NCBI GenBank assembly: GCA_000310025.1
Contig: FN649728.1
Span: 4,945,129-5,009,128 of the forward strand
Direction: 5' to 3'
Origin: Ectocarpus siliculosus
Lineage: Eukaryota > Sar > Phaeophyceae > Ectocarpales > Ectocarpaceae
DNA length: 64,000 nt
Shown: in pieces, positions 1-64,000 of the stretch
Layout: every line of letters begins with the position of its first letter
Numbering within the stretch: the first letter of the stretch is position 1
Program-made: the position numbers and the translations under genes
Notes under the pieces: generated by a model
The model's database searches: none
Told to the model about the DNA's origin: nothing
What the model saw: the letters and a program-made list of their open reading frames with translations, nothing else

Positions 1-3000
1 AGTGCTCGGATTATCTGAAGCAAAGTAGACTGTTGTCACATGAACGTATCAAGCAAGGACGACACCAGACCATTCATCAATACATACCTTGGGCTGGCGA
101 CCATTTCCTTTTCCCTTCGGCGCATCCGTTCGCGATGGATTTGATGTTTTTGGTCGTGCCACCACTGCTGCAGCACTGGGAGATGCATCCTTCGACTGTA
201 AAACCAAGGGGAAGAGGCGGGAGGAGAAACCAGTGTCATGACGTCGAGACAAATTTCCGGGAGCTGGACGCTGGTCCTGGCAGCGAAAGCCATTTGGTCG
301 TAGACAGCAACCATGAGCGAAAAGTAACATACAAAGAGTGCCAAGTGACGACCTGGTTCCTGGCGGCGTGGTAAAGTCTAACTACAAACAGAACACCAAC
401 TTAAGCGTGTACTGCTGTAATCGCCACAATGGCCAACAAGAGACCTGAAGGGTACAACGGACTTCCCGCAGACTACAGCAGGAGTGCGTGTGTTGCGCGC
501 GCAACACGTTCGAACACACCTTGGAAAGGTTTGAATTTTCACTGGGTTGGAAACTTGCCGACATGTCCTTGAAATGTATGGGATATTATTGTGGCTTCTT
601 GTACGAACCCTCTATTCCGTCTATAACAGGTGTGCGAAACGGGTGCGAGAGTGTGTGCAGATCGGACGGAGAGTTGGCACGGGGGTGCGATGAAAATTCA
701 CGCGCGAGATGATTGAAATAACGATTGCATGCTGGTCCCAATTCATCATGACTGCGGTAACGGTGCTTCATCTCAACCGACATGTGGTATCATTCAGCAA
801 TATCCAGACTAACGGCAGCAGCATACTTCAACTTTGGCATCCAACAAGGGTTCAAAAACGAGACAAGCATCGAGCAAGTGCATGGTATGATATGCTTGCC
901 ATCAAGGGATATTTCTACTAGCAAAATCTCCATCGGCAGGTATTCATGAGTTAGCGCAGCATCATTAGAGGGACATCAACGTGTGCGTCAAAGAGATGCA
1001 GAAACCGCGGACGTCGAGAAACGCGAGATAGAATAGATCGTTCAGATGCGCGCAGTAACCAGCCAACGGCATCATGGAATTCAAATTCCAAATACTTAGG
1101 GTGGATTAGTCCACACTTGAACTTCAACATGACCGCCCGTGGGTAGTGCATTTCGCTCAGGTGGTCTTGAGATTCAACACTTCGTGACCGCAAACAAGTG
1201 GATCACAATGACACCAGGCAATCCTGGTGACAAACGGAGGTACGCTCGCCTGTGAGGAAGCACTACTTCCACTCTCAACGATCTCGCTCGGCTTGTCTGC
1301 GTGCGTCTTTGCCAGGCGTCCAAGGCGTGCGTGATGCCTTGTCGCCAGCACGCTCAGATCTGCGGGTAGCGGCAATCGGAAAGTCGCGCGGTTGCGCACA
1401 AGATTGTCATGTTGGCGCCACGTCCTGACACACAAACTAAGATAATAATCCGGGATGTTTGCAACACTCTTCTTTCTTCGGGTACTGTGGTTTTGAGCCT
1501 CCGAACAATTCCACCCTACAATTGTATTAGCTTTTGCTTCCAGAGCAAATATTAATAAGCCAACCTGAAAACTAGTGATAAGCCAACCTGAATCGACTGG
1601 CGCCGTAGTCTTTAGCCTGTTCTGCACCCGCGAAAGTGAGAGACATGACCACTACAAGCAAACAAACGGGATCACCTTGTTGAAGTTCCCGCCGAGCTCC
1701 TTCGTCTTGAACATGCACCTCCACCAACGAGCGCTGTTTCGGTGGGAGGTGCTTAAGGATGTTCTTCTTCAGCCGTCGGACCTGTCATTCGCAGCCATCA
1801 TCATCATCGTATTCCACGGGACGTGTCAGGTCAGTCCGAGTGTTTGCCATACGTCACCGTGTTCGCTTGACGCAGGTGCGCATTCGTCATTTGTTGAATA
1901 ACAGCTACAACTAGTGCAGCTGGTAATGGTACACAACTTCTCTGCCGGTACAGTAACCGCAAGGTCGGGTTCCACCGGCAGTCAAGCAAAGAACAGAACA
2001 CGAGACAAACTAACGGGAGGGGATCACGTTGCCTACCATGACCGTCGCTCTCAGAAGAGCGTGCAGCTCGGCGATGTGCGATGCACCGCTGAAGTCAGCT
2101 CCGAACTTGCCCTTCTTCCCCTTGCCTTTCTTGCCTGCGCAATACCTACCGCGGCAAGATAACATGGGTTGAAACAACACAGTGTATAGAAAGCTCATGC
2201 ATTGATTGACACATGGTAACAACCCTATCCGGGGATCCCATCATCCCAGGGAATTCGCACACCATTAAAGATTGAGTATCCTACTAAGTACAGCCACATT
2301 TGCGACATAGCCGACGAACACGTTTTTCGTGTACAACATTTGGCGCAGGCCTGCATAGGCCAGGAGCGCAAAAAATCTTGTGGGTAATGATAATTTATCT
2401 CGCCAGAGTCCATCCAGCCTCTGGGCATGGGGCACTAAATATAATATCTAACGCCATTCTTGCGAGAATGAACTTTACGCCCTGCGCAGAAAACACACAG
2501 GCAACGCTGAAATCGTCTCGTCACATTTGTGGTGCGTATGATGGCCCTCACACTCGTTTGGGAGATGATGCGAACATTGCGGGCTGCTGCTCAGCAAAAT
2601 TATCCGCATACGGTTCACTGGCCACAAACGCTCCCCACAAAGGGCGAAGGCTTCAAAAGACTTGCACCCTGCTATGCGTAGAATACGTTCCGAGAAGAGC
2701 GTTTGCAGCAGGAGGCCTTGTTCGATGAGCTCATCACGGTGCTTTGCCTTCGTAGGAATCGCAACCTTTCTTCAAACCAACGATCCCCCGCCAAAGTGGG
2801 ACTGTCACCCTGTTGTTGCTTTGGGCCTAGGTGGATGCCTTGATACCAGTGACATTAACCGCTAGCGGCTGCCAATCGTCTCACGATAAAAAATGCGAAG
2901 ACTTCAACCAAATAGAAATCGATCCACCATCATTTCCTCCTGCTGTGTTTTTAATCACACCCAGCCCGCGGGGCTGTTGGTTTCGAGCCAACGTGTGTAT

Positions 3001-6000
3001 GAAGCCTGGAACGCGTCGTCACCGCTACTCCTTGAGAATATAAAAATGAGCAATGTAGTCCACACTTCACCTTACGAAGGAGATAGTAACATAACACAGT
3101 AGTGGCCGATGAAAAGAGAGAGAAGTTGTGCACGGCAAGCACGATGCTGAGTTAATGCTGGTCGAGTGGTCGTGATGACCACGCCTAGAGGTGCTTTGCG
3201 CGCTTTGCCTAGCCATCGGAGTGTTGTGTACGAACGATGCGTATCGATCGGGCATGAGATAAATGCCTGAGACAAGGAACAAGTTTCCGTCGTGGGTCTA
3301 TCTACTCAAACGGGCCGCTTTTGGTTTCGTTTCCCGGGAGAACAAGGTGTTTAACGGAAGGAACATCAAACCCTTGCCGCACGTATAATTCGAATGAGAC
3401 GCTAAAAAAAAACACAAGAGCCTCTCAAGGCACTTACGTACAAGGGTAGCCAATGATGATCTACGCTCAACCTGCATCCATACGGTTGCGTCGTCGTACA
3501 CCATTTGGTTTTATTTGTGAACTAAACTTGCCTCTTGCCGAAGTCGCGGAACGATGCCCATGTTGCAGCGCTGAGAAGATTCAGCTGAGTGAACAACTCC
3601 GACGGGCGCGAAAGTGCTGGGGTGCCCGAAAGAAGAATAGCTCGACGCGCCTTGGTCGCCAGTGGGACTATGGCCTGCAACACGATTTTCAAGGTTCGGG
3701 TCCGGTCGGGTTGGGCCATTCAACACCATTCAACACCAGCAGAAACGCCATCCTCTTTCCTCGTAGCGCTGATGCACTCTATGCGGCGTGCCCAAGAGGA
3801 ATCCCACTCAGTACGTATATACCTAACGCTTGCTTCTTGTAACAATCGAGTCGCAATATTTGAGAGCGCATGAACGGTAGGAAAATCTGACAGCGGCGTT
3901 TGATCAACACACAGGATGCCGTTAGACACATACCCTTGTACGAGCGGCCCGTTGGTTCTTCAGGTAGTGGCACTCGTCGCAGACAACCACTCCAAAGTTG
4001 AACAGGTCCAGTTCCTCTTTCATGCGGTTGACCTAACATGAAGATCGAGACGGCCAAGGAGGAATTGCGGTGCGGTGGATATTAAAGATATTAATAGAAA
4101 CAATTTCCTGCATAGCAGCAAGGTTCACCTATTAATATTAACATTAACATATGGCCTTCCAAGTTGAGGCTCCTCCTTTTTCAGGCGGGCTTGACAATGC
4201 TTGTGTGGCCACATGACATACAAGAGACTTGCCAGCGCCTGACATTGTCTCATACCCAAAAGAATGTCCAACGTCTCATACATTCCGACTTCAAGTCAAC
4301 ATGACAATTCCTGGTTGTAGGCAGGCGGAACGTGGTTGCGTGACAATTTTTATTGAAGTTGGCGAGACAAACATTGCATTATCTGTTCATGTATATACAT
4401 CCCGTTCGACTGTGGGTACATCGCGAATGGGTAGTCTCTTTCTGTGTGTATATTTATTCTTCCTTAATACGGATGTACCATGCGTTGTTGTGTCAAGAAA
4501 TTAACGCGTCAAGCCGCGAAGTTGTTGACTCAGATCAACACGTAACGCGAGCCCCCAACAGCTAATCTTGCGTATAAAAGCGACCTTGGGTCAGAAGACC
4601 CCTGGCCACAGAAACACGGTATCTATAAGCGCGGTATCTGTATGCACTCTTCGTGGCTGTCAATATTTCGACAAGGCCGGCTGTAGGCATTCCCGTAGCG
4701 AGATGGGGGCGTCATTGTGGCAAGTGCAATGATAGAGATTAACTCTTGGGAGTGATACCTCCTCGCTCCTTATCTGTGGCCACACGTCTCAGGCATGACG
4801 GTAGAGATGGGTCAAATTTTCCAGGGTTACTCACGGAGTAGAACCGCTCCGCGGAGCGTTTTTTTTTTTTTTTTTAGTTCCACGGAGCGGTGCGGAGCGG
4901 TTTTTTATATTTGAAAATATCACGGAGCGGTGCGGAGCGGTTTATCCGAGGGTAATAGTCTCACGGAGCGGAGCGGTTAATCCGTAGTGCGGTTATTTTC
5001 ACGGAGCGGTTTTGTATACTCCGTAGGTTTTGTATACTCCGTAGCATAAACCGAGCAAAACCGTGTCCTTGAGGACGGTTATCCGTCAGAAATAAACGTC
5101 AAAACCGCACGGATATCCGTACAAAATCGACGGAGTACCTGCACTTTCTTCAAAAACGTCGGGTTTCGTACACCGAAAACCGACTTTTCCACACGGTGTG
5201 CTGTGTTTGGAGGCCGCCGGTGACACCGTGTGCGTCCTCGTCGCTAGGACAGCCCAAACAGAACAAAAAGCTGTCAACTAATCAATTATTCAGAAAGGAA
5301 CCCTTCCCCACATCGATACCTCCTCGACTCCTACGTTCCTGCAACACGTACAACAGCAGACAAATCCTCACTTGCCTCTCGTTGAAACTTACCAGTACTA
5401 ATACCTCCCGACTCATACGTTCCTGCAACACGTACAACAGCAGCTAATTCCTCATATGCCTCTCGTTGAAACATGCCAGTACTAGCACATGGGTAACACC
5501 AGGCGTCTTGTGTATTCATCCAAAAACATACGCCGCTATGTCGCTCAGTCAGATTCGACCTCGACAACCACCTGCTTTCCCGCACAAGCGGCTTGGACAG
5601 ATGTAGCTTTAGCCTTCCCAACAGACTGCGCTGCAAGCAGCTTCCCCAACTCATTGTCCAACTTCATGATCTCGGGAATAAGATGGGGGTTAGACCGGAG
5701 GAACATCATCACCATCTCGACACGGTCGGGCATCATCGCCTGCCGAAGGTTGTTGTACAAGAATCCCAGCCCCGAAAAGTCCCTCTCTGATTGGCAACTA
5801 GTGCTGTCAATGCAAAGGTACACGCGAGCAAGCATGGACAAGATGGGGCACATTGGCCACGAGCAGCAGCAGCCGTAGCGTATGCTTTGCCTCTCTCCTG
5901 CTTCGCTTTTGCAGATTTGTTGCTCGCTTTCATCGCCAACTCGTACTGTGGAACATGCTTCGTCCGCAGATGGTATAGCAGCGGACGCGTGCCGTTCTTG

Positions 6001-9000
6001 GCCACGTGCTTGTACACCCGGCCGTATTCCTTGCCGTCTTCATCGGCAACGATGCATCGCGTGTTCTTCCCGTTGTCCAACGGCTTGTTGAGCTTCTGGA
6101 AAAACGTCCGAACTCCCGACAAATTCCCGTGTGGTACGGTCTCTGCAACGTTGATGACGGTGCGTTTGACGCTACGCACCGTGCTCAGGCGGGATTCCCC
6201 AGGTTGCGCCGTTGCTGATGCAGCAGCAGCGCCAGCAGAACCTCCGGCACCAGCACTAGCACCAGCACCAGCACCAGCACCACCAGGAGAGCGGTCGCCA
6301 GAAGGGCGGTCGCCAGGGTCGGATGTCGACTCCATCAGAGATAGGCAGACGTGCACACGAACTGATGTGCACGGAGTGTGTGTGGTTCGTGTGCACGGAG
6401 TGTGTGTCTGTGTGGCTGCTGTGAAAGTAGAACAGAAAAAAATGAAAAAATATAGTGACTCCGTAGGAAAAAAACGTTACTCCGTGGTAAAACCGCGGCT
6501 GTATTGCGGTTTTATCCGTGCTTGTGTGACGGAGTAGGGCAAACCGCTCCGTGAAAAAACCGCTTGTACGGATTGTTGGGAAGCCCCACGGAGCGGAGCG
6601 GAGCGGTTTATCCGAGCGCAGATTTCTCACGGAGCGGAGCGTTTTTTTTGTTCATGTCACGGAGCGGAGCGGAGCGTTTTTTTCTCAAGGGAAAACCTCA
6701 CGGAGCGGTGCGGAGCGGTTTAAAACCGCTCCACTCCGTGGAAAAAACCGCTCCGTGAGTAACCCTGAAATTTTCTTCCTTAGGTCCAAATGTACGCACG
6801 TTTCCGAGAAGGTTTGGGGGCAACGGTGGTAGTGCAGTGATGAATTTGTATTCGTTTGTACCCGGAGCCAGGCGTCACAACGGATTTAGGATGCAGACCA
6901 GGAATCGCCCAGTGTAGTAGCCGATTCGCCGTCTAAGGAAGAGAGACACGAGCGGCAACAAACTGGTAGATTCGTGCTTGAATGGATGCTGCTGTCCGTG
7001 TGAGACGAACGGTACATGGGAGGGAACCGACCGAAGAGGAGCAGCAAAAGACCATTCAAGTGAATGATTGAGAGTGGCGGTGCGGGGGTGGTCTTCGGCA
7101 ACATCAGCGCCAGAATAGCGTAGACACACATGGTTTGGATATACATGCTCTTCAACGTGCTATCTCCCGGTCACGCACAGTGTTCGAAGACATAGTCGAG
7201 GCAGACAAGCCTGCGTCTTCCAAAGATCAAAACATTCATCGGGGTGCTTTCTCTTTGCCCATCACAAACGGCTTCGGAACGGGTGGATGTTCGTTGATAC
7301 CATGGTACTTTGATGGCTCTGCCGGGTTTTCCCGAAATAAAGCATGCCTCTGGGGCAGCGCAACAAGCACCGCCGACAGTAAATGCTGTCGTCTGCTATC
7401 ACGAGCCGGTTGGGAGCGGGAATGAAGGGGAGAGTGGGGGGGGTGGGGGCTGATCTTGGAGTCGAGACGGACACCCGAATTGCTCTTCGTTTAGTATGTA
7501 CATTATCCTGTAACTGAAGGTACTCCTGCGTCGGTCTTGCATACCCTTTCCTTGATAAATCCCATGTGTTTTGTCAATTCTCCCTGGTAGGGCTTTGGGC
7601 TTCGTGGCCACGGGCTGGTGTTGCACACACTGAGGTCGAATCAACAACAAAACAGACGACCATCTGGGACCGCGAAGCAACGCTGCTCACTAAATTAGCG
7701 CATTTGCCGCTTGCGTGGTTGTTTTGTGTACCAATATATGTGAGCCAATTGCTAATTGCGATAACGTTCTCACCAGTTCGTAGGAAATGATCACCACCTT
7801 CGTGACGCCCCGGTTCAGGTCCTGCTTGCTTTTGGACACCACCACGATCTGCTTCTTCGTGATGCTGTCTTCGTCCAGCCACTTGAGCAGTTCGTGTTGC
7901 CAGTGATAGCGCGCGGAGCTGGGAGACACAATGAGCAGCGGCCATTCTGACTCGTACGCAGCGGCGCAGCAGATTGCCTGTGAGGAGGATCATACAAGAG
8001 TTCATGGTAGTGGAAAAGTATTTCAACTCAAATGGCGTTTCGCTGCTGAGGTACAGTGATCTGGAAGGGAAAGAGGGAAGCACCACGGTGCTCGAGACAA
8101 AATGCGCGAACGCAGACAGGTTTTAGACTCAAGCAAAGGGTGAATTTGCTGCTACAAAACGAGGTATCTTGTACCGCAAAGATGGGTCACCTGGATCGTC
8201 TTGCCTAAACCCATCTCATCAGCAATCATTGCGCGTCCCTCCTTCTTGAGAACGAACTCGACGCCTTGCTTTTGGAAAGGGGCAAGATGCTTTCGGATGC
8301 ACTCTGGCACCTGTGGTGGTGACAGTAGATAGATCCGTATCATCGCAGTGAAGGTTGGTAGGGGTCGTGGAGTTCTGATGACTCCGGCGACAAGGAGAGC
8401 CCACTATTTCGTACCAGTACAAGGTAATACAGGGTATCAAGCGGACGGGAAACACATGAAAGCAAACCGCGGCACTGATCCCAAACCAGACCATACCAGT
8501 CCAGAATTGGCGGGAAAACGGCGAAGTGTGGGGTAGGGGCAGCAAGCTACCACCGCGTAACCCCTTATAAAAACTCATCGAACGCTTTCGAACTTCCCAA
8601 GGCGTACAACAAGTGAAGTCAGTAGCTGCCGTAGGAGAGGCGAATGCGTGTTCTCACCATTTTTTCGCACAGTTTTACGGGGGGTTCCTTTTCGCCATCT
8701 GCACCCTGTTCAGGCTCAACCGCCAGCGTAGCGGCCGCGAGCGCTTGCCGTGGGACCGGCACCACCTGAAGATGCGGTTGGTGTGATTGATGCAAAACCA
8801 AAGGAATGACGATCGGCAGCACAAGCTTTAACCATCCTGTCGGTAAAACGCAAGCCTATTAACTAGACTACGTAGTACATAACTATCACGTTTGCCCGTT
8901 TTAGGTTTTGAGAAGGATCCACGTGCTCTGAGAAACGCGATCAAAGCTTGCAATAACTCTACCTCGCGAACCTGTAGCCCACAACAAGTGCGTTGCAGTC

Positions 9001-12000
9001 CCTTCGACATACACATTGAGACGATGGCGTACGGAAAACTCGAGGGGTGGACTGGGGGGGGGGGGGGAGGCGTGCTGTGTATATGGTGCTGGTTGAGGTA
9101 CGATCTACAGCAGCATCTGTAGGGGCGATATTGTGTACTTCGTGACCGCTTAACGCCTTTGCAGTTGCATGGAACGAACAACCAAGAGTGCCGCCTGAGA
9201 ACGCTGCGCAAACACCCTGGGACCACTATCGGCACCGGTAAAAATTAGATAACCGCAAGAATCTACCTACGCATAACAATAGAACGAATCAGCTCGGGAG
9301 ACCAACCTGTACGCCCTGCCTGCTGAGAGCCCCAGCAAGGTTCTCGTGTGCTCCAAGGGGAAACTTCCACCGCCTCTCCTGGATGCAACCAAACACCAGA
9401 CACTTGTAACTGATGAGTTGTTCGTGCGCTACTCTACTCGGAGTGATCTGCGTGATCTCAAACCAAACGAACTGGCGCAAAACCAAAAAACACAACCCTT
9501 AGAAAGTGTCTCAAACCGTCACCATCGTTGCAAATCCATGGAGAGAAAGAAAGCGGAGAGAGGAGCGTGACGATTCGAATCACATGTCGAAAAGAATTGG
9601 CAGCACGTTCGTCGTGCTATACATAGATCAAGGTCTAAACGATTCATTGTCATCAGACCTTCTCGTCGTAGGTCGCCCCCGGCGTCAGCTTGAAGTACGT
9701 GTGCACGGCTGCTGGTGTTGGTTTTCGAATCTGCAAGGCAAACAGAAAAGAAGGAGAAACATGAATCCAAAAAGGAGATATTCACGAAAACAACGTTTGG
9801 GGCAATATTCGTGCCAATGCCCTTACATTCACCACGACGATAGGAACTGTCAAAGTCGTGTGTACCTCATAACATGATTCTGAAGAGATCGCGGGCGAAA
9901 ATTCAATGCATGGGTGCCCCCGCATCACGACATACCTTGGCAGTGAAGAACGAAGTGGAGATGAGCGAAAAAGTGACTGTCCCCGCCTGATTCTCATCCG
10001 CCTCGTATTGTGAACGCTCCTCATACCGTGGTCTTTTCATTCCTGCTTGCCCATTACCGTAGTCCGGCAGCTGCCATTCGTATCGGCATGGCATGTACAA
10101 ATTAGAGATGTCAAACGTATATATGCCATGATAGGTACGGAAAGTGAAACCAGACGAGGGACAAAATAAAAAGCAGACAGTAGCGAGGTAGATCACCTTC
10201 GTATCGCGCTCGACAGCACACATACCAGAGAGGCACGTCTGTATCCACACCACACCTTTCTGTGGCCAGCGTTCTGTGGGTAGGGCAACTCTTGCTGCTG
10301 GTGCGACCAGCCGAGAATGCCCTGGGCAGCACCTCCCATGGCTGCTCCGCTCTGGAAATGAGAATGCACTCCGGTCTGAGGGGCAGCGGGGGGGGTCAAC
10401 AGTACACGCACTAGCTTCAGTGAAACCACCCAGTAACCATACTGCAGAGGCGGCAAGCAATTGACCGTTGAATGGCGAATGCCGACAACAATGAGAATAG
10501 TCTACGGATGCACACAAGTCTCAACGACACACAGGCCACAATTCGTACATGGTGGTCAGAATGAGATCATCTGACAGAAAAAGCGTACATATCCTATGGA
10601 GTGCGGCCAAGCATTACGTACCCCGGGCTGCTGGTGTTGGTACTGGTGCTGCTGATGCGGCGGAAGCAACTGCTGCGCACTGTGCTGCTGCTGCTGCCTT
10701 TGCGTGAACGCTTGGTACGCATGCCAGCTTTGCTGTTGATCGATACTCAGCTGCAGAGGTGTGACGATCGATCGATAACCGATTAGACAGGAAAAGCGTT
10801 CCACCGTGAGCTGCATGCTTAAATGCAAGCGAGTATCGAGTGAATCACAGGCAACACGATTGAAATCACGATCCCCACGACACGAAAAGAGAACAAGTTC
10901 GACTGCCAAGGCATGGCGTTCCAAACGGTTGTCATACCGGGATTCTCAAGGTCAACGAGAAGCTGAATGACCTGCCTGAGCATTGGCCGCAACCGCGGCT
11001 GACAACGGGCCCGAGCAGGCTGCCGCCTGTGCTGCGGTGTCGTCCGTCAAATCGATTGCCTCGCCGGCGGCGCTGGCAGCCGGAGGAGGTAGGTGTGGGA
11101 CAATCGGAGGCGACAGAGGCGACAGAGCAGGCGGCTGCCGGAGGGGGAGGGGGGGGGGACAAGACAGCACAGCATGGTTACGGCTTGAGCAAGGACCATA
11201 GACCAGGCATGAGACTTGCTACAGGCTTTGGTCATTTCGCGACCGTACGTGATGCAATATTGAGATTTCGCAAGACGATGCGATCGTGGGCATAAATATT
11301 AGAAGGTCTCCAGCTTGGGTCGTATACTAGTCTGCGATTCCACACCATCTGGCATCAGCGATGATGCATCCATCACCTGCATACCCTGCGCCAATGCATA
11401 TGCCTGCGCCTGGCGCTGAGCCATTTTCATCATCCCTCCCTGGAGCGCGTGGTCACCCTGGCAACACGTGTTTCAAGTACAGGACACGGGGAGTGTAAAC
11501 AAAGACATGGAGCTCGTTCTTCATGCCGCAAGCCTTACCTAGAAGGTAGATAGATACAGCAGTTTCGCATGCAGCCCCACCGACCCGGGTAGTGCATGCA
11601 GGTAAGTAAGCCTGGGGGGGTAGGAGCACAGTCATTGCCGGTCACTCCTACCTCCTACCCCATAAGGCGACAGGACTGTAGGTGAAAGGTGAGAAATAGC
11701 AATAGGTAAATCAACAGCCGACAACTGCCGAGGTTGAATCAAATATCAATATTGCGCTTCTCACCTGCACGGAACCACCATTGTGTGCGTGAACTCCGAA
11801 GGGTAACTGCTGTGGGTGAAGCGGTTGATTTGGTTCAAGTCCAAGGTTCGCTCCGTGGAGTAGCTGCTGCTGATGCAGCCGGCCCCAATTGTGCTGCGGC
11901 TGCGGCTGCGGCTGTTGCGGCTGGGTCTGCTGCTGTTGCTGTCTCTTGTCGTTCCTACGCTGCAACCATCTTTGAGCGAACCGGCGGTATTTATCGAATT

Positions 12001-13560
12001 CAGTGAGCCGTAGTTGTTCGAGTTGCTTGGTCTTCATGTGGTCCTCTGGCATCCCCAACAACATGTACGCAGGGGTGGTGCGCATCTCCTGGCACGAGGC
12101 AACACATTCGGTGGTTACCATTGCGCACCGGAAATGAGTGCAGTTTACGATCACAGCGCGGAAGCAACGATGAACTTCATGGCTTGTTGAAGTATTGAAC
12201 TACAACTAACGATTGGGAAGGGAGTGTCACAGAACTCACAGAAAGACTTGGGTATGTGATGTACAGAACTTCATCCAGAAATTTCGAAATTTCGGGCATG
12301 TTCACACACGTACACCGTGCCGGAACCCGCACCTCGGAGTTTGCAAAAAAAGGGTAATACCCGGCCGTTACTTACCCTATTTTCTGGGTATTTTTCATTG
12401 CAAAATACCTTTAGCATGAAAAATACCTTTACCGTTGCAGATTTATGAGATTCATCAAGGTGAGAGACACCGATACTCATATACCATCGTGTGCTTTGAA
12501 CTTACCTTTTCGGCGTCATCAGATCATCACGCACAATGAATGTGTCCGCTCACGTCATTTGCTGGCATCCAGCACCAATTTGACTCATGCCAGCGCACCG
12601 AGTTTGCACCCGTTTCTGCGGTCTGTCAGCCCTCTCGTCTCTCTCGTCAGTAACGGTCTGTGCAGCCAGGTTTTGAGGCCAACGCCAAATTCTCCAACTA
12701 TTGAACTATTGCGAGGAATTTGGAGACGCGAGTGGTACCGCTCTTGCCGAGAGCCCCAAACCTGTACATTTCGACTTGTTTTCTTTCACCCCTTCGTCGC
12801 AATGTTGAACACCCTGAGCGTAAAATGATTTCGGCCCGGTTGTTGCAGCGAGAAAACATTACCCGAGGATAATCAAGACATGCCAAGGAGGAATCGTGCT
12901 CTAATTTTCTTGGCTGGAAACCGCGCGGTGACTTCTACACGGCTTTCTCCCTTATTGGCCACGTTGGGGGAGGGGGGGAAAATCATCGACTAGGAGAATA
13001 TGTAAAGCATGAAATTTTTCAGTATACTGTAAATTATTCCAGATATTCTTACCGTACGCGATACGAAACGGCTTGCGACACTCGCTCAAGCTGGCTGGTT
13101 TAAGATAGCAACGGTACCGAGTACATCAGCTCGTTCAGTGCACTACATATCTCACATGCTCTGCCTGTGCCGCCCGTAGGACGTCAGTTCCGCCGTTCGG
13201 CATTGACCCAGGACTGGATGTGCTCGTACCAGCTGCAGCCCCTGCTGCTGCCGGTCCCACAGCGCCCGCATGATTAGGGGGTTCTCGCTGTGGTGTCTCC
13301 ACTTGCGATGATGCTTGCTGCGCTCCACCCGCCGCTGGCAACAACTCAGCAACGGGCCCCTTCAGTTGCGCATGAGGGGAGTCGGTCGTTGATGGGTGCG
13401 AGAGGGCACGCCCCCCCCCGTCTGAGCCCGCCTCCTCCCGACCAATCAGGTGCTGTGCATCCCCGCCCCCGCCTTCTGGAAAGGGTGTGTGTTGTCGCAA
13501 GAAGGAGGGCTGGGGGTTCATTCCTCTTGCCGTTGCACTCATGCGTTTGCCGGTGCGCAA
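1..13560 (-). CDS. SMARCAL1: SMARCAL1-like SNF2 annealing helicase, N-terminal part (3' end outside window)
   Basis: DNA-dependent ATPase of the SNF2 superfamily; relatives re-anneal RPA-coated DNA at stalled forks. Exons, high to low: 13156-13560 (start tentative), 11765-12088, about 11377-11458, about 10976-11090, 10622-10750, 10256-10375, 9936-10070, 9659-9730, 8879-8971, 8658-8765, 8191-8310, 7774-7977, 3934-4032, 3532-3674, 2037-2145, 1676-1781, 1244-1359, 88-195. Most joins keep phase; the two 'about' exons are unresolved. The N-terminus is Gln-rich. Exons 9936-10070, 9659-9730 and 8879-8971 resemble a HARP domain. Motif I reads DEMGLGKTIQ, motif Ia LLIVSPSS, motif II DECHYLKN instead of the usual DEAH/DESH, motif III LLSGTPALSRP, followed by FGKRYC and VRRLKKNILKHLPPKQR. 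The second RecA lobe lies left of position 1. The exon at 88-195 codes for a basic Ser/Pro/Lys linker. SMARCAL1 is favoured over ZRANB3 because of the HARP-like part; confidence in the family is high, in the N-terminus low. Confidence 0.87.
2146..3531 (-). other. GC-AG intron in the helicase gene
   Basis: The exon carrying SGTPALSRP ends in AAG-AG and is followed by GCAAGT, the classic GC donor context. The next exon begins after TAG with G-TAT-TGC. Joining them restores AGG and reads FGKRYC, the expected family motif, in phase. No GT donor nearby gives this product: the GT two bases later would add a Gln codon and lose phase. Confidence 0.8.
4397..4468 (+). repeat. Dispersed repeat family, copy A
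   Basis: The stretch contains CCCGTTCGACTGTGGGTACA, GCGAATGGGTAGTCT and a T-rich tail ending TTATTCTTCCTTAAT. The same order of blocks recurs at 15131-15200 and 15496-15551. No coding potential or terminal repeats were seen. This copy is in the large helicase intron. Confidence 0.6.
5318..5484. repeat. Tandem duplication of about 83 bp inside the hAT element
   Basis: Two adjacent copies, about 5318-5400 and 5401-5484, share long identical blocks such as GTTCCTGCAACACGTACAAC and TGCCTCTCGTTGAAAC. They lie between the dimerisation remnant and the left terminus, so they are internal to the transposon. Their age relative to the insertion is unknown. Confidence 0.8.
5545..5853 (-). pseudogene. 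hAT transposase C-terminal dimerisation remnant
   Basis: The translation contains ARVYLCIDSTSCQSERDFS followed by a helix with LRQAMMPDRVEMVMMFLRSN. This is the conserved C-terminal dimerisation region of hAT transposases, where the usual text is P.S...ER.FS......R..L.P..VE...F...N. It ends at a stop at 5545. It is offset from the BED-like segment by the internal deletion. Confidence 0.8.
5733..6356 (-). pseudogene. hAT transposase N-terminal remnant (BED-like zinc finger)
   Basis: The reading frame begins with a Ser/Gly/Ala-rich leader and a Gly-Ala repeat. A BED-like segment follows, with a Cys near the start, an aromatic patch (EYGRVYKH) and a terminal YHLRTKH. After about residue 145 the frame runs into unrelated sequence where the core has been deleted, so no active transposase can be made. 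The nearest family is hAT transposases. It belongs to the element at 4822-6767. Confidence 0.7.
9054..9067 (+). repeat. Poly-G run
   Basis: Fourteen consecutive G on the plus strand, in a helicase intron. Shorter poly-C and poly-G runs occur at about 29238, 31692 and 53025. Confidence 0.9.
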
Positions 13561-13810
13561 GCAAAACCATTATTCGCCTCATTCCCTAGACTATCCACTT
13601 GTGCATACAACACAAAATTGAAGTATCATCGACAGCCAGAGGTGTAGCGTACACGTAGTAGTATACTGCCGCACTGCCGCACGCAAGAATTTCTATTTTT
13701 AGAAATATATGCATTCAGTCACTGACAGACGTCACAGTCGAAGGGGATAGTGTTGAAAGCCTTCGTAAACCCCTCTGAAAAAAACGAAAAAAAAATGTCA
13801 TTGACAATCG

Positions 13811-14160
13811 AGGCCAGTTCAGCGAGGAGGGCAGAAATTGCAAGCGGGTGAACGGGCAAATCGTGCCCGCTTCAATTAAAAAAGGTCATGCAAGAATGAA
13901 CTCTTCAGTATGAAATGAATGGCAGCACCACCACGCAAACTCACTACTGTCCGACGACATCACACCAGTGGCAATGAATTCTGAAATAATTACCATAATC
14001 GTTGCATAGGCCAGTTTCGCGAAGAGGGAAGAAATGTCCAAATGGGATGGTCGGGCAAATCGTGCCGCTTCAAAATTTAAAAAATACAATGCGAACCTGA
14101 CACTTATTTAGCATACAATGGCAGCACCACCACACGAACTATATACTCACTGCCGTTCGT
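13811..14160. repeat. Imperfect tandem duplication, about 200-bp period
   Basis: Copy 1 starts near 13811 and copy 2 near 14008. Shared blocks in the same order include AGGCCAGTT, GGGCAAATCGTGCC, CGCTTCAA and ATGGCAGCACCACCAC. The copies differ by many substitutions and small indels, so the duplication is not recent. Confidence 0.7.
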
Positions 14161-15130
14161 CTTCGCATCAAGGGCAACCCCCTGCTGTTCTTGAACGTAT
14201 GGTTGAGCCCGCGTTAAACCAATCGATATGAGACGCATCAATACACGCGGTCAACGCCCGCTGCGTGCCTGACTTGCAACCGCAGGCTTGTGCCAGCAAA
14301 GCAACAGCTTTGTAGTGTAGAAGTGTCGACTCTACATACACCAGCAGGGATCGCTGAACGGCCTTCAGCGCCTTCCGCAAAGGACCAAGTATCTCCAATC
14401 ACACGTAAGACAGTTTTCACCTTTGATACCCACATCAGGGTTCGATGTTGTGTCCATGTTGTGCTGGTCATCAGTCACGCGCGTGTGGTGGTGAGGTACT
14501 GACAGATCGGAGATCAATCGGTCCACATTGAGGTGGCCCAGCAGAATCATGAGGTGGCCCAAAGACTATCGTGAAAGTCTCCGCGGGGGGCCGTGTGCGG
14601 GCGTTGAAGCAGCAGACAGCAGAGCAGCAGTGCTGAGCAAGGGATCACTAAGCTGTGAGTAACGCACACACCCTGGAGCCCGGAAGGTAAGCGAAATGCG
14701 TGGCTGGAGTGTGGTGTCGTTATTGTCCATAATGCGTTCGTAGAGGCGGTGTGTCGTCGCATATGCCACTCCGTACCTGTTGCGCTACTTGTATGTATGC
14801 TGGGCTATGTCGACTATACTACAACATGATGTTCTTGCCCTGTTGAGGACCCAGTTCGTCTAGAATAAGACGGCACTACTGTACCAAAGCAGTATGCTCC
14901 GGCAACCTCGCGTGTGACACAGCTTCTGTTTAAAATTTCTAGATACGATGGTGTGGTGTTTCCCACACGTTAAATAGTACACACTCTGTGACTTGAGTAA
15001 ACATGACCTAGACTATGCAGATACGCAGATTGATTGGTATGCAGTAACCAATGACGGTTATGTTTTAAACCCTTTTTTGTGGTGCTACAATGTACAGCCG
15101 GTTTCCCTCCGTTCACTTGAAAACACTTCA

Positions 15131-15200
15131 ACACATCCCGTTCGACCGTGGTCTTATCTCGAACAGGTAATAGTCTTTCTGTGTTTGTATTTATGTTTCT
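15131..15200 (+). repeat. Dispersed repeat family, copy B
   Basis: It shares CATCCCGTTCGAC, a diverged GTGG..TATCTCGAA block, TAGTCTTTCTGTGT and a T-rich tail with the copy at 4397-4468. It is the most diverged of the three copies. Confidence 0.5.
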
Positions 15201-15495
15201 AATGTACTTCGAAGTCCGTACTGCTGTACAACACTATAGCCGCACACGCATAAATACTCGAGTACAACGGCGCTTCGCGGACGACCGCTATCGGCGGTCG
15301 CCGCTGCGCTCGTAGGTTGCATGGCGATGGCAAGTGTTTGCGGGTTGAGTTTTGAAAGGAGAGGAACGAAGACGAAAGTGTTGTTCTTGAAAAGTTGTGC
15401 GGTGAACATCGACAGGGAGCTACATACAAATACAAACAAGGGTCGAGCGTGTACGTACTTCACGGCAAGCTTCCGTCCTTCCGTCGAAGAAAAAA

Positions 15496-15551
15496 TGTGG
15501 GTATATCTCGAATGGGTAGTCTTTCTGTGTGTGTTTTTATTATTCCTTAAT
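15496..15551 (+). repeat. Dispersed repeat family, copy C
   Basis: It shares GTGGGTATATCTCGAATGGG, TAGTCTTTCTGTGTGTG and the tail TTATTATTCCTTAAT with the copy at 4397-4468. Copies B and C sit about 300 bp apart in the same orientation. Confidence 0.55.
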
Positions 15552-16032
15552 TAAAATTTGGAAGACGCATATGCACACGGACGAGAAAATCGGTACGACA
15601 ATGCCACAGATCTCGCATGGAGACGGCAGCGAAAGCTATTTAATACGGCAACCTACTTGACAAACGAAATGTGGAATACTCGTACGGACGGAAACCGAAA
15701 GCTGTTTATGTGTGTGTTGCGTGTGTGTTTTCGTCCTATTTATTTTGGCGACACAGCAGTCCCCCCATTTTTCGTGGTGAGCGTGCTAATCAATGTATGT
15801 ACAGCAGTATCACGCTTTTCAGTGTAGTTTTGTATGTTGCAATAAAAACGCAAACCCAAGGCAAATAAAAAATCGAAGACCATGTATACTGACACGGCGA
15901 GCTACCTTACAAACGTGGAAGACGACCATATTTTATAGCGTCGGTACGAGAAAGCCGCAGGTCTCACGGGGTGGGTGATGAACACGAAGACGACCCTATG
16001 CAGTCATCTACGTTGTAGCACTTTTTGGTGGA

Positions 16033-16565
16033 ATGTTTCATGGAAGTCCATGGAATTCCATGAAGCATTCCATGGAAAGGTCCATGGAAAAGACCATGAG
16101 ATTCCATGAAACATTCCATGGAAGTCCATGGAAGTCCGTGGAAAAAATGAAACTTGTCATGGGATGGAAGCCCGTGGAAGTCCAAAAAAGATTTCATGAT
16201 TGTTGTTGTTGTTTTGTCTTCACATTAAAAACCGTTCCGATCTCTCCACAGTACCCCACTACCTTCGTCTGTCCGTACAGATCAATACCGTCTGCGAAAT
16301 GTGTCGCGGGCATTCATTAAAGATTCCGTAGAACCCCACGAGCGCTCATGAAACACTTCATGGATGTACATTGCCCACGTTCCATGACACATTCCGTGAG
16401 CGTTGGGCGTTCATGAATGAATGCATGTTGTCGAATGCCCATGAAATGTTTTCATGAAATGTTTAGCGACACGCTTTGATTTATTTTCATGGAATGTTTC
16501 ATGACACATATGTCATGGACATCCATGGAAATATTAACGAACGTTCGTGGAATTCCATGGACTTG
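16033..16565. repeat. Dyad-rich TTCCATGGAA / TTCATGAAA tract
   Basis: CCATGG and CATGAA/TTCATG words recur dozens of times in both orientations over two blocks, about 16033-16145 and 16340-16565, with less repetitive DNA between them. Nearly every unit is its own reverse complement, so the tract can fold back on itself in many registers. No protein is supported. Confidence 0.75.
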
Positions 16566-17740
16566 CATGAACAAAATGATGCGGAGTAGGGGAGGGGAAG
16601 GAAGGAAATAAACGACACCTCCTCCAGAAGCGAACATGAGACATGAGAATGAGATGATGAGAAATGGTCCACGCGAAAGATAAGGTTGGCTCTGTTTGAA
16701 CTTTTCTCCTGCCACTTTCCACACCACGCCATCCAATGGGGTCGGTCTAGTTTTTTTGGGTCCGCCACCATTGTGTGTTTATGCCAGCGGCAGTGCTGTT
16801 ATGTGCCGATGTTTTGGCGGTACAACATTGCTGAAGCAAGGCGACGTGAGTCACGACGTGTGTGTGCATTTGACACTTTAGCGGGGAGCGGGGGCAACAG
16901 TCTTAAAGATCCGGAAATCTGGAAGCATAGCAAATGGACTACTACAAGTGACGCATTGCAAACTCCGGCTTCCTGGTGTTAGGGGTCCATATCTTCAGGA
17001 ATTCCTGAAGATCGAGTTTGAAATGTCAAACGGTCTATTCTATTCGCAAAATCACCAGTGAATCTTCCATGACCGATGAAATCATGGGAGGGCACTTTTG
17101 CCCCCGATGCCCGATGGTGATTTTATCAGAAAGGATCTTCACGACTGCTGTGCCCGCTCTCCCCGCTCTCATCATCTCTTCATCAACTGGAGCACCACTC
17201 CGCCCAGCTACAGCAGTACATCATCAGCAATACCAGCAATACCGCCAGACGATCGGCACCTAACACGCTTCCACCGGTGTAAATGAATAATGGTGGCGGA
17301 CACACATACTCGATACAGCCCATCAGGCATCGCGGTGTGGAAAAAGACAGCAGCAGCACAGCGCAAACAGCACCTAGCCGTCCCTGCGTGTCGCGTGGGC
17401 AATTGTGTCCTGACATCGCAGGTCTCGTATGTTCCACTTATTCACCTTGTCCACCGCCCTATCTATTCTGGTCCTGCGAAGGACACCATAAATATCGTTA
17501 CGAGAGTCTCTTGCCGACGGTGTCACCAGCACCAACACGTCGACTCCGCTCTCTGTTGTTGCTGCTGCTGCTGCTGAAGCAAGACTCTTCATCTCACCAG
17601 TACATTTTGTATCATCTTTTTTCTCGCGTTTTTCTTTCATGCATACATGTATTGCAATATTTTCAACCATCAACATCATCATCGAGAGTGCGTAGCCAGA
17701 GACCTGGTGTGCACCAGGTCTGTTGTTACTACTGCCGTTG

Positions 17741-18013
17741 TTGTACTTTCACATACGGGGGGGATTGGGCCATGACGGGTGCGTTTCTGCTGGTGGTGCG
17801 AGACGTTGCTGCGTTTCCAACAGCAAGACTCCAATATTAAGAGGTTTTCCAACGGCAAGAAGAAGAGCACCTTCGACGAAGACTCTCACGCGTTGTGTTG
17901 TTGTGTATGTTGCCAGAGAGATAGCTGTTAATGCTGTGCTTTCACATACAGGGGAGATTGGGCCATGACCGGTGGTTTCTACGGATGTACGAGACGTTGC
18001 TGCTACGTTTGCA
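17741..18013 (+). repeat. Diverged direct duplication, 193-bp spacing
   Basis: Copies at 17741-17819 and 17934-18013 share CTTTCACATAC, GATTGGGCCATGAC and GAGACGTTGCTGC in order. A near-perfect dyad GACCTGGTG-TG-CACCAGGTC lies just upstream at 17701-17720. Confidence 0.65.
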
Positions 18014-18459
18014 GCCGCTGTGTGCATGTGTGCATCTGCATATGCATATACAAGGCGTCCCTCCGAAGTGGGGTAAAGAGAGCACCGCGGCAGGGGGTGA
18101 TGCAAGAACATGCAAAAAGCAAACGAAGATATAGATTATAGAGTACACACTGTTCGTTCCTTCCACTCTCCGCATTCGCCGTGGTTCTTTCTGATGCTGC
18201 GTCTCCCACCGCCGCGGATTCCAGGCCGCCAAACGACTTGAAATTCATCAGAGTCGTTTTGTCGCACAGGAAACACACACACACACCCTCGCCACAGGCG
18301 GGCGGAGAAGCGTTGTATTCGCGCGTTTAGCATGCAAACAGTATGTTGTAGGGCAGTGACCGTAGCATCATTGGTGTGTGTCGCAGATTCCGGAGAAAAG
18401 AAGAGGCCACATGAATGTGGATGGATTTTTTGCGAAGCAAGAAGGTGGGGCGGATCTAC

Positions 18460-18511
18460 AGAAGCCGAAATCAAACCATTAGACAGCTCTGATGGTTTGA
18501 TTTCGGCTTCT
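18460..18511. repeat. Perfect 20-bp inverted repeat with 12-nt loop
   Basis: The arm AGAAGCCGAAATCAAACCAT at 18460-18479 is the exact reverse complement of 18492-18511. The arms are the SINE-head sequence in opposite orientations. Confidence 0.9.
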
Positions 18512-18720
18512 CTACAAGTTTGTCGTGGGTTCGAGACCCAGGCTGGCCACTTTGAAGTAGTTTTTTTCCTGAGACCCTGGATACTCTCGGCCAGAATATG
18601 GGTGACGGAAGGACTCGTGGACCCTGGAACATTCTGCAGGATATGGGTGACGAGTGATGTGAAGCGAAATAAAGATTGGACGGATAGTAGCGCTGGCAAG
18701 GAAAGTCACCCTCCTCGGAA
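18484..18720 (+). mobile_element. tRNA-derived SINE-like copy
   Basis: An A-box-like word (CAGCTCTGATGG, 18484-18495) is followed 32 nt later by a B-box GGTTCGAGACC at 18528-18538, normal spacing for an RNA polymerase III promoter. The head resembles the D-arm region of a proline tRNA (GTCTA.TGGT.TGATT). The right boundary is not defined. Flanking inverted copies of the head strengthen the call. Confidence 0.55.
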
Positions 18721-18794
18721 GTGAAAGTGACGGGGCTCACGAACCCCACGACTAACTTTTATAGAGGCCGAAATCAAACCATTAGACTAGTCAG
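18700..18794 (-). mobile_element. tRNA-derived SINE-like copy, inverted
   Basis: Read on the minus strand from 18794, the sequence shows TAGTCTAATGGTTTGATT, then GTCGTGGGGTTCGTGAGCCC. This parallels the A-box and B-box region of the plus-strand copy at 18484, with a one-base insertion in the B-box. Its head abuts a plus-strand head beginning at 18796. Confidence 0.5.
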
Positions 18795-18823
18795 GCTGAC
18801 TAGTCTAATGGTTTGATTTCGGC
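18767..18823. repeat. Perfect 57-bp palindrome (28-bp arms, 1-nt centre)
   Basis: Bases 18767-18794 are the exact reverse complement of 18796-18823. The arms carry the same SINE head (GTCTAATGGTTTGATTTCGG) as the hairpin at 18460-18511, extended by CTGACTA at the centre. Confidence 0.92.
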
Positions 18824-20993
18824 TTATAGATGGAGACAGGAGCAGCGCGCGCGTGTGTGTGTGTTTTTTCAAAACATTCAAAGAAAGATGGATACACGTA
18901 AGCAGACGCAGCCAAACTATCACGCAGTACATACTGCATACACGCATGTACGTACTGTGCACCCACCACGACGGGGGAAACAATTTCAATTAGACGGGTG
19001 GTGAACTTAAAAAACGTATGCATATTTCGAAACGAACTCACGTCCGCAGCGACCTGGGTGCAAAACTATTTTGTCACTATTTGTTCTCCGTTCATATGCA
19101 TGCAACGTCGTTCTATGTTCGGTCCAACGTTCCGGCGTTGTGCAAGCTGTGCTGCTGCGGGTCGTGGGTGCTTGTTAGCCACAAGTAAGTACCACAGCGT
19201 TTGTTTGCCTGTGCCTCACGAAGGGTGAGAGCCAGGGAGATGGTGTAATAATGCCATATGAGCAAGACCCGAGCAGCAGAATACAACAGCAGCTCCAGCA
19301 CAGCGGCACAAACGTGGGAGTCGATGACACCACTAGAAACGAGAAAACCAACAAACAGGCGACGGGTGTTGTTCTGAGTTGAAGAGAGGGCAAATGGGAC
19401 CAACCGAAACACAGCTAACCTCGCACCATCAATCAGCGGCGCTTTGAGCCACAACGGCATCCCACCACTTAGATTGCTACAGTACTTGAATGGCCTACCC
19501 GCTTTACTAAGCGGTTCAGACCTTTCTCGCAGACGGGCGTGTTTGTTGTGTTCCTCCAGCGTGCGCAACCATGACTACAGACGCGTGCGTTTCCGAAAAC
19601 TGCTGTAATACGGATACCTGTGACCAAGCAAGGTGTTCTTCGCTGTTCTACCCGCTACTGCTGTGCTGGAAAGACGAAAATAATGTTACAGCTGCTTCAA
19701 AGAACATGAAAGACTCTCGAAGTCGAAAAGCCGCCTGGAAACAGAGGGAAATGGACACCCGAACAGCCTCCACTGCTAACGACCAGCCAACACAAATGTA
19801 TTACTGTACATATATCCATATGTTGACGTTTATGTTTTTTTTTTTTGGTGCGCGGAACGTGTGCGCAGCTTGTTGAGGTTCTGAAATTCCGATTCGCATG
19901 GCCGGACGCGTCATAATTTCTGGTGATGGGACGCACAAACACCAGGACCGCAAGTGTGCAATCCAATTAGCCTGTATCCCGATGAAGTCACGAGGACGCG
20001 TACACAGTCGAATATCACCCTAGCACCAGGAAGCTCGAGTTTGCAAGGCGTCACAGGTATTGAGTCGTACCCCGCGGCTCATTGCCCCGCCCTACTACTA
20101 CTATGCCGCCACGGTTGCGGGCGAATTGCGGGCGAACTCGCCATAATTCGAAAGCGTTCACTTTGATTTTTCATGCCACCCTATCAAGCACGCATAGACC
20201 TTACCACCTCATACCACCGACGGGCGTTCACCATTCTATCACGTCCAATCAATATTCAAGTGCGGATCACTTCCGCATTTCATCACATCACAGGTGATAC
20301 AGTGGTAAGCCCAAACAATGGTTGTTCATACCCTACTGTATTCACGCGGAGGGCGACATGTGGACCTGAGCGAAATGCACTTTTTGTATACGAATCCCCA
20401 ACCTACTATTGCGGCGAAAGGGTTTTCGAGGTATCCACCTAGAACCAACTCCTAAGGTGTCTCCAAGGTGTGTTGGGATTTCCGTGTACGATATAGTGTT
20501 TTTTTTTACGGCTCAGTGTCGATCGTGGAGACCTCCTTCGAAAAGGTGCACAAGGCCGATCCGCAAAAAATCTCAAGGTGTGCGAATGAAGCATCAAGCC
20601 TGTCCTGGCGGTATATGTGCTATGCGGACAATTTACATTAGTATGGGCACCTATGGACCTGGAGTACTTGTAAAATTTGTGCAGTATTAACTTTGTCGAT
20701 CAGCTGTTACGAGCAATAATCATCAGGAAGACGACGAGAAATAGCGGGAGGTGGTGTCAGAGGTGGCGACATGTGTGTTGCTGTTATTTTGTAGGAGCAC
20801 TTCACAACACACAGCATCGAGGGTACGTTGGCTCTGGCATAGTGTATGTCACCCTTGCGGCGCCCAGATGGACACCTCACGCTTCTCGCTCAGAGTACCT
20901 GATATCCAACTCCACACCATTCTGACAGATTGTTGCCGTTTCTGTTCTGCTGTGCCGGCAGTTCAATCACTTTTTGCGGCACTTCAGGCAAAT

Positions 20994-23900
20994 ATGCACC
21001 GCGCAGCAAGTGACTCTGGGGAGTCACGAGGTCACTCCCGAGATCCTGGCAGCAGCGATAGCGACGAGGAAGACACGAACGTTGACACCATGGATCTGCA
21101 AGAAGCCGGTAAGATGGCAGTCCCACCGCGACACCCTCTTTGTTCTGGTGGTGGTGGTTGAAGTACAGCAGCTGAAACACAGCGATTTTGTGTGGTTAGA
21201 GGTATCAAGCAACCTCGCGGAGCTGTCTAGTACTGGCTGGCTCCACTCAGTCTCCCCTGATTAACTCTAATGCGAATCATGGGCGAAAAAGGCTGGACAA
21301 CACTTTGGACAGCTGTTATTTTTTCTGAATAGCACGTGCTACCTTTTTTTGCACGGAGATGCAGGAGCTGTGACGTAGATACCTCTATCGATCCCAAACA
21401 GGCTTGTTCGAAGTTGTGGTATTCGCTACAGGTAAACCGGAAAATATGAAAGGGCAGATTTCCGCTGGCCGGAAGACTCCGCACAACTGTCACTGCGTAA
21501 CGTATACTCAAGTGTTAGGTTTGTCGTTTCTTCGTGTTGGATGCAGACCGCAATGTCCGTGGTAGTTGTTTGTACAGTGTTGTGTCAGCCTGTCCATCCT
21601 GAGAATCCCCGCGCGTCCCATTCTTTTGTGACCCGTGCGCTCTTGGTGAAGGAGATGAGCGAAGCGGCAGCCGGAGCCGCAGCCGAACCCGAAACGTGAG
21701 GCGATTGAAAATGGAATGGGATGACTTGAGAGCATAAGATTGTGGATGCAGCAGTCATTTCAAAATGTGTATCATGGCGCTACTTTCAACGATCGCATCA
21801 AATATTCAGTTTTGCAGCTTCCGGCGTAATGAAGAGTCAAGCACCAACAGCTCATTCTTTCCGCGGTCCTTAGGCCACACGAGCTTTTCGTGCCAGTTAT
21901 CGACGTTGATGCTCTAGCTAGTGTTTCCGTTGGTTTCGTGGCACCGCATAGATCAGTATGATGGACATGCGCAGAACGTGGGCTTCTGGGACGCCATATT
22001 GGTGGAAGCGACGACGGCAAGGTGGTAAGATGTCTTTCAAACGTTCGACAAGACTGCTTGTTTGCCCTTCGGCTTGTTGATATGGAAGGGCTGGGCAACA
22101 GATAGCCAAGGCGAGGCGTCTACCATCGCGGTCAAGCTGCACGACAAAACCCGCATTGGGGACAGCTATCAGGCTGTCACAATTCCCGGGCTACGCGCTC
22201 GCACGGCGGAAGCAAAACAGGAGGACTTGAAAATTGCACCCGAGAAGGTGAGACAATGGTGCCTGCCAATGTTGGAGTTTTGTATTCGTTCATCTGACGT
22301 TGCAAACATAGGGCGGTACTATTCAGAAGGAACACCCATAGGCAAGTTCGAACTCACCCTCACGGTTGTGTTGTTCTCACGCAGGACCACCTGCTGTGGG
22401 ACTCGTCTCGTGCTCCTGATGAGCGCCGCCTGCAACAGCTCGTTAAGGTATGTGGTAGTACTCTGGAGTCAAGTTTGCCAATTTTGCTCCCATGATTACC
22501 CTCGTTTCCTTATGCTCGAAGTACCGTATCATCTGTTCTACCCTATGCTAACGAAGGTTGCACCCGAAACATGGACGATTGGGAACACCCAGGTAGCTGT
22601 GGAAGCTAATAACCCCCACCTACAAAGGTTGTCTCCTCGAAGATAGCTACTTTTCTTGTCTCTCAAATTTGGGGTGAGTCACATAATAGGGGGGGTAAAC
22701 GCAGGAGAGCGGTAACACGAAGCGATAGATACATATGTAGACTTTTGCCTTCTCGGTTCCTGCCAGCGCTTACTCGCGGACGCATGTGTCGGTTGTTGTG
22801 TACGTGTGTGCACAGCGGCTTCGCATCGGTTCAGGAAGAGACGACGGTGGGCGGCCAACCAGCCTCCTCACACATGCGGACGTCGTGGCAGCTCTACACC
22901 GCTGCAAATACGATCCTGCTTCAGCAGAAGCCTCGTTGGTTGGCCTTCAACGACGCAGAGAGACCAAACACAAAAGCGCATCTGCCAGCGGCGATGCGCG
23001 CAAGTTGCAACATAGCAGGGGCGACGTTTCGGCGGAAGCAGCGACGTCACCTGAGGACAGTGCGACGGCGCAGAAGAGCAGCAACCAAATCAGCTCAATT
23101 GCTCCTGGCGGTGAACCGTGTACGGGGAAAAGCGATGTTGGGGGCAACCGGTGGGAAGACTGGAGCGAAGCTGACCGAGCGACATTCCTAGTACATCTTG
23201 GGGACAAGGTCTGTGTCCCGGAAGCTTGTCTCAACTTGTCGCGTACTGTCTCTGCATATTTCCCTCCTTTTTTTGCAGCTGTTCATGCTGCGGCACAGTC
23301 CTTGTAAGGTGGGTCTGTTCCCACGTCGGAGTTCTGAAACTATGCCATACCATACAATGCCATGCCCGTTGCACCAACACATTTTGTGTGTCAATTGCTT
23401 GCTCCTATTTCCAGCACAAGGACATGAATGATGTGGCGGAGGAGTTTGCGACGAAGAGCCACGGTGATGTCATCGAGTTCTACTACAACTGGAAATTTCA
23501 TGAACCAGACTACTCTCGCTGGCAACTCATGAAACGGCAGATTGACATAGCCTTGGTGAGCTGTACGCGATTCTTTCAGTCATTTAAACCTGTTGGCGAT
23601 TTCAGGAGTCGTCCCTCTGTCCATTCGCCGATCTTGCTGCACTGCATATGACGTACGACGTTTATCAAAGAAACATAGAGTAGCTTCCTCCGTGCGCAAG
23701 TGGTACCTATAACAACGGTGAATGGTGGAAGTTGCTTGTAGCAGCCTTCCACCACAAGAAGGAAGTGATATTAACGCTACTTTGTCACGAGCACGCCGTT
23801 CCCAGGTATGCATGAGCATAAGTACCCCGATCACCCCCATACCAACCTCAACTTCGTGCGGTGTACAGACGTTTCCGGACTTCCATCAGGATATATGTGA

Positions 23901-26900
23901 AGCTTGCGAGGAGGGAGGAGAATTGCTGTTGTGCGACACTTGCAGCCTTGCCTTTCACTTGCGCTGCTTGAATCCGGGCCTTGAGGAACCTCCAGATGTG
24001 CGTGTATGTCAATGTTTCCAATAAATGTCTATGTCTGAGAATTTAATTTGCTCGTTGTTGTCTCAAGTGGTTGGGAAGTCGAAGCTGATGTTTCGGCAAC
24101 CTTGATTTTGTACGCAATGCTTGAGCACAACAACGTGCTGTAAGTGGTTGGGTCGCGAGCAAACCTCTGGTCCAGCTTGACATTGGCACTCCAACGTTTT
24201 CTACAACGCACAAGAAACGCTTTTCCTTACATGTGCTTGGTGGTTTGTGAGATGTTGGGCGGATGCACATGATGCAACCTAGTCCTTCGCTGATTTGCCT
24301 CGCATCTCGTATGTCGTGGTCGTCATCATGTTTGCAGAATGACTGGAGCTGTCCTGAATGCACGAGGAAGCACGTAACGCCGGAGACCAGGGTAAGGGCC
24401 CCATTTTTTATGGGAAAAGTCGAAAATTCATCGTTCGTTTGTTCGCATGGCTTTTGCAGCAATAAGCATCTGGAGCCAAGGTTACCAACGTCGGGTTAAT
24501 TTTTGGGAGGAGGGATGCGAAGAGGACGCCATGGATACAAGGTTAGCCCAAAATTGACCTTTCCATAAAAGGATCACCAGGTCATGAGAAGACCATCACC
24601 GTAAGCTTTGCCTCATGGTTCATCTCTGGGCGCGAGATGGCGAGACCGTAAGTCGGGCTCTTACCATGGTATGAACAGTCGTTAGAGACTGCAGCACCAG
24701 ATAAAAACAGAGCCGGCTGCTGCCGTCGGCCACGGTGTTGTGTTTGAAAGTATGAAAGTATTTTCTCTCTGGTTTTTCTACCGTATTCTTGAACATGGGG
24801 CGAGCGAGGACCGTGGCAACGCTGCCTGCGTGAGGTCTGCTTTGACCTGTAGTCCGTGTCGGGTTGCAGTACTGCTGTGTGTGTTAAGGGCTCTACCGTC
24901 TGGTGGAAATCTTGGTAGTTTCCTTTCAGAACCAAGAGAGCACTATTTTGCCGACTACAGGCTTTTAGTTTGCGACAAGAGGTTGAGAATTCCACCAAGC
25001 TCTCGCTTAAACAAGGACCGAGCGCCCTTTAGTTGAGCTCCCCTAGTAGAGGCAGCCGTGGGTGCGAATGGATTACCACTGCTTGAGGTATTTAGGTAGA
25101 AACTCATGGTCGTGCGCTGATTGCCCCATGTTCGGGATAGCTGGCATATCCTCTAACCTCTCATTCGAAATCTCAGTGCGTTTATCCTAGCCTACACATA
25201 CACCTGGTGAATGTTAATGTTTCGCCTTTCACACGTTTTGAGGTTGCACAAACCTGTCACGACATATGAAACCCGCCGCTATCATTCCAAGCATGACACC
25301 CACCCCTTGCCCTAAATGACATTGGAGCTGCCCTCCACACCCTGTACGCACTCTGCTCGATGCGCCACTCCAGGCGAGGGCGAAACTCTTCGTGAAGCAG
25401 AGGATAGTGTCGATCGAAGAGGAACGACGGTGGTGAGTTGGACACGAAAAAAGTGTGCTCCCTATCCCTGCAAGGATACTGTAGGTTGTTGATTTGTCAG
25501 ACATTTGGCAATATGCCCTGAGCATGACCAACCACCCACGCGGAAGATCGTGTTGTCTTGGTCGTCGATTTTGCGTTCTACTTCTACCAGGAATGTGATA
25601 CATTGTTTACAGCAGCTCTACCGAAGTGGTACAACTACTGGTTGGTCGTATCACCACCTGTGCGTGGCCTTCGTTTAGCTTGCGTGCGCCCACGTACCCG
25701 CTTGACTCACGTACTGTACACAGCATGGCTCAAGAGGAAGAGCGCCGGCATGAGCGCCAAGCCTTGTATGGGTACTTGGGCCAAGCGAGTGCTGGTATCG
25801 AGCACGGTCATAAGCGAGGAGGAGGGGCGAGCGCCTCCAATGCCGAAAACAGACGACAAAGGATCATGGGGCACGAGGAGGCAGAGGCGCAAGCAGAACG
25901 GGAGCTGAGCAACCGCCCGTGGGCGAAAGAAGACCTGGCACAGCTCCAGAGGGCGGTGGACGAGTACGTGCTGATGCACGATCTGGGTGTTCTGTCGTTG
26001 TGATGGAAATGTTGATGCGTTCCTCTTCTTTACCCCAACAATCAAAGTTGACCCTGTTTCCAGCCCTCGACAACGTTGCCTCTTCGCTCGTTCTAGCTGG
26101 TCAAGACTAATAATGTGGGTGCTCTTGTGGTTTACGCTGGACTGACGTGTCCCCGCGGCAGATTCGGCGAACGCGGCTGGCGCGCGATGATGGCTAATGA
26201 AAAGCACAAGAGTCTCTTCCATATGAGAAGTCCGTTTATCGTCAAAAGCATGCATCGCATGCTCAAGGACAACGAGCTCAAACGAGCGAAGGCCAGGGCT
26301 AGAATGGCAGCAAGGGCCGACACCAAGGCTAAGGCTCGAGTGAGTAACTGGCGCCGTGAGAAGTCAGATGTGCCCACGTCCTGTAAGTGGGTTGTTTGTT
26401 CGTCTTGCGGAGCCTGGCAGTCTTCTGGTTGGCTGACGGTTGGGGTGCATCTGTTACGGTCCTCAAATTACCCACTGGTAACAGCGAGGAGTTGCAATGT
26501 TTTGAGAACTGGGCTGACATAGAACTTGGTGTGCCGGTGGTATGCATCTTGCCGCTTGTAGGGAGACGCCATAGCTGGTGCCGATGGCGATCCGGCCAAG
26601 GATTTCTGCAGGGAAGCTGTGTCGTTCGCCGAAGCTGATGCGGCAGCAGCAGCGGTGGCGATGGCGCGTACTGAAGCGCACGAAAGCGTAGACAACCCGG
26701 GAGAGGAAGCGGGAGGTGCAGGAACGTTCGACGACAAGAGCCGGGCGAGAGAGAGGAGAGCCTTGCTCCAGAAACTGATCATGGAACATGGTGTAGGAGG
26801 GGTGAAGACGAAGGTGAGGCATGAGTTCATCCTGCTGCGAGCGTGAGCTTAATCGTTGACATTTGCTGTGACCGAGCGATACGGAGGCTGCTGTGTTTGT

Positions 26901-27461
26901 TTTGTGTCGCAGCTCGAACGCTACGGGAAGTGCTTTATGCCGCAGATGCTTCTTTGAGGGGGGGAGCTTGGAGGAGTTTCCGGTTTCCGGTTGCCGTCTC
27001 ATGAAAAACATCGCGTTCGTGAGGCCACGTGTTACCGGAGTGTTTCGTAACATATACCGTGCTTCCAACGTGCATCGTTTTCTTTTGTCTCCCATCAGCT
27101 GGATATGCCTGTGTACAGTGCTCTGAAGGAAGAGGGAAGCCAGAGCGTTCTCATCAACCATTGGCGGTCGATGCAACACCGACTGCGGCGAAGGTTAGAG
27201 CGCCTCGGCATGGTCCCGAAAAGGAAGCCAGGTAGACCCCCGAAAAATCCCCCGACGAAACAATATCCAGGTTTTGAGGCGGCTTACCCGGGAAGCACCA
27301 ATGTTGGAGCGCCTACGACACAGGCCACAGGGAACAACGAACGCGGAGACCTGCCAAGGGAAGAGGACCACGGTGGCGAACGCAGCCGAAAGAGGGCTCG
27401 CACGGAGGAAAAAGCGGAAAACGAACAATTGCCGGCAGCGAGCATGCGTATGCAGCTGTAG
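20994..27461 (+). CDS. ELM2-SANT-PHD protein with C-terminal AT-hook
   Basis: Predicted nuclear scaffold: ELM2-SANT pairs in MTA, MIER and CoREST proteins recruit class I histone deacetylases, and PHD fingers read histone H3 tails. Exons: 20994-21108, 22102-22247, 22385-22447, 22816-23208, 23415-23555, 23869-23997, 24338-24391, 25724 to about 25967, 26162-26339, 26562-26813, 27099-27461. The first seven join in phase. Residues 1-38 are acidic and Ser-rich. ELM2 starts at [15 protein letters not shown] and runs through [19 protein letters not shown] runs from [19 protein letters not shown] to EFYYNWKF. The PHD finger has CEAC, CDTC, H..C and CPEC with WSCPEC. A second Myb/SANT-like stretch ([17 protein letters not shown], then GWRAMM) follows. 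The last exon holds the AT-hook [11 protein letters not shown] and a stop at 27461. The links 24391-25724 and 25967-26162 do not keep phase as drawn, so an exon or boundary is missing there. The start Met is the first before the acidic tract; an upstream start is possible. Confidence 0.85.
26911..26956 (+). other. Possible alternative terminal exon of the ELM2-SANT-PHD gene
   Basis: After a good acceptor (TTTTGTGTCGCAG) the sequence reads [14 protein letters not shown] and then a stop, in phase with the exon ending at 26813. It competes with the AT-hook exon at 27099 for the same phase and also begins with a Leu codon. If used, it would give an isoform lacking the AT-hook. It may equally be chance. 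Confidence 0.25.
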
Positions 27462-30400
27462 ACTGACTGACGCGCAGGGTGGCCACCCCGATCTGTGTTG
27501 GTGGATTCGTGGCCTACTGTAGGAGGTTTGCTAAATTTTAACCATTGTGCATATGCGTATGTGCGTTGTATTGTGCTGTTTGTGTATCGCTGGCGTGTTT
27601 TTTACTTAACGTCGGAATGAGAACACGTACGATCTGACGTCTGGGGAGATGGTTAGAATGAGTAAGACGATAATGGTCGTGGTGCTACTTGTGCCCAAGG
27701 CCCACGCCCGTGATTTCTTCTTATATCCAATAGAGTGTTATGTTGAACGTGGAGGGTACATGTATTCGAATTCCGGCGTGAGCTTTTTATTGCAAAACGA
27801 GTTGATTCTCTCGCTTCCGTGTTTGGTAATGGAAAGCGATACATGCAAGTTCGTGTACACACTTTGAGGGAAGAGAGTGTTGTTCTCGCGTTAAGAATCG
27901 AACGCAAGCACCGCCGGAGGGGTGGTAGAGGCCCGCAGGTTAACCCTTGTGCATGACCACGGATTGGAGCTGCTCCTAACCGGCAGAAATGCTGTGAGCG
28001 CCGATTTAATGTGACGAAGAAAAAAGTATACTCCCGAATATACAATCGTAAGAACACGGTGGCCCGACGATTCAGTTAGAACCTCGCCGCCTTGTAAACG
28101 TTACAATAGAACGCCAGTGAGTTTGAATCTCGGTGCAGTCACACGAACTGTGGGATTTGTCACATCATTATGTCGAAACACGTGTGTTCTTTTCTTGTTT
28201 GCATCGACCGCACTAACCGGCTGACCAATGAAGCGGCTAAAGGCCACGATGATCTAGGACCGACCCTGTGAGGGAGCGTCACATGGGGGGGGGTCGCTAC
28301 TCTCGGGATTTTGAGACAGATATTACGTACGTAGCAAAAACAGAAGAAACTGCACGTGTTTACCGTGGCTGCTACTGCTTTGGACGCACGCTCGTTATGG
28401 ATTGCTTTCGCCGTCTTCCCTGCATTCACTACTGCCGCCCATATTCCCCCAATATTTTGGCGGGCCCTCTGTAGTTCTTCGGTGCTTGTTGTGAGGATAA
28501 CCTCCCTGGCTCAAAAACGTTTTTTTTTCTCTCTTCCACGTTTATAGTCAATGTTTTCCTCCTCCATCGTCGCCTTCATCCTCCTTTCTCCCTTTTCATT
28601 TTCCTTCATCTCCGTCACTCCTAACCAATTACCGTCAATATCATCGCCATCCCTTTCACCTGAGAACTACATAAACATGATGTTCTACTGAAATCCCAAC
28701 TTCTGTGTGCTGTGTGTAGTGTGTGAAACCCAAACAAAGTAGACTTCACGGTCGACGGGGTGTGTGTGTGTCTGAAGCCTTCTCGCCTTACAAACAACGA
28801 CAAAGAGGTGAGTGAAGAACAAACAAGAAGCTCGTATCCGTGTGTGATGTATGATGATCCTGAAGTGTACATTAAACGTCCAGAACCAATAATAGACTCA
28901 ATCCTCGTCCTTGCCAACAACAGCATACAGCAAGCAGCAGAACCGATGACACCGCAGCAAGTTAATTTTCACGACACAACTTTTTTTTCTTTTTCCGTTC
29001 ATTTATTTTCGTACGCTGTGCCATAACCAACCACGGCCGTGCTGCACGCGCCCTTGGCCATACCGAATGGCCGTATTGTCAACAGCGCGATCTGAGTTTG
29101 GTGTGAGCTCTTGCACACACAGCGGGAGAGTCAACTTGGCTGTTGGGTGAGAGCAGCAAGAGTCGAGCAAGAGCAAGGCAAGAGTTTGCAAAAGTTGCAA
29201 AAGTTGCAAAAGTCCTGAAACACGTAAATGGTGACCCCCTCCCCCCCCCCCCCCCGGAGGCGACGGGAGTTCCTGTTTCCGCCCCACACAACGGTAGTCC
29301 CAGAGTCCCAGTCCCTCTCACAGGTCAGTTGAGAACAGCACCCACAACAAGCACCAACGAGAGCGAGAGCTTTAATTCTGGCAAACAACATGCCGCGGGT
29401 GTTGACGCGCTTCATCGAGGAACCACAAGTGAGTCGAGCTGGCTAGTTGTAACTCCGTTGCTGTGCATTGTATAGTGAACTTCCTAGTTGATGTTGGAAG
29501 GCGTACACCAGTATGCACCACCGAGTACGTTGTGTGGTATGAATATGCAAGGTGGCTGAGAGTGATGAGAGTATCCTCCAATTTTGAACCAAAATCGACT
29601 GGTAGCGTTTGGATAGCTCGGGGGTTCAGGGTTAATAATGTTGATAGCTCATGAACATTTGTATACGGTGTAAACAAATACTAACGATGCCGTGTGTATG
29701 CTACATAGACTACATCTGCAAGCTTGCAAGTATTTTAATAGCTTGATGACGGGTTTCGCGCGGTTGTCGTGTGTTCCCTGCTGACACTGGACGTCGTATG
29801 CATGCTACCGGCCTACTACACACATGACACATGGAGAAACACCCCCGTTCCCTGGTTGTAGAAACTACACTTGTTAAAGAATATGAAACACCTTCCAGCA
29901 ACGAGCGTTGATGCGGCGGAATTCCTTGTTGCTCTTGCGTGAAAAAAAGGGAAAACGACACAACAGGGTATACCATGGTCGAAAAGCGACACACCTGGGT
30001 ACACAGTTATTAACAGCAGCAAATGCACTCATATCATTGGTCAGCGCCCAATTTCACCCCGGTGCGTCCGGAAAGGCGCACGGTATACCCTGCCGTGACT
30101 ACTTTTCTCAACAACTGTACCCTGTTTTCGGAAATGTACCCTGACCTGACGGGAAATGAGACCCTTTTATCAATCATTTCCCCCGCAGGAATCTTCCCAA
30201 CTCCTTTTCCCCTCCAACCATTGGATACCAAACGGCGAATCTTCCCGCCCAACAACAACCATGGCAACGGGGGCAGGAATCAATTTCCGCCCCCGCGAAG
30301 CAACACCATCCATCAACTCTTCCGCTCTAAATCAACAACGGCCGGGCAATACCCCAGCACATTTGTTCCGGGAAACAAGACACACGCGTACAATACCCCG

Positions 30401-32218
30401 TGGACTACTGCTTGCTGCAGTCTATATGCGAGACGCACGGGTTACGCTATGAAAGTTAAACCGATCCAGCTGGTTGGCATGCATATGCATGTGTGCGTGC
30501 GTGTGTTGTCTGTTGTGTCTCAATTGCGATGTGTTCTTGCTTGAACTACTGCTGTAGCAGCAGCGGTCACGCTTACCAGCCAACCAGGCCGACCAATCAA
30601 TCAAGGTAGTAAGAAGATGTCAGGCTTCAACGGATGAACCGATGAAATACAACCACGGATGGAATGCTTGGATAATGGTGTGGTGAGGACGCAGTACTGT
30701 ACGTGCGAAAAAAGCAACGTTATTGACATTGCTCCCTGAAAATTTTCCAGACTTTCCCCCCACTCCTCAACATTTTCCGAGCTTCCATGTATTCTGATGG
30801 CTTCGAAACAGTATCTTGAAAGACGGCAGTAAGTTTAGTGCAAGCTTTAGTAAGCATGTAAAACTTCCCTGCACGTTGGGATACACGCAGATTTATCTCC
30901 CCGTGCACAAGTATCCAGGAATCGCCGCCCACTTCCCCAAGTGTGTTGTCCGGAAAAAGGTACCTATACAACAGTTTATAACGACATTACTACGTTAACG
31001 TCTGCTTCTGTAGGAGACACTCTCATGCCTCTACACGCTTTTGGAATTCCGTGATCACGATTTTCAGCCAAATATTGTAAGAGTTTTTGGAAATAACGCT
31101 ACGGTATCCCAAGGCGTGGCAGGCAACTGCCCAAAAAACAATTTCAGTCGGCACTGCTTGACTGGAGTACGTGAGGCATGGTACACGATAAGCCAGTGGG
31201 CCAGTTACCAGGATCCGACTGACCTTGGTGGCTTATCCCTCCTAGTACCCAGTCCCTCCGCAAAACAAAATGTCGCAAAATTTTTGTTGAGGGGCTACAT
31301 TCCATCCAAAGAATCTGAGCCCCTTGCCAGACAAAGGGTGACTTGGCTTCAGTATGAAAAGTGTCCCCAAACCACCTGGGGACGGATTTGATACTCAAGC
31401 CAAGTCAGCAATTTTTTCCTGTACCAGGCGATTTACAGTTTTACTACCCATAGGGGACAAGAGGCTTGGGCGATGGTGTCCAGCAAGTCAGAGGCCGGGG
31501 AGAGGCATCACACAGCATGTTACACTGCGTACCACCTCAGCCAAGCAGATAGACCAAGGATTCTCACGTGCGTTTCACACAGTGGAGCCTAGGGTGACTA
31601 CGGTGCGGTAAATACTCATTTGAGTGCTGTGTCGCCAAATTGACCCATTTGGGCTTCCAGTACTAGAAGGGTTGAAGGGTGTGAAAGTCCTCCCCCCCCC
31701 CCCCCGTCTCTCTTCTTCGACCTCAGTCTCAAGTCACTTTGTAACGCTCAACTCTTACTTGACGTACTCGCTTCTCACCCGACTTCTGGATACTACAAGA
31801 CATACGCATACATGAGAGTTGTTGATCCCATCACATGTTGCGCCTGCAGTTGTCGCATTCACAGGTTGATCCACATGAAACATGAAACACAGAATGCACC
31901 TGCTTCCATATATCATGTTGGGGTACTGTACAGGTATTTCGTACTCTGGCGGTACAGCAGTACAGCTTCAACAATGAGTGGTATGCATACCATACAACCA
32001 AAGTGCAGGCGGGTGGCAGGGCGTTGTTTGACGTTTGAATGCTCGATAGACGCCCTGCTAGTACGATGTATCTACTGCTCCAATTTGTAATTTTGTCATC
32101 GCAGCTGTTAACGCAGACAAGGCAACTAGATCCATTGCCCTCCTGATTATTGAGTCCACGGGAAAGCTACATTCACAAATCTGATCACGCATGTACATAC
32201 GTTCTGTTAAACTGCAAG
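27462..32218. other. Intergenic stretch, no confident gene
   Basis: It lies between two genes on the plus strand. Plus-strand frames at 29143-29475, 30023-30544 and 31041-31391 lack domains and convincing splice structure. The first coding exon of the downstream Yippee gene should be in the right half. One phase-compatible candidate begins at the ATG near 31877 and reads 16 codons to a GT at the end of YHVG, but it is unproven. A hairpin is at 31342-31412 and a poly-C run near 31692. Confidence 0.5.
31342..31412. repeat. Long imperfect hairpin
   Basis: The left arm TGACTTGGCTTCAGTATG pairs with GATACTCAAGCCAAGTCA (16 of 18), and an inner stem GTCCCCA/TGGGGAC closes a short AACCACC loop. It could be a small inverted-repeat element or a structured transcript. 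No target-site duplication was identified. Confidence 0.6.
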
Positions 32219-34823
32219 GTGTTCGCCTGCGCGAATTGCAAGACGCACCTGTCTACCGAGGGGAACATTGAGTCGAAGGACTTCACTACACAAAACGGGA
32301 GGTGCGTTCATGGGTGTGCCAGCGTTGTGGGTGTTCATACATTCGCTCGGGGACGCAGTTGCTGGGGTTACCGCATTGCTTCCCTGCAAGCGTGGTGGTG
32401 GAAGTATCATGCCAGTGACGTGATATGTACGAGGTGTCAACCGCGACTGGTATGTACTATATATCGTCTGAGTCATGGATGTTTTGTGTGCATATGGAAA
32501 TGATATCCACCAAAACATCACTTTTCGAGAGAGCTATGGTCTCATCACTCAACAGATTCAATAGGGCATGTTCGGTACGGTATGATAGAAACGGCGAGCG
32601 GCGACACATCCGTGTTGAGGTTTCCAAGAGGCCGTGTTCGTTGTATTCCGTTCCGTCGGTTCCGGCTATGTGATGTAGAGGTCCCTGCAGATTGTCCATG
32701 GACACCTCGGCTTCTAGAGCTTCATGGAGGGTACAAGGTAGACTGTATTGCAGTCCACGTCGGGCTGGTGTTGGTAATTGTAACGGGTGCCGTCGAGGTT
32801 GCGTACACCAATCCCGTCTTGAATGTTCTCAATGAATCACACCCATTTCGATTGGGGAAGCACTGGTTCGTACACTTTTATTATGATTCGCTCCAAGTTC
32901 TTGACTCATTGATTGGCAACCAACACCCACCGTTGGTTTTGGGAATGATACATATCGGTTGACTGTTGCTTTTCGCGGCAGACAAGCCAGTGTGAGTGCA
33001 TACAGTACGTTGCCCTCCAGATATCTAAATGTGAGACGCATGAGATACAACAAACCGACCAGAGCCGGTGGGTTCATGTATGAAAGGTATTGAAACTTTG
33101 ATCGACCGCTCCGTGGGTACAGCAGGGTATTTGACCTCGGTAGTCTGGCTCCTGTCCTGCCCTGTCCTGTCCTGTCCTGTCCTGCTCGTTCGTCTCTCCG
33201 AGCAGGGGTTTTCTGATCAACAAGTTGATCAACGTCACCAACGGTCCTTCGGCTGATAGAAGCTTGAGAACAGGTACACATAGTGTGGCCCCCAACGAGC
33301 CTTTGTACATATATCTGCCCTTTCTATGTTGTGGCGTTTTACTCTCTTTGTCTCAGACCCGACGGATTCCGTTTCCACCAAGCAAAGGCTTGACCAACTT
33401 TTTGCTGCTGGCTCGTGATTGTGTTTTTTTAGAGTAGGGACGAGTGAATTTCCCCCAGTCAAACAGAACACGCATGAATGATGCCAACGTTCTCTACCGT
33501 ATGGTGGATCTTTATATTTTGGTTTTGATATTCCTGCATATCCTGGTTTGTGGTTGACTCTACTCGGAGGCATGCCTGCTGTGTCAGTTCGTTCTCACTA
33601 TTATATGTCTGCTACGGTTAACCGCAAGTATCAAGTATTTAACAGAACTGGGAGGGTTTTGGTGGGGAGGGGGAGAGGGATCCTTCTGGTGCACTCTGAT
33701 AGGCTGGTCGGAGTATTGTTCTGTCGAGAAAGAGGGACAGACCCCGCGGAAGGTTTGGGCTGAGAGGGACGAATAGACGGGATATTCGAAATGTTTTAGC
33801 TTGATCTTGAACCCCTTTGATCATGCTGCTTGTGTGCGGGTGTTTCTGGGCGTCAGGCATGCATGTCTGCCAGGATGTCTACTGTGTGACCTGCGACACC
33901 AACGTGGGATGGAAATATGTGAGGGCAAAATGCAGAAATAAGCGATCACATAGAGTGATCTTAGATGCTTCACGACTGCGTTTCCAGCTGAACAGCCCCC
34001 GAAATCCGGGGCGTGAAGCATGGTTCTCGTTACTTGATCAACGGTTCAAGAGGGAAGACGGAGCGCGCATGACTCGCGCCGCTGCGAAGCTGGTCTGGTC
34101 TGATCTCTTGTTATGTAGCGCGGAACTGTAATTCATGCCAGTCCGTTCGCCTAAGAACTCGTTCATTCGAACTCGGTTCCAGGACCTGGGCACCGACAAG
34201 TTTTTCTTTAACGTGAACGTATTCACACGAATTCACACGAATACAAACAAAATTGTCCCTCGAAGAATGCCATGCTACCCCGAGTCCCGTTGAAATACCT
34301 CGTGCGTTTGTCCGTGATTTCGTGTGTAACAAGCCACCATGGTCGGCTCACCCCGGATGCTATTGTCCTACCTAAGCTTATTGCACCAACCAATCCTCTT
34401 CGTTTCCCTTTCCCTTCAATCAAAAGATCAAGGCCTTCAACCAGACCGAGAGGTATAAGGTAAGACGCTTGATGGCAATGCGTCCCGAAACAACACGGGT
34501 GCTTGGGGTCTTGTGACCGATTTTCGTTGAATTTGCGTGCTTGGTATTTAGTTGTCATCGAAACTTGTTTACTCATAACAACGGTTACAGGTTTGGCCGC
34601 CGGCAGACACCATGATGGGGACAATGCCAAATGGATGCTCAGGACCCGCACGAAACAAACAGCAACCAGCACTCACTCGTGTCTTCGCTTGGGCATTTGA
34701 CCGTCACTTTTAACCGTTTCCCCTGGTGCCCCTTGTGTGTGTATTTCTTCCCTTGTGAAGGTTGGGAACTTTGTGCTGGACGCTGTGAAGGTTATAAACT
34801 ACCATTGGGAATCCGTCGACTAA
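32219..34823 (+). CDS. YPEL: Yippee-family zinc-binding protein (5' exon not found)
   Basis: Small conserved eukaryotic protein folding around one zinc bound by two CxxC pairs; relatives act in cell-cycle and ubiquitin-ligase settings, but the exact role here is unknown. Exons 32219-32301, 33206-33273, 33857-33918, 34427-34459 and 34761-34823 join in perfect phase to 102 residues. The first pair is FACANCKTHL and the second YCVTCDTNVGWKY. The core motif GFLINKLINVTNG matches the family's GRAYLFN.VVNV, RSLRTGMHVCQDVYC matches LLTGLH...DIYC, and QTERYKVGNFVLDA matches the closing SQKYKEGK.ILE. The protein ends INYHWESVD and stops. The usual N-terminal dozen residues come from an unlocated upstream exon, or the first exon may extend back to the in-frame ATG at 32150. 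A (CCTGT)n tract provides part of the pyrimidine stretch before exon 2. Confidence 0.92.
33151..33184 (+). repeat. CCTGT microsatellite at a splice acceptor
   Basis: CCTGT/CCTGC units repeat about seven times, ending some 20 bases before the acceptor AG of Yippee exon 2 at 33205. Length changes here could affect splicing. Confidence 0.8.
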
Positions 34824-36582
34824 GGCGGCATACCTCTCCGTATTGTCGATAACTCGAGGGGCGGAAGCGACCGTATCCGATGGGAAAATGTGTTGGTGCT
34901 GCTGTAGCTGCGCAGGAGCGCTTTGGTTCTTGAAGTGTAGCCCATGGGTATTTGTTGGCCGATCCACGCGGAAACGGCACATGTGCATAATGTGAACAAG
35001 GTTCGACAGCTGAGTAAATAAAAGGTGAATTTGGGGGAGGTTTAGTTATGAATTATGAACGATGTGAGCGTCAAGCGCGTGCCGTTTGTTCAAATTGGTG
35101 CGTTGTTTATGGATCTTTCTTGACACCCACCTAGAGACGAGATCTACCTTCCTTCGTTTGGCCATGGAGGCCCAAACATGCTGCTTAGAGTGGACATCTC
35201 TTGGCTTCCCTTGTATATGCGAGTGTTTGCCGAACGTGCCGAAAGTCTGGTTGACGCAATAGGTGCGTTCTTCGTATGCATACTTCCAAACAGATAAGAA
35301 TTTCAATGCTGTAATCCGTCCTTGTAGCAGCTTGTTGAAATCGAAAAATTGTGTTGCCACGTGATCGGTTGCTCCATTGGATTTGAAGCCATCTGCCCTC
35401 GTAGGGGTCATCATATGTTCGCACCGCGCTGACCAGGCGATGTCGGGTTTGCGTTCAGATACATAGGAGAGGGGCAGGGTGCAACGACGAAACACAATGC
35501 TACCTTCAGCTGTTAAGAAAGTGCAGCGGTCCTGCGAAATGTGCGATGTCATGTTTCGCAACATCAGTGACCACCGTAGGTTGCTGCATGGTGCCGATTC
35601 AAGACGAAGGGCAACGCAGATGTGTTAGCTCGTTGTTAACAGCCGTTGCAGGTCTCGGTTGCATGACATCGACAGCAACGAGAGGAAGAAACACTTCATT
35701 ACTGGTTGTTCACATGAGCCGTGTAAACCGACTCGCATACCGCACCAGCGACTACTCCAAAGTCCACGGCGAGCGCAGGTGATTGCCCCCGTGTTCATCT
35801 TGTAACGAAGATATACCAGAAACACACAAACAATCAACGACACGAAACGTAGGTCGAGCCCCACAACAGAGGAAAAGTCTCCCAAACCACACCAACCGCT
35901 CATTTCCTACCCTGTTTCCTATTCTTCGGAATCTACTACAACGTCCAGCACGCTTCAAACGACACATCACTCTAACCCCATGGGGTAGGACACCCCGCAC
36001 ACGCAAGAGACCGAGGAGTCGATTTCGGGGGGGTTTACCCCTGCTCTGGTTGTATGTTAACTAACCCGAAACGCAGCTGTTCTGACTTTGCATGTGACTG
36101 CTCATCACAAAACGTTCTGTATACAATAAACAACATACAACAAGGGGCACACCGTCCCGCCCTCTTGCGTCTCAGCAAGATGCTGGGCAAGTTTAAGTCT
36201 GGAGGGTGATTTCTCTGCAGCAATTTACTTTTTGCAACGAGCGTGTCGCTGTCTGCACATTTTTTGCCCGCTGAAAAACTGTAACTCTTTTGAGACAGGC
36301 AGACGTCGACGACGCTCAATGCTTTCACAACAAGCAACACACAAGGGGATACACAACGTGTCCCGACCTACGCATGCTCAAGACGATGCAGGAGTGCTGC
36401 AGCAAACCTCTTCCGTTGAATGAAGTGAACGAGACATCCAACACATGAGGGGTGTACATGCTGTCCCGCCCTGTGCGTGGCATCAAGACGGTTGATTTGC
36501 GGTCCATCATGGTATACCTTGGGCAGGGTTTGCATCCACGAGGCACATACCACCAATCAGTTCAGCCAATTTCCGCGCCTCG
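34824..36582. other. Interval between convergent Yippee and ubiquitin-ligase genes
   Basis: It holds the 3' ends of both genes. The minus-strand open frame at 35046-35564 (172 codons) shows no domain and is doubtful. One zinc-finger-like exon candidate is listed separately at 35508-35630. Nothing else is supported. Confidence 0.5.
35508..35630 (+). CDS. Candidate terminal exon with a single C2H2-like finger
   Basis: After an acceptor-like CTACCTTCAG the frame reads VKKVQRSCEMCDVMF, then DHRRLLH, giving C-x2-C-x9-H-x4-H, and ends with a stop soon after. Spacing is shorter than the classical C2H2 x12. No partner exon was found, so this may be a chance match or the end of a small unrecognised gene. 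Confidence 0.25.
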
Positions 36583-39500
36583 TCACTGGTCTACCCCTCC
36601 CATCCCTTCTTCCGGCTTGGGACGGCAAATGCCGCATCCCAGCACATACTCGTGTTCTCCGTTCTTGGCCTTGTCAGGGTGTTGACCACCGAACAGGCAG
36701 TGGGCACCACCAAGGCAGGGCTTCGGCTTGGCGGCGAAACCGTGCAAATGACAGGCGTCGCAGAAGTGCATTACTCCGCCACAAAAGTAGGAAGCAACTT
36801 TTCGGCAGCACCAGTAGCACTTGTGCTCCATGAACTCCTGCGACAGCCAGCACGCGAGGATGTGTACGGGTTAACTTACGAGTGTTTTTTTCGGGAGAGT
36901 TGCGGGTGTCTGCGTGCAAGAAAATCGGCTTGCTTTGAGTAGCTGGGCCTGTCTCCCAGCAATCTTCAAGAGGGGAGGATACGCGACACCGCCAGTGTTC
37001 CAATTGTGCAGGCCATTGCCGTCTTGGTGGGGGGTTACTCCAGGGAGACAAACATTGGTCCAGAGCAAGGCGAGACGAGCTAGGGTTGACTACAGCCAGC
37101 CGTTCATCGGCAAAGGACCAAATGCTACAATCACAGTAGAGAACGATGGGAGAAGAAAGCGCTTATTAGTGTCTCTGATCTCGCTTTTTCCAGCCAATTT
37201 TTTTCCATGTAGCAGCGTAGAAAAGCCACCCATCTATCTCAAAAACATGGGCGGGGCGCTCTAATCTGACAAGTAGAGCTATGTGGAATCAAACAAACAA
37301 GAACTAGTGGGACTTCTCTATAAAAAAAGTGCCCCATGCATACTTCTTCGATTCTATCCGACAATCCTCTGCCGAGAGTGAAGATATAGAACACCAGACA
37401 AGTACCTGCCCGTGTTCGGAGCAGCTCGCACCGCCACTGCCCGCCGAGCACTTCCCACAGAGAAGTTCGGAAGGCTTGATGTCAGCGAGCGCCCGCTCCG
37501 CCGCCTGCGCGTCCGCGGCAGCCCCGACCCCGGGCCCGACCGAAGCCTCTCCTCCCCCACCACCCGCCGGAGGGGGAGCAGGCTCGCAACTGACAAGCCC
37601 ACCAAAGTACGGCTTGCGGCAGGAGTGGCACTGACAATGGATGCGCGTGCGCAAGAACGGGATCGCATGGAATGCGGGAGAAGGGCAAACATAAACAGGG
37701 ATGGCACATGCATCGACGTATAGTCCTAGAGACCAACATGGACACACACAACAGTCAGAGGTACTTCGGTGCGGAGTCTACTATAAGGGGCACATCTGGG
37801 AAACGTGCCTTGCCGTGTGACAACGGGTACAGTATATGGTTAAAAGTTAATCACATCCTAGAGAGGAACGACTCTACACAGAGCGATTGTTCAAAAAGCA
37901 GAGCACCGCACTCGTGCTTCACCTGGTAGTAGGAGTATTTCTTGAGGGCCCTCTTCACCAACTTCGCCCGCTCTTCCTTCGTTAGCTCGGCGGGCTTCAC
38001 AGCATCATCGTCACCAGCGGCACTTGCTCCCGAGCCTTTACCTTCCTTGGCGCTATCAGCCTTGGGTGCAGCAGCAGCAGCAGTAGCAGCAGGTGCGTTT
38101 GAGGACTGCACTGACGCCCCATCACCCGCCATCCTTCTCATCGCTGCCGTCGCCGCCGCGGCTACTCTGGCATTTCTGTCCCGTGCTATGGGGGCGGGAG
38201 ACACGTGAAGCCTCAGCATCCCGGCGGCCGCAAGGTCAACCCTCTCCCCCGCGCGCTGGTCGTCTTTGTTTTCTGCCAAGCGGTCAACCCCACCTCCACC
38301 GACTGCGCCTGCGGCCATCACAGCATCCGCGACGGCGCCCGCCGCTTCTTTCTCCTCTTGCTCCTTCCTGGAGAAGCCAGCTCCACGTTCCAGCGCACCC
38401 CACTCGCCTCCAATGGACTCGGGGCGGTAACCCACCCGCCTCGCCAACCCCAAGCCGACAGAGAAATCGCCGGCGCCGAAGTGCACCCTTCTGGGGGATG
38501 CTTCTCGGATGCCTCCACGGTCGGCGACAAAGTCAGCAACACTTCGCTTCTTCCCGCGGTTCACTTTCGTTCGTGCTTTGTCGCCAAGGTCGACAGCTGC
38601 GATGTTGGGGGCAATACCGTCCTTTCGCTTTGGCTTTTCCTCAACCTTAACCACCTCTTCGAGAGAAGAACCAGCACCGGCACCAGCACCCGGCCGCCGC
38701 TTGGAGCTTGATTCGAGTTCGACGCCCGCACCTTTCCCTCCCGCCCCTTCTCTCTTCCTCTTGGCGAGTGGCGAGGGAACGACGAAAACCCCCTCTTCCT
38801 CTTCCATATCGAGGGCTTCATCGTCGCCATCATCGCCCTCATCAAGCCAAGTGGGCTTGTGGCGAGGTCTGGGGCTGCGTGCGCGTTCAGGCCACGGCAA
38901 TATGCCGACCACATCAAGCGCCAAGCCCTCGTCATCGTCCACTTTGTCGTTATCGGCACCGGCCCCACCGCCTTTGGATTCGAGTTTTCTGGGCTCATCA
39001 GAATCGCTTTCGGCCACGTCTTTGATTTTTCCGTGGCGGCTCGTCGCTAGCTTCAAGACCTTGGGATCCCCATCGCGGCCAGGAGCTCCCTTTCGAGCGC
39101 AGTTATCCGCACCCATCTCAGAGCCCTCAGAAGATTGCCCAGCTGCTGGTGCTAGTGCTGCTTCACTGCCCTCCAAGCGGCCCACCATGCCACCCCTCGC
39201 CGAGGCATCCATGACATTGTCACCTCCGGCACTGACACCAACGCCCCCCCCTTTTCCCTCTCGGTCACCCTGCGCCAGCTCTTCTTGGCCGACATCCAGG
39301 CTCTCCGGGGGAGTCGACGAAGCCACGGCGCGGCACACGCGGGGAGGGGGAGGCAGTACAGCACCAGCTGCGTGTGCGGCTGGTTTTCCTGTAGCCTCGC
39401 CCGCATCACGTTTACGGAATGGAGCATCATCACCACGTCCCTGAACAGAGTCTCCCTGCTGCTGTTGGTTTGCCGCAACTTGGACGTTCTCTACTACGCT

Positions 39501-42500
39501 CGCATCTACCGCCATCGCACCGGCAGCAGCAGAAGCACCAGCAGCAGCACCAGCAGCAGCAGCACCACCACCACCACCACCGGCAGAAGCACCAGCAGCA
39601 CCAGCAGAAGCACCAGCACCAGCACCAGCACCAGCAGAAGCACCACCAGCGTCGCCGGCAGCTACCTTCCACTGCTTGGATCCGAACGGAACGCCACCAG
39701 GCAGCGGCCACTCGTTTAAACCCTTCCTAGATTTTCGCCGCACACGCCGCCTTTCCTCGAGCACGGCCTTCCCCTTCTCGAGTTGTTGTTCTAGGCGCTC
39801 GCGAACGAGAGGGGAACGTGGGTGAGCTGCCGGGGGGTCGGCTGGTAGACCACCCCTCGCACCCCTCGCTGCCCCAGGGACCTTGACACCACCGGCCACC
39901 GCTCTCTTCATCGCCACGTCTGCTCGCGCGATGAGCATCTGTCTCCTTTTGTTGAGATACTCTTCTTGGGAAACAGGTTGCTGCTGCTGCTGCTCTTGCT
40001 GTTGTTGATGCGCACCTCCTGCATGACCAGATCCTCTCGCTGCTGCTCCCACTCCTGCTGCGCTCGCCCCTGCGCCTACCCCCAGCCCTGGCCTAGCCGC
40101 CCCAGCTACGCTGTTATGCGCGTATGGTGGAGGCATCATAGGAGCAAATGGGGGAATCCTCCAATCCATCCCCATCCCCAGTTGCCAGTCGCCTCGGGGC
40201 GCTGCCCCCTGCATCAGCTGCAAAGGGGACATCGGGTGTGCCTGAGCCCCCGCCGCCGCCCCCGCCGCCCCCGCCGCCCCCGCTGCCCCCGCTGCCCCCG
40301 CTGCCCCCGCTGCCCCCGCCGCCCCCAACCCCCCTGGTGCTGCCCCTGCTGCCGCTGCTGCCGCTGCTGCCGCTGCCGCAGCTCCTCGTGCTCTGCGTGG
40401 CGGGTGAAATCCCGCCGCCTGGATGGGGGGGTACGGGATTTGAAGCGGAAAAGGTCCCCCACGCCCCCTCGCCCTCCAGTTTGCGGGGTGTCTATCTTTT
40501 TGTCGATGGCGTACTAAACCCGCCATCCGCCACCGCATCCCCGCGTGGAGACTATCCAGGGAAGGTTTCTGCGCGAAACACAAGCAAAGGGGGGGGTGCA
40601 CGTGGTGGTGGTCGTCGTGGTACTTAGCTTGGACCTGTGTGTAACTCACGAAAACAACTCCCTGGTGGTGGTGGTAGTGGTGGTGGTAGTGTCGCACGTC
40701 AAGATTTTCAACGTACACCCTGACAACAAGTTCGTACGAGAGAAAAATATGATGTTTCTTCTGGTGCGTTGCCCTAGGCTCCAGATCTACAGTAGTCTCT
40801 GGCTTGCAACCACTTCGTCTTTGCTGAGCAATGACAATGAGCATCACCATCATACATGAAACAGTGCCCAAATCTAGCACGTCGGGTACTTTTGATGTGC
40901 ACTCAAAAATAATCCAAGTTGCTGCCTGACATGACAGACCGGCTGTGGTGTCGACATGACAAGACATGACAAGACAGGACTGAACGTGTCCATTAGTTAT
41001 GTCAAAGGCTCAGATTGGGTCGAATTGTTCTATTCAGCCTCTCGCCTTTTTGCAACCAAAAAAACGATTTTCTCAGCATCTTGGGCCCGCTGCACGTCAT
41101 TTCAATGTATCAATCCAAAAGCACAACACAGACACTGTCTGCCGGAGCTTGGAGTGTGTCATCTCACTCCATACGAATGAGCAAACTTCCATCGTCCTAT
41201 ACAGTTTACCAAACACAATATGGTACGTCGTAGTCCGCTGTAAACGGAGCACGATGGAAGCACATTGCCATACACAATACGCTAGGATGTTGTGCCTAAC
41301 ATTCTCGGGCTAGATAACCACGATCGATAAACGACGGGGGTCATACGAAAAGAACAAATAACGGCTACGCTTCCGTACCTTGAGGGGAGGTAGCTCGTCT
41401 GCGCGGAGACGTTGGATGGCCAGCTCCTAACAAGCGAAACGACAAACCGAGGCGACACAACACAGCCAGTCATGGCATTGGCGTTACGCGACATCAGTTA
41501 ATGGCGCAAGGGTGGGGGTTGCGAAACACCGTGCGTATCCCAGGGAGAGCAACACTAGACAATATGGCCAACTCACGGCGGTGACATACGAAGCGACAGG
41601 AACAAAATGAGGGGCGGCAGCGGCACGCTGATATGTTGGTGTACACCAACCGCAAAGCAGACGTGGTGCAATCAAGCAACAACACGTGATGGGAGTACAC
41701 AGAGAAGAGTGCCTCACATCATGAAAAACTCACTCACGTTCACGTTGATGACAACATGAACACAGTCCCATCGGGGTATGTTCGAGCTGTAGTGTTTGCC
41801 GACAACATTGCAATGCTAACACCAAACAGGATGAAGACACCCGCGTTTAGTAGAAACATCAAAAAATATCCAACGGTATCGAGTTTTTGTAGAGTTTCCT
41901 TTCTCCGCCTATTCCATGATACTTCTTGCTGTTTCTCCCCAAAAAGACTTCGACAATTTCAAGGGCAAAAACTAAAAACAGAATTAGGACAGTATCGGGA
42001 AGAGGTGGCCCATGTCAATTTGACCGACACAATGGGTTTGATGGCACAAAGCAAGAGGTACACGCATCATGTAGTCAGTGCTTCGCTGAGTGTAAACAAC
42101 AGTCGCCACCCCAGCAATACCCATATTTAGGATGGTGGAATCTTTTGTCTGAGGCACCTACTGATGGACCTTGGGCTACTGACGCGATTGGCCTTCACAA
42201 TCAGACGAAAAACAAGACGAATCCCCCCCTACAAGGCTCATGTCCATCCAGAATCTACCACAAAATTTTCCATTCAGACATTAACGAGACCAAGGTCTAA
42301 ACCGCCGGCATGTGGTCACCGCAGGAGGCCCTCGCGCATTTGTACTTGTTTTCCGTGGTGCTTACTCGAAAGAGTCTGTCTGGGGTGCCCATCAAAGCCA
42401 GCCAACGGCATCAACTCCGGCCGAATAAAAAGAGGAAAGAGAGGACCTTAAAATCGACTCGGCAGGGGCGAAAAAGACGAATCAGTAGTACTCCGGGTGG

Positions 42501-45500
42501 GCGTCAAACAAGCAGCCAACGAGTCTCTCATGCAAGACAGGCGCTGCGTACGATAAACCCTACCTCGACTTGATGGGCTAGTTCGAGCTGCTCCGGGATG
42601 CCATCACACTTGCCGAGATGGGGGTGCAGAGCCAACACCTGCAGCGAGCCAACAACAATGGTAATGTTGTGGGCATGTACATACAATGAAAACGTCAGCT
42701 TCGTCATTGGTTTTGTATCGGTCACTGAGAACTACCTGTCCCCGCGCTCAGGTTACGTGTTGTTACAGGTCTTGATTCGACGTGCGATCAATTCAGTACC
42801 AAGCACACCGCTTACAGCAGTGAAGCATCACGACTACCACTCTCAAGTATCTGGAACTATTGAGTACTTTTACAAGACTGAGAGCTCACACCTTGTCCGC
42901 ACGGCAGACCGGGCAACTCATGAAGCCAAACGTTAGACGCGCGGTCGGCCGTCCTCGCATCAGCTGCTCGCGGCCGCACGAGACGTGCACGAAGTGGCCG
43001 CACTCCAGCTTCACGACAGTACAAGAACAGTTGGATAGACGTAGGGCAGTGTCGGACGCGGGTGGAGGCGAATGGGCCAGGGCCGAGTACGACATGTTCT
43101 TCAACGACGCGAGGCTAGTACTGTACTCCTTCATCTTTAGGGGGGCAGTCGTGCCAACTTGTACTTGCAAGATGATGCTCAACCTAACTTGCGCAACTGA
43201 AAAGGGTTGGTGAACAGCAACACATCCCTACATTGCACTGCGTTGAGGCGAAATCATTTCCTCTTGGCCACAAGCGCTTGTCGCAACAACATGACGTATT
43301 GTGTGCGGCAACAGCCACAGCCACATCATTCATTCTTCAACGACGCTTGCGTTTTTCCCTTGGCTACTAAAAAAACGGAACATGACTTCATTCAAGCATA
43401 GACGAGCGAGCGGACAAAGCGCAATGGGCACGGCGTGTCCAAGAACGGTGTTATATAGTCTCAATACTCTACTTGCTATTTGCCCAAAAAACAGCCGACC
43501 AAACGAAACAACGGCGGTACATACGGCACGAGAAAGAGCTAGCCAAAAGTGTCACATAGACTGTACCTTGACGCAAGGAGCCGCAAGAAGTGATTCGGTC
43601 CAACACACGTTGCAAAAGTCGTTCCCATCCACCTCGGCAGAAGGACAGTCTGGTTCGATGCACGGGATACATTCCGCCGTACCTGAGCGCGCCCAAGATA
43701 CCGAGGAGGTCGCTGATTTGATCGGTACAATGCTTGCCTTGCCCGATGAATGGCACGTAGCCTCACAGCAGTGGAGCCTTCACCACGCTAGACAGTCGTA
43801 TCTACTCATGTCCAAACTGTCCAAACTCACCTGGGGCAACGAAAACCTTGAGCTTCATCACCCTCGCCTCATACACAATAATTAATACCCGCATTTTGGC
43901 ACCCGCACGCATTGTACACACAGCGAATGCTAGTAAAACCGCACACTTTGCCAAGGCTGAAAATCCCTTTACTTCCTTCTCACCGGGTCCGCGACAAGGG
44001 TGTCCGCACTCCAGTTTCTTTCGACACCCCTCGTTTGCGCGCTCACGACACTCCTCACGTCCACAGCAAGGAGGGGCTTGTAGGGCACCCTCTCTACCCT
44101 CTCCACCCTTGTTAGCCTCCTCGCCGTCGGCGGCAGCGGTTTTGTCGTTACCTCCACCGCATACAACTGTTGTGGGACAGAAACGGACGGGCCCGCGCGT
44201 GAGGAAAGCAGCAATACCATAGAACGAGCAGCGCTCCTGTAAGGAGTAGGTACAACACCTTCGGCTGCTACTGATACTACTGCGAACGAGGCCAAGGCAT
44301 GTACACAAATCGTGAATAGTAAGTATGCTGTCACAACCAAAAGGAAATGCTGTAACAACCTGGTTCTTCCTCCGCAGCATCCCCACAGTATGTGCACTTG
44401 GGCTTCGCCTGGTGAGCCGCCCATCCTTCGCAATCGAACCCGATGTGGTAAGGCGTGGCTCTGCAGGCCCCGCAGAAACAGGTAGAGCATGACGGGCAGC
44501 GGAACCTGTGGCGCCCGTTGTGTCTGGAAAATAATACCAGTGCAACGAGGCAACGCCAGGGGCGAGGGTGCATGGAGCGTACCGTCATCGGCGGTACATA
44601 CCGAGGTATGACAGGAGCCTCGCAGCGAATGCTGTACGCACTACCAAACCCCGTATTTCGAGTCATCTCCGACAGCAACGCATTCCTATCTCGTGACGAT
44701 GTCATCTGCAAACATGCCTACTAAAGGACCAAACTCCCCGCCCAACACATGTGCCACACATGGCTCCGCGCCAACAGAATACTGGAACGTCTTCATTCGC
44801 ACTTCGCCCTCTCCTTAGATCTCACTTTAGCCATGCCTCCACCCCAAAAAACAAACTGATCTCACCCAACGGGTCTGAACCTGAGCCTGAGTCTGTCTCA
44901 CCTCATGGCCGATCTTCTCGACAAGTTTGCGCCCTTCGGCAGCTCCTTTGTCGCCACGTTGCCTCCGCCGCCGCGGGCAGCAGCTTCGTTTGGAACCAGT
45001 TCGTACACCTTGTGATAGCAAATATGGGAAGGCGTCACAGTGTCAAAAGCTGCTGTATGGGCCACTGGCTACGTACATGAAGTGTGGGTTAAGGTCAAAA
45101 GAGAGCGGATATGTTGCAACACTGCAATGACGCTCGGTTTCCAACGTCGGGATTAAACCTACACAAATCACACAAGGTGGCACGCGGATATGCTTCCGCT
45201 TCAGAATCCAATAGTCCAAAAATATCGGCATTCATTTTTTGGCCTGTCGGCAGGTACCGCCATAAAGCCTTGCCAGCACCTACGCTCGGTAGCGCTTCGC
45301 GAAACATACAAAAACAGCCAGCTTTCAACAGACACTAACCATCAACATTTAGCACGGCCTTTAACACTTAGTAGTGATGCTGCAGAATGAAAACCAAAAG
45401 CACTACGCATACACACCATCGGGCACCCAGGACATTGCACGAACCCCGGAGGCAGCGCTTCAATGAGGGACTCCACACTATCCGCCGCACGTTTCGGAGC

Positions 45501-46026
45501 ACCGGGATTGCGACCCGATGCTGCTGACACGTCTGAAGCGGCTGCCGGATTGTTGGAGTCATCCCCCGCTGACCCATCTCGTACCAATATCTCACTTCCA
45601 GGAGCTCCAGCATCGTCCGATCCCGCAGCTTGTGCCGCCAGGTCTGACGGTGCCGATGCTACTATTGGTGATGTGCTTTCTGGTGTTCTGCCGTCTCCCG
45701 TTGCTCCGGCCGCCTGAGGTGTTTCCAAGGCGGCTGATGCCGAAGCACCGCCGGCTCCAGCTTTTTCGCTAGCGTTGCCCAATTCGCTAGCCACGGGTGC
45801 GTGCACCGCAGCCCAAGCCAGAGCCGCACTCCGTTCTTGCTTGCCTGATGCGTCGGGGTTGGCCGCTGCTTGTGCACCTGATGCTGCTGCTACTGCTACT
45901 GCTGCTGCTCCTGCTCCTGCTCCTGCTGACGCTGGCTGTTGCTCGCCGGGGGGCGCCTGCGCCGGGCTGCCATCACCGATCGGCACGCCGAGAACCGGCT
46001 CGCCGTCACCAGCCCCTCCGTGTGCT

Positions 46027-46066
<40 letters not shown>

Positions 46067-46104
46067 CCGAGGATCCGACGCCGTCGCTGTTACCGACAAC
46101 AGCA

Positions 46105-46141
<37 letters not shown>

Positions 46142-46296
46142 AGGTACTGCCGTTGTTTCTGTTCTCGCCAGGTAAGCTGGCCGCGACTGGAGCAGCGCCC
46201 TCGCCGTCAAGCGCTCTCCCATTCAAAGCTTCAAGCGCCGTAGATGTACGCAAAAAAAAAGGTTGCGGTTTCAGATGGCTGAGCGCAGTCATACAA
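36583..46296 (-). CDS. MYCBP2: RING-Cys-relay E3 ubiquitin ligase, MYCBP2/PHR type, with giant linker
   Basis: E3 ligase that passes ubiquitin from E2 over two cysteines to a hydroxyl or amine. Exons, high to low: 46296 (tentative)-45417, 45008-44902, 44523-44360, 44166-43984, 43682-43567, 43008-42892, 42638-42564, 40568-37923, 37630-37406, 36837-36583; all joins keep phase, giving about 1587 residues from the ATG at 46292. Order: poly-Ser/Ala/Gly start; IBR-like Cys-rich module (FVQCPGCPM, RFRCPSCSTCFCGAC, PYHIGFDC, CTYCGD); CGHPCRG and CIPCIEPDC; RING (FCNVCWTESLLAAPCVK, CGHFVHVSCG, FGFMSCPVCRADK); low-complexity linker; tandem-cysteine domain (CHSCRKPYFGG to GCGICRP). The relay cysteines, in FGGLVSC and VASYFC, are present. 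The C-terminal half follows human MYCBP2 closely, but the giant MYCBP2 N-terminus is absent as far as can be seen. The first exon may be preceded by others. Confidence 0.9.
37923..40568 (-). CDS. Single 882-codon exon: linker between RING and tandem-cysteine domain
   Basis: One exon of 2646 nt, phase 0 at both ends, preceded by CTTGTGTTTCGCGCAG and followed by a GT after YSYYQ. It has poly-Ala, (GAA)n, Gln-rich, Gly-Ala-Ser repeats, acidic stretches (LDMEEEEG), basic patches (RRVRRKSRKG, AKRKREG) and a charged end (ELTKEERAKLVKRALKKYSYYQ) that leads straight into the zinc-binding CHSC. No folded domain was recognised. On the opposite strand the same DNA gives long GC-rich open frames, which are shadows. 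Confidence 0.85.
45860..46165. repeat. GCT/GCA trinucleotide runs in the ligase first exon
   Basis: Several (GCT)n runs, the clearest at about 46029-46066 and 46106-46138, encode poly-Ser on the minus strand and are separated by Asp/Gly/Asn-rich text. A run near 45885-45930 encodes Ala/Gly. Such runs commonly vary in length between individuals. Confidence 0.8.
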
Positions 46297-49200
46297 CTGC
46301 AGTAGGAACAGCAGAGGCTAACCTGACACCAATACAAGATCGGTTCTCCTTGTTTCCTGGACAGTGTGATTCCCCAAACCAATGAGAGCTACATACCTGC
46401 CGTTTACATGGTTTACCGCACAGGCTCCATATTTCAACCGGAATAGCGGCCATATTGTAATAAATGCTTGTTTCAGTGGGGCGGACTATTAACCCAAGCT
46501 GAAACTCATCACCTGACTCAGCCAGTCGAGCAACGCACTTTTTTGCTTGTAGCCCTTGACAAAGTGGAACACTACATTTGATATATATATATATATATTT
46601 CCTAAAAAACTGTAACGTGTGCCTATCTCAAGTTAAAAGCTCAGCTACTTCTTCTCATGTACGAACACGTGTCCAACAGCAAGTTCAAGGAATGTGTCCC
46701 CTACACGGTACGCGAATCAATTTCTTCCACACGCTATGCATAGGGCCAATTTGTACCAATGCTGCATACCAGGTAAACCCGTGTACCTGGACCCGCTGCC
46801 GGAAAGGAAGAGTCCTCCTCGCCGCTATCGTTTCCCAGGTCGATAGCCTGTTGACACAATCAATCGCATATGTTGACCGCCGCGCGAGAACGAGCGACAA
46901 AAAGTTCAGCGAGCAAAGCAGGCAGACGGTCGCAAGATTCACATTCTGCGCCGTACTCGAACAAGTCAGGTACCTGATATTCATCTTCACGGAGAAGAGT
47001 GCCTGAATTCTTGCCCATGGTTGGCTTCAAGCGTAGCCTACGCAGCTTTCTATTGAGTATACATCTTGGATAAAGTGCCGAATCGATGAAATTTCGGGGG
47101 TTACTATTATCGGGGACAGGGGTATGTGGGGTACGGGTACGGTCTACCGAACCCCTGCCTGTCTATTTCATGGTAAAACCGTTAAAATTGAGTTCTTCGC
47201 GTAGGCAGCCCGCTTCAAGCGCCTGCTGGAATAAACAAAACAACACTAGCTGTGCGCCCCCCCCGTTTCCCAATACTTATAAGTTTTGCATCTTTCCGAG
47301 AGACAATATCTATTTCTCCGAAGTGTTCTGTTTCTTCTTACGTTGTGTAGCCGCCCCCGGGGCATTCACACGTTAAAAGTAACGCACCCATTCCCGCAAT
47401 TGTTGTTGTTGTTCATGTGGTTGTTGTCGTCACCATTTTCTCGTTGATTCTTACTTCTGAAGTACAACCGTTCTATCCATATTCGAGGGCTACCTCCCCT
47501 GTACTCCGGCTGACAAACACACGAGTTGCGCTGTCTCAAGTGTGTTGGTGCCCAACGTCCAAGTGCTGTACGGTACCGCTGGACTCAGAAGGCGTCGCTC
47601 GCCATTTCAGTACGATATCCAGCAAAAACAGAACAAAACAAAACGAATGTGGTCGTTCACAACCAACACAGGCTTTCTTGTAAACTATGTTGAAGCCCGA
47701 TAACGTGGGTTCCAGCGAGAGAGGCCAACGGCAAACGTTAGTTTGTTTGTGTGCGCGTGCGTCCGGGGAAGGCCCAACCACCGAAAAAGAGCCCGACATC
47801 CCCAGGTGGGCGTGTGTGTTGTAACTGGTCAAGTCCACCAGCCAAAATATATACTTCTTCAGTAAAAAGCTTGCAGCCAGTGCGACAACCTAGCCTCCGG
47901 TCTACAGCAGTGACCTAATACCTGCCGGTTGGGAAAGGTCGCTTAAGGGTTCTATCGATTGTATCAACCATTTTTAAGGCCGAGGCCGAAGCTCTTTCGC
48001 CCCGTGGTGGTCTTCTCTGTTCTGTCCTTCGGCCCCCTCTCCCTTTGAACTTGTCACAATGTTAACGCCCCCCGCGATGCTCTCAAAGGATTAGATATCG
48101 GTGGCAACTTGGTAGATATGAACTCGACGGTTCACGTATACCAATTACAACAAGGAATCCCTCCGGAGTGGGCTCATACAAGTAGCATAACCAGGGTGAT
48201 GCAAGACAAAATAACAAGCAAATACAGCACGACCAGCCCACAGCTGGCTGCCGGGTCCCAATTGTGGCGTTTCCGAAGCTCAACTCACACGGTTGACGTG
48301 CTTGGACTAATATAGAAAGACGAAAAGACCAACGATACAGAGCCAAAGAGCAATAACTGCATGTACAGCAGTCTTACGACGAAGGCCCACCCCACCCAAT
48401 ACCAACAGCTAAAATACTTTTATTTTGGTCTGACTGGTCTCGGTGGGTCTACCTCGTTCCCTCGCACAGCAGGACATGCTGGTAAGAAATAAACGGCGAC
48501 GGTTGCCCGAGACAAGAGGTTCTTCAATGGTGGCTATTCTGTATATCTATTCTGTGATCTTGTGAATACGGTGGTGATTTCTAACAGAGTTCCGAAGAGG
48601 CAGATGGTCGGAAAACACAGCAGCCGTCCAGCAGCGGTGCGGGTAGAGCTTGTCCTCAGCCGGGCGTAAAATAGAGTGGTCTACTATGCTATTAGCATTT
48701 ACTCCTATACCTTCATAAGCAATCTTGGAATACGTGAAAAACGAACGATCCTCTCCGATCTCAATTCCACACCTGAAAGGCTGACGCCCCCGCCCCGTTG
48801 GGATGCTGCTGCTGCCAAGCAGCCACTAACGAGGCATCCAAAAACGGCGCTGGTTCGTCCCCCTCGCTGTCGCTAGATAAAGAGATGACCTACCGGGGGA
48901 GTTGGGGCAGACAAGTCGTGTAGGGCAGGTCCGCAGAGGGTGTGTCGGCGGCACCCTTGCATCCTTCATCAGCTTCACAGCTTCACAGCTTCACAGCTTC
49001 ACACCTACCCACAACTATTGTACCTCTATACATGACTCCTGCTGTAGATATATCCTTTTCTAGCCATCGACACATGTCCAAAGCTACTGCCTTCACAAAC
49101 CAACCCACAAAAGAAAGTGTGTTCAAATGTTTATCATGGTCGAACGCAGTTACTACTGCTCACAGGTACCGCTATCCATGGAGCGAGCGAGGTGAAGTGG

Positions 49201-51473
49201 ACAAACTGACTTCAAAGGACGCGCATTGAAGTTGTACACAACGTGATGAAAGGAGCAATCCGGATATGGAACGTGCGCGATCTACAAGTGCGATCTTCGA
49301 GACTGCATGGCGCCCTTCTCCACCCTAGGGCAAGCAAGCGACATGGCGGAGCTGCGAATTCGTCGTGGATGTAGACTACACGAGGCACCGGTGTGATCAT
49401 GACCCTATTATCACCCCGTTCCAGAGTTTCAGACCGCGTCTCTGAACACATAAATATCAAAGGAACTATCCACATCCAGCCCCAGTCAACCCACCTCGGC
49501 TGCCATGCTTTGACGACCAACACGCGCGATGCACGGGCGCGTCAGGGTGGAGGTGACGTTGATTACTGGGGTGATTGTGTGATTGTTGATGTTTTTTTTT
49601 TTTCGATGACCGGGTTGTCGGGTGTTCCACCAAACTCCGTTTTCCGCTCGTGGCGGGGACAGTCATCATGTAGACACGTTAATTACTATTATTTTTTTAT
49701 TATTTTTCTTACTATGACAGATCACTTGAAATCAGTGACCCTTCTGTCTATTCAACCGCCGCACAACAGGGCGAAGCAATGCCTCTTGTCCGCTATGGTG
49801 AGCGGAAGCTGTTGTACTTCTCAACAGAAGCCGCTGCTGAAAGTCGGGGAGGCGTCGTGATTAGCGATGCCCTACCGAGTCATGCTTCGGTTGTCGCACG
49901 TCGTGCGCTGTAGCTCGAGATCGGCTTTTGACACCAAGGTCGGGCGGTGGGCTACAGCAGTACGGGCCCGGAGATAAGAAACGTCATAATCCGGTCGAGG
50001 CTCAATCCCTTATTTTGCGTCGAAGGCCCGGCCGAAGTCGCCCATTTTCTTTAAAAGGCATTTCATATTCCTTTGGACTGTCACATCCTCCTGATGCTGT
50101 TATTTCTCATTGTTCTTTAATTTCTGGCGAAGAATATGCAGCAAGTAGTCTATACAACATCACCAAACATTCATGCAGCAGCGGGTGTAAAGTAGCCCGC
50201 GCAGGCGTCGAGTAGCTACAAGCGCGGAGGTGGGGGGGGGGCAGCGCCAACAATCACTCCCCCCTACGAAAAAAAACGTTGTCCAGCTAGGTACGGGGGG
50301 AGTGTGAGCACGGAAGGAGCAGCAGTGGAACGTTTCTTATTGGATACGCTCCCCCAGCAACCCTTGTTTCTCATGTATTGGGGGTATCGCACGATCGTGT
50401 TTCTTATTGGGACGTTTCTTATATGTCGTGTCTGAGATAGAGATGTGTTTCTTAGTCCTTTTTCCTTATTTTTCGTAAAAAGTTGAGCCTTTTTTTTAAC
50501 GGAATTTCGGGCCCGCACTGCTGTATGCCATGTGATGAAAATGCCTCGAGAAAAAAAAAATCGGAAAAAAATCGGTCTGGAGAGACCCAAGTTAGTGCTT
50601 GGAATTACCGGATCACCCTTATCACCCCTACAGCCGAACTTAGCACAGTGGTTCGTGCGGCCCTCACCCAACAACAGTTGTCTGCCTCTGACCGTGTACA
50701 TGTATGTGTGGCTTGATAACTTCTTATTTTGAGCAGATATTCGTCGCTGATGACGAATTTACTTCTTGTTCCCATACGTGTCCCACCAAGCGGCAAACAA
50801 ACTACGTCAACGTCCGTTTGGATCCATTCGAAATATATACCATGTATTTGATGGTACGTTGTAAGGCGTAAGACTACAGCGTATGATTTATGTGTATCTG
50901 GGTACAGAATAAAAATCGTCAATATTTAACGTATTTCTCGTGCACCAGCTCAGCGCCGGTAGCCTACAGACGTTCATGTGGCAATGACTACAAAAGACCA
51001 ACACCTGGTATACCCTACCCGTGGATCGGACGCACCATCACATCTATCTTCCTTCCGCAATCACTGCAGTTGGATACAAAAATGCTGGCGCGGCAACACC
51101 AAAACAATAACAGAAGACTCAAGGTATCATGGAGCGGCATCATTGAGTCACTTTCAACCGTCTGGGTCCACAGGGGCACGTTGGGGATCATGATGTTCCC
51201 CCGCTCTACCATAAACGGGTGCGAGCTACGAAGAAGATGGATATGTGTAGAGAGATATATCAACTTGGTCACAGATTTTGGCCACCTCGTATCACGCTTG
51301 TCAATGAAACATGCTCTCGAGCATGAAAGAAACAGAGAGACTGGAATAGTTGTCCTCTCACGCAATTTCAAGGCGAAAATACATCGAATGCATGCTTCCA
51401 CCAGGCGAACAATTCTCTACCTGCTTCCCAACTTTGGCTGCTGTTTGCTAGCATCCTATTGATCTATGCTGTT
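46297..51473. other. Intergenic stretch, no confident gene
   Basis: It lies upstream of the ubiquitin ligase and downstream of UER1, so it should carry the ligase promoter and possibly 5' exons. It contains an (AT)n run at about 46581-46599, an AGCTTCAC repeat at about 48971-49002 and a region with repeated GTTTCTTATTGG words near 50333-50460. Overlapping frames at 50890-51462 (+) and 51015-51401 (-) show no domain. Confidence 0.5.
48971..49002 (+). repeat. AGCTTCAC minisatellite, four units
   Basis: Four consecutive 8-bp units AGCTTCAC with no mismatch, in intergenic DNA. Confidence 0.9.
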
Positions 51474-54400
51474 TCACGAGCGCTTAGGCAGCTTATCGGG
51501 GATGATGCCCTCCGCTGTGAGGTTCTCTTTCATTCTCTTGAACACCCCCTGCATCGCGACGTGGATCTCTTTGATTTCCATCTCAGGGAGAGCATTTACC
51601 ATCTTCGACACGTCCTGAATGAAGACGACAAGCAACGGCAGCGTGGCAATGAGCACGTTGGATAGCGCTCACGAGGTGTTGCCGTTGACGGTGGGTAGGT
51701 GATCAACTCTTCGCTGGTGATACACCTTTGGTGGTCGTCGGGGGTAAGCCTTGTGCTCTGACCTTTGTATCGGGTATTGTGATACAGCCTTGAGCGTTTG
51801 CAACTCTGGCGTTAGCACTGAAGATAGTTTCACATGTGCAAGGTCCTGTAACAATATCAGCAAGAACGATCCCGACACTTTGACTACTCAGGACGTCCTG
51901 TTAGAATGTTGGTGCGCATCTTTCGTGTGTTCGGGTGGATCTTGTCAGTCTCAAGGATAACAAGCGCGGTAACGACAAGGTTTGAAACATCCGTGAGAAA
52001 GGCAGGGACTAGGGTATGCCCTCCACAGCACATGTCTTGCGGCAGCCAAAAAAAAACACAGATAACGCCCAGGTGTCGATTGACTTTCGGGTTTGGTTGC
52101 ATCGTGAGCGCACACTGTTGTCCTTTGGTAGTACACCGTACACTGTATGCAATGTCGGATGTCGGTTATCGTCTCATCGACACATCGGGAGGGGTACGAG
52201 AGGAAGCAGAAACAACAACCGCGACGGACGTCACCACTTGAAAAACGCACCGAGAAGCAGCAGCAGCAGCGGGTGCCTGCTACTACACTCACCAAGGTGT
52301 TGTTCGATCGGCCCGCGACCAAGATCTTGTCCTGCTCCTCAACCGTAAAGTTAGTGTAGGTGTACGAAGGGTCAATGTACTCCTTGTACATATCCAGGAT
52401 CTCGTTGTGGCTGATCGCTCCCGGGTTACAGAAGTTGTACACCCCCTGGATGCACACAACCCAAAAACGCAACCAAAGGACAAAAACAGAAATTGTGAGG
52501 TAGATACGTCGCGTCCATTACACCGTCACATGAGCAAATACAAAGAGGCAAGCAAACAAGGACGTAGCCACTTGGGTCGGTGGACTTCTTGCGCGCCATA
52601 ACGCGGGCTTCGTGGTCGCCAATTTCATCCAGCTTTACACCAAGTCTAAAACCCGTAACAAGCACTGGTTTACTTTTCGGAAAACAAGCACTTGTTTACT
52701 TCCGAAAAACAAGCACTTGCTCTTTACTTTTCGTGATCCTTTTTACTCGCAGTTTCTAACTACCCTACGCCCTTGGCTCTCGAACTGAACAACTCCGACT
52801 CGGATGCACAACGAAGAAACCCTCGGCGCGCTGGTCTCCCATTTCCAACGCGACAAGGGTGCAGCTATCCTTCCCGCAAGCTTGTGTTCTCACGCACAAG
52901 TACGTTCAACTACTAGGCACGAAATCAGGACCAAACACGCCGCCAAGATTCGAACTATCCACCAAATTCGCTGAACAGGCTACTATAAATTCACCCATGC
53001 TGAGGCGACCCACCGAAAATCTACGAGGGGGGGGGAACAGCAAAGTGCCCAAGACAGTCAACTAATGATAAGTACACGTTTCGGTGCCAAGTCAGCAGCA
53101 CCAGCATCAAAAATTACCACGGAGGCACCGCCAATAACAGCAAGTGGGGGGATAAGATAATGTAGGGTGGGAACTTGGTACACACACAGCACATGATCAA
53201 GAGCGAGCATACCTCCAACTTTTTGTCCGCCATTGCCAGCGACACCGGCAGGAGGTCTGTGAGCACCGTCATGGAGTTTGGGATGTTCACCACCTTGAAA
53301 AGGAAAGAATGGCAACAAAAAGAGGTGCTGGGTGCCCGGGCGAAATCGAGGCGATGTACTCGTCTACCACATAACTCAGATTTTTCGGGATGTGTTGTTC
53401 CGGTTCGTGATCTTTATCACGTAGGTTTAGATAAATTGCCGTGCAGCACGGACTATTGCGAGCGCCGTCAGGGAGGTATCTTCAACATGACGCCACCACC
53501 ACTTGTTTTTTAGGTCGACTCCTGACCACCACCCTCCCCTCCCACTAGAACGGCCGGTGTGTCGCATCGTAGCCTTTGAGGTCGAGGGAGTCAGGGGCTT
53601 GCCGAGAAATGTAGCGGCACACCGTAGACCACACACACACCCCGAGCCCCGCTTCAAAAGTAACAAAGCCATTTCCAACGCATGGCAAGTTTTACTGTAT
53701 GGCTGACTCCTGCGGCGAGCTATTGAGATACTCGCCGCTGCGTTGACGATTCATTCATCTGCGGTGGCGAAGTTGCCGCTACACACAGAACGAATCTAAC
53801 AAAGCGGCGATAAAAGATGTTCAAAAAGTAGGCTGCCTCACAAATGTAACTGTCTTCGTACCCACGGCACGAATCGTCAACGCAGCGGCGATAAAAGATG
53901 TTCAAAAAGTAGGCTGCCTCACAAATGTAACTGTCTTCGTACCCAACCGCAGTCGAGTGGCGAAGCAGCGACATCGTGCTACCGTTGCCGTCCTGACATC
54001 ATGGCGGTCCGCCGTGTACCATAGCATCGTGTGCGGCAGCACACCATACCATACCGTACTATACCTTGTCGTACTTGACGATCTTGGTGACGAAGTTGCG
54101 CGGGCTCAGGTCATCCGAGATAGGCATTCGCACTCGCAGGACACACACGTTGGGGAACACCCTCAACATCTGCAAAGCCACGCAACAAGAACGTGAATAA
54201 AGAGGTAAAGAGGCAGGTTTGGAAGGTGGGTTTCGTTCGTGCGGCACGTACCGGTCGGAAACGTGTAGGTTGGGGTGGGCTGGTTACGGTGAAGCGGGCA
54301 GCCACCCACAGCGAGACGTAACGTTGTCACCGCCTAGGGAACAGGAATAAAGGCGAATTACAACACAAGGCAACATGCAAACAAGCAAGCAAACGGACAC

Positions 54401-56976
54401 GGTAGCCAAGAGCACAACCTCACGACGGGTAGGTAGAGAACAGATGTTTCGCACCAATCGTAGAAAACATACACCAAACCATATTGCACTCATCGCGTGT
54501 CCCGTCTTGTCCGCCATGCAAACAGTGCACAAGGAGAGGGTAACTTCGAATGTACAAGTACAGTAGCATGCAACAAGAGATGGCAGTATACGGTAACATC
54601 AGTCACCCGGCGGCGAAAGCCGGCGGCGTACTCACGTTCTCCACCATACCCTTGGTGTCCGAGTAGAAGGACGCCTTAAAATTGGGTGCGTCGGACTCGA
54701 GGAAACCCTTTCCCCCGATCGTGTGTTCGGCATCGTATTCGTAAATGCACCTTTGTCGCGGCCGAACGGAAGGTGAACGGTTGGCTTTTGGCTACACGCA
54801 TAGTTGAAAAATGACGTGTTGATTTTATTACTTCTATTATTTAGTATTTTGCCAAGGATCAATAGAGTTCTGGTATCGAAAAGATTAGACCTTTTACAGC
54901 AGTACAATATCTGAAGAAAATGGAGACGTGCTGTTCCATCACAGATGTTCAAAATTGCGCAGATACACGGAGTGGATGCAACGTTTTGCTTCCCAGGGTA
55001 GCCGGAGCGGGCACTCAGAAACCCACCATCCATGGCGGTCCATGGCGGTGAATGTGAAACTACGTACCCATGCTGTACGTTCTTCTCCACAGTACTGAGA
55101 GGCACCTAATCGTACAAATATGGCTTGTGGCAAGATGGTGCATAGGACGACCCGACAACCCCAGTGCTACTGTAGAGGAGGTGAAGCCTGGTGACTAGCG
55201 GCCCTACTCTTACTGCAGTATATGGCATGCTATCGTGTTTCAAGAGCTGACATTACCAAGCTGAGAAACAAACGTGGTTTGAACATCCGACTTGTCTACA
55301 TCTGAAACAAGCGTCTATAGCTTTGCTTCCTTCGCCACCAGACTAGACGAGATATTCTTGGATACATGTATCAAGCGCATGGCGTACCCGGTGGCGTATA
55401 TTGTGCAGTGAATACTCTTGCTCGAGCACAGGTCCGCCAGGTTGAGCGTGCCGATAACGTTCGCCCGGATCGTCTCTGGGCGGTGGCTTTCGCACCAGTC
55501 CACGTTTGGCCGCCCCGTCTGGTCGTGCATGATACACCATAATTCCGTTCATAACAATAATAAAACATGCGAAGCATACGGGAGAGAGGCACCACGGATC
55601 GGGCAGATGGAAACTGTCAGAGAAACATCCTTCGTGGACGCGACCGACAATCTGATAAAAACGAAGATATGATTTACACGGCGAACTCAGGGAAATCTGC
55701 CACTGAAAGCTTCCGCGGGCGGCGGCTTGCCAGTCTGCTCTGTCCAGATAAACAGGAGGGTGTGCTTCTCCACAAGAGGTTCACGACGTCTGTGGAGACC
55801 GGACCGGTTCCGTGTTGCGAATGGGACAATACACCAACACCCTCGTCGATCATGGCACCGCCACATAAAAATAGCAACAACGAGAACAATATACCACTCA
55901 CCACACCGGCGGCGTTGAGGACATGGGTTGGCTTGATCGTCTCAAGCTCTCTGCACGTGGGAGGGAGAGGCAAGAGCGGGGGAACAAGCCGTAAAAACCG
56001 GGAACGATGTACGGGACAAGCAAAAATATATATATATATTATGCCAAATGAAAAACATACCGGCAGCACGCCAAAGAACCAACCCCACAACATCCGCCAT
56101 CGGGATTTTCTCCTGCGGTTCACCAGCACCAATACAACAAGAGTACAAGCACACAGACAAGATGCATGTGCTTGTTTACTAACGTTGTGTCGTCATCCCA
56201 TGCGTTACCCATCACTCAAGAGTGTGTATCTATCCTATGGTCTTGCCTCTCTGCCTGACAATCTCCGATAGAGGATCACACGGAAGAACTCCTCCGTGCA
56301 CGCCTCGAACCAGACTGGTTGCTACAGCACGATGTGCGAATTTCTTACAAACGTCACGTCACCAGGACTCGGGCTCCCCGCTTGGTCGCTGGACGGGCTC
56401 GCGGTGACCACTACCATACTATTCAACTGTTTGGGCCTTTGACAATACACCAACGAATGGCAGGATAGGGTCCCTGGTTGACAGCCGTGGGCAGTGAAAT
56501 GCAAACGCGGTCGTTCGTGCGAGGCATACGAAACGTTCTGGCTATGTCATGACACTGCTGCGTCCTCCAACTACTTAGGCACTGCAGTAGCAGTCAACAA
56601 GCCTGGGGTAGGAGTACGACGAAAGGTTGAACAAACTCAAAGGAGCCAAATAACCCCGTAAATTGTGTGCATATGCAGGAAGCGAGTCGTTCCCGGCAGG
56701 ATGGCAAGTCGGTGAACCTACGCCCCCGTTTGCTAGGCAAAAGGTCAAAGGATTGAGCGTAGGGTCTCACTTGAGTACGCTCTCTCGGTTCTCGAGCCTG
56801 GAGTCGGCAAGGTGCACCGTCTTCCCCTGCTCCCTGAGGAGGGTAGTGAGCTTCCCGCCCAACCAGCCGGTCTTCCCGTACAGCAGGTACACCTGCAAAA
56901 TCGTTTCAACATTTCGGTGAGAGTACTATCAGGGGTTACACCGTCATCCTGAAGGTTGAATATCTCTCACTAGCAT
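51474..56976 (-). CDS. UER1: UER1-type 4-keto-rhamnose 3,5-epimerase/4-reductase, complete
   Basis: Cytosolic NADPH-dependent short-chain dehydrogenase/reductase that turns UDP- or dTDP-4-keto-6-deoxyglucose into L-rhamnose nucleotide. Exons, high to low: 56976-56971 (Met-Leu only), 56892-56771, 55950-55902, 55518-55388, 54750-54636, 54169-54065, 53293-53213, 52445-52293, 51614-51474; all join in phase to 300 residues, the length of plant UER1. Residues 7-15 YGKTGWLGG form the NADPH-binding loop. NAAGV and TGRPNVDWCESH follow, then YATGCIYEYD. Tyr132 and Lys136 in SFYSDTKGM form the catalytic Y-x3-K. RVRMPISDDL, PRNFVTKIVKYDK, NFCNPGAISHNEIL and VAGRSNNTL match the C-terminal half of plant RHM/UER. 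No dehydratase domain is fused upstream, so a separate 4,6-dehydratase is implied. The two-codon first exon is inferred from phase and a good GTGAGA donor. Confidence 0.93.
53800..53945 (+). repeat. Direct repeat, 78-bp spacing, in a UER1 intron
   Basis: Copies at about 53804-53866 and 53882-53944 are near-identical over GCGGCGATAAAAGATGTTCA, GTAGGCTGCCTCACAAATGT and ACTGTCTTCGTACCCA. High identity suggests a recent local duplication. Confidence 0.9.
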
Positions 56977-58654
56977 GATGTTGTGCCTTTTCGCAGCCCC
57001 TGCTCTCTCGTGGGCCCGATTTTTTTCGGCATAAATTACACGTTAAAACCGTTTCCTGTCGTTCTTTCCGCTCAATCACGAGAATAATGTAGCGGGCACG
57101 ACCCGAGATTGTCGCGCCACGCGGCGCGCTGTGTCGGGAGCTGCTGGCGTTGGAAAGTCGCTGGAAATCAAGGATTTGGCTCTCTCGGTGGTTCCGGTCG
57201 GTTCGTTTTTTTTTGTTGTTCTACGTCACAACCAGCTGTGGAAACTTAAGCCACAACATGGCATCTGGCAGCGGCAGCAGTCTCTACCTCCCGCAACCCT
57301 CTGTCCTTCTTTCGTTGATCCTGCAGCTCCCGGACGGAAACGATGTACGCAAAGCGCGCCCCGCGCGTAGCGCGCCCGCTGTGTACACTGCTGTGAGCCA
57401 CGACAGCTACCCGCACGCACACGGACACTTTCGTCCCCAAGCAGATACGAAGTATGCTCTTTCTTTCTTTCGGATCCAATGCTTTTTTTGGGAACGAACT
57501 TCAACTTACCGCAGCAAAGCATGTACTAGCTATGCCTCCTGCACAGCACTTAGACGAGATGGTACACATGCACTTGAAAGACATGCACGGTGTGATGTGA
57601 TGGATTACTACTGTACCAGTGTAGAGCCAAGCGGGGAAACATCTCTTCCAAAACGTGGGAGAAACAAACACACAACCGCAACTTGCTGGATTCCGAGGTC
57701 GTTTGTCTGGATGCTGCTGCTGCATTCATTGCTGTAATCCTACACGGCCATAGCACCAACCAGAGTTACACACAGAACAGACACTTTTGGCACACACAAA
57801 ACAGAATCGCCGTTTCGTGCGGATGTGTGCCGCGGGATCAGCGCTGTGCAACCAAGCGGTGTGATGATGCACTTCTTTCATTATCAGACTGCGAACCTTC
57901 CAACCTGGATCTATGCTCCTTTCGCTCAACCACCGTAGCAGTATCTATCCGATCTTCGATCTCTAGCGTTAAATAGTATTTAGTCAGCTCTGCATGATGT
58001 TGCCAAGTAACATCGCATAGCGCTGCCTATGTATGTGGGAGGTGCAACACGACGGGACCGGGGGTTGCAGCCTGCCCAACTCTAATTCTGCTGTACCTAG
58101 AGTTCAATAGTCGTGCAGCTGTACACAACGTTACCGCATATATTGCGCTTTAGAAAAGCGCTTATGCTCGCGGAAGGAGACTTACAAGTACACGCCGCCC
58201 AACTATGTACATCGAGGTGCGATTTCATGGGCCGGCCAGAGAAGGGGGGATCGCAAATTTCCGTTGCACAGCCCGCTCAGAAGTAAATGTGTGTATCAAG
58301 CGTGAGAGGAACCCCCGGATTCATAGTAGTAGTCCGGGTTGGTGATGGTAAAGTCGTCAACGTCAACGACAAAATTAAATCTACACCATTTGTCGATATT
58401 ATTTACAACTTAGACTATTTTCTTTACCTACGGGTATTACGCGAGCCCGGCCGCCGTGCAGGGGGGCGGGTGAAGCACCCTTGTCCTATTCGCAGAGTTT
58501 TGGCAGCGGACCCATACATAGGGCAATTGGTTTGTACGACCGGAAGAACTAAAGAATATCATACTCCCACCAATCACATGTCGATTTGTAGGACATTTTG
58601 TAGGACAGAGACAGATGATTGGCTGATGGTCACGCCGACGAGGGGGAATCCCCA

Positions 58655-59180
58655 GAAAGACAAAGCACAGCAGCACACGAGACTGCCAAAGGAACACATC
58701 ATAGGAGGCGTAGGGTGCGACTGTCAGAGTCAGAGCCCGTTGCCTGCTGTCGGCAGCACAACAATCGAGGGAGGCGACACCGGTCAATCGGCTGTCTGTC
58801 TTCATCTGTCTGCAGGCCGATCTCTTAGCTTCCCACACAGATGCAGGCCAAGGGCGGCCAAAGGAACACATACGAGGCATCGGGAGCGATTTTTGAAGTC
58901 CGTTGCCTGCTGCTGGCAGCGTATAAGCGAGAGAAGCAAGTGCACATAAGTCAATCAATATGCGCATGTATGATAGTATCTTCGTCTGTTTGCCGGCCAA
59001 TCTTCTTTTTATCCACAACAGACGCACCCCCATCAAACAGAGAGACAATGGGAGGTACACACTGCTGTAGGCCAAGGGCGACGAAATGCACTCATGGGAG
59101 GCTTTGGGGTTGAATTTTAGAGCCCGTTGCCGCTGCTAGCAGCGTAGGCCAGGGAAGCAAGTGGTGCACATCCACACAGC
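58655..59180. repeat. Degenerate tandem repeat, roughly 170-200 bp units
   Basis: Three diverged units carry GCCAAGGG/CCAAAGGA with ACACAT or GCACTC, then GGGAGG or GGAGGC, then GCCCGTTGCCTGCTG and GCAGC in order. A long minus-strand open frame across them has no domain and is treated as non-coding. Confidence 0.55.
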
Positions 59181-59861
59181 AGCAGCAGCTGCAGCTGACA
59201 GCAAGCAGTTGATTGATGATTGATGAGAGCTTCGTCCACACCAAACAAAACTTTCACTCGTCCCTGCGGTGCTACATAACAGGAGCCCTGAGTACACGGC
59301 TGAGTGGGGTTGTCGGGTGAGGTGTGAGCGAGTGCAGTAGCAGTGGTGGCCTCTGGGTGACGTCCTCCATATCTATCTACGCCCCTGTCTGAGTCTCTCT
59401 CTCCCCCCTTCTTTTTCTCGCTACATGGGGAGGTGACCCAGAATTTTTCGAAGACGATGTACGGGGAGCAATCTCCACACGAAATGAAAGAAAATCCTGT
59501 CGTTAGGAAGTATCGAGCCAAGCCTTCAGCTCTTGATTGACTCGAGCTAAGACCAATCTACTCGCAACCGGATACGGCATCATGGGCGAGTCATATCGGA
59601 CAGCATGCATGTCATCCCGAATTTCTGTAGTCAGGCCATTCGTTACGGTGTCTTTTTTATTAGATATTTTTTCCCCAAAAGAGACGACCCAAAAATGATC
59701 TACAAAAAATATGACCCCCTTCTTGCGGTGCTGGTCCATCCTTTTTTCTATCCCGAGTCATCGACCGAAAAAAAGAGACCCTGCCACGGCCGTTCGTCAC
59801 ACATACATACACCTTCCACCGCTATGGTGTTTCGGTGATATCTCCGCATACAGTGAAGCAA

Positions 59862-60520
59862 CAGCGATGACAAAGGCATCCGCCATGAGCTGTGTGTATG
59901 GTCCGTCTTGGGTGGTGGCTGTTAGAGACCACAGGGCGATTGGAGGCACGGAAACTGAGGTGGCGAGGGTCAACAGCACGCCGGAAAAATACCAACCGAG
60001 ACAGCAACCAGTTCTTTTTTGCTCTTTGGCCTGTGTCGCAACTTTGGTTTATCGATGCTCCCTCGCCACCCACTCCAGCACCAGCGATGACAAAGGTATC
60101 CGCCATGAGCTGTGTGTATCATCCGCCATGTGTGGTGGTTGATACAGACCAGAGGCTGAAGGGCGCTCAAAAATTGTGAGCGCAAGAGTCGTGAACAAGC
60201 GGGAAAAATGACCCGTCTCGTCTTCAAGCAATTTTTTTTGCTCTTTCGCCCGTGTCGCAACTTTGGTTCATCGATGCTCCCTCGCCACCCACTCCAGCAA
60301 CAGCGATGACAAAGGTATCCGCCACGAGCTGAGCGTATGGTCCGTCTTGTTTGGTGGTTGACACAGATCAGGAGGCTATAGGGCGCCCAAAAGTTGGGTT
60401 TGCAAAAGTTGACAGCACACCAACAAAGACCCCCGCTGCTGCGTCCAGACTCTCTCGGCTCGTTTGCCGCTTGTTTTGGCCGCACACATCGGGTTGTCCA
60501 CTTGGTCCAGCCGAATGAAA
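59862..60520. repeat. Tandem array of about 220-bp units, three copies
   Basis: Units start with CAGCGATGACAAAGG at about 59862, 60082 and 60301, so the period is 219-220 bp. Other shared blocks are ATCCGCCATGAGCTG, GTCGCAACTTTGGTT and CCTCGCCACCCACTCCAGCA. The third copy is partial. A 204-codon minus-strand frame spans the array because one period is a multiple of three; it is judged non-coding. Confidence 0.85.
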
Positions 60521-60999
60521 AAACAACGCTACCGCTGATGCTACTGACTCTACACCAGTCACATGACACAGTTCGTGTGAACACCGTTAGAGTTTGCGGG
60601 GATCAACCGTCGAGAGATTAACTTTGAAGGTAGCGACATGTGGTTGTGACCAAAAAAAGACCACAGAAAAAGACAGCCCCGACTTATTCAAAACTGCCCC
60701 GGAAAAAGACAGGATGGGCTGTCCAAAACGGGTTGTCTTTTTTTCATTGCCTTTTTTCCCTGAGAAAAGACACCGTAAGAAGGGGTTCTGTGGCCAGTTG
60801 TCTTTTTTTGAGAAGGAAGAAAGAAAAAGACAGCTCCAAAACAGAACCGTAAGAAACGGCCTCAAGGGTGCGTCTGCATCTGCATGTGTACATACCCAAC
60901 GTACATAACATTGCACAAGCGTCTGAAACACCCACTACATAAGCTACAGCGAACGTTCAAAGGTTAGGGAGCACAACAAGGATATCGAGTTGCCGCCCC

Positions 61000-61085
61000 C
61001 TTCAGGAACCTAAACCCTACAAAGCGACATGTGATACGGGGCCTTCAGGAGCCTAAACCACACAAAGCGACATGTGACATCGGGG
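61000..61085 (+). repeat. Short tandem duplication, about 43-bp units
   Basis: Two adjacent copies share CCTTCAGGA-CCTAAACC and ACAAAGCGACATGTGA. The units differ at a few positions. Confidence 0.8.
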
Positions 61086-61798
61086 CAAGCTGCGAGCACG
61101 GGTGTTGATCGGATGATCTCCATGTTGTGGCCCCGGCCTGCCCAAGGCCCGAGTTGTATTGGACATGACTGACTGTCTACGACAGGCAATGAGCGGTCGT
61201 TGGTGGCTGCTAACGGTGCAGACAACAAAGACTGCAGTATCTGCGCAATTTGGTCCTACGGAACACCTGGAAAACTGTCCCAGATTTTTGATGCCTGGTG
61301 TGCACAGGTGCATAGGTTCTCACTTGTTCTACAGCAGCTGTTTGACGAGGAACCTCTCGAGGCTGCTGGGTTGCTTCTTCTTAGTACTCACCTGGTCAGA
61401 CATTGCTCTCTGTGGCGTCCTGTAGTGGCGATGTCCTTGCTGCTAGAGACTGGCCTTGCGAGAGAAGGAAAAGGGAAGAGGGAAGAGGGAGATCAAGTGT
61501 CACGGCAGAGGCAACCCCGGGTTCCCAGTTCGGTTCGGGTATCAGGAAATTTCGCCGCATTCTCCGGTGGCGGGGTGGATCTTGGGGGTGGATCGATCTT
61601 CGTACTGAGATTTTCGAAAACGACCGACAGAGCACCCAGCGATCACACGCGAGATGCGTAAGAGCGAAAGAGCGGTTGGGACGTGTTCTGCAGGGGGGAA
61701 ACGCTTAGATGCCGCAAGTAGCTGCGTCGACATGTACATACATACCTCCACACTTTTTTTGACTGCCAATCGTGCCAATCAAGACAAATTCCATTTCT

Positions 61799-62249
61799 CT
61801 AACTTCTAGACAGGCGACACGGCGAGGGCTTTACCAAGTCCTCTGCGTTAAAAAGTGTCGTTGCGCTGTTGAAGGCTGAGGGTGCCGTCCGAACATCCAC
61901 AAAAACTGGGTCCACGTTATTCACAATCAACAATACGAAGTAGTAGACTTGCTGTACGCGCCGTCACAGACCCCACCCCCCAAACTGTTGGTCGTCCAAG
62001 GCAGCCAGTGATGTGAGCTACTACAGGAGGTTGGGTCTGTATCGGCGCGTACAGAAAAAGATGGGTAGTCCGGACCGCAGCTTCAGCCGTCGACAGCACG
62101 CCCCCAGGAACAGAACTGGTCGCGTCAATGCGCCAAGTCGCTGCTCCATGATGTCCTCCACCGATTTGGCATCGAACATGAACAACACGTTCGGAGCCGG
62201 CATGTCGACGTTGCGACTATTTGCCTTGGATATAGACCCGAGTATCTGA
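61799..62249 (-). CDS. Unassigned gene fragment, two exon candidates
   Basis: On the minus strand, after an acceptor near 62248, the frame reads ILGSISKANSRNVDMPAP, then VLFMFDAKSVEDIMEQRL, to an open end near 62030. A second piece about 61952-61830 reads VYYFVLLIVNNVDPVFVDVR and FNSATTLFNAEDL, followed by a GTAAAG donor. If the frame is read through instead, it stops at 61799. Both look protein-like in composition, but I do not recognise a family, and the join between them was not established. It may be a small gene between UER1 and the membrane-protein gene. Confidence 0.3.
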
Positions 62250-63261
62250 AATCGGGGTTTTCATCACCTTTCCTTATCGAATCTGAGTCAGACTCAGAGC
62301 GGCATTTATTGCATGCGTTCATTTGTGGTGTCGACGCTTTCGCTCTCTAGCAAACCAGGTTCGACAGCAGGCGCGAACGCACCGATGCAGCGACCGATCC
62401 TTCCCGTTACCTAGAAGAACTTTTCGCCGACATCCATGTATTCGTGCAGTCATAGAATACTCCATGGAACACACACCGACCACGAAGTCGGTCCCCGACG
62501 AAAAACACAAGGCGGCACACCATAGTTTTCCACGGCAAGGGCCACGAAGAGACAGAAAGTCAGCCTGCTTGCCACACGAGAACACGAATCCTGCCTGTCT
62601 CAGTTGCCAAAGACCCCGAGGGCACAGCCGATTTCACGACCAACAAAAAACACCAGTAGTCTTTCTGTGAGGTTACGTTTACTTAAAAAAAAACACCAGC
62701 GAGACGGGGAGACAGAGCATGAGCGAAGGTAATAGTAGATAACGCTGCGGCAGCAAGGACGGGGCACTTCCTGAACACACGATACTGCGATCACATCGTC
62801 ATTATTAACACCGACAATCATACATATTTGTATTCAATCAAGATGCCGATGCCCAAGCAGGGTACTGTCATGTTTACCAAGGTAGAATCCAACACCATCC
62901 ATGAACGCACAGAAGCAGCACAAAATAGAACTACGTGTACTGGGGACACGCTTCATTCCAGCAGCCGACTGAAAACCAACCGTGCAAACAACATGGGCTG
63001 AGAAAAGCGTGCCAGCACTTAACATACACGTCTTGCTGAACATTTAAAAAAAACTATTTATACTGTACTCGTATCGTACCTTGCACACGTGTATCTCGCG
63101 TAATATTTTCGTCCTTGTCTTCCTCCTGCATACTTCGTTACACCAAACTGCAAAACGCAAGCCAAACCAAAGTCAATCCTAGCGCCTCGGTGCAGAGAAC
63201 AAAGCCATTGAAATAAGGATGGGCGTGTGGGTCGCGATATTGTTCAAAATCGATCATATTT
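62250..63261. other. Interval with no supported gene
   Basis: It lies between the unassigned fragment and the 3' end of the membrane-protein gene. No conserved frame, RNA gene or clear repeat was seen. Some of it is likely 3' untranslated sequence of the membrane-protein gene. Confidence 0.4.
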
Positions 63262-64000
63262 TCATGCGATGGCGTCGTGATCTCTTCTCATAGCTGCTTG
63301 CATCTCCGCGTGCGCCACGAGGGTCTTGTGCCTCGCCATTTTTTTATCCCGGATTCGTTTCACGCAGCAGAGACCCTGACGTGACACCAATAAAACAACG
63401 AAGGCAATGAGGGGCTATGTGGGAAACACTAGTACTTGGAAATGGAGACTTGCCGAAACAGTTGACTTGGTATCGAAACAAAAAAGTGAAAGTTTTGGTA
63501 CTTTGGAGAGTTGCTTCTTTTTTGAGACAAGAAACAAAAAAAACGTGCTCGAGATGATCACGGGTGTTGTGAAGCGGTCAAGCGATCTTAAGCGTTCAAG
63601 AGAAGTGAGGTCGAGTTACCCACGTGTAGAATTCCAAGCTAAGGCTAAGGTAGAGCGAGGAAGGACAAGATTGAGGCACACGAGAAGGCCGGCATTGGTA
63701 TACGACTCACACAACGATTGACGCATGTGGACTGGAAACACAACAATAGAATGAACGCGTTCAACGTCGAGAGCATGTCTTGCACAGGGTAGCTGACTGC
63801 TGCACCGGGTCGTTACCACTGCCGGCGTCAACCTGAGGTCTAGCATGCGGTCAGCTTCACAGACGCGTGTGCACTAAGTTGATATCGACGCCTACTTACA
63901 TATGCAAGTCCAACGTGGTCCGTACGCCACACCACATAAGTGCTTGTGCTCACCAAAAGAAAGTAGAGCGCCCCGATGCCCACCATGATCCACGCAATGA
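63262..64000 (-). CDS. C-terminal end of a membrane protein (5' part outside window)
   Basis: Two exons, 64000-63954 (continuing beyond the edge) and 63375-63262, join in phase 0 with a GTGAGC donor and an acceptor TCAG. The first gives IAWIMVGIGALYFLL, a hydrophobic membrane segment. The second gives GLCCVKRIRDKKMARHK and a charged tail ending RRDHDAIA before the stop. A hydrophobic span followed by a Cys-Cys and a basic stretch fits a last transmembrane helix with a cytosolic tail, the cysteines being possible lipidation sites. The family cannot be told from 52 residues. Confidence 0.6.

Follow-up and report, generated by a model that had tools for sequence, protein, structure and literature searches.

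A brown-algal gene predicted to encode a compact RING-Cys-relay-type ligase with a long insert between its RING and tandem-cysteine domains

A 64,000-nucleotide stretch of Ectocarpus siliculosus DNA (contig FN649728.1, positions 4,945,129 to 5,009,128; hereafter the window) carries on its reverse strand what appears to be a single gene for a compact RING-Cys-relay (RCR)-type ligase, in which a long low-complexity insert lies between the RING and the tandem-cysteine (TC) domain. The reading that we favor, with a probability of about 0.6, is a brown-algal ligase of this class with an insert looped out at one hinge and a module that works in cis. Fourteen exons (Table 1), joined by GT-AG introns with compatible phases, give a stop-free chain of 1701 aa, where the 13 introns span 74 nt (between E3 and E4) to 1137 nt, with 810 nt between E11 and E12. 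We infer that these exons are transcribed and spliced into one message, of which E1–E7 would form the 5′ part. Because every exon from E10 to E13 begins and ends in phase 0, shorter in-frame isoforms could be produced.

Table 1. Exons of the gene model, in window coordinates
Feature	Position	Strand	Basis
E1, candidate first exon, MGKNSGTLLREDEYQ	46974..47018	(-)	inferred
E2, N-terminal exon	46787..46847	(-)	inferred from phase and GT-AG
E3, N-terminal exon	46397..46554	(-)	inferred from phase and GT-AG
E4, poly-Ser/Ala low-complexity, IBR-like FVQCPGCPM at its end	45417..46322	(-)	inferred
E5, middle of IBR-like domain	44902..45008	(-)	inferred; IBR match improves with E5 and E4 end
E6, second half of IBR-like zinc domain, FRCPSCSTCFCGACRATPYHIGFDC	44360..44523	(-)	below Pfam cut-off
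E7, Cys-rich stretch, RECRERANEGCRKKLECGHPC	43984..44166	(-)	inferred from phase and GT-AG
E8, zinc residues and N-terminal half of RING, FCNVCWTESLLAAPCVK	43567..43682	(-)	MYCBP2 match
E9, second half of RING, LECGHFVHVSC...CPVCRADK	42892..43008	(-)	MYCBP2 match
E10, 25-aa exon after RING	42564..42638	(-)	MYCBP2 alignment, phase
E11, 16-aa exon ELAIQRLRADELPPLK, aligned to MYCBP2 linker helix	41379..41426	(-)	alignment, phase
E12, insert exon, 882 codons, phase 0/0	37923..40568	(-)	open frame; 5′ limit uncertain
E13, TC domain part 1	37406..37630	(-)	5o6c match
E14, TC domain part 2 and stop	36583..36837	(-)	5o6c match

Both domains that flank the insert align to human MYCBP2 (structure 5o6c), an animal enzyme that attaches ubiquitin to proteins by way of a relay of two cysteines, as an earlier note on this DNA had proposed for the match. 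The TC domain was matched with an E value of 2.7e-15, and 15 of the 16 cysteines of the human TC segment have a Cys at the corresponding position; a search of the same domain against Pfam returned no family up to E 1. With most of the insert removed, the RING, the helix exons and the TC lead-in gave one continuous match to 5o6c (E 8.3e-23). Exon E11 aligned with KALMRLEYEG of MYCBP2, which we take to be a helix, the structural details of the linker likewise being assumed, and the last ~20 codons of E12 (KEERAKLVKRALKKYSYYQ) are part of the conserved TC lead-in. The insert is consequently bounded by conserved sequence on both sides, the linker-helix segment on one and KRALKKYSYYQ on the other. 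Because E11 and the last ~20 residues of E12 restore the human linker helix and TC lead-in, the insert is located at a single point. The distance from the last RING Cys to the first TC Cys is 927 residues versus 65 in the human protein (5o6c), which agrees with the short human spacing (fewer than 100 residues) asserted previously; the algal linker had been put at ~900 residues (25 + 882), a figure in which the 882-codon exon was rightly counted as open but the in-phase 16-residue E11 was overlooked. The proposed RING-linker-TC order with phase kept is also borne out, and the order, phase and homology of the domains fit the RCR class, provided that they are read from a single message.

The codons of the four catalytic residues were checked in the genomic sequence: the relay Cys (37588-37586) and catalytic Glu (37468-37466) are found in E13, the catalytic Cys (36783-36781) and catalytic His (36750-36748) in E14, and all four are invariant between the algal protein and 5o6c in a two-row alignment (A1). 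Which Cys is the relay and which the catalytic residue is presumed here from MYCBP2 numbering, as are the positions of the triad on the alignment. The Cys-His-Glu triad is present as invariant columns C213, H224, and E174 of A1. C4520 is named as a catalytic residue in PMC12664034, and a Cys-His-Glu triad is given for RCR in PMC9527308. The mediator loop (37585-37469) is threefold longer than its human counterpart, at 39 versus 13 residues. Residues relevant to acceptor selectivity also differ, with CHDDF changed to CHLHGF and Gly after the catalytic Cys where the human protein has Phe; the Phe of HFC is retained. Neither the longer loop nor the changed residue figures in the earlier note. Given the three Phe that we take to form the pocket favoring Thr, that pocket is not conserved as such in the algal TC domain; it is a selectivity feature and the relay does not need it. 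A pocket of three Phe is reported in PMC6769291. With Gly in place of Phe beside the catalytic Cys, the algal protein may differ in acceptor chemistry.

Exon E12 is open over all 2646 nt, preceded by AG and followed by GT, where the three forward frames contain 0, 24, and 36 stops and the three reverse frames 10, 11, and 13. The longest open frame in any of the six frames of 500 Markov-1 resamples had a mean of 260 codons and never exceeded 513. The stop-to-stop frame around E12 extends to 1052 codons (41009-37851). Codon usage gives the insert weak coding support and counts against the favored reading. Under a model built from 54 of 63 loci with conserved exons (nine were dropped for stops inside the match), frame 0 of E12 scored -0.07 overall (-0.22 for the 5′ part and 0.02 for the 3′ part) and the +1 frame, with its 24 stops, scored 0.06; with synonymous codons alone the values were -0.23 and 0.14, respectively. 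The 54 conserved exons had a mean of 0.46 and a lowest score of -0.16. Within the same gene the TC exons scored 0.12 and 0.02, the RING exons -0.31 and 0.25, and two introns -0.38 and -0.61.

The insert contains poly-Ala, Gly-Ala, Gln, acidic, and basic stretches and is likely disordered, as judged by a single-sequence structure model of E12 in which 758 of the 882 residues have a pLDDT below 50 and a helix is modeled at residues 864-881, directly ahead of the TC domain. The disorder claimed for it earlier is supported by this model but not by charge-hydropathy, which places the Ala-rich insert slightly on the folded side, or by TOP-IDP means, which do not separate the insert (0.181) from the TC domain (0.176). 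A Foldseek search with the low-confidence insert model gave no match, a negative of little weight, and neither Pfam (up to E 1) nor NCBIfam yielded a family in the insert. For two insert segments (108 and 280 of the 882 aa) the genome contains no paralogue: the best other match was E 0.065 for one, and the second had none up to E 10. An origin as a copied or mobile element is thus unsupported by the two searched segments or by any Pfam or NCBIfam family. Homopolymer runs are not confined to the insert but recur in E4 and the mediator loop, which indicates that the gene tolerates such runs. Lineage-specific expansion of repeats at a tolerant site is the probable origin of the insert.

The extent of the insert depends on the gene model, and the giant linker could be largely an artefact, the mature message being shortened by an acceptor further 3′ or by an in-frame intron that takes out the repeats. 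The earlier note's exon limits hold as an open frame, but the 5′ boundary of E12 is not secure and its first ~105 codons are poorly supported. If stops occurred as often as in the remaining two forward frames, a stop-free run would have a probability of 0.22 over 40568-40384 and of 1 over the Ala/Gly repeats that extend to 40253, so that stop-based support is absent before that position. Alternative in-phase acceptor-like sites would start E12 at 40418 or 40217, with 13 and 12 pyrimidines, respectively, in the 16 bases before CAG, against 11 for the start at 40568 and 8 to 12 for the 13 acceptors of the gene model. The weak codon usage, the repeat tracts, and eight donor-like GTRVGK sites inside the exon point in the same direction. 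Against this, the chance of no stop falls to 0.004 for 40252-39652, 4e-9 for 39516-38093 (474 open codons, where the other forward frames carry 12 and 26 stops), and 0.015 for 38067-37923; 765 codons would remain even with a start at 40217; and the only other internal acceptor-like site by the criterion applied, near 38188, would break the phase into the conserved tail. An artefact that accounts for most of the linker therefore appears unlikely, and a safer minimum for the RING-TC gap is ~810 residues, if there is no in-frame intron within it.

It could also be supposed that two adjacent genes are present, the first ending after the RING and E11 and the second beginning in the big frame that runs into the TC domain, since that frame has internal ATGs and is open upstream of the acceptor. 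This is very improbable in view of phase 0 on both sides, an E11-E12 intron whose length is ordinary for the model, and an order, helix, and flanks shared with MYCBP2. If the exons form one chain, the insert might instead be a true flexible tether that uncouples the RING from the TC domain for long-reach or in-trans ubiquitin transfer. The 927-residue spacing, a mediator loop that could lengthen the reach, and the mostly low confidence of the modeled insert would all suit such a tether. However, the linker-helix segment and TC lead-in are conserved, which is unexpected for mutually free domains, and a tether this long dilutes the local concentration. The action at a distance suggested in the earlier note is accordingly possible but not the best reading, both flanks being restored at a single insertion point, and we consider it rather unlikely. 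We favor a MYCBP2-like module from which the insert loops out, rather than a tether separating the RING from the TC domain: at one hinge, the insert most likely bulges outward while the module continues to work in cis.

On this looped-out reading, the chain of ~1700 residues would comprise an IBR-like domain, a Cys-rich stretch, the RING, the linker helix, a low-complexity insert of ~770-880 residues between the helix and the TC lead-in, and the TC domain. The RING would bind charged E2, from which ubiquitin would move to the relay Cys on the mediator loop and then to the catalytic Cys. The latter is predicted to esterify a hydroxyl acceptor, assisted by the conserved His and Glu. At its single hinge the insert most likely loops out, and the RING and TC domain could then pack as in MYCBP2. 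Any role of the insert would lie in docking or placing the enzyme, not in transfer. A more elaborate version, in which the insert serves as a substrate dock (perhaps by way of motifs that resemble SUMO-binding and basic nucleus-targeting signals), ubiquitin is shuttled further by the long mediator loop, and an opened, Gly-lined pocket accepts non-threonine hydroxyls, is decidedly speculative and seems improbable.

Upstream of the RING, a 104-aa query matched the IBR family PF01485 with an E value of 3.2e-4 and 21.1 bits, below the 24.3-bit cut-off; the match had been E 0.067 with a 56-aa query that lacked E5 and the end of E4, and was absent with longer queries (193-aa joined and 210-aa). The E4-E7 region without E5 gave nothing significant against the PDB (best E 0.18), and Pfam gave no family for the N-terminal 140 aa. 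The PHR domain (PF08005) had no match in the whole genome, a family that also went undetected in 14 of 14 controls and that exons may split.

The genome search recovered a single TC domain; the remaining matches had E values of 0.089 (with two internal stops) and 0.375. A light-harvesting protein of this genome matches chain 9ygv_17 at E 2e-97, with the next best match at 2e-57, and 9YGV occurs in a paper on photosystem I of giant kelp, in keeping with a brown-algal source. Scans for relatives covered bacteria, archaea, and viral contigs and are silent on the spread among eukaryotes: the TC protein gave 45 pattern matches in viral contigs, and alignment A1 gave 49 in bacterial and archaeal contigs and 74 in viral contigs, with no relative confirmed by tblastn. 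No algal RCR ligase is described in the titles and abstract openings surveyed, which cover part of the open-licence literature. If the interpretation is correct, RCR chemistry would occur outside animals, in a brown-algal module whose catalytic residues are unchanged, and the gene would provide a natural experiment on the spacing and loop length tolerated by the relay. Two questions become directly testable with it: whether the relay requires a docked RING and TC domain, and whether the preference for threonine is set by the Phe pocket.

Among known systems, the closest resemblance is to MYCBP2/PAM/Highwire/RPM-1 (5o6c, 6t7f), with which the algal protein shares the RING, linker segment, and TC domain in the same order and the conserved relay Cys, catalytic Cys, His, and Glu. 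It differs from MYCBP2 in the RING-TC gap, the mediator loop, the residue after the catalytic Cys, the 1701-aa length of the exon model, and perhaps the IBR-like domain ahead of the RING. RBR ligases likewise combine an IBR-like zinc domain and a RING in one chain, as predicted here, and use Cys catalysis; membership of that class was rejected, since in place of the RING1-IBR-Rcat order the algal IBR-like domain precedes the RING and the C-terminal domain, which has no Pfam family, matches the MYCBP2 TC. The RNF213/ZNFX1 RZ-finger ligases, described in PMC9527308 as another recently found transthiolating E3 class, would share with the algal protein a transthiolating mode of action but differ from it in domain content, as no Pfam family was detected in the algal insert or TC domain up to E 1.

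The RING (E8–E9), the helix segment, the last 22 residues of the insert exon (E12) and the start of the tandem-cysteine (TC) domain (E13–E14) align in a single stretch to the catalytic module of human MYCBP2 (PDB entry 5o6c), a RING-Cys-relay (RCR) E3 ligase, with query residues 15–157 matched to chain residues 4–144 (E 8.3e-23) in a query lacking most of the insert; an earlier note's statement that the flanks match the MYCBP2 family is thus borne out. The last RING Cys is 927 residues from the first TC Cys here versus 65 in 5o6c. The earlier note also recognized the giant spacing, at about 900 residues, but overlooked E11, a 48-nt exon (ELAIQRLRADELPPLK) with phase 0 at both ends that lies between the 25-aa exon after the RING (E10) and the insert exon. 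The MYCBP2 linker segment aligned with E11 is presumably a helix. As E11 and the tail of the insert exon align continuously with 5o6c, the insert falls after the human linker helix has ended and before the segment leading into the TC domain, with both flanks conserved. We favor, at a probability of about 0.6, a ligase of the RCR type whose insert would bulge outward at a single hinge of the module and whose relay would operate in cis despite it.

Features of the inferred ligase gene (window positions)
Feature	Position	Strand	Remark
14-exon gene model	47018 to 36583	-	1701 residues
Low-complexity exon E4	45417-46322	-	two poly-Ser runs, Ala-rich; same gene
IBR-like zinc domain	44360-45443	-	upstream of RING, split across predicted E4-E6; below Pfam cut-off
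E11	41426-41379	-
Insert exon E12	40568-37923	-	2646 nt; AG precedes, GT after
Strongest open portion	39516-38093		474 codons
SUMO-interaction-like motifs	38807-38604	-	insert residues ~588-655
Mediator loop	37585-37469	-	39 residues
Codon after catalytic Cys	36780-36778	-	Gly

The 14 exons have compatible phases and no stop, with AG before every exon but the first, GT behind every exon but the last, and introns of 74 to 1137 nt; two genes instead of one would be highly improbable. Exons E1–E7 are predicted from phase and splice signals, with zinc motifs the sole further help. The open exon with phase kept at both ends (0/0), described in the earlier note between RING and TC, holds up: its 882 codons contain 0 stops, versus 24, 36, 10, 11 and 13 in the other five frames, and in 500 first-order Markov resamples the longest open stretch over all six frames averaged 260 codons (maximum at most 513). 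Over the strongest portion, which is without a tandem array, this frame has 0 stops and the two remaining forward frames have 12 and 26, whereas the first 61 codons of the exon have a probability of 0.22 of containing no stop and its 43 codons of Ala/Gly repeats are uninformative on stops. A codon model built from 54 conserved exons of the genome (63 taken, 9 dropped for stops) ranked the true frame top of six in 53 of the 54 (mean score 0.46, minimum -0.16). The insert exon scored -0.07 in frame (5' part -0.22, 3' part 0.02), beside 0.12 and 0.02 for the TC exons, -0.31 and 0.25 for the RING exons, and -0.38 and -0.61 for two introns; the +1 frame, with its 24 stops, exceeded it at 0.06, and on synonymous codons alone scored 0.14 versus -0.23. 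Coding is therefore unconfirmed by codon usage and openness carries the case, best for the 3' 765 codons; the exon may contain an in-frame intron. The 5' end is not secure, as in-phase acceptor-like sites give alternative starts at 40418 or 40217, preceded by 13 and 12 pyrimidines per 16, respectively; the used site has 11, within the span of 8 to 12 seen at the model's 13 acceptors, so the difference is small. A shorter spliced linker is improbable.

A true tether between RING and TC, the role proposed in the earlier note, is unlikely, though less so than the shorter linker, and would have to account for the conserved segments flanking the insert on both sides. The disorder claimed with it is no more than likely: a single-sequence AlphaFold2 model of the insert has a mean pLDDT of 40, with 758 of 882 residues below 50, but the charge-hydropathy rule does not class the insert as disordered. 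The model, weak evidence since it was built without an alignment, predicts confident helices at about 201–225 and 253–285, and an end helix (864–881) joining the TC domain. The exon is 21% Ala and 15% Gly, with 340 of 882 residues in low-entropy windows and short tandem arrays of 3–18-nt units; it has no Pfam or NCBIfam match, and two segments searched have no genomic paralogue. Runs of three basic residues number 9 (shuffled mean 2.2; 1 of 2000 shuffles reaches 9) and acidic-flanked V/I motifs two (mean 0.04; 4 of 2000), while K[KR]x[KR] is not above composition (1 versus 0.84). Because the basic and V/I patterns were chosen after the sequence was seen, both excesses are leads only. Found post hoc, acidic-flanked VFVV and VVKV resemble SUMO-interaction motifs and adjoin basic clusters.

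The exon is rare yet not unique in the genome, and the gene is repeat-rich. Among 110 kinase matches, three fall within open frames that reach 780 codons or more (823, 1549 and 798), one exceeding the 1052 codons that this frame spans from stop to stop. Homopolymers of at least 5 occur in the open frame at 2 of 22 kinase loci (30 fetched, 8 dropped for stops inside the match, trimmed to ~1.5 kb each side), and seven occur in this protein (four in the insert exon, two in E4, one in the mediator loop). The TC domain is single copy, the next genomic matches having E 0.089 (two stops) and 0.375; the PHR domain gave no genomic match, its family being equally silent in 14 of 14 controls, so this negative does not imply absence. 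The IBR-like region matched PF01485 with E 0.067 using one piece and 3.2e-4 using a 104-aa query including E5, under the family cut-off, and a longer 210-aa query gave no family match. The genome also holds 87 light-harvesting family matches, as a photosynthetic alga would, with clusters on contigs C92, C232 and C488 (many with equal scores) and a separate group on C16 near 100–282 kb. A light-harvesting protein encoded there matches PDB chain 9ygv_17 with E 2e-97 (runner-up 2e-57); among the papers listed for that entry name is one on photosystem I of giant kelp (PMC13219633), and the genome is accordingly most likely that of a brown alga.

Without the insert, the module is 41% identical to 5o6c. 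Four residues of the catalytic machinery do not differ from the human ones: relay Cys, Glu (in SELLCG), catalytic Cys (in YFC) and His (in CDACH). Of the 16 Cys that the human TC segment contains, 15 have a Cys counterpart. Human residue numbers other than C4520, and which three Phe form the human cluster, are our assumption. Two departures from human lie close to the catalytic chemistry. The Gly/Ala-rich mediator loop between relay Cys and Glu (13 residues in human) forms a second insert, much closer to the relay Cys than that of E12. Human CHDDF is CHLHGF here, and the residue that follows the catalytic Cys, Phe in MYCBP2, is Gly. The human three-Phe cluster is reported to favor threonine (PMC6769291); the Phe-to-Gly change may alter the preferred acceptor.

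RCR ligases are a known kind, and the unexpected lineage and unusual spacing would be what is new; no algal RCR ligase is described in the titles and opening abstract lines of the open-licence papers among the literature matches listed. The catalytic residues are common to MYCBP2 and the Ectocarpus siliculosus protein, whereas the latter has a longer mediator loop, a Gly after the catalytic Cys and a larger gap between RING and TC.
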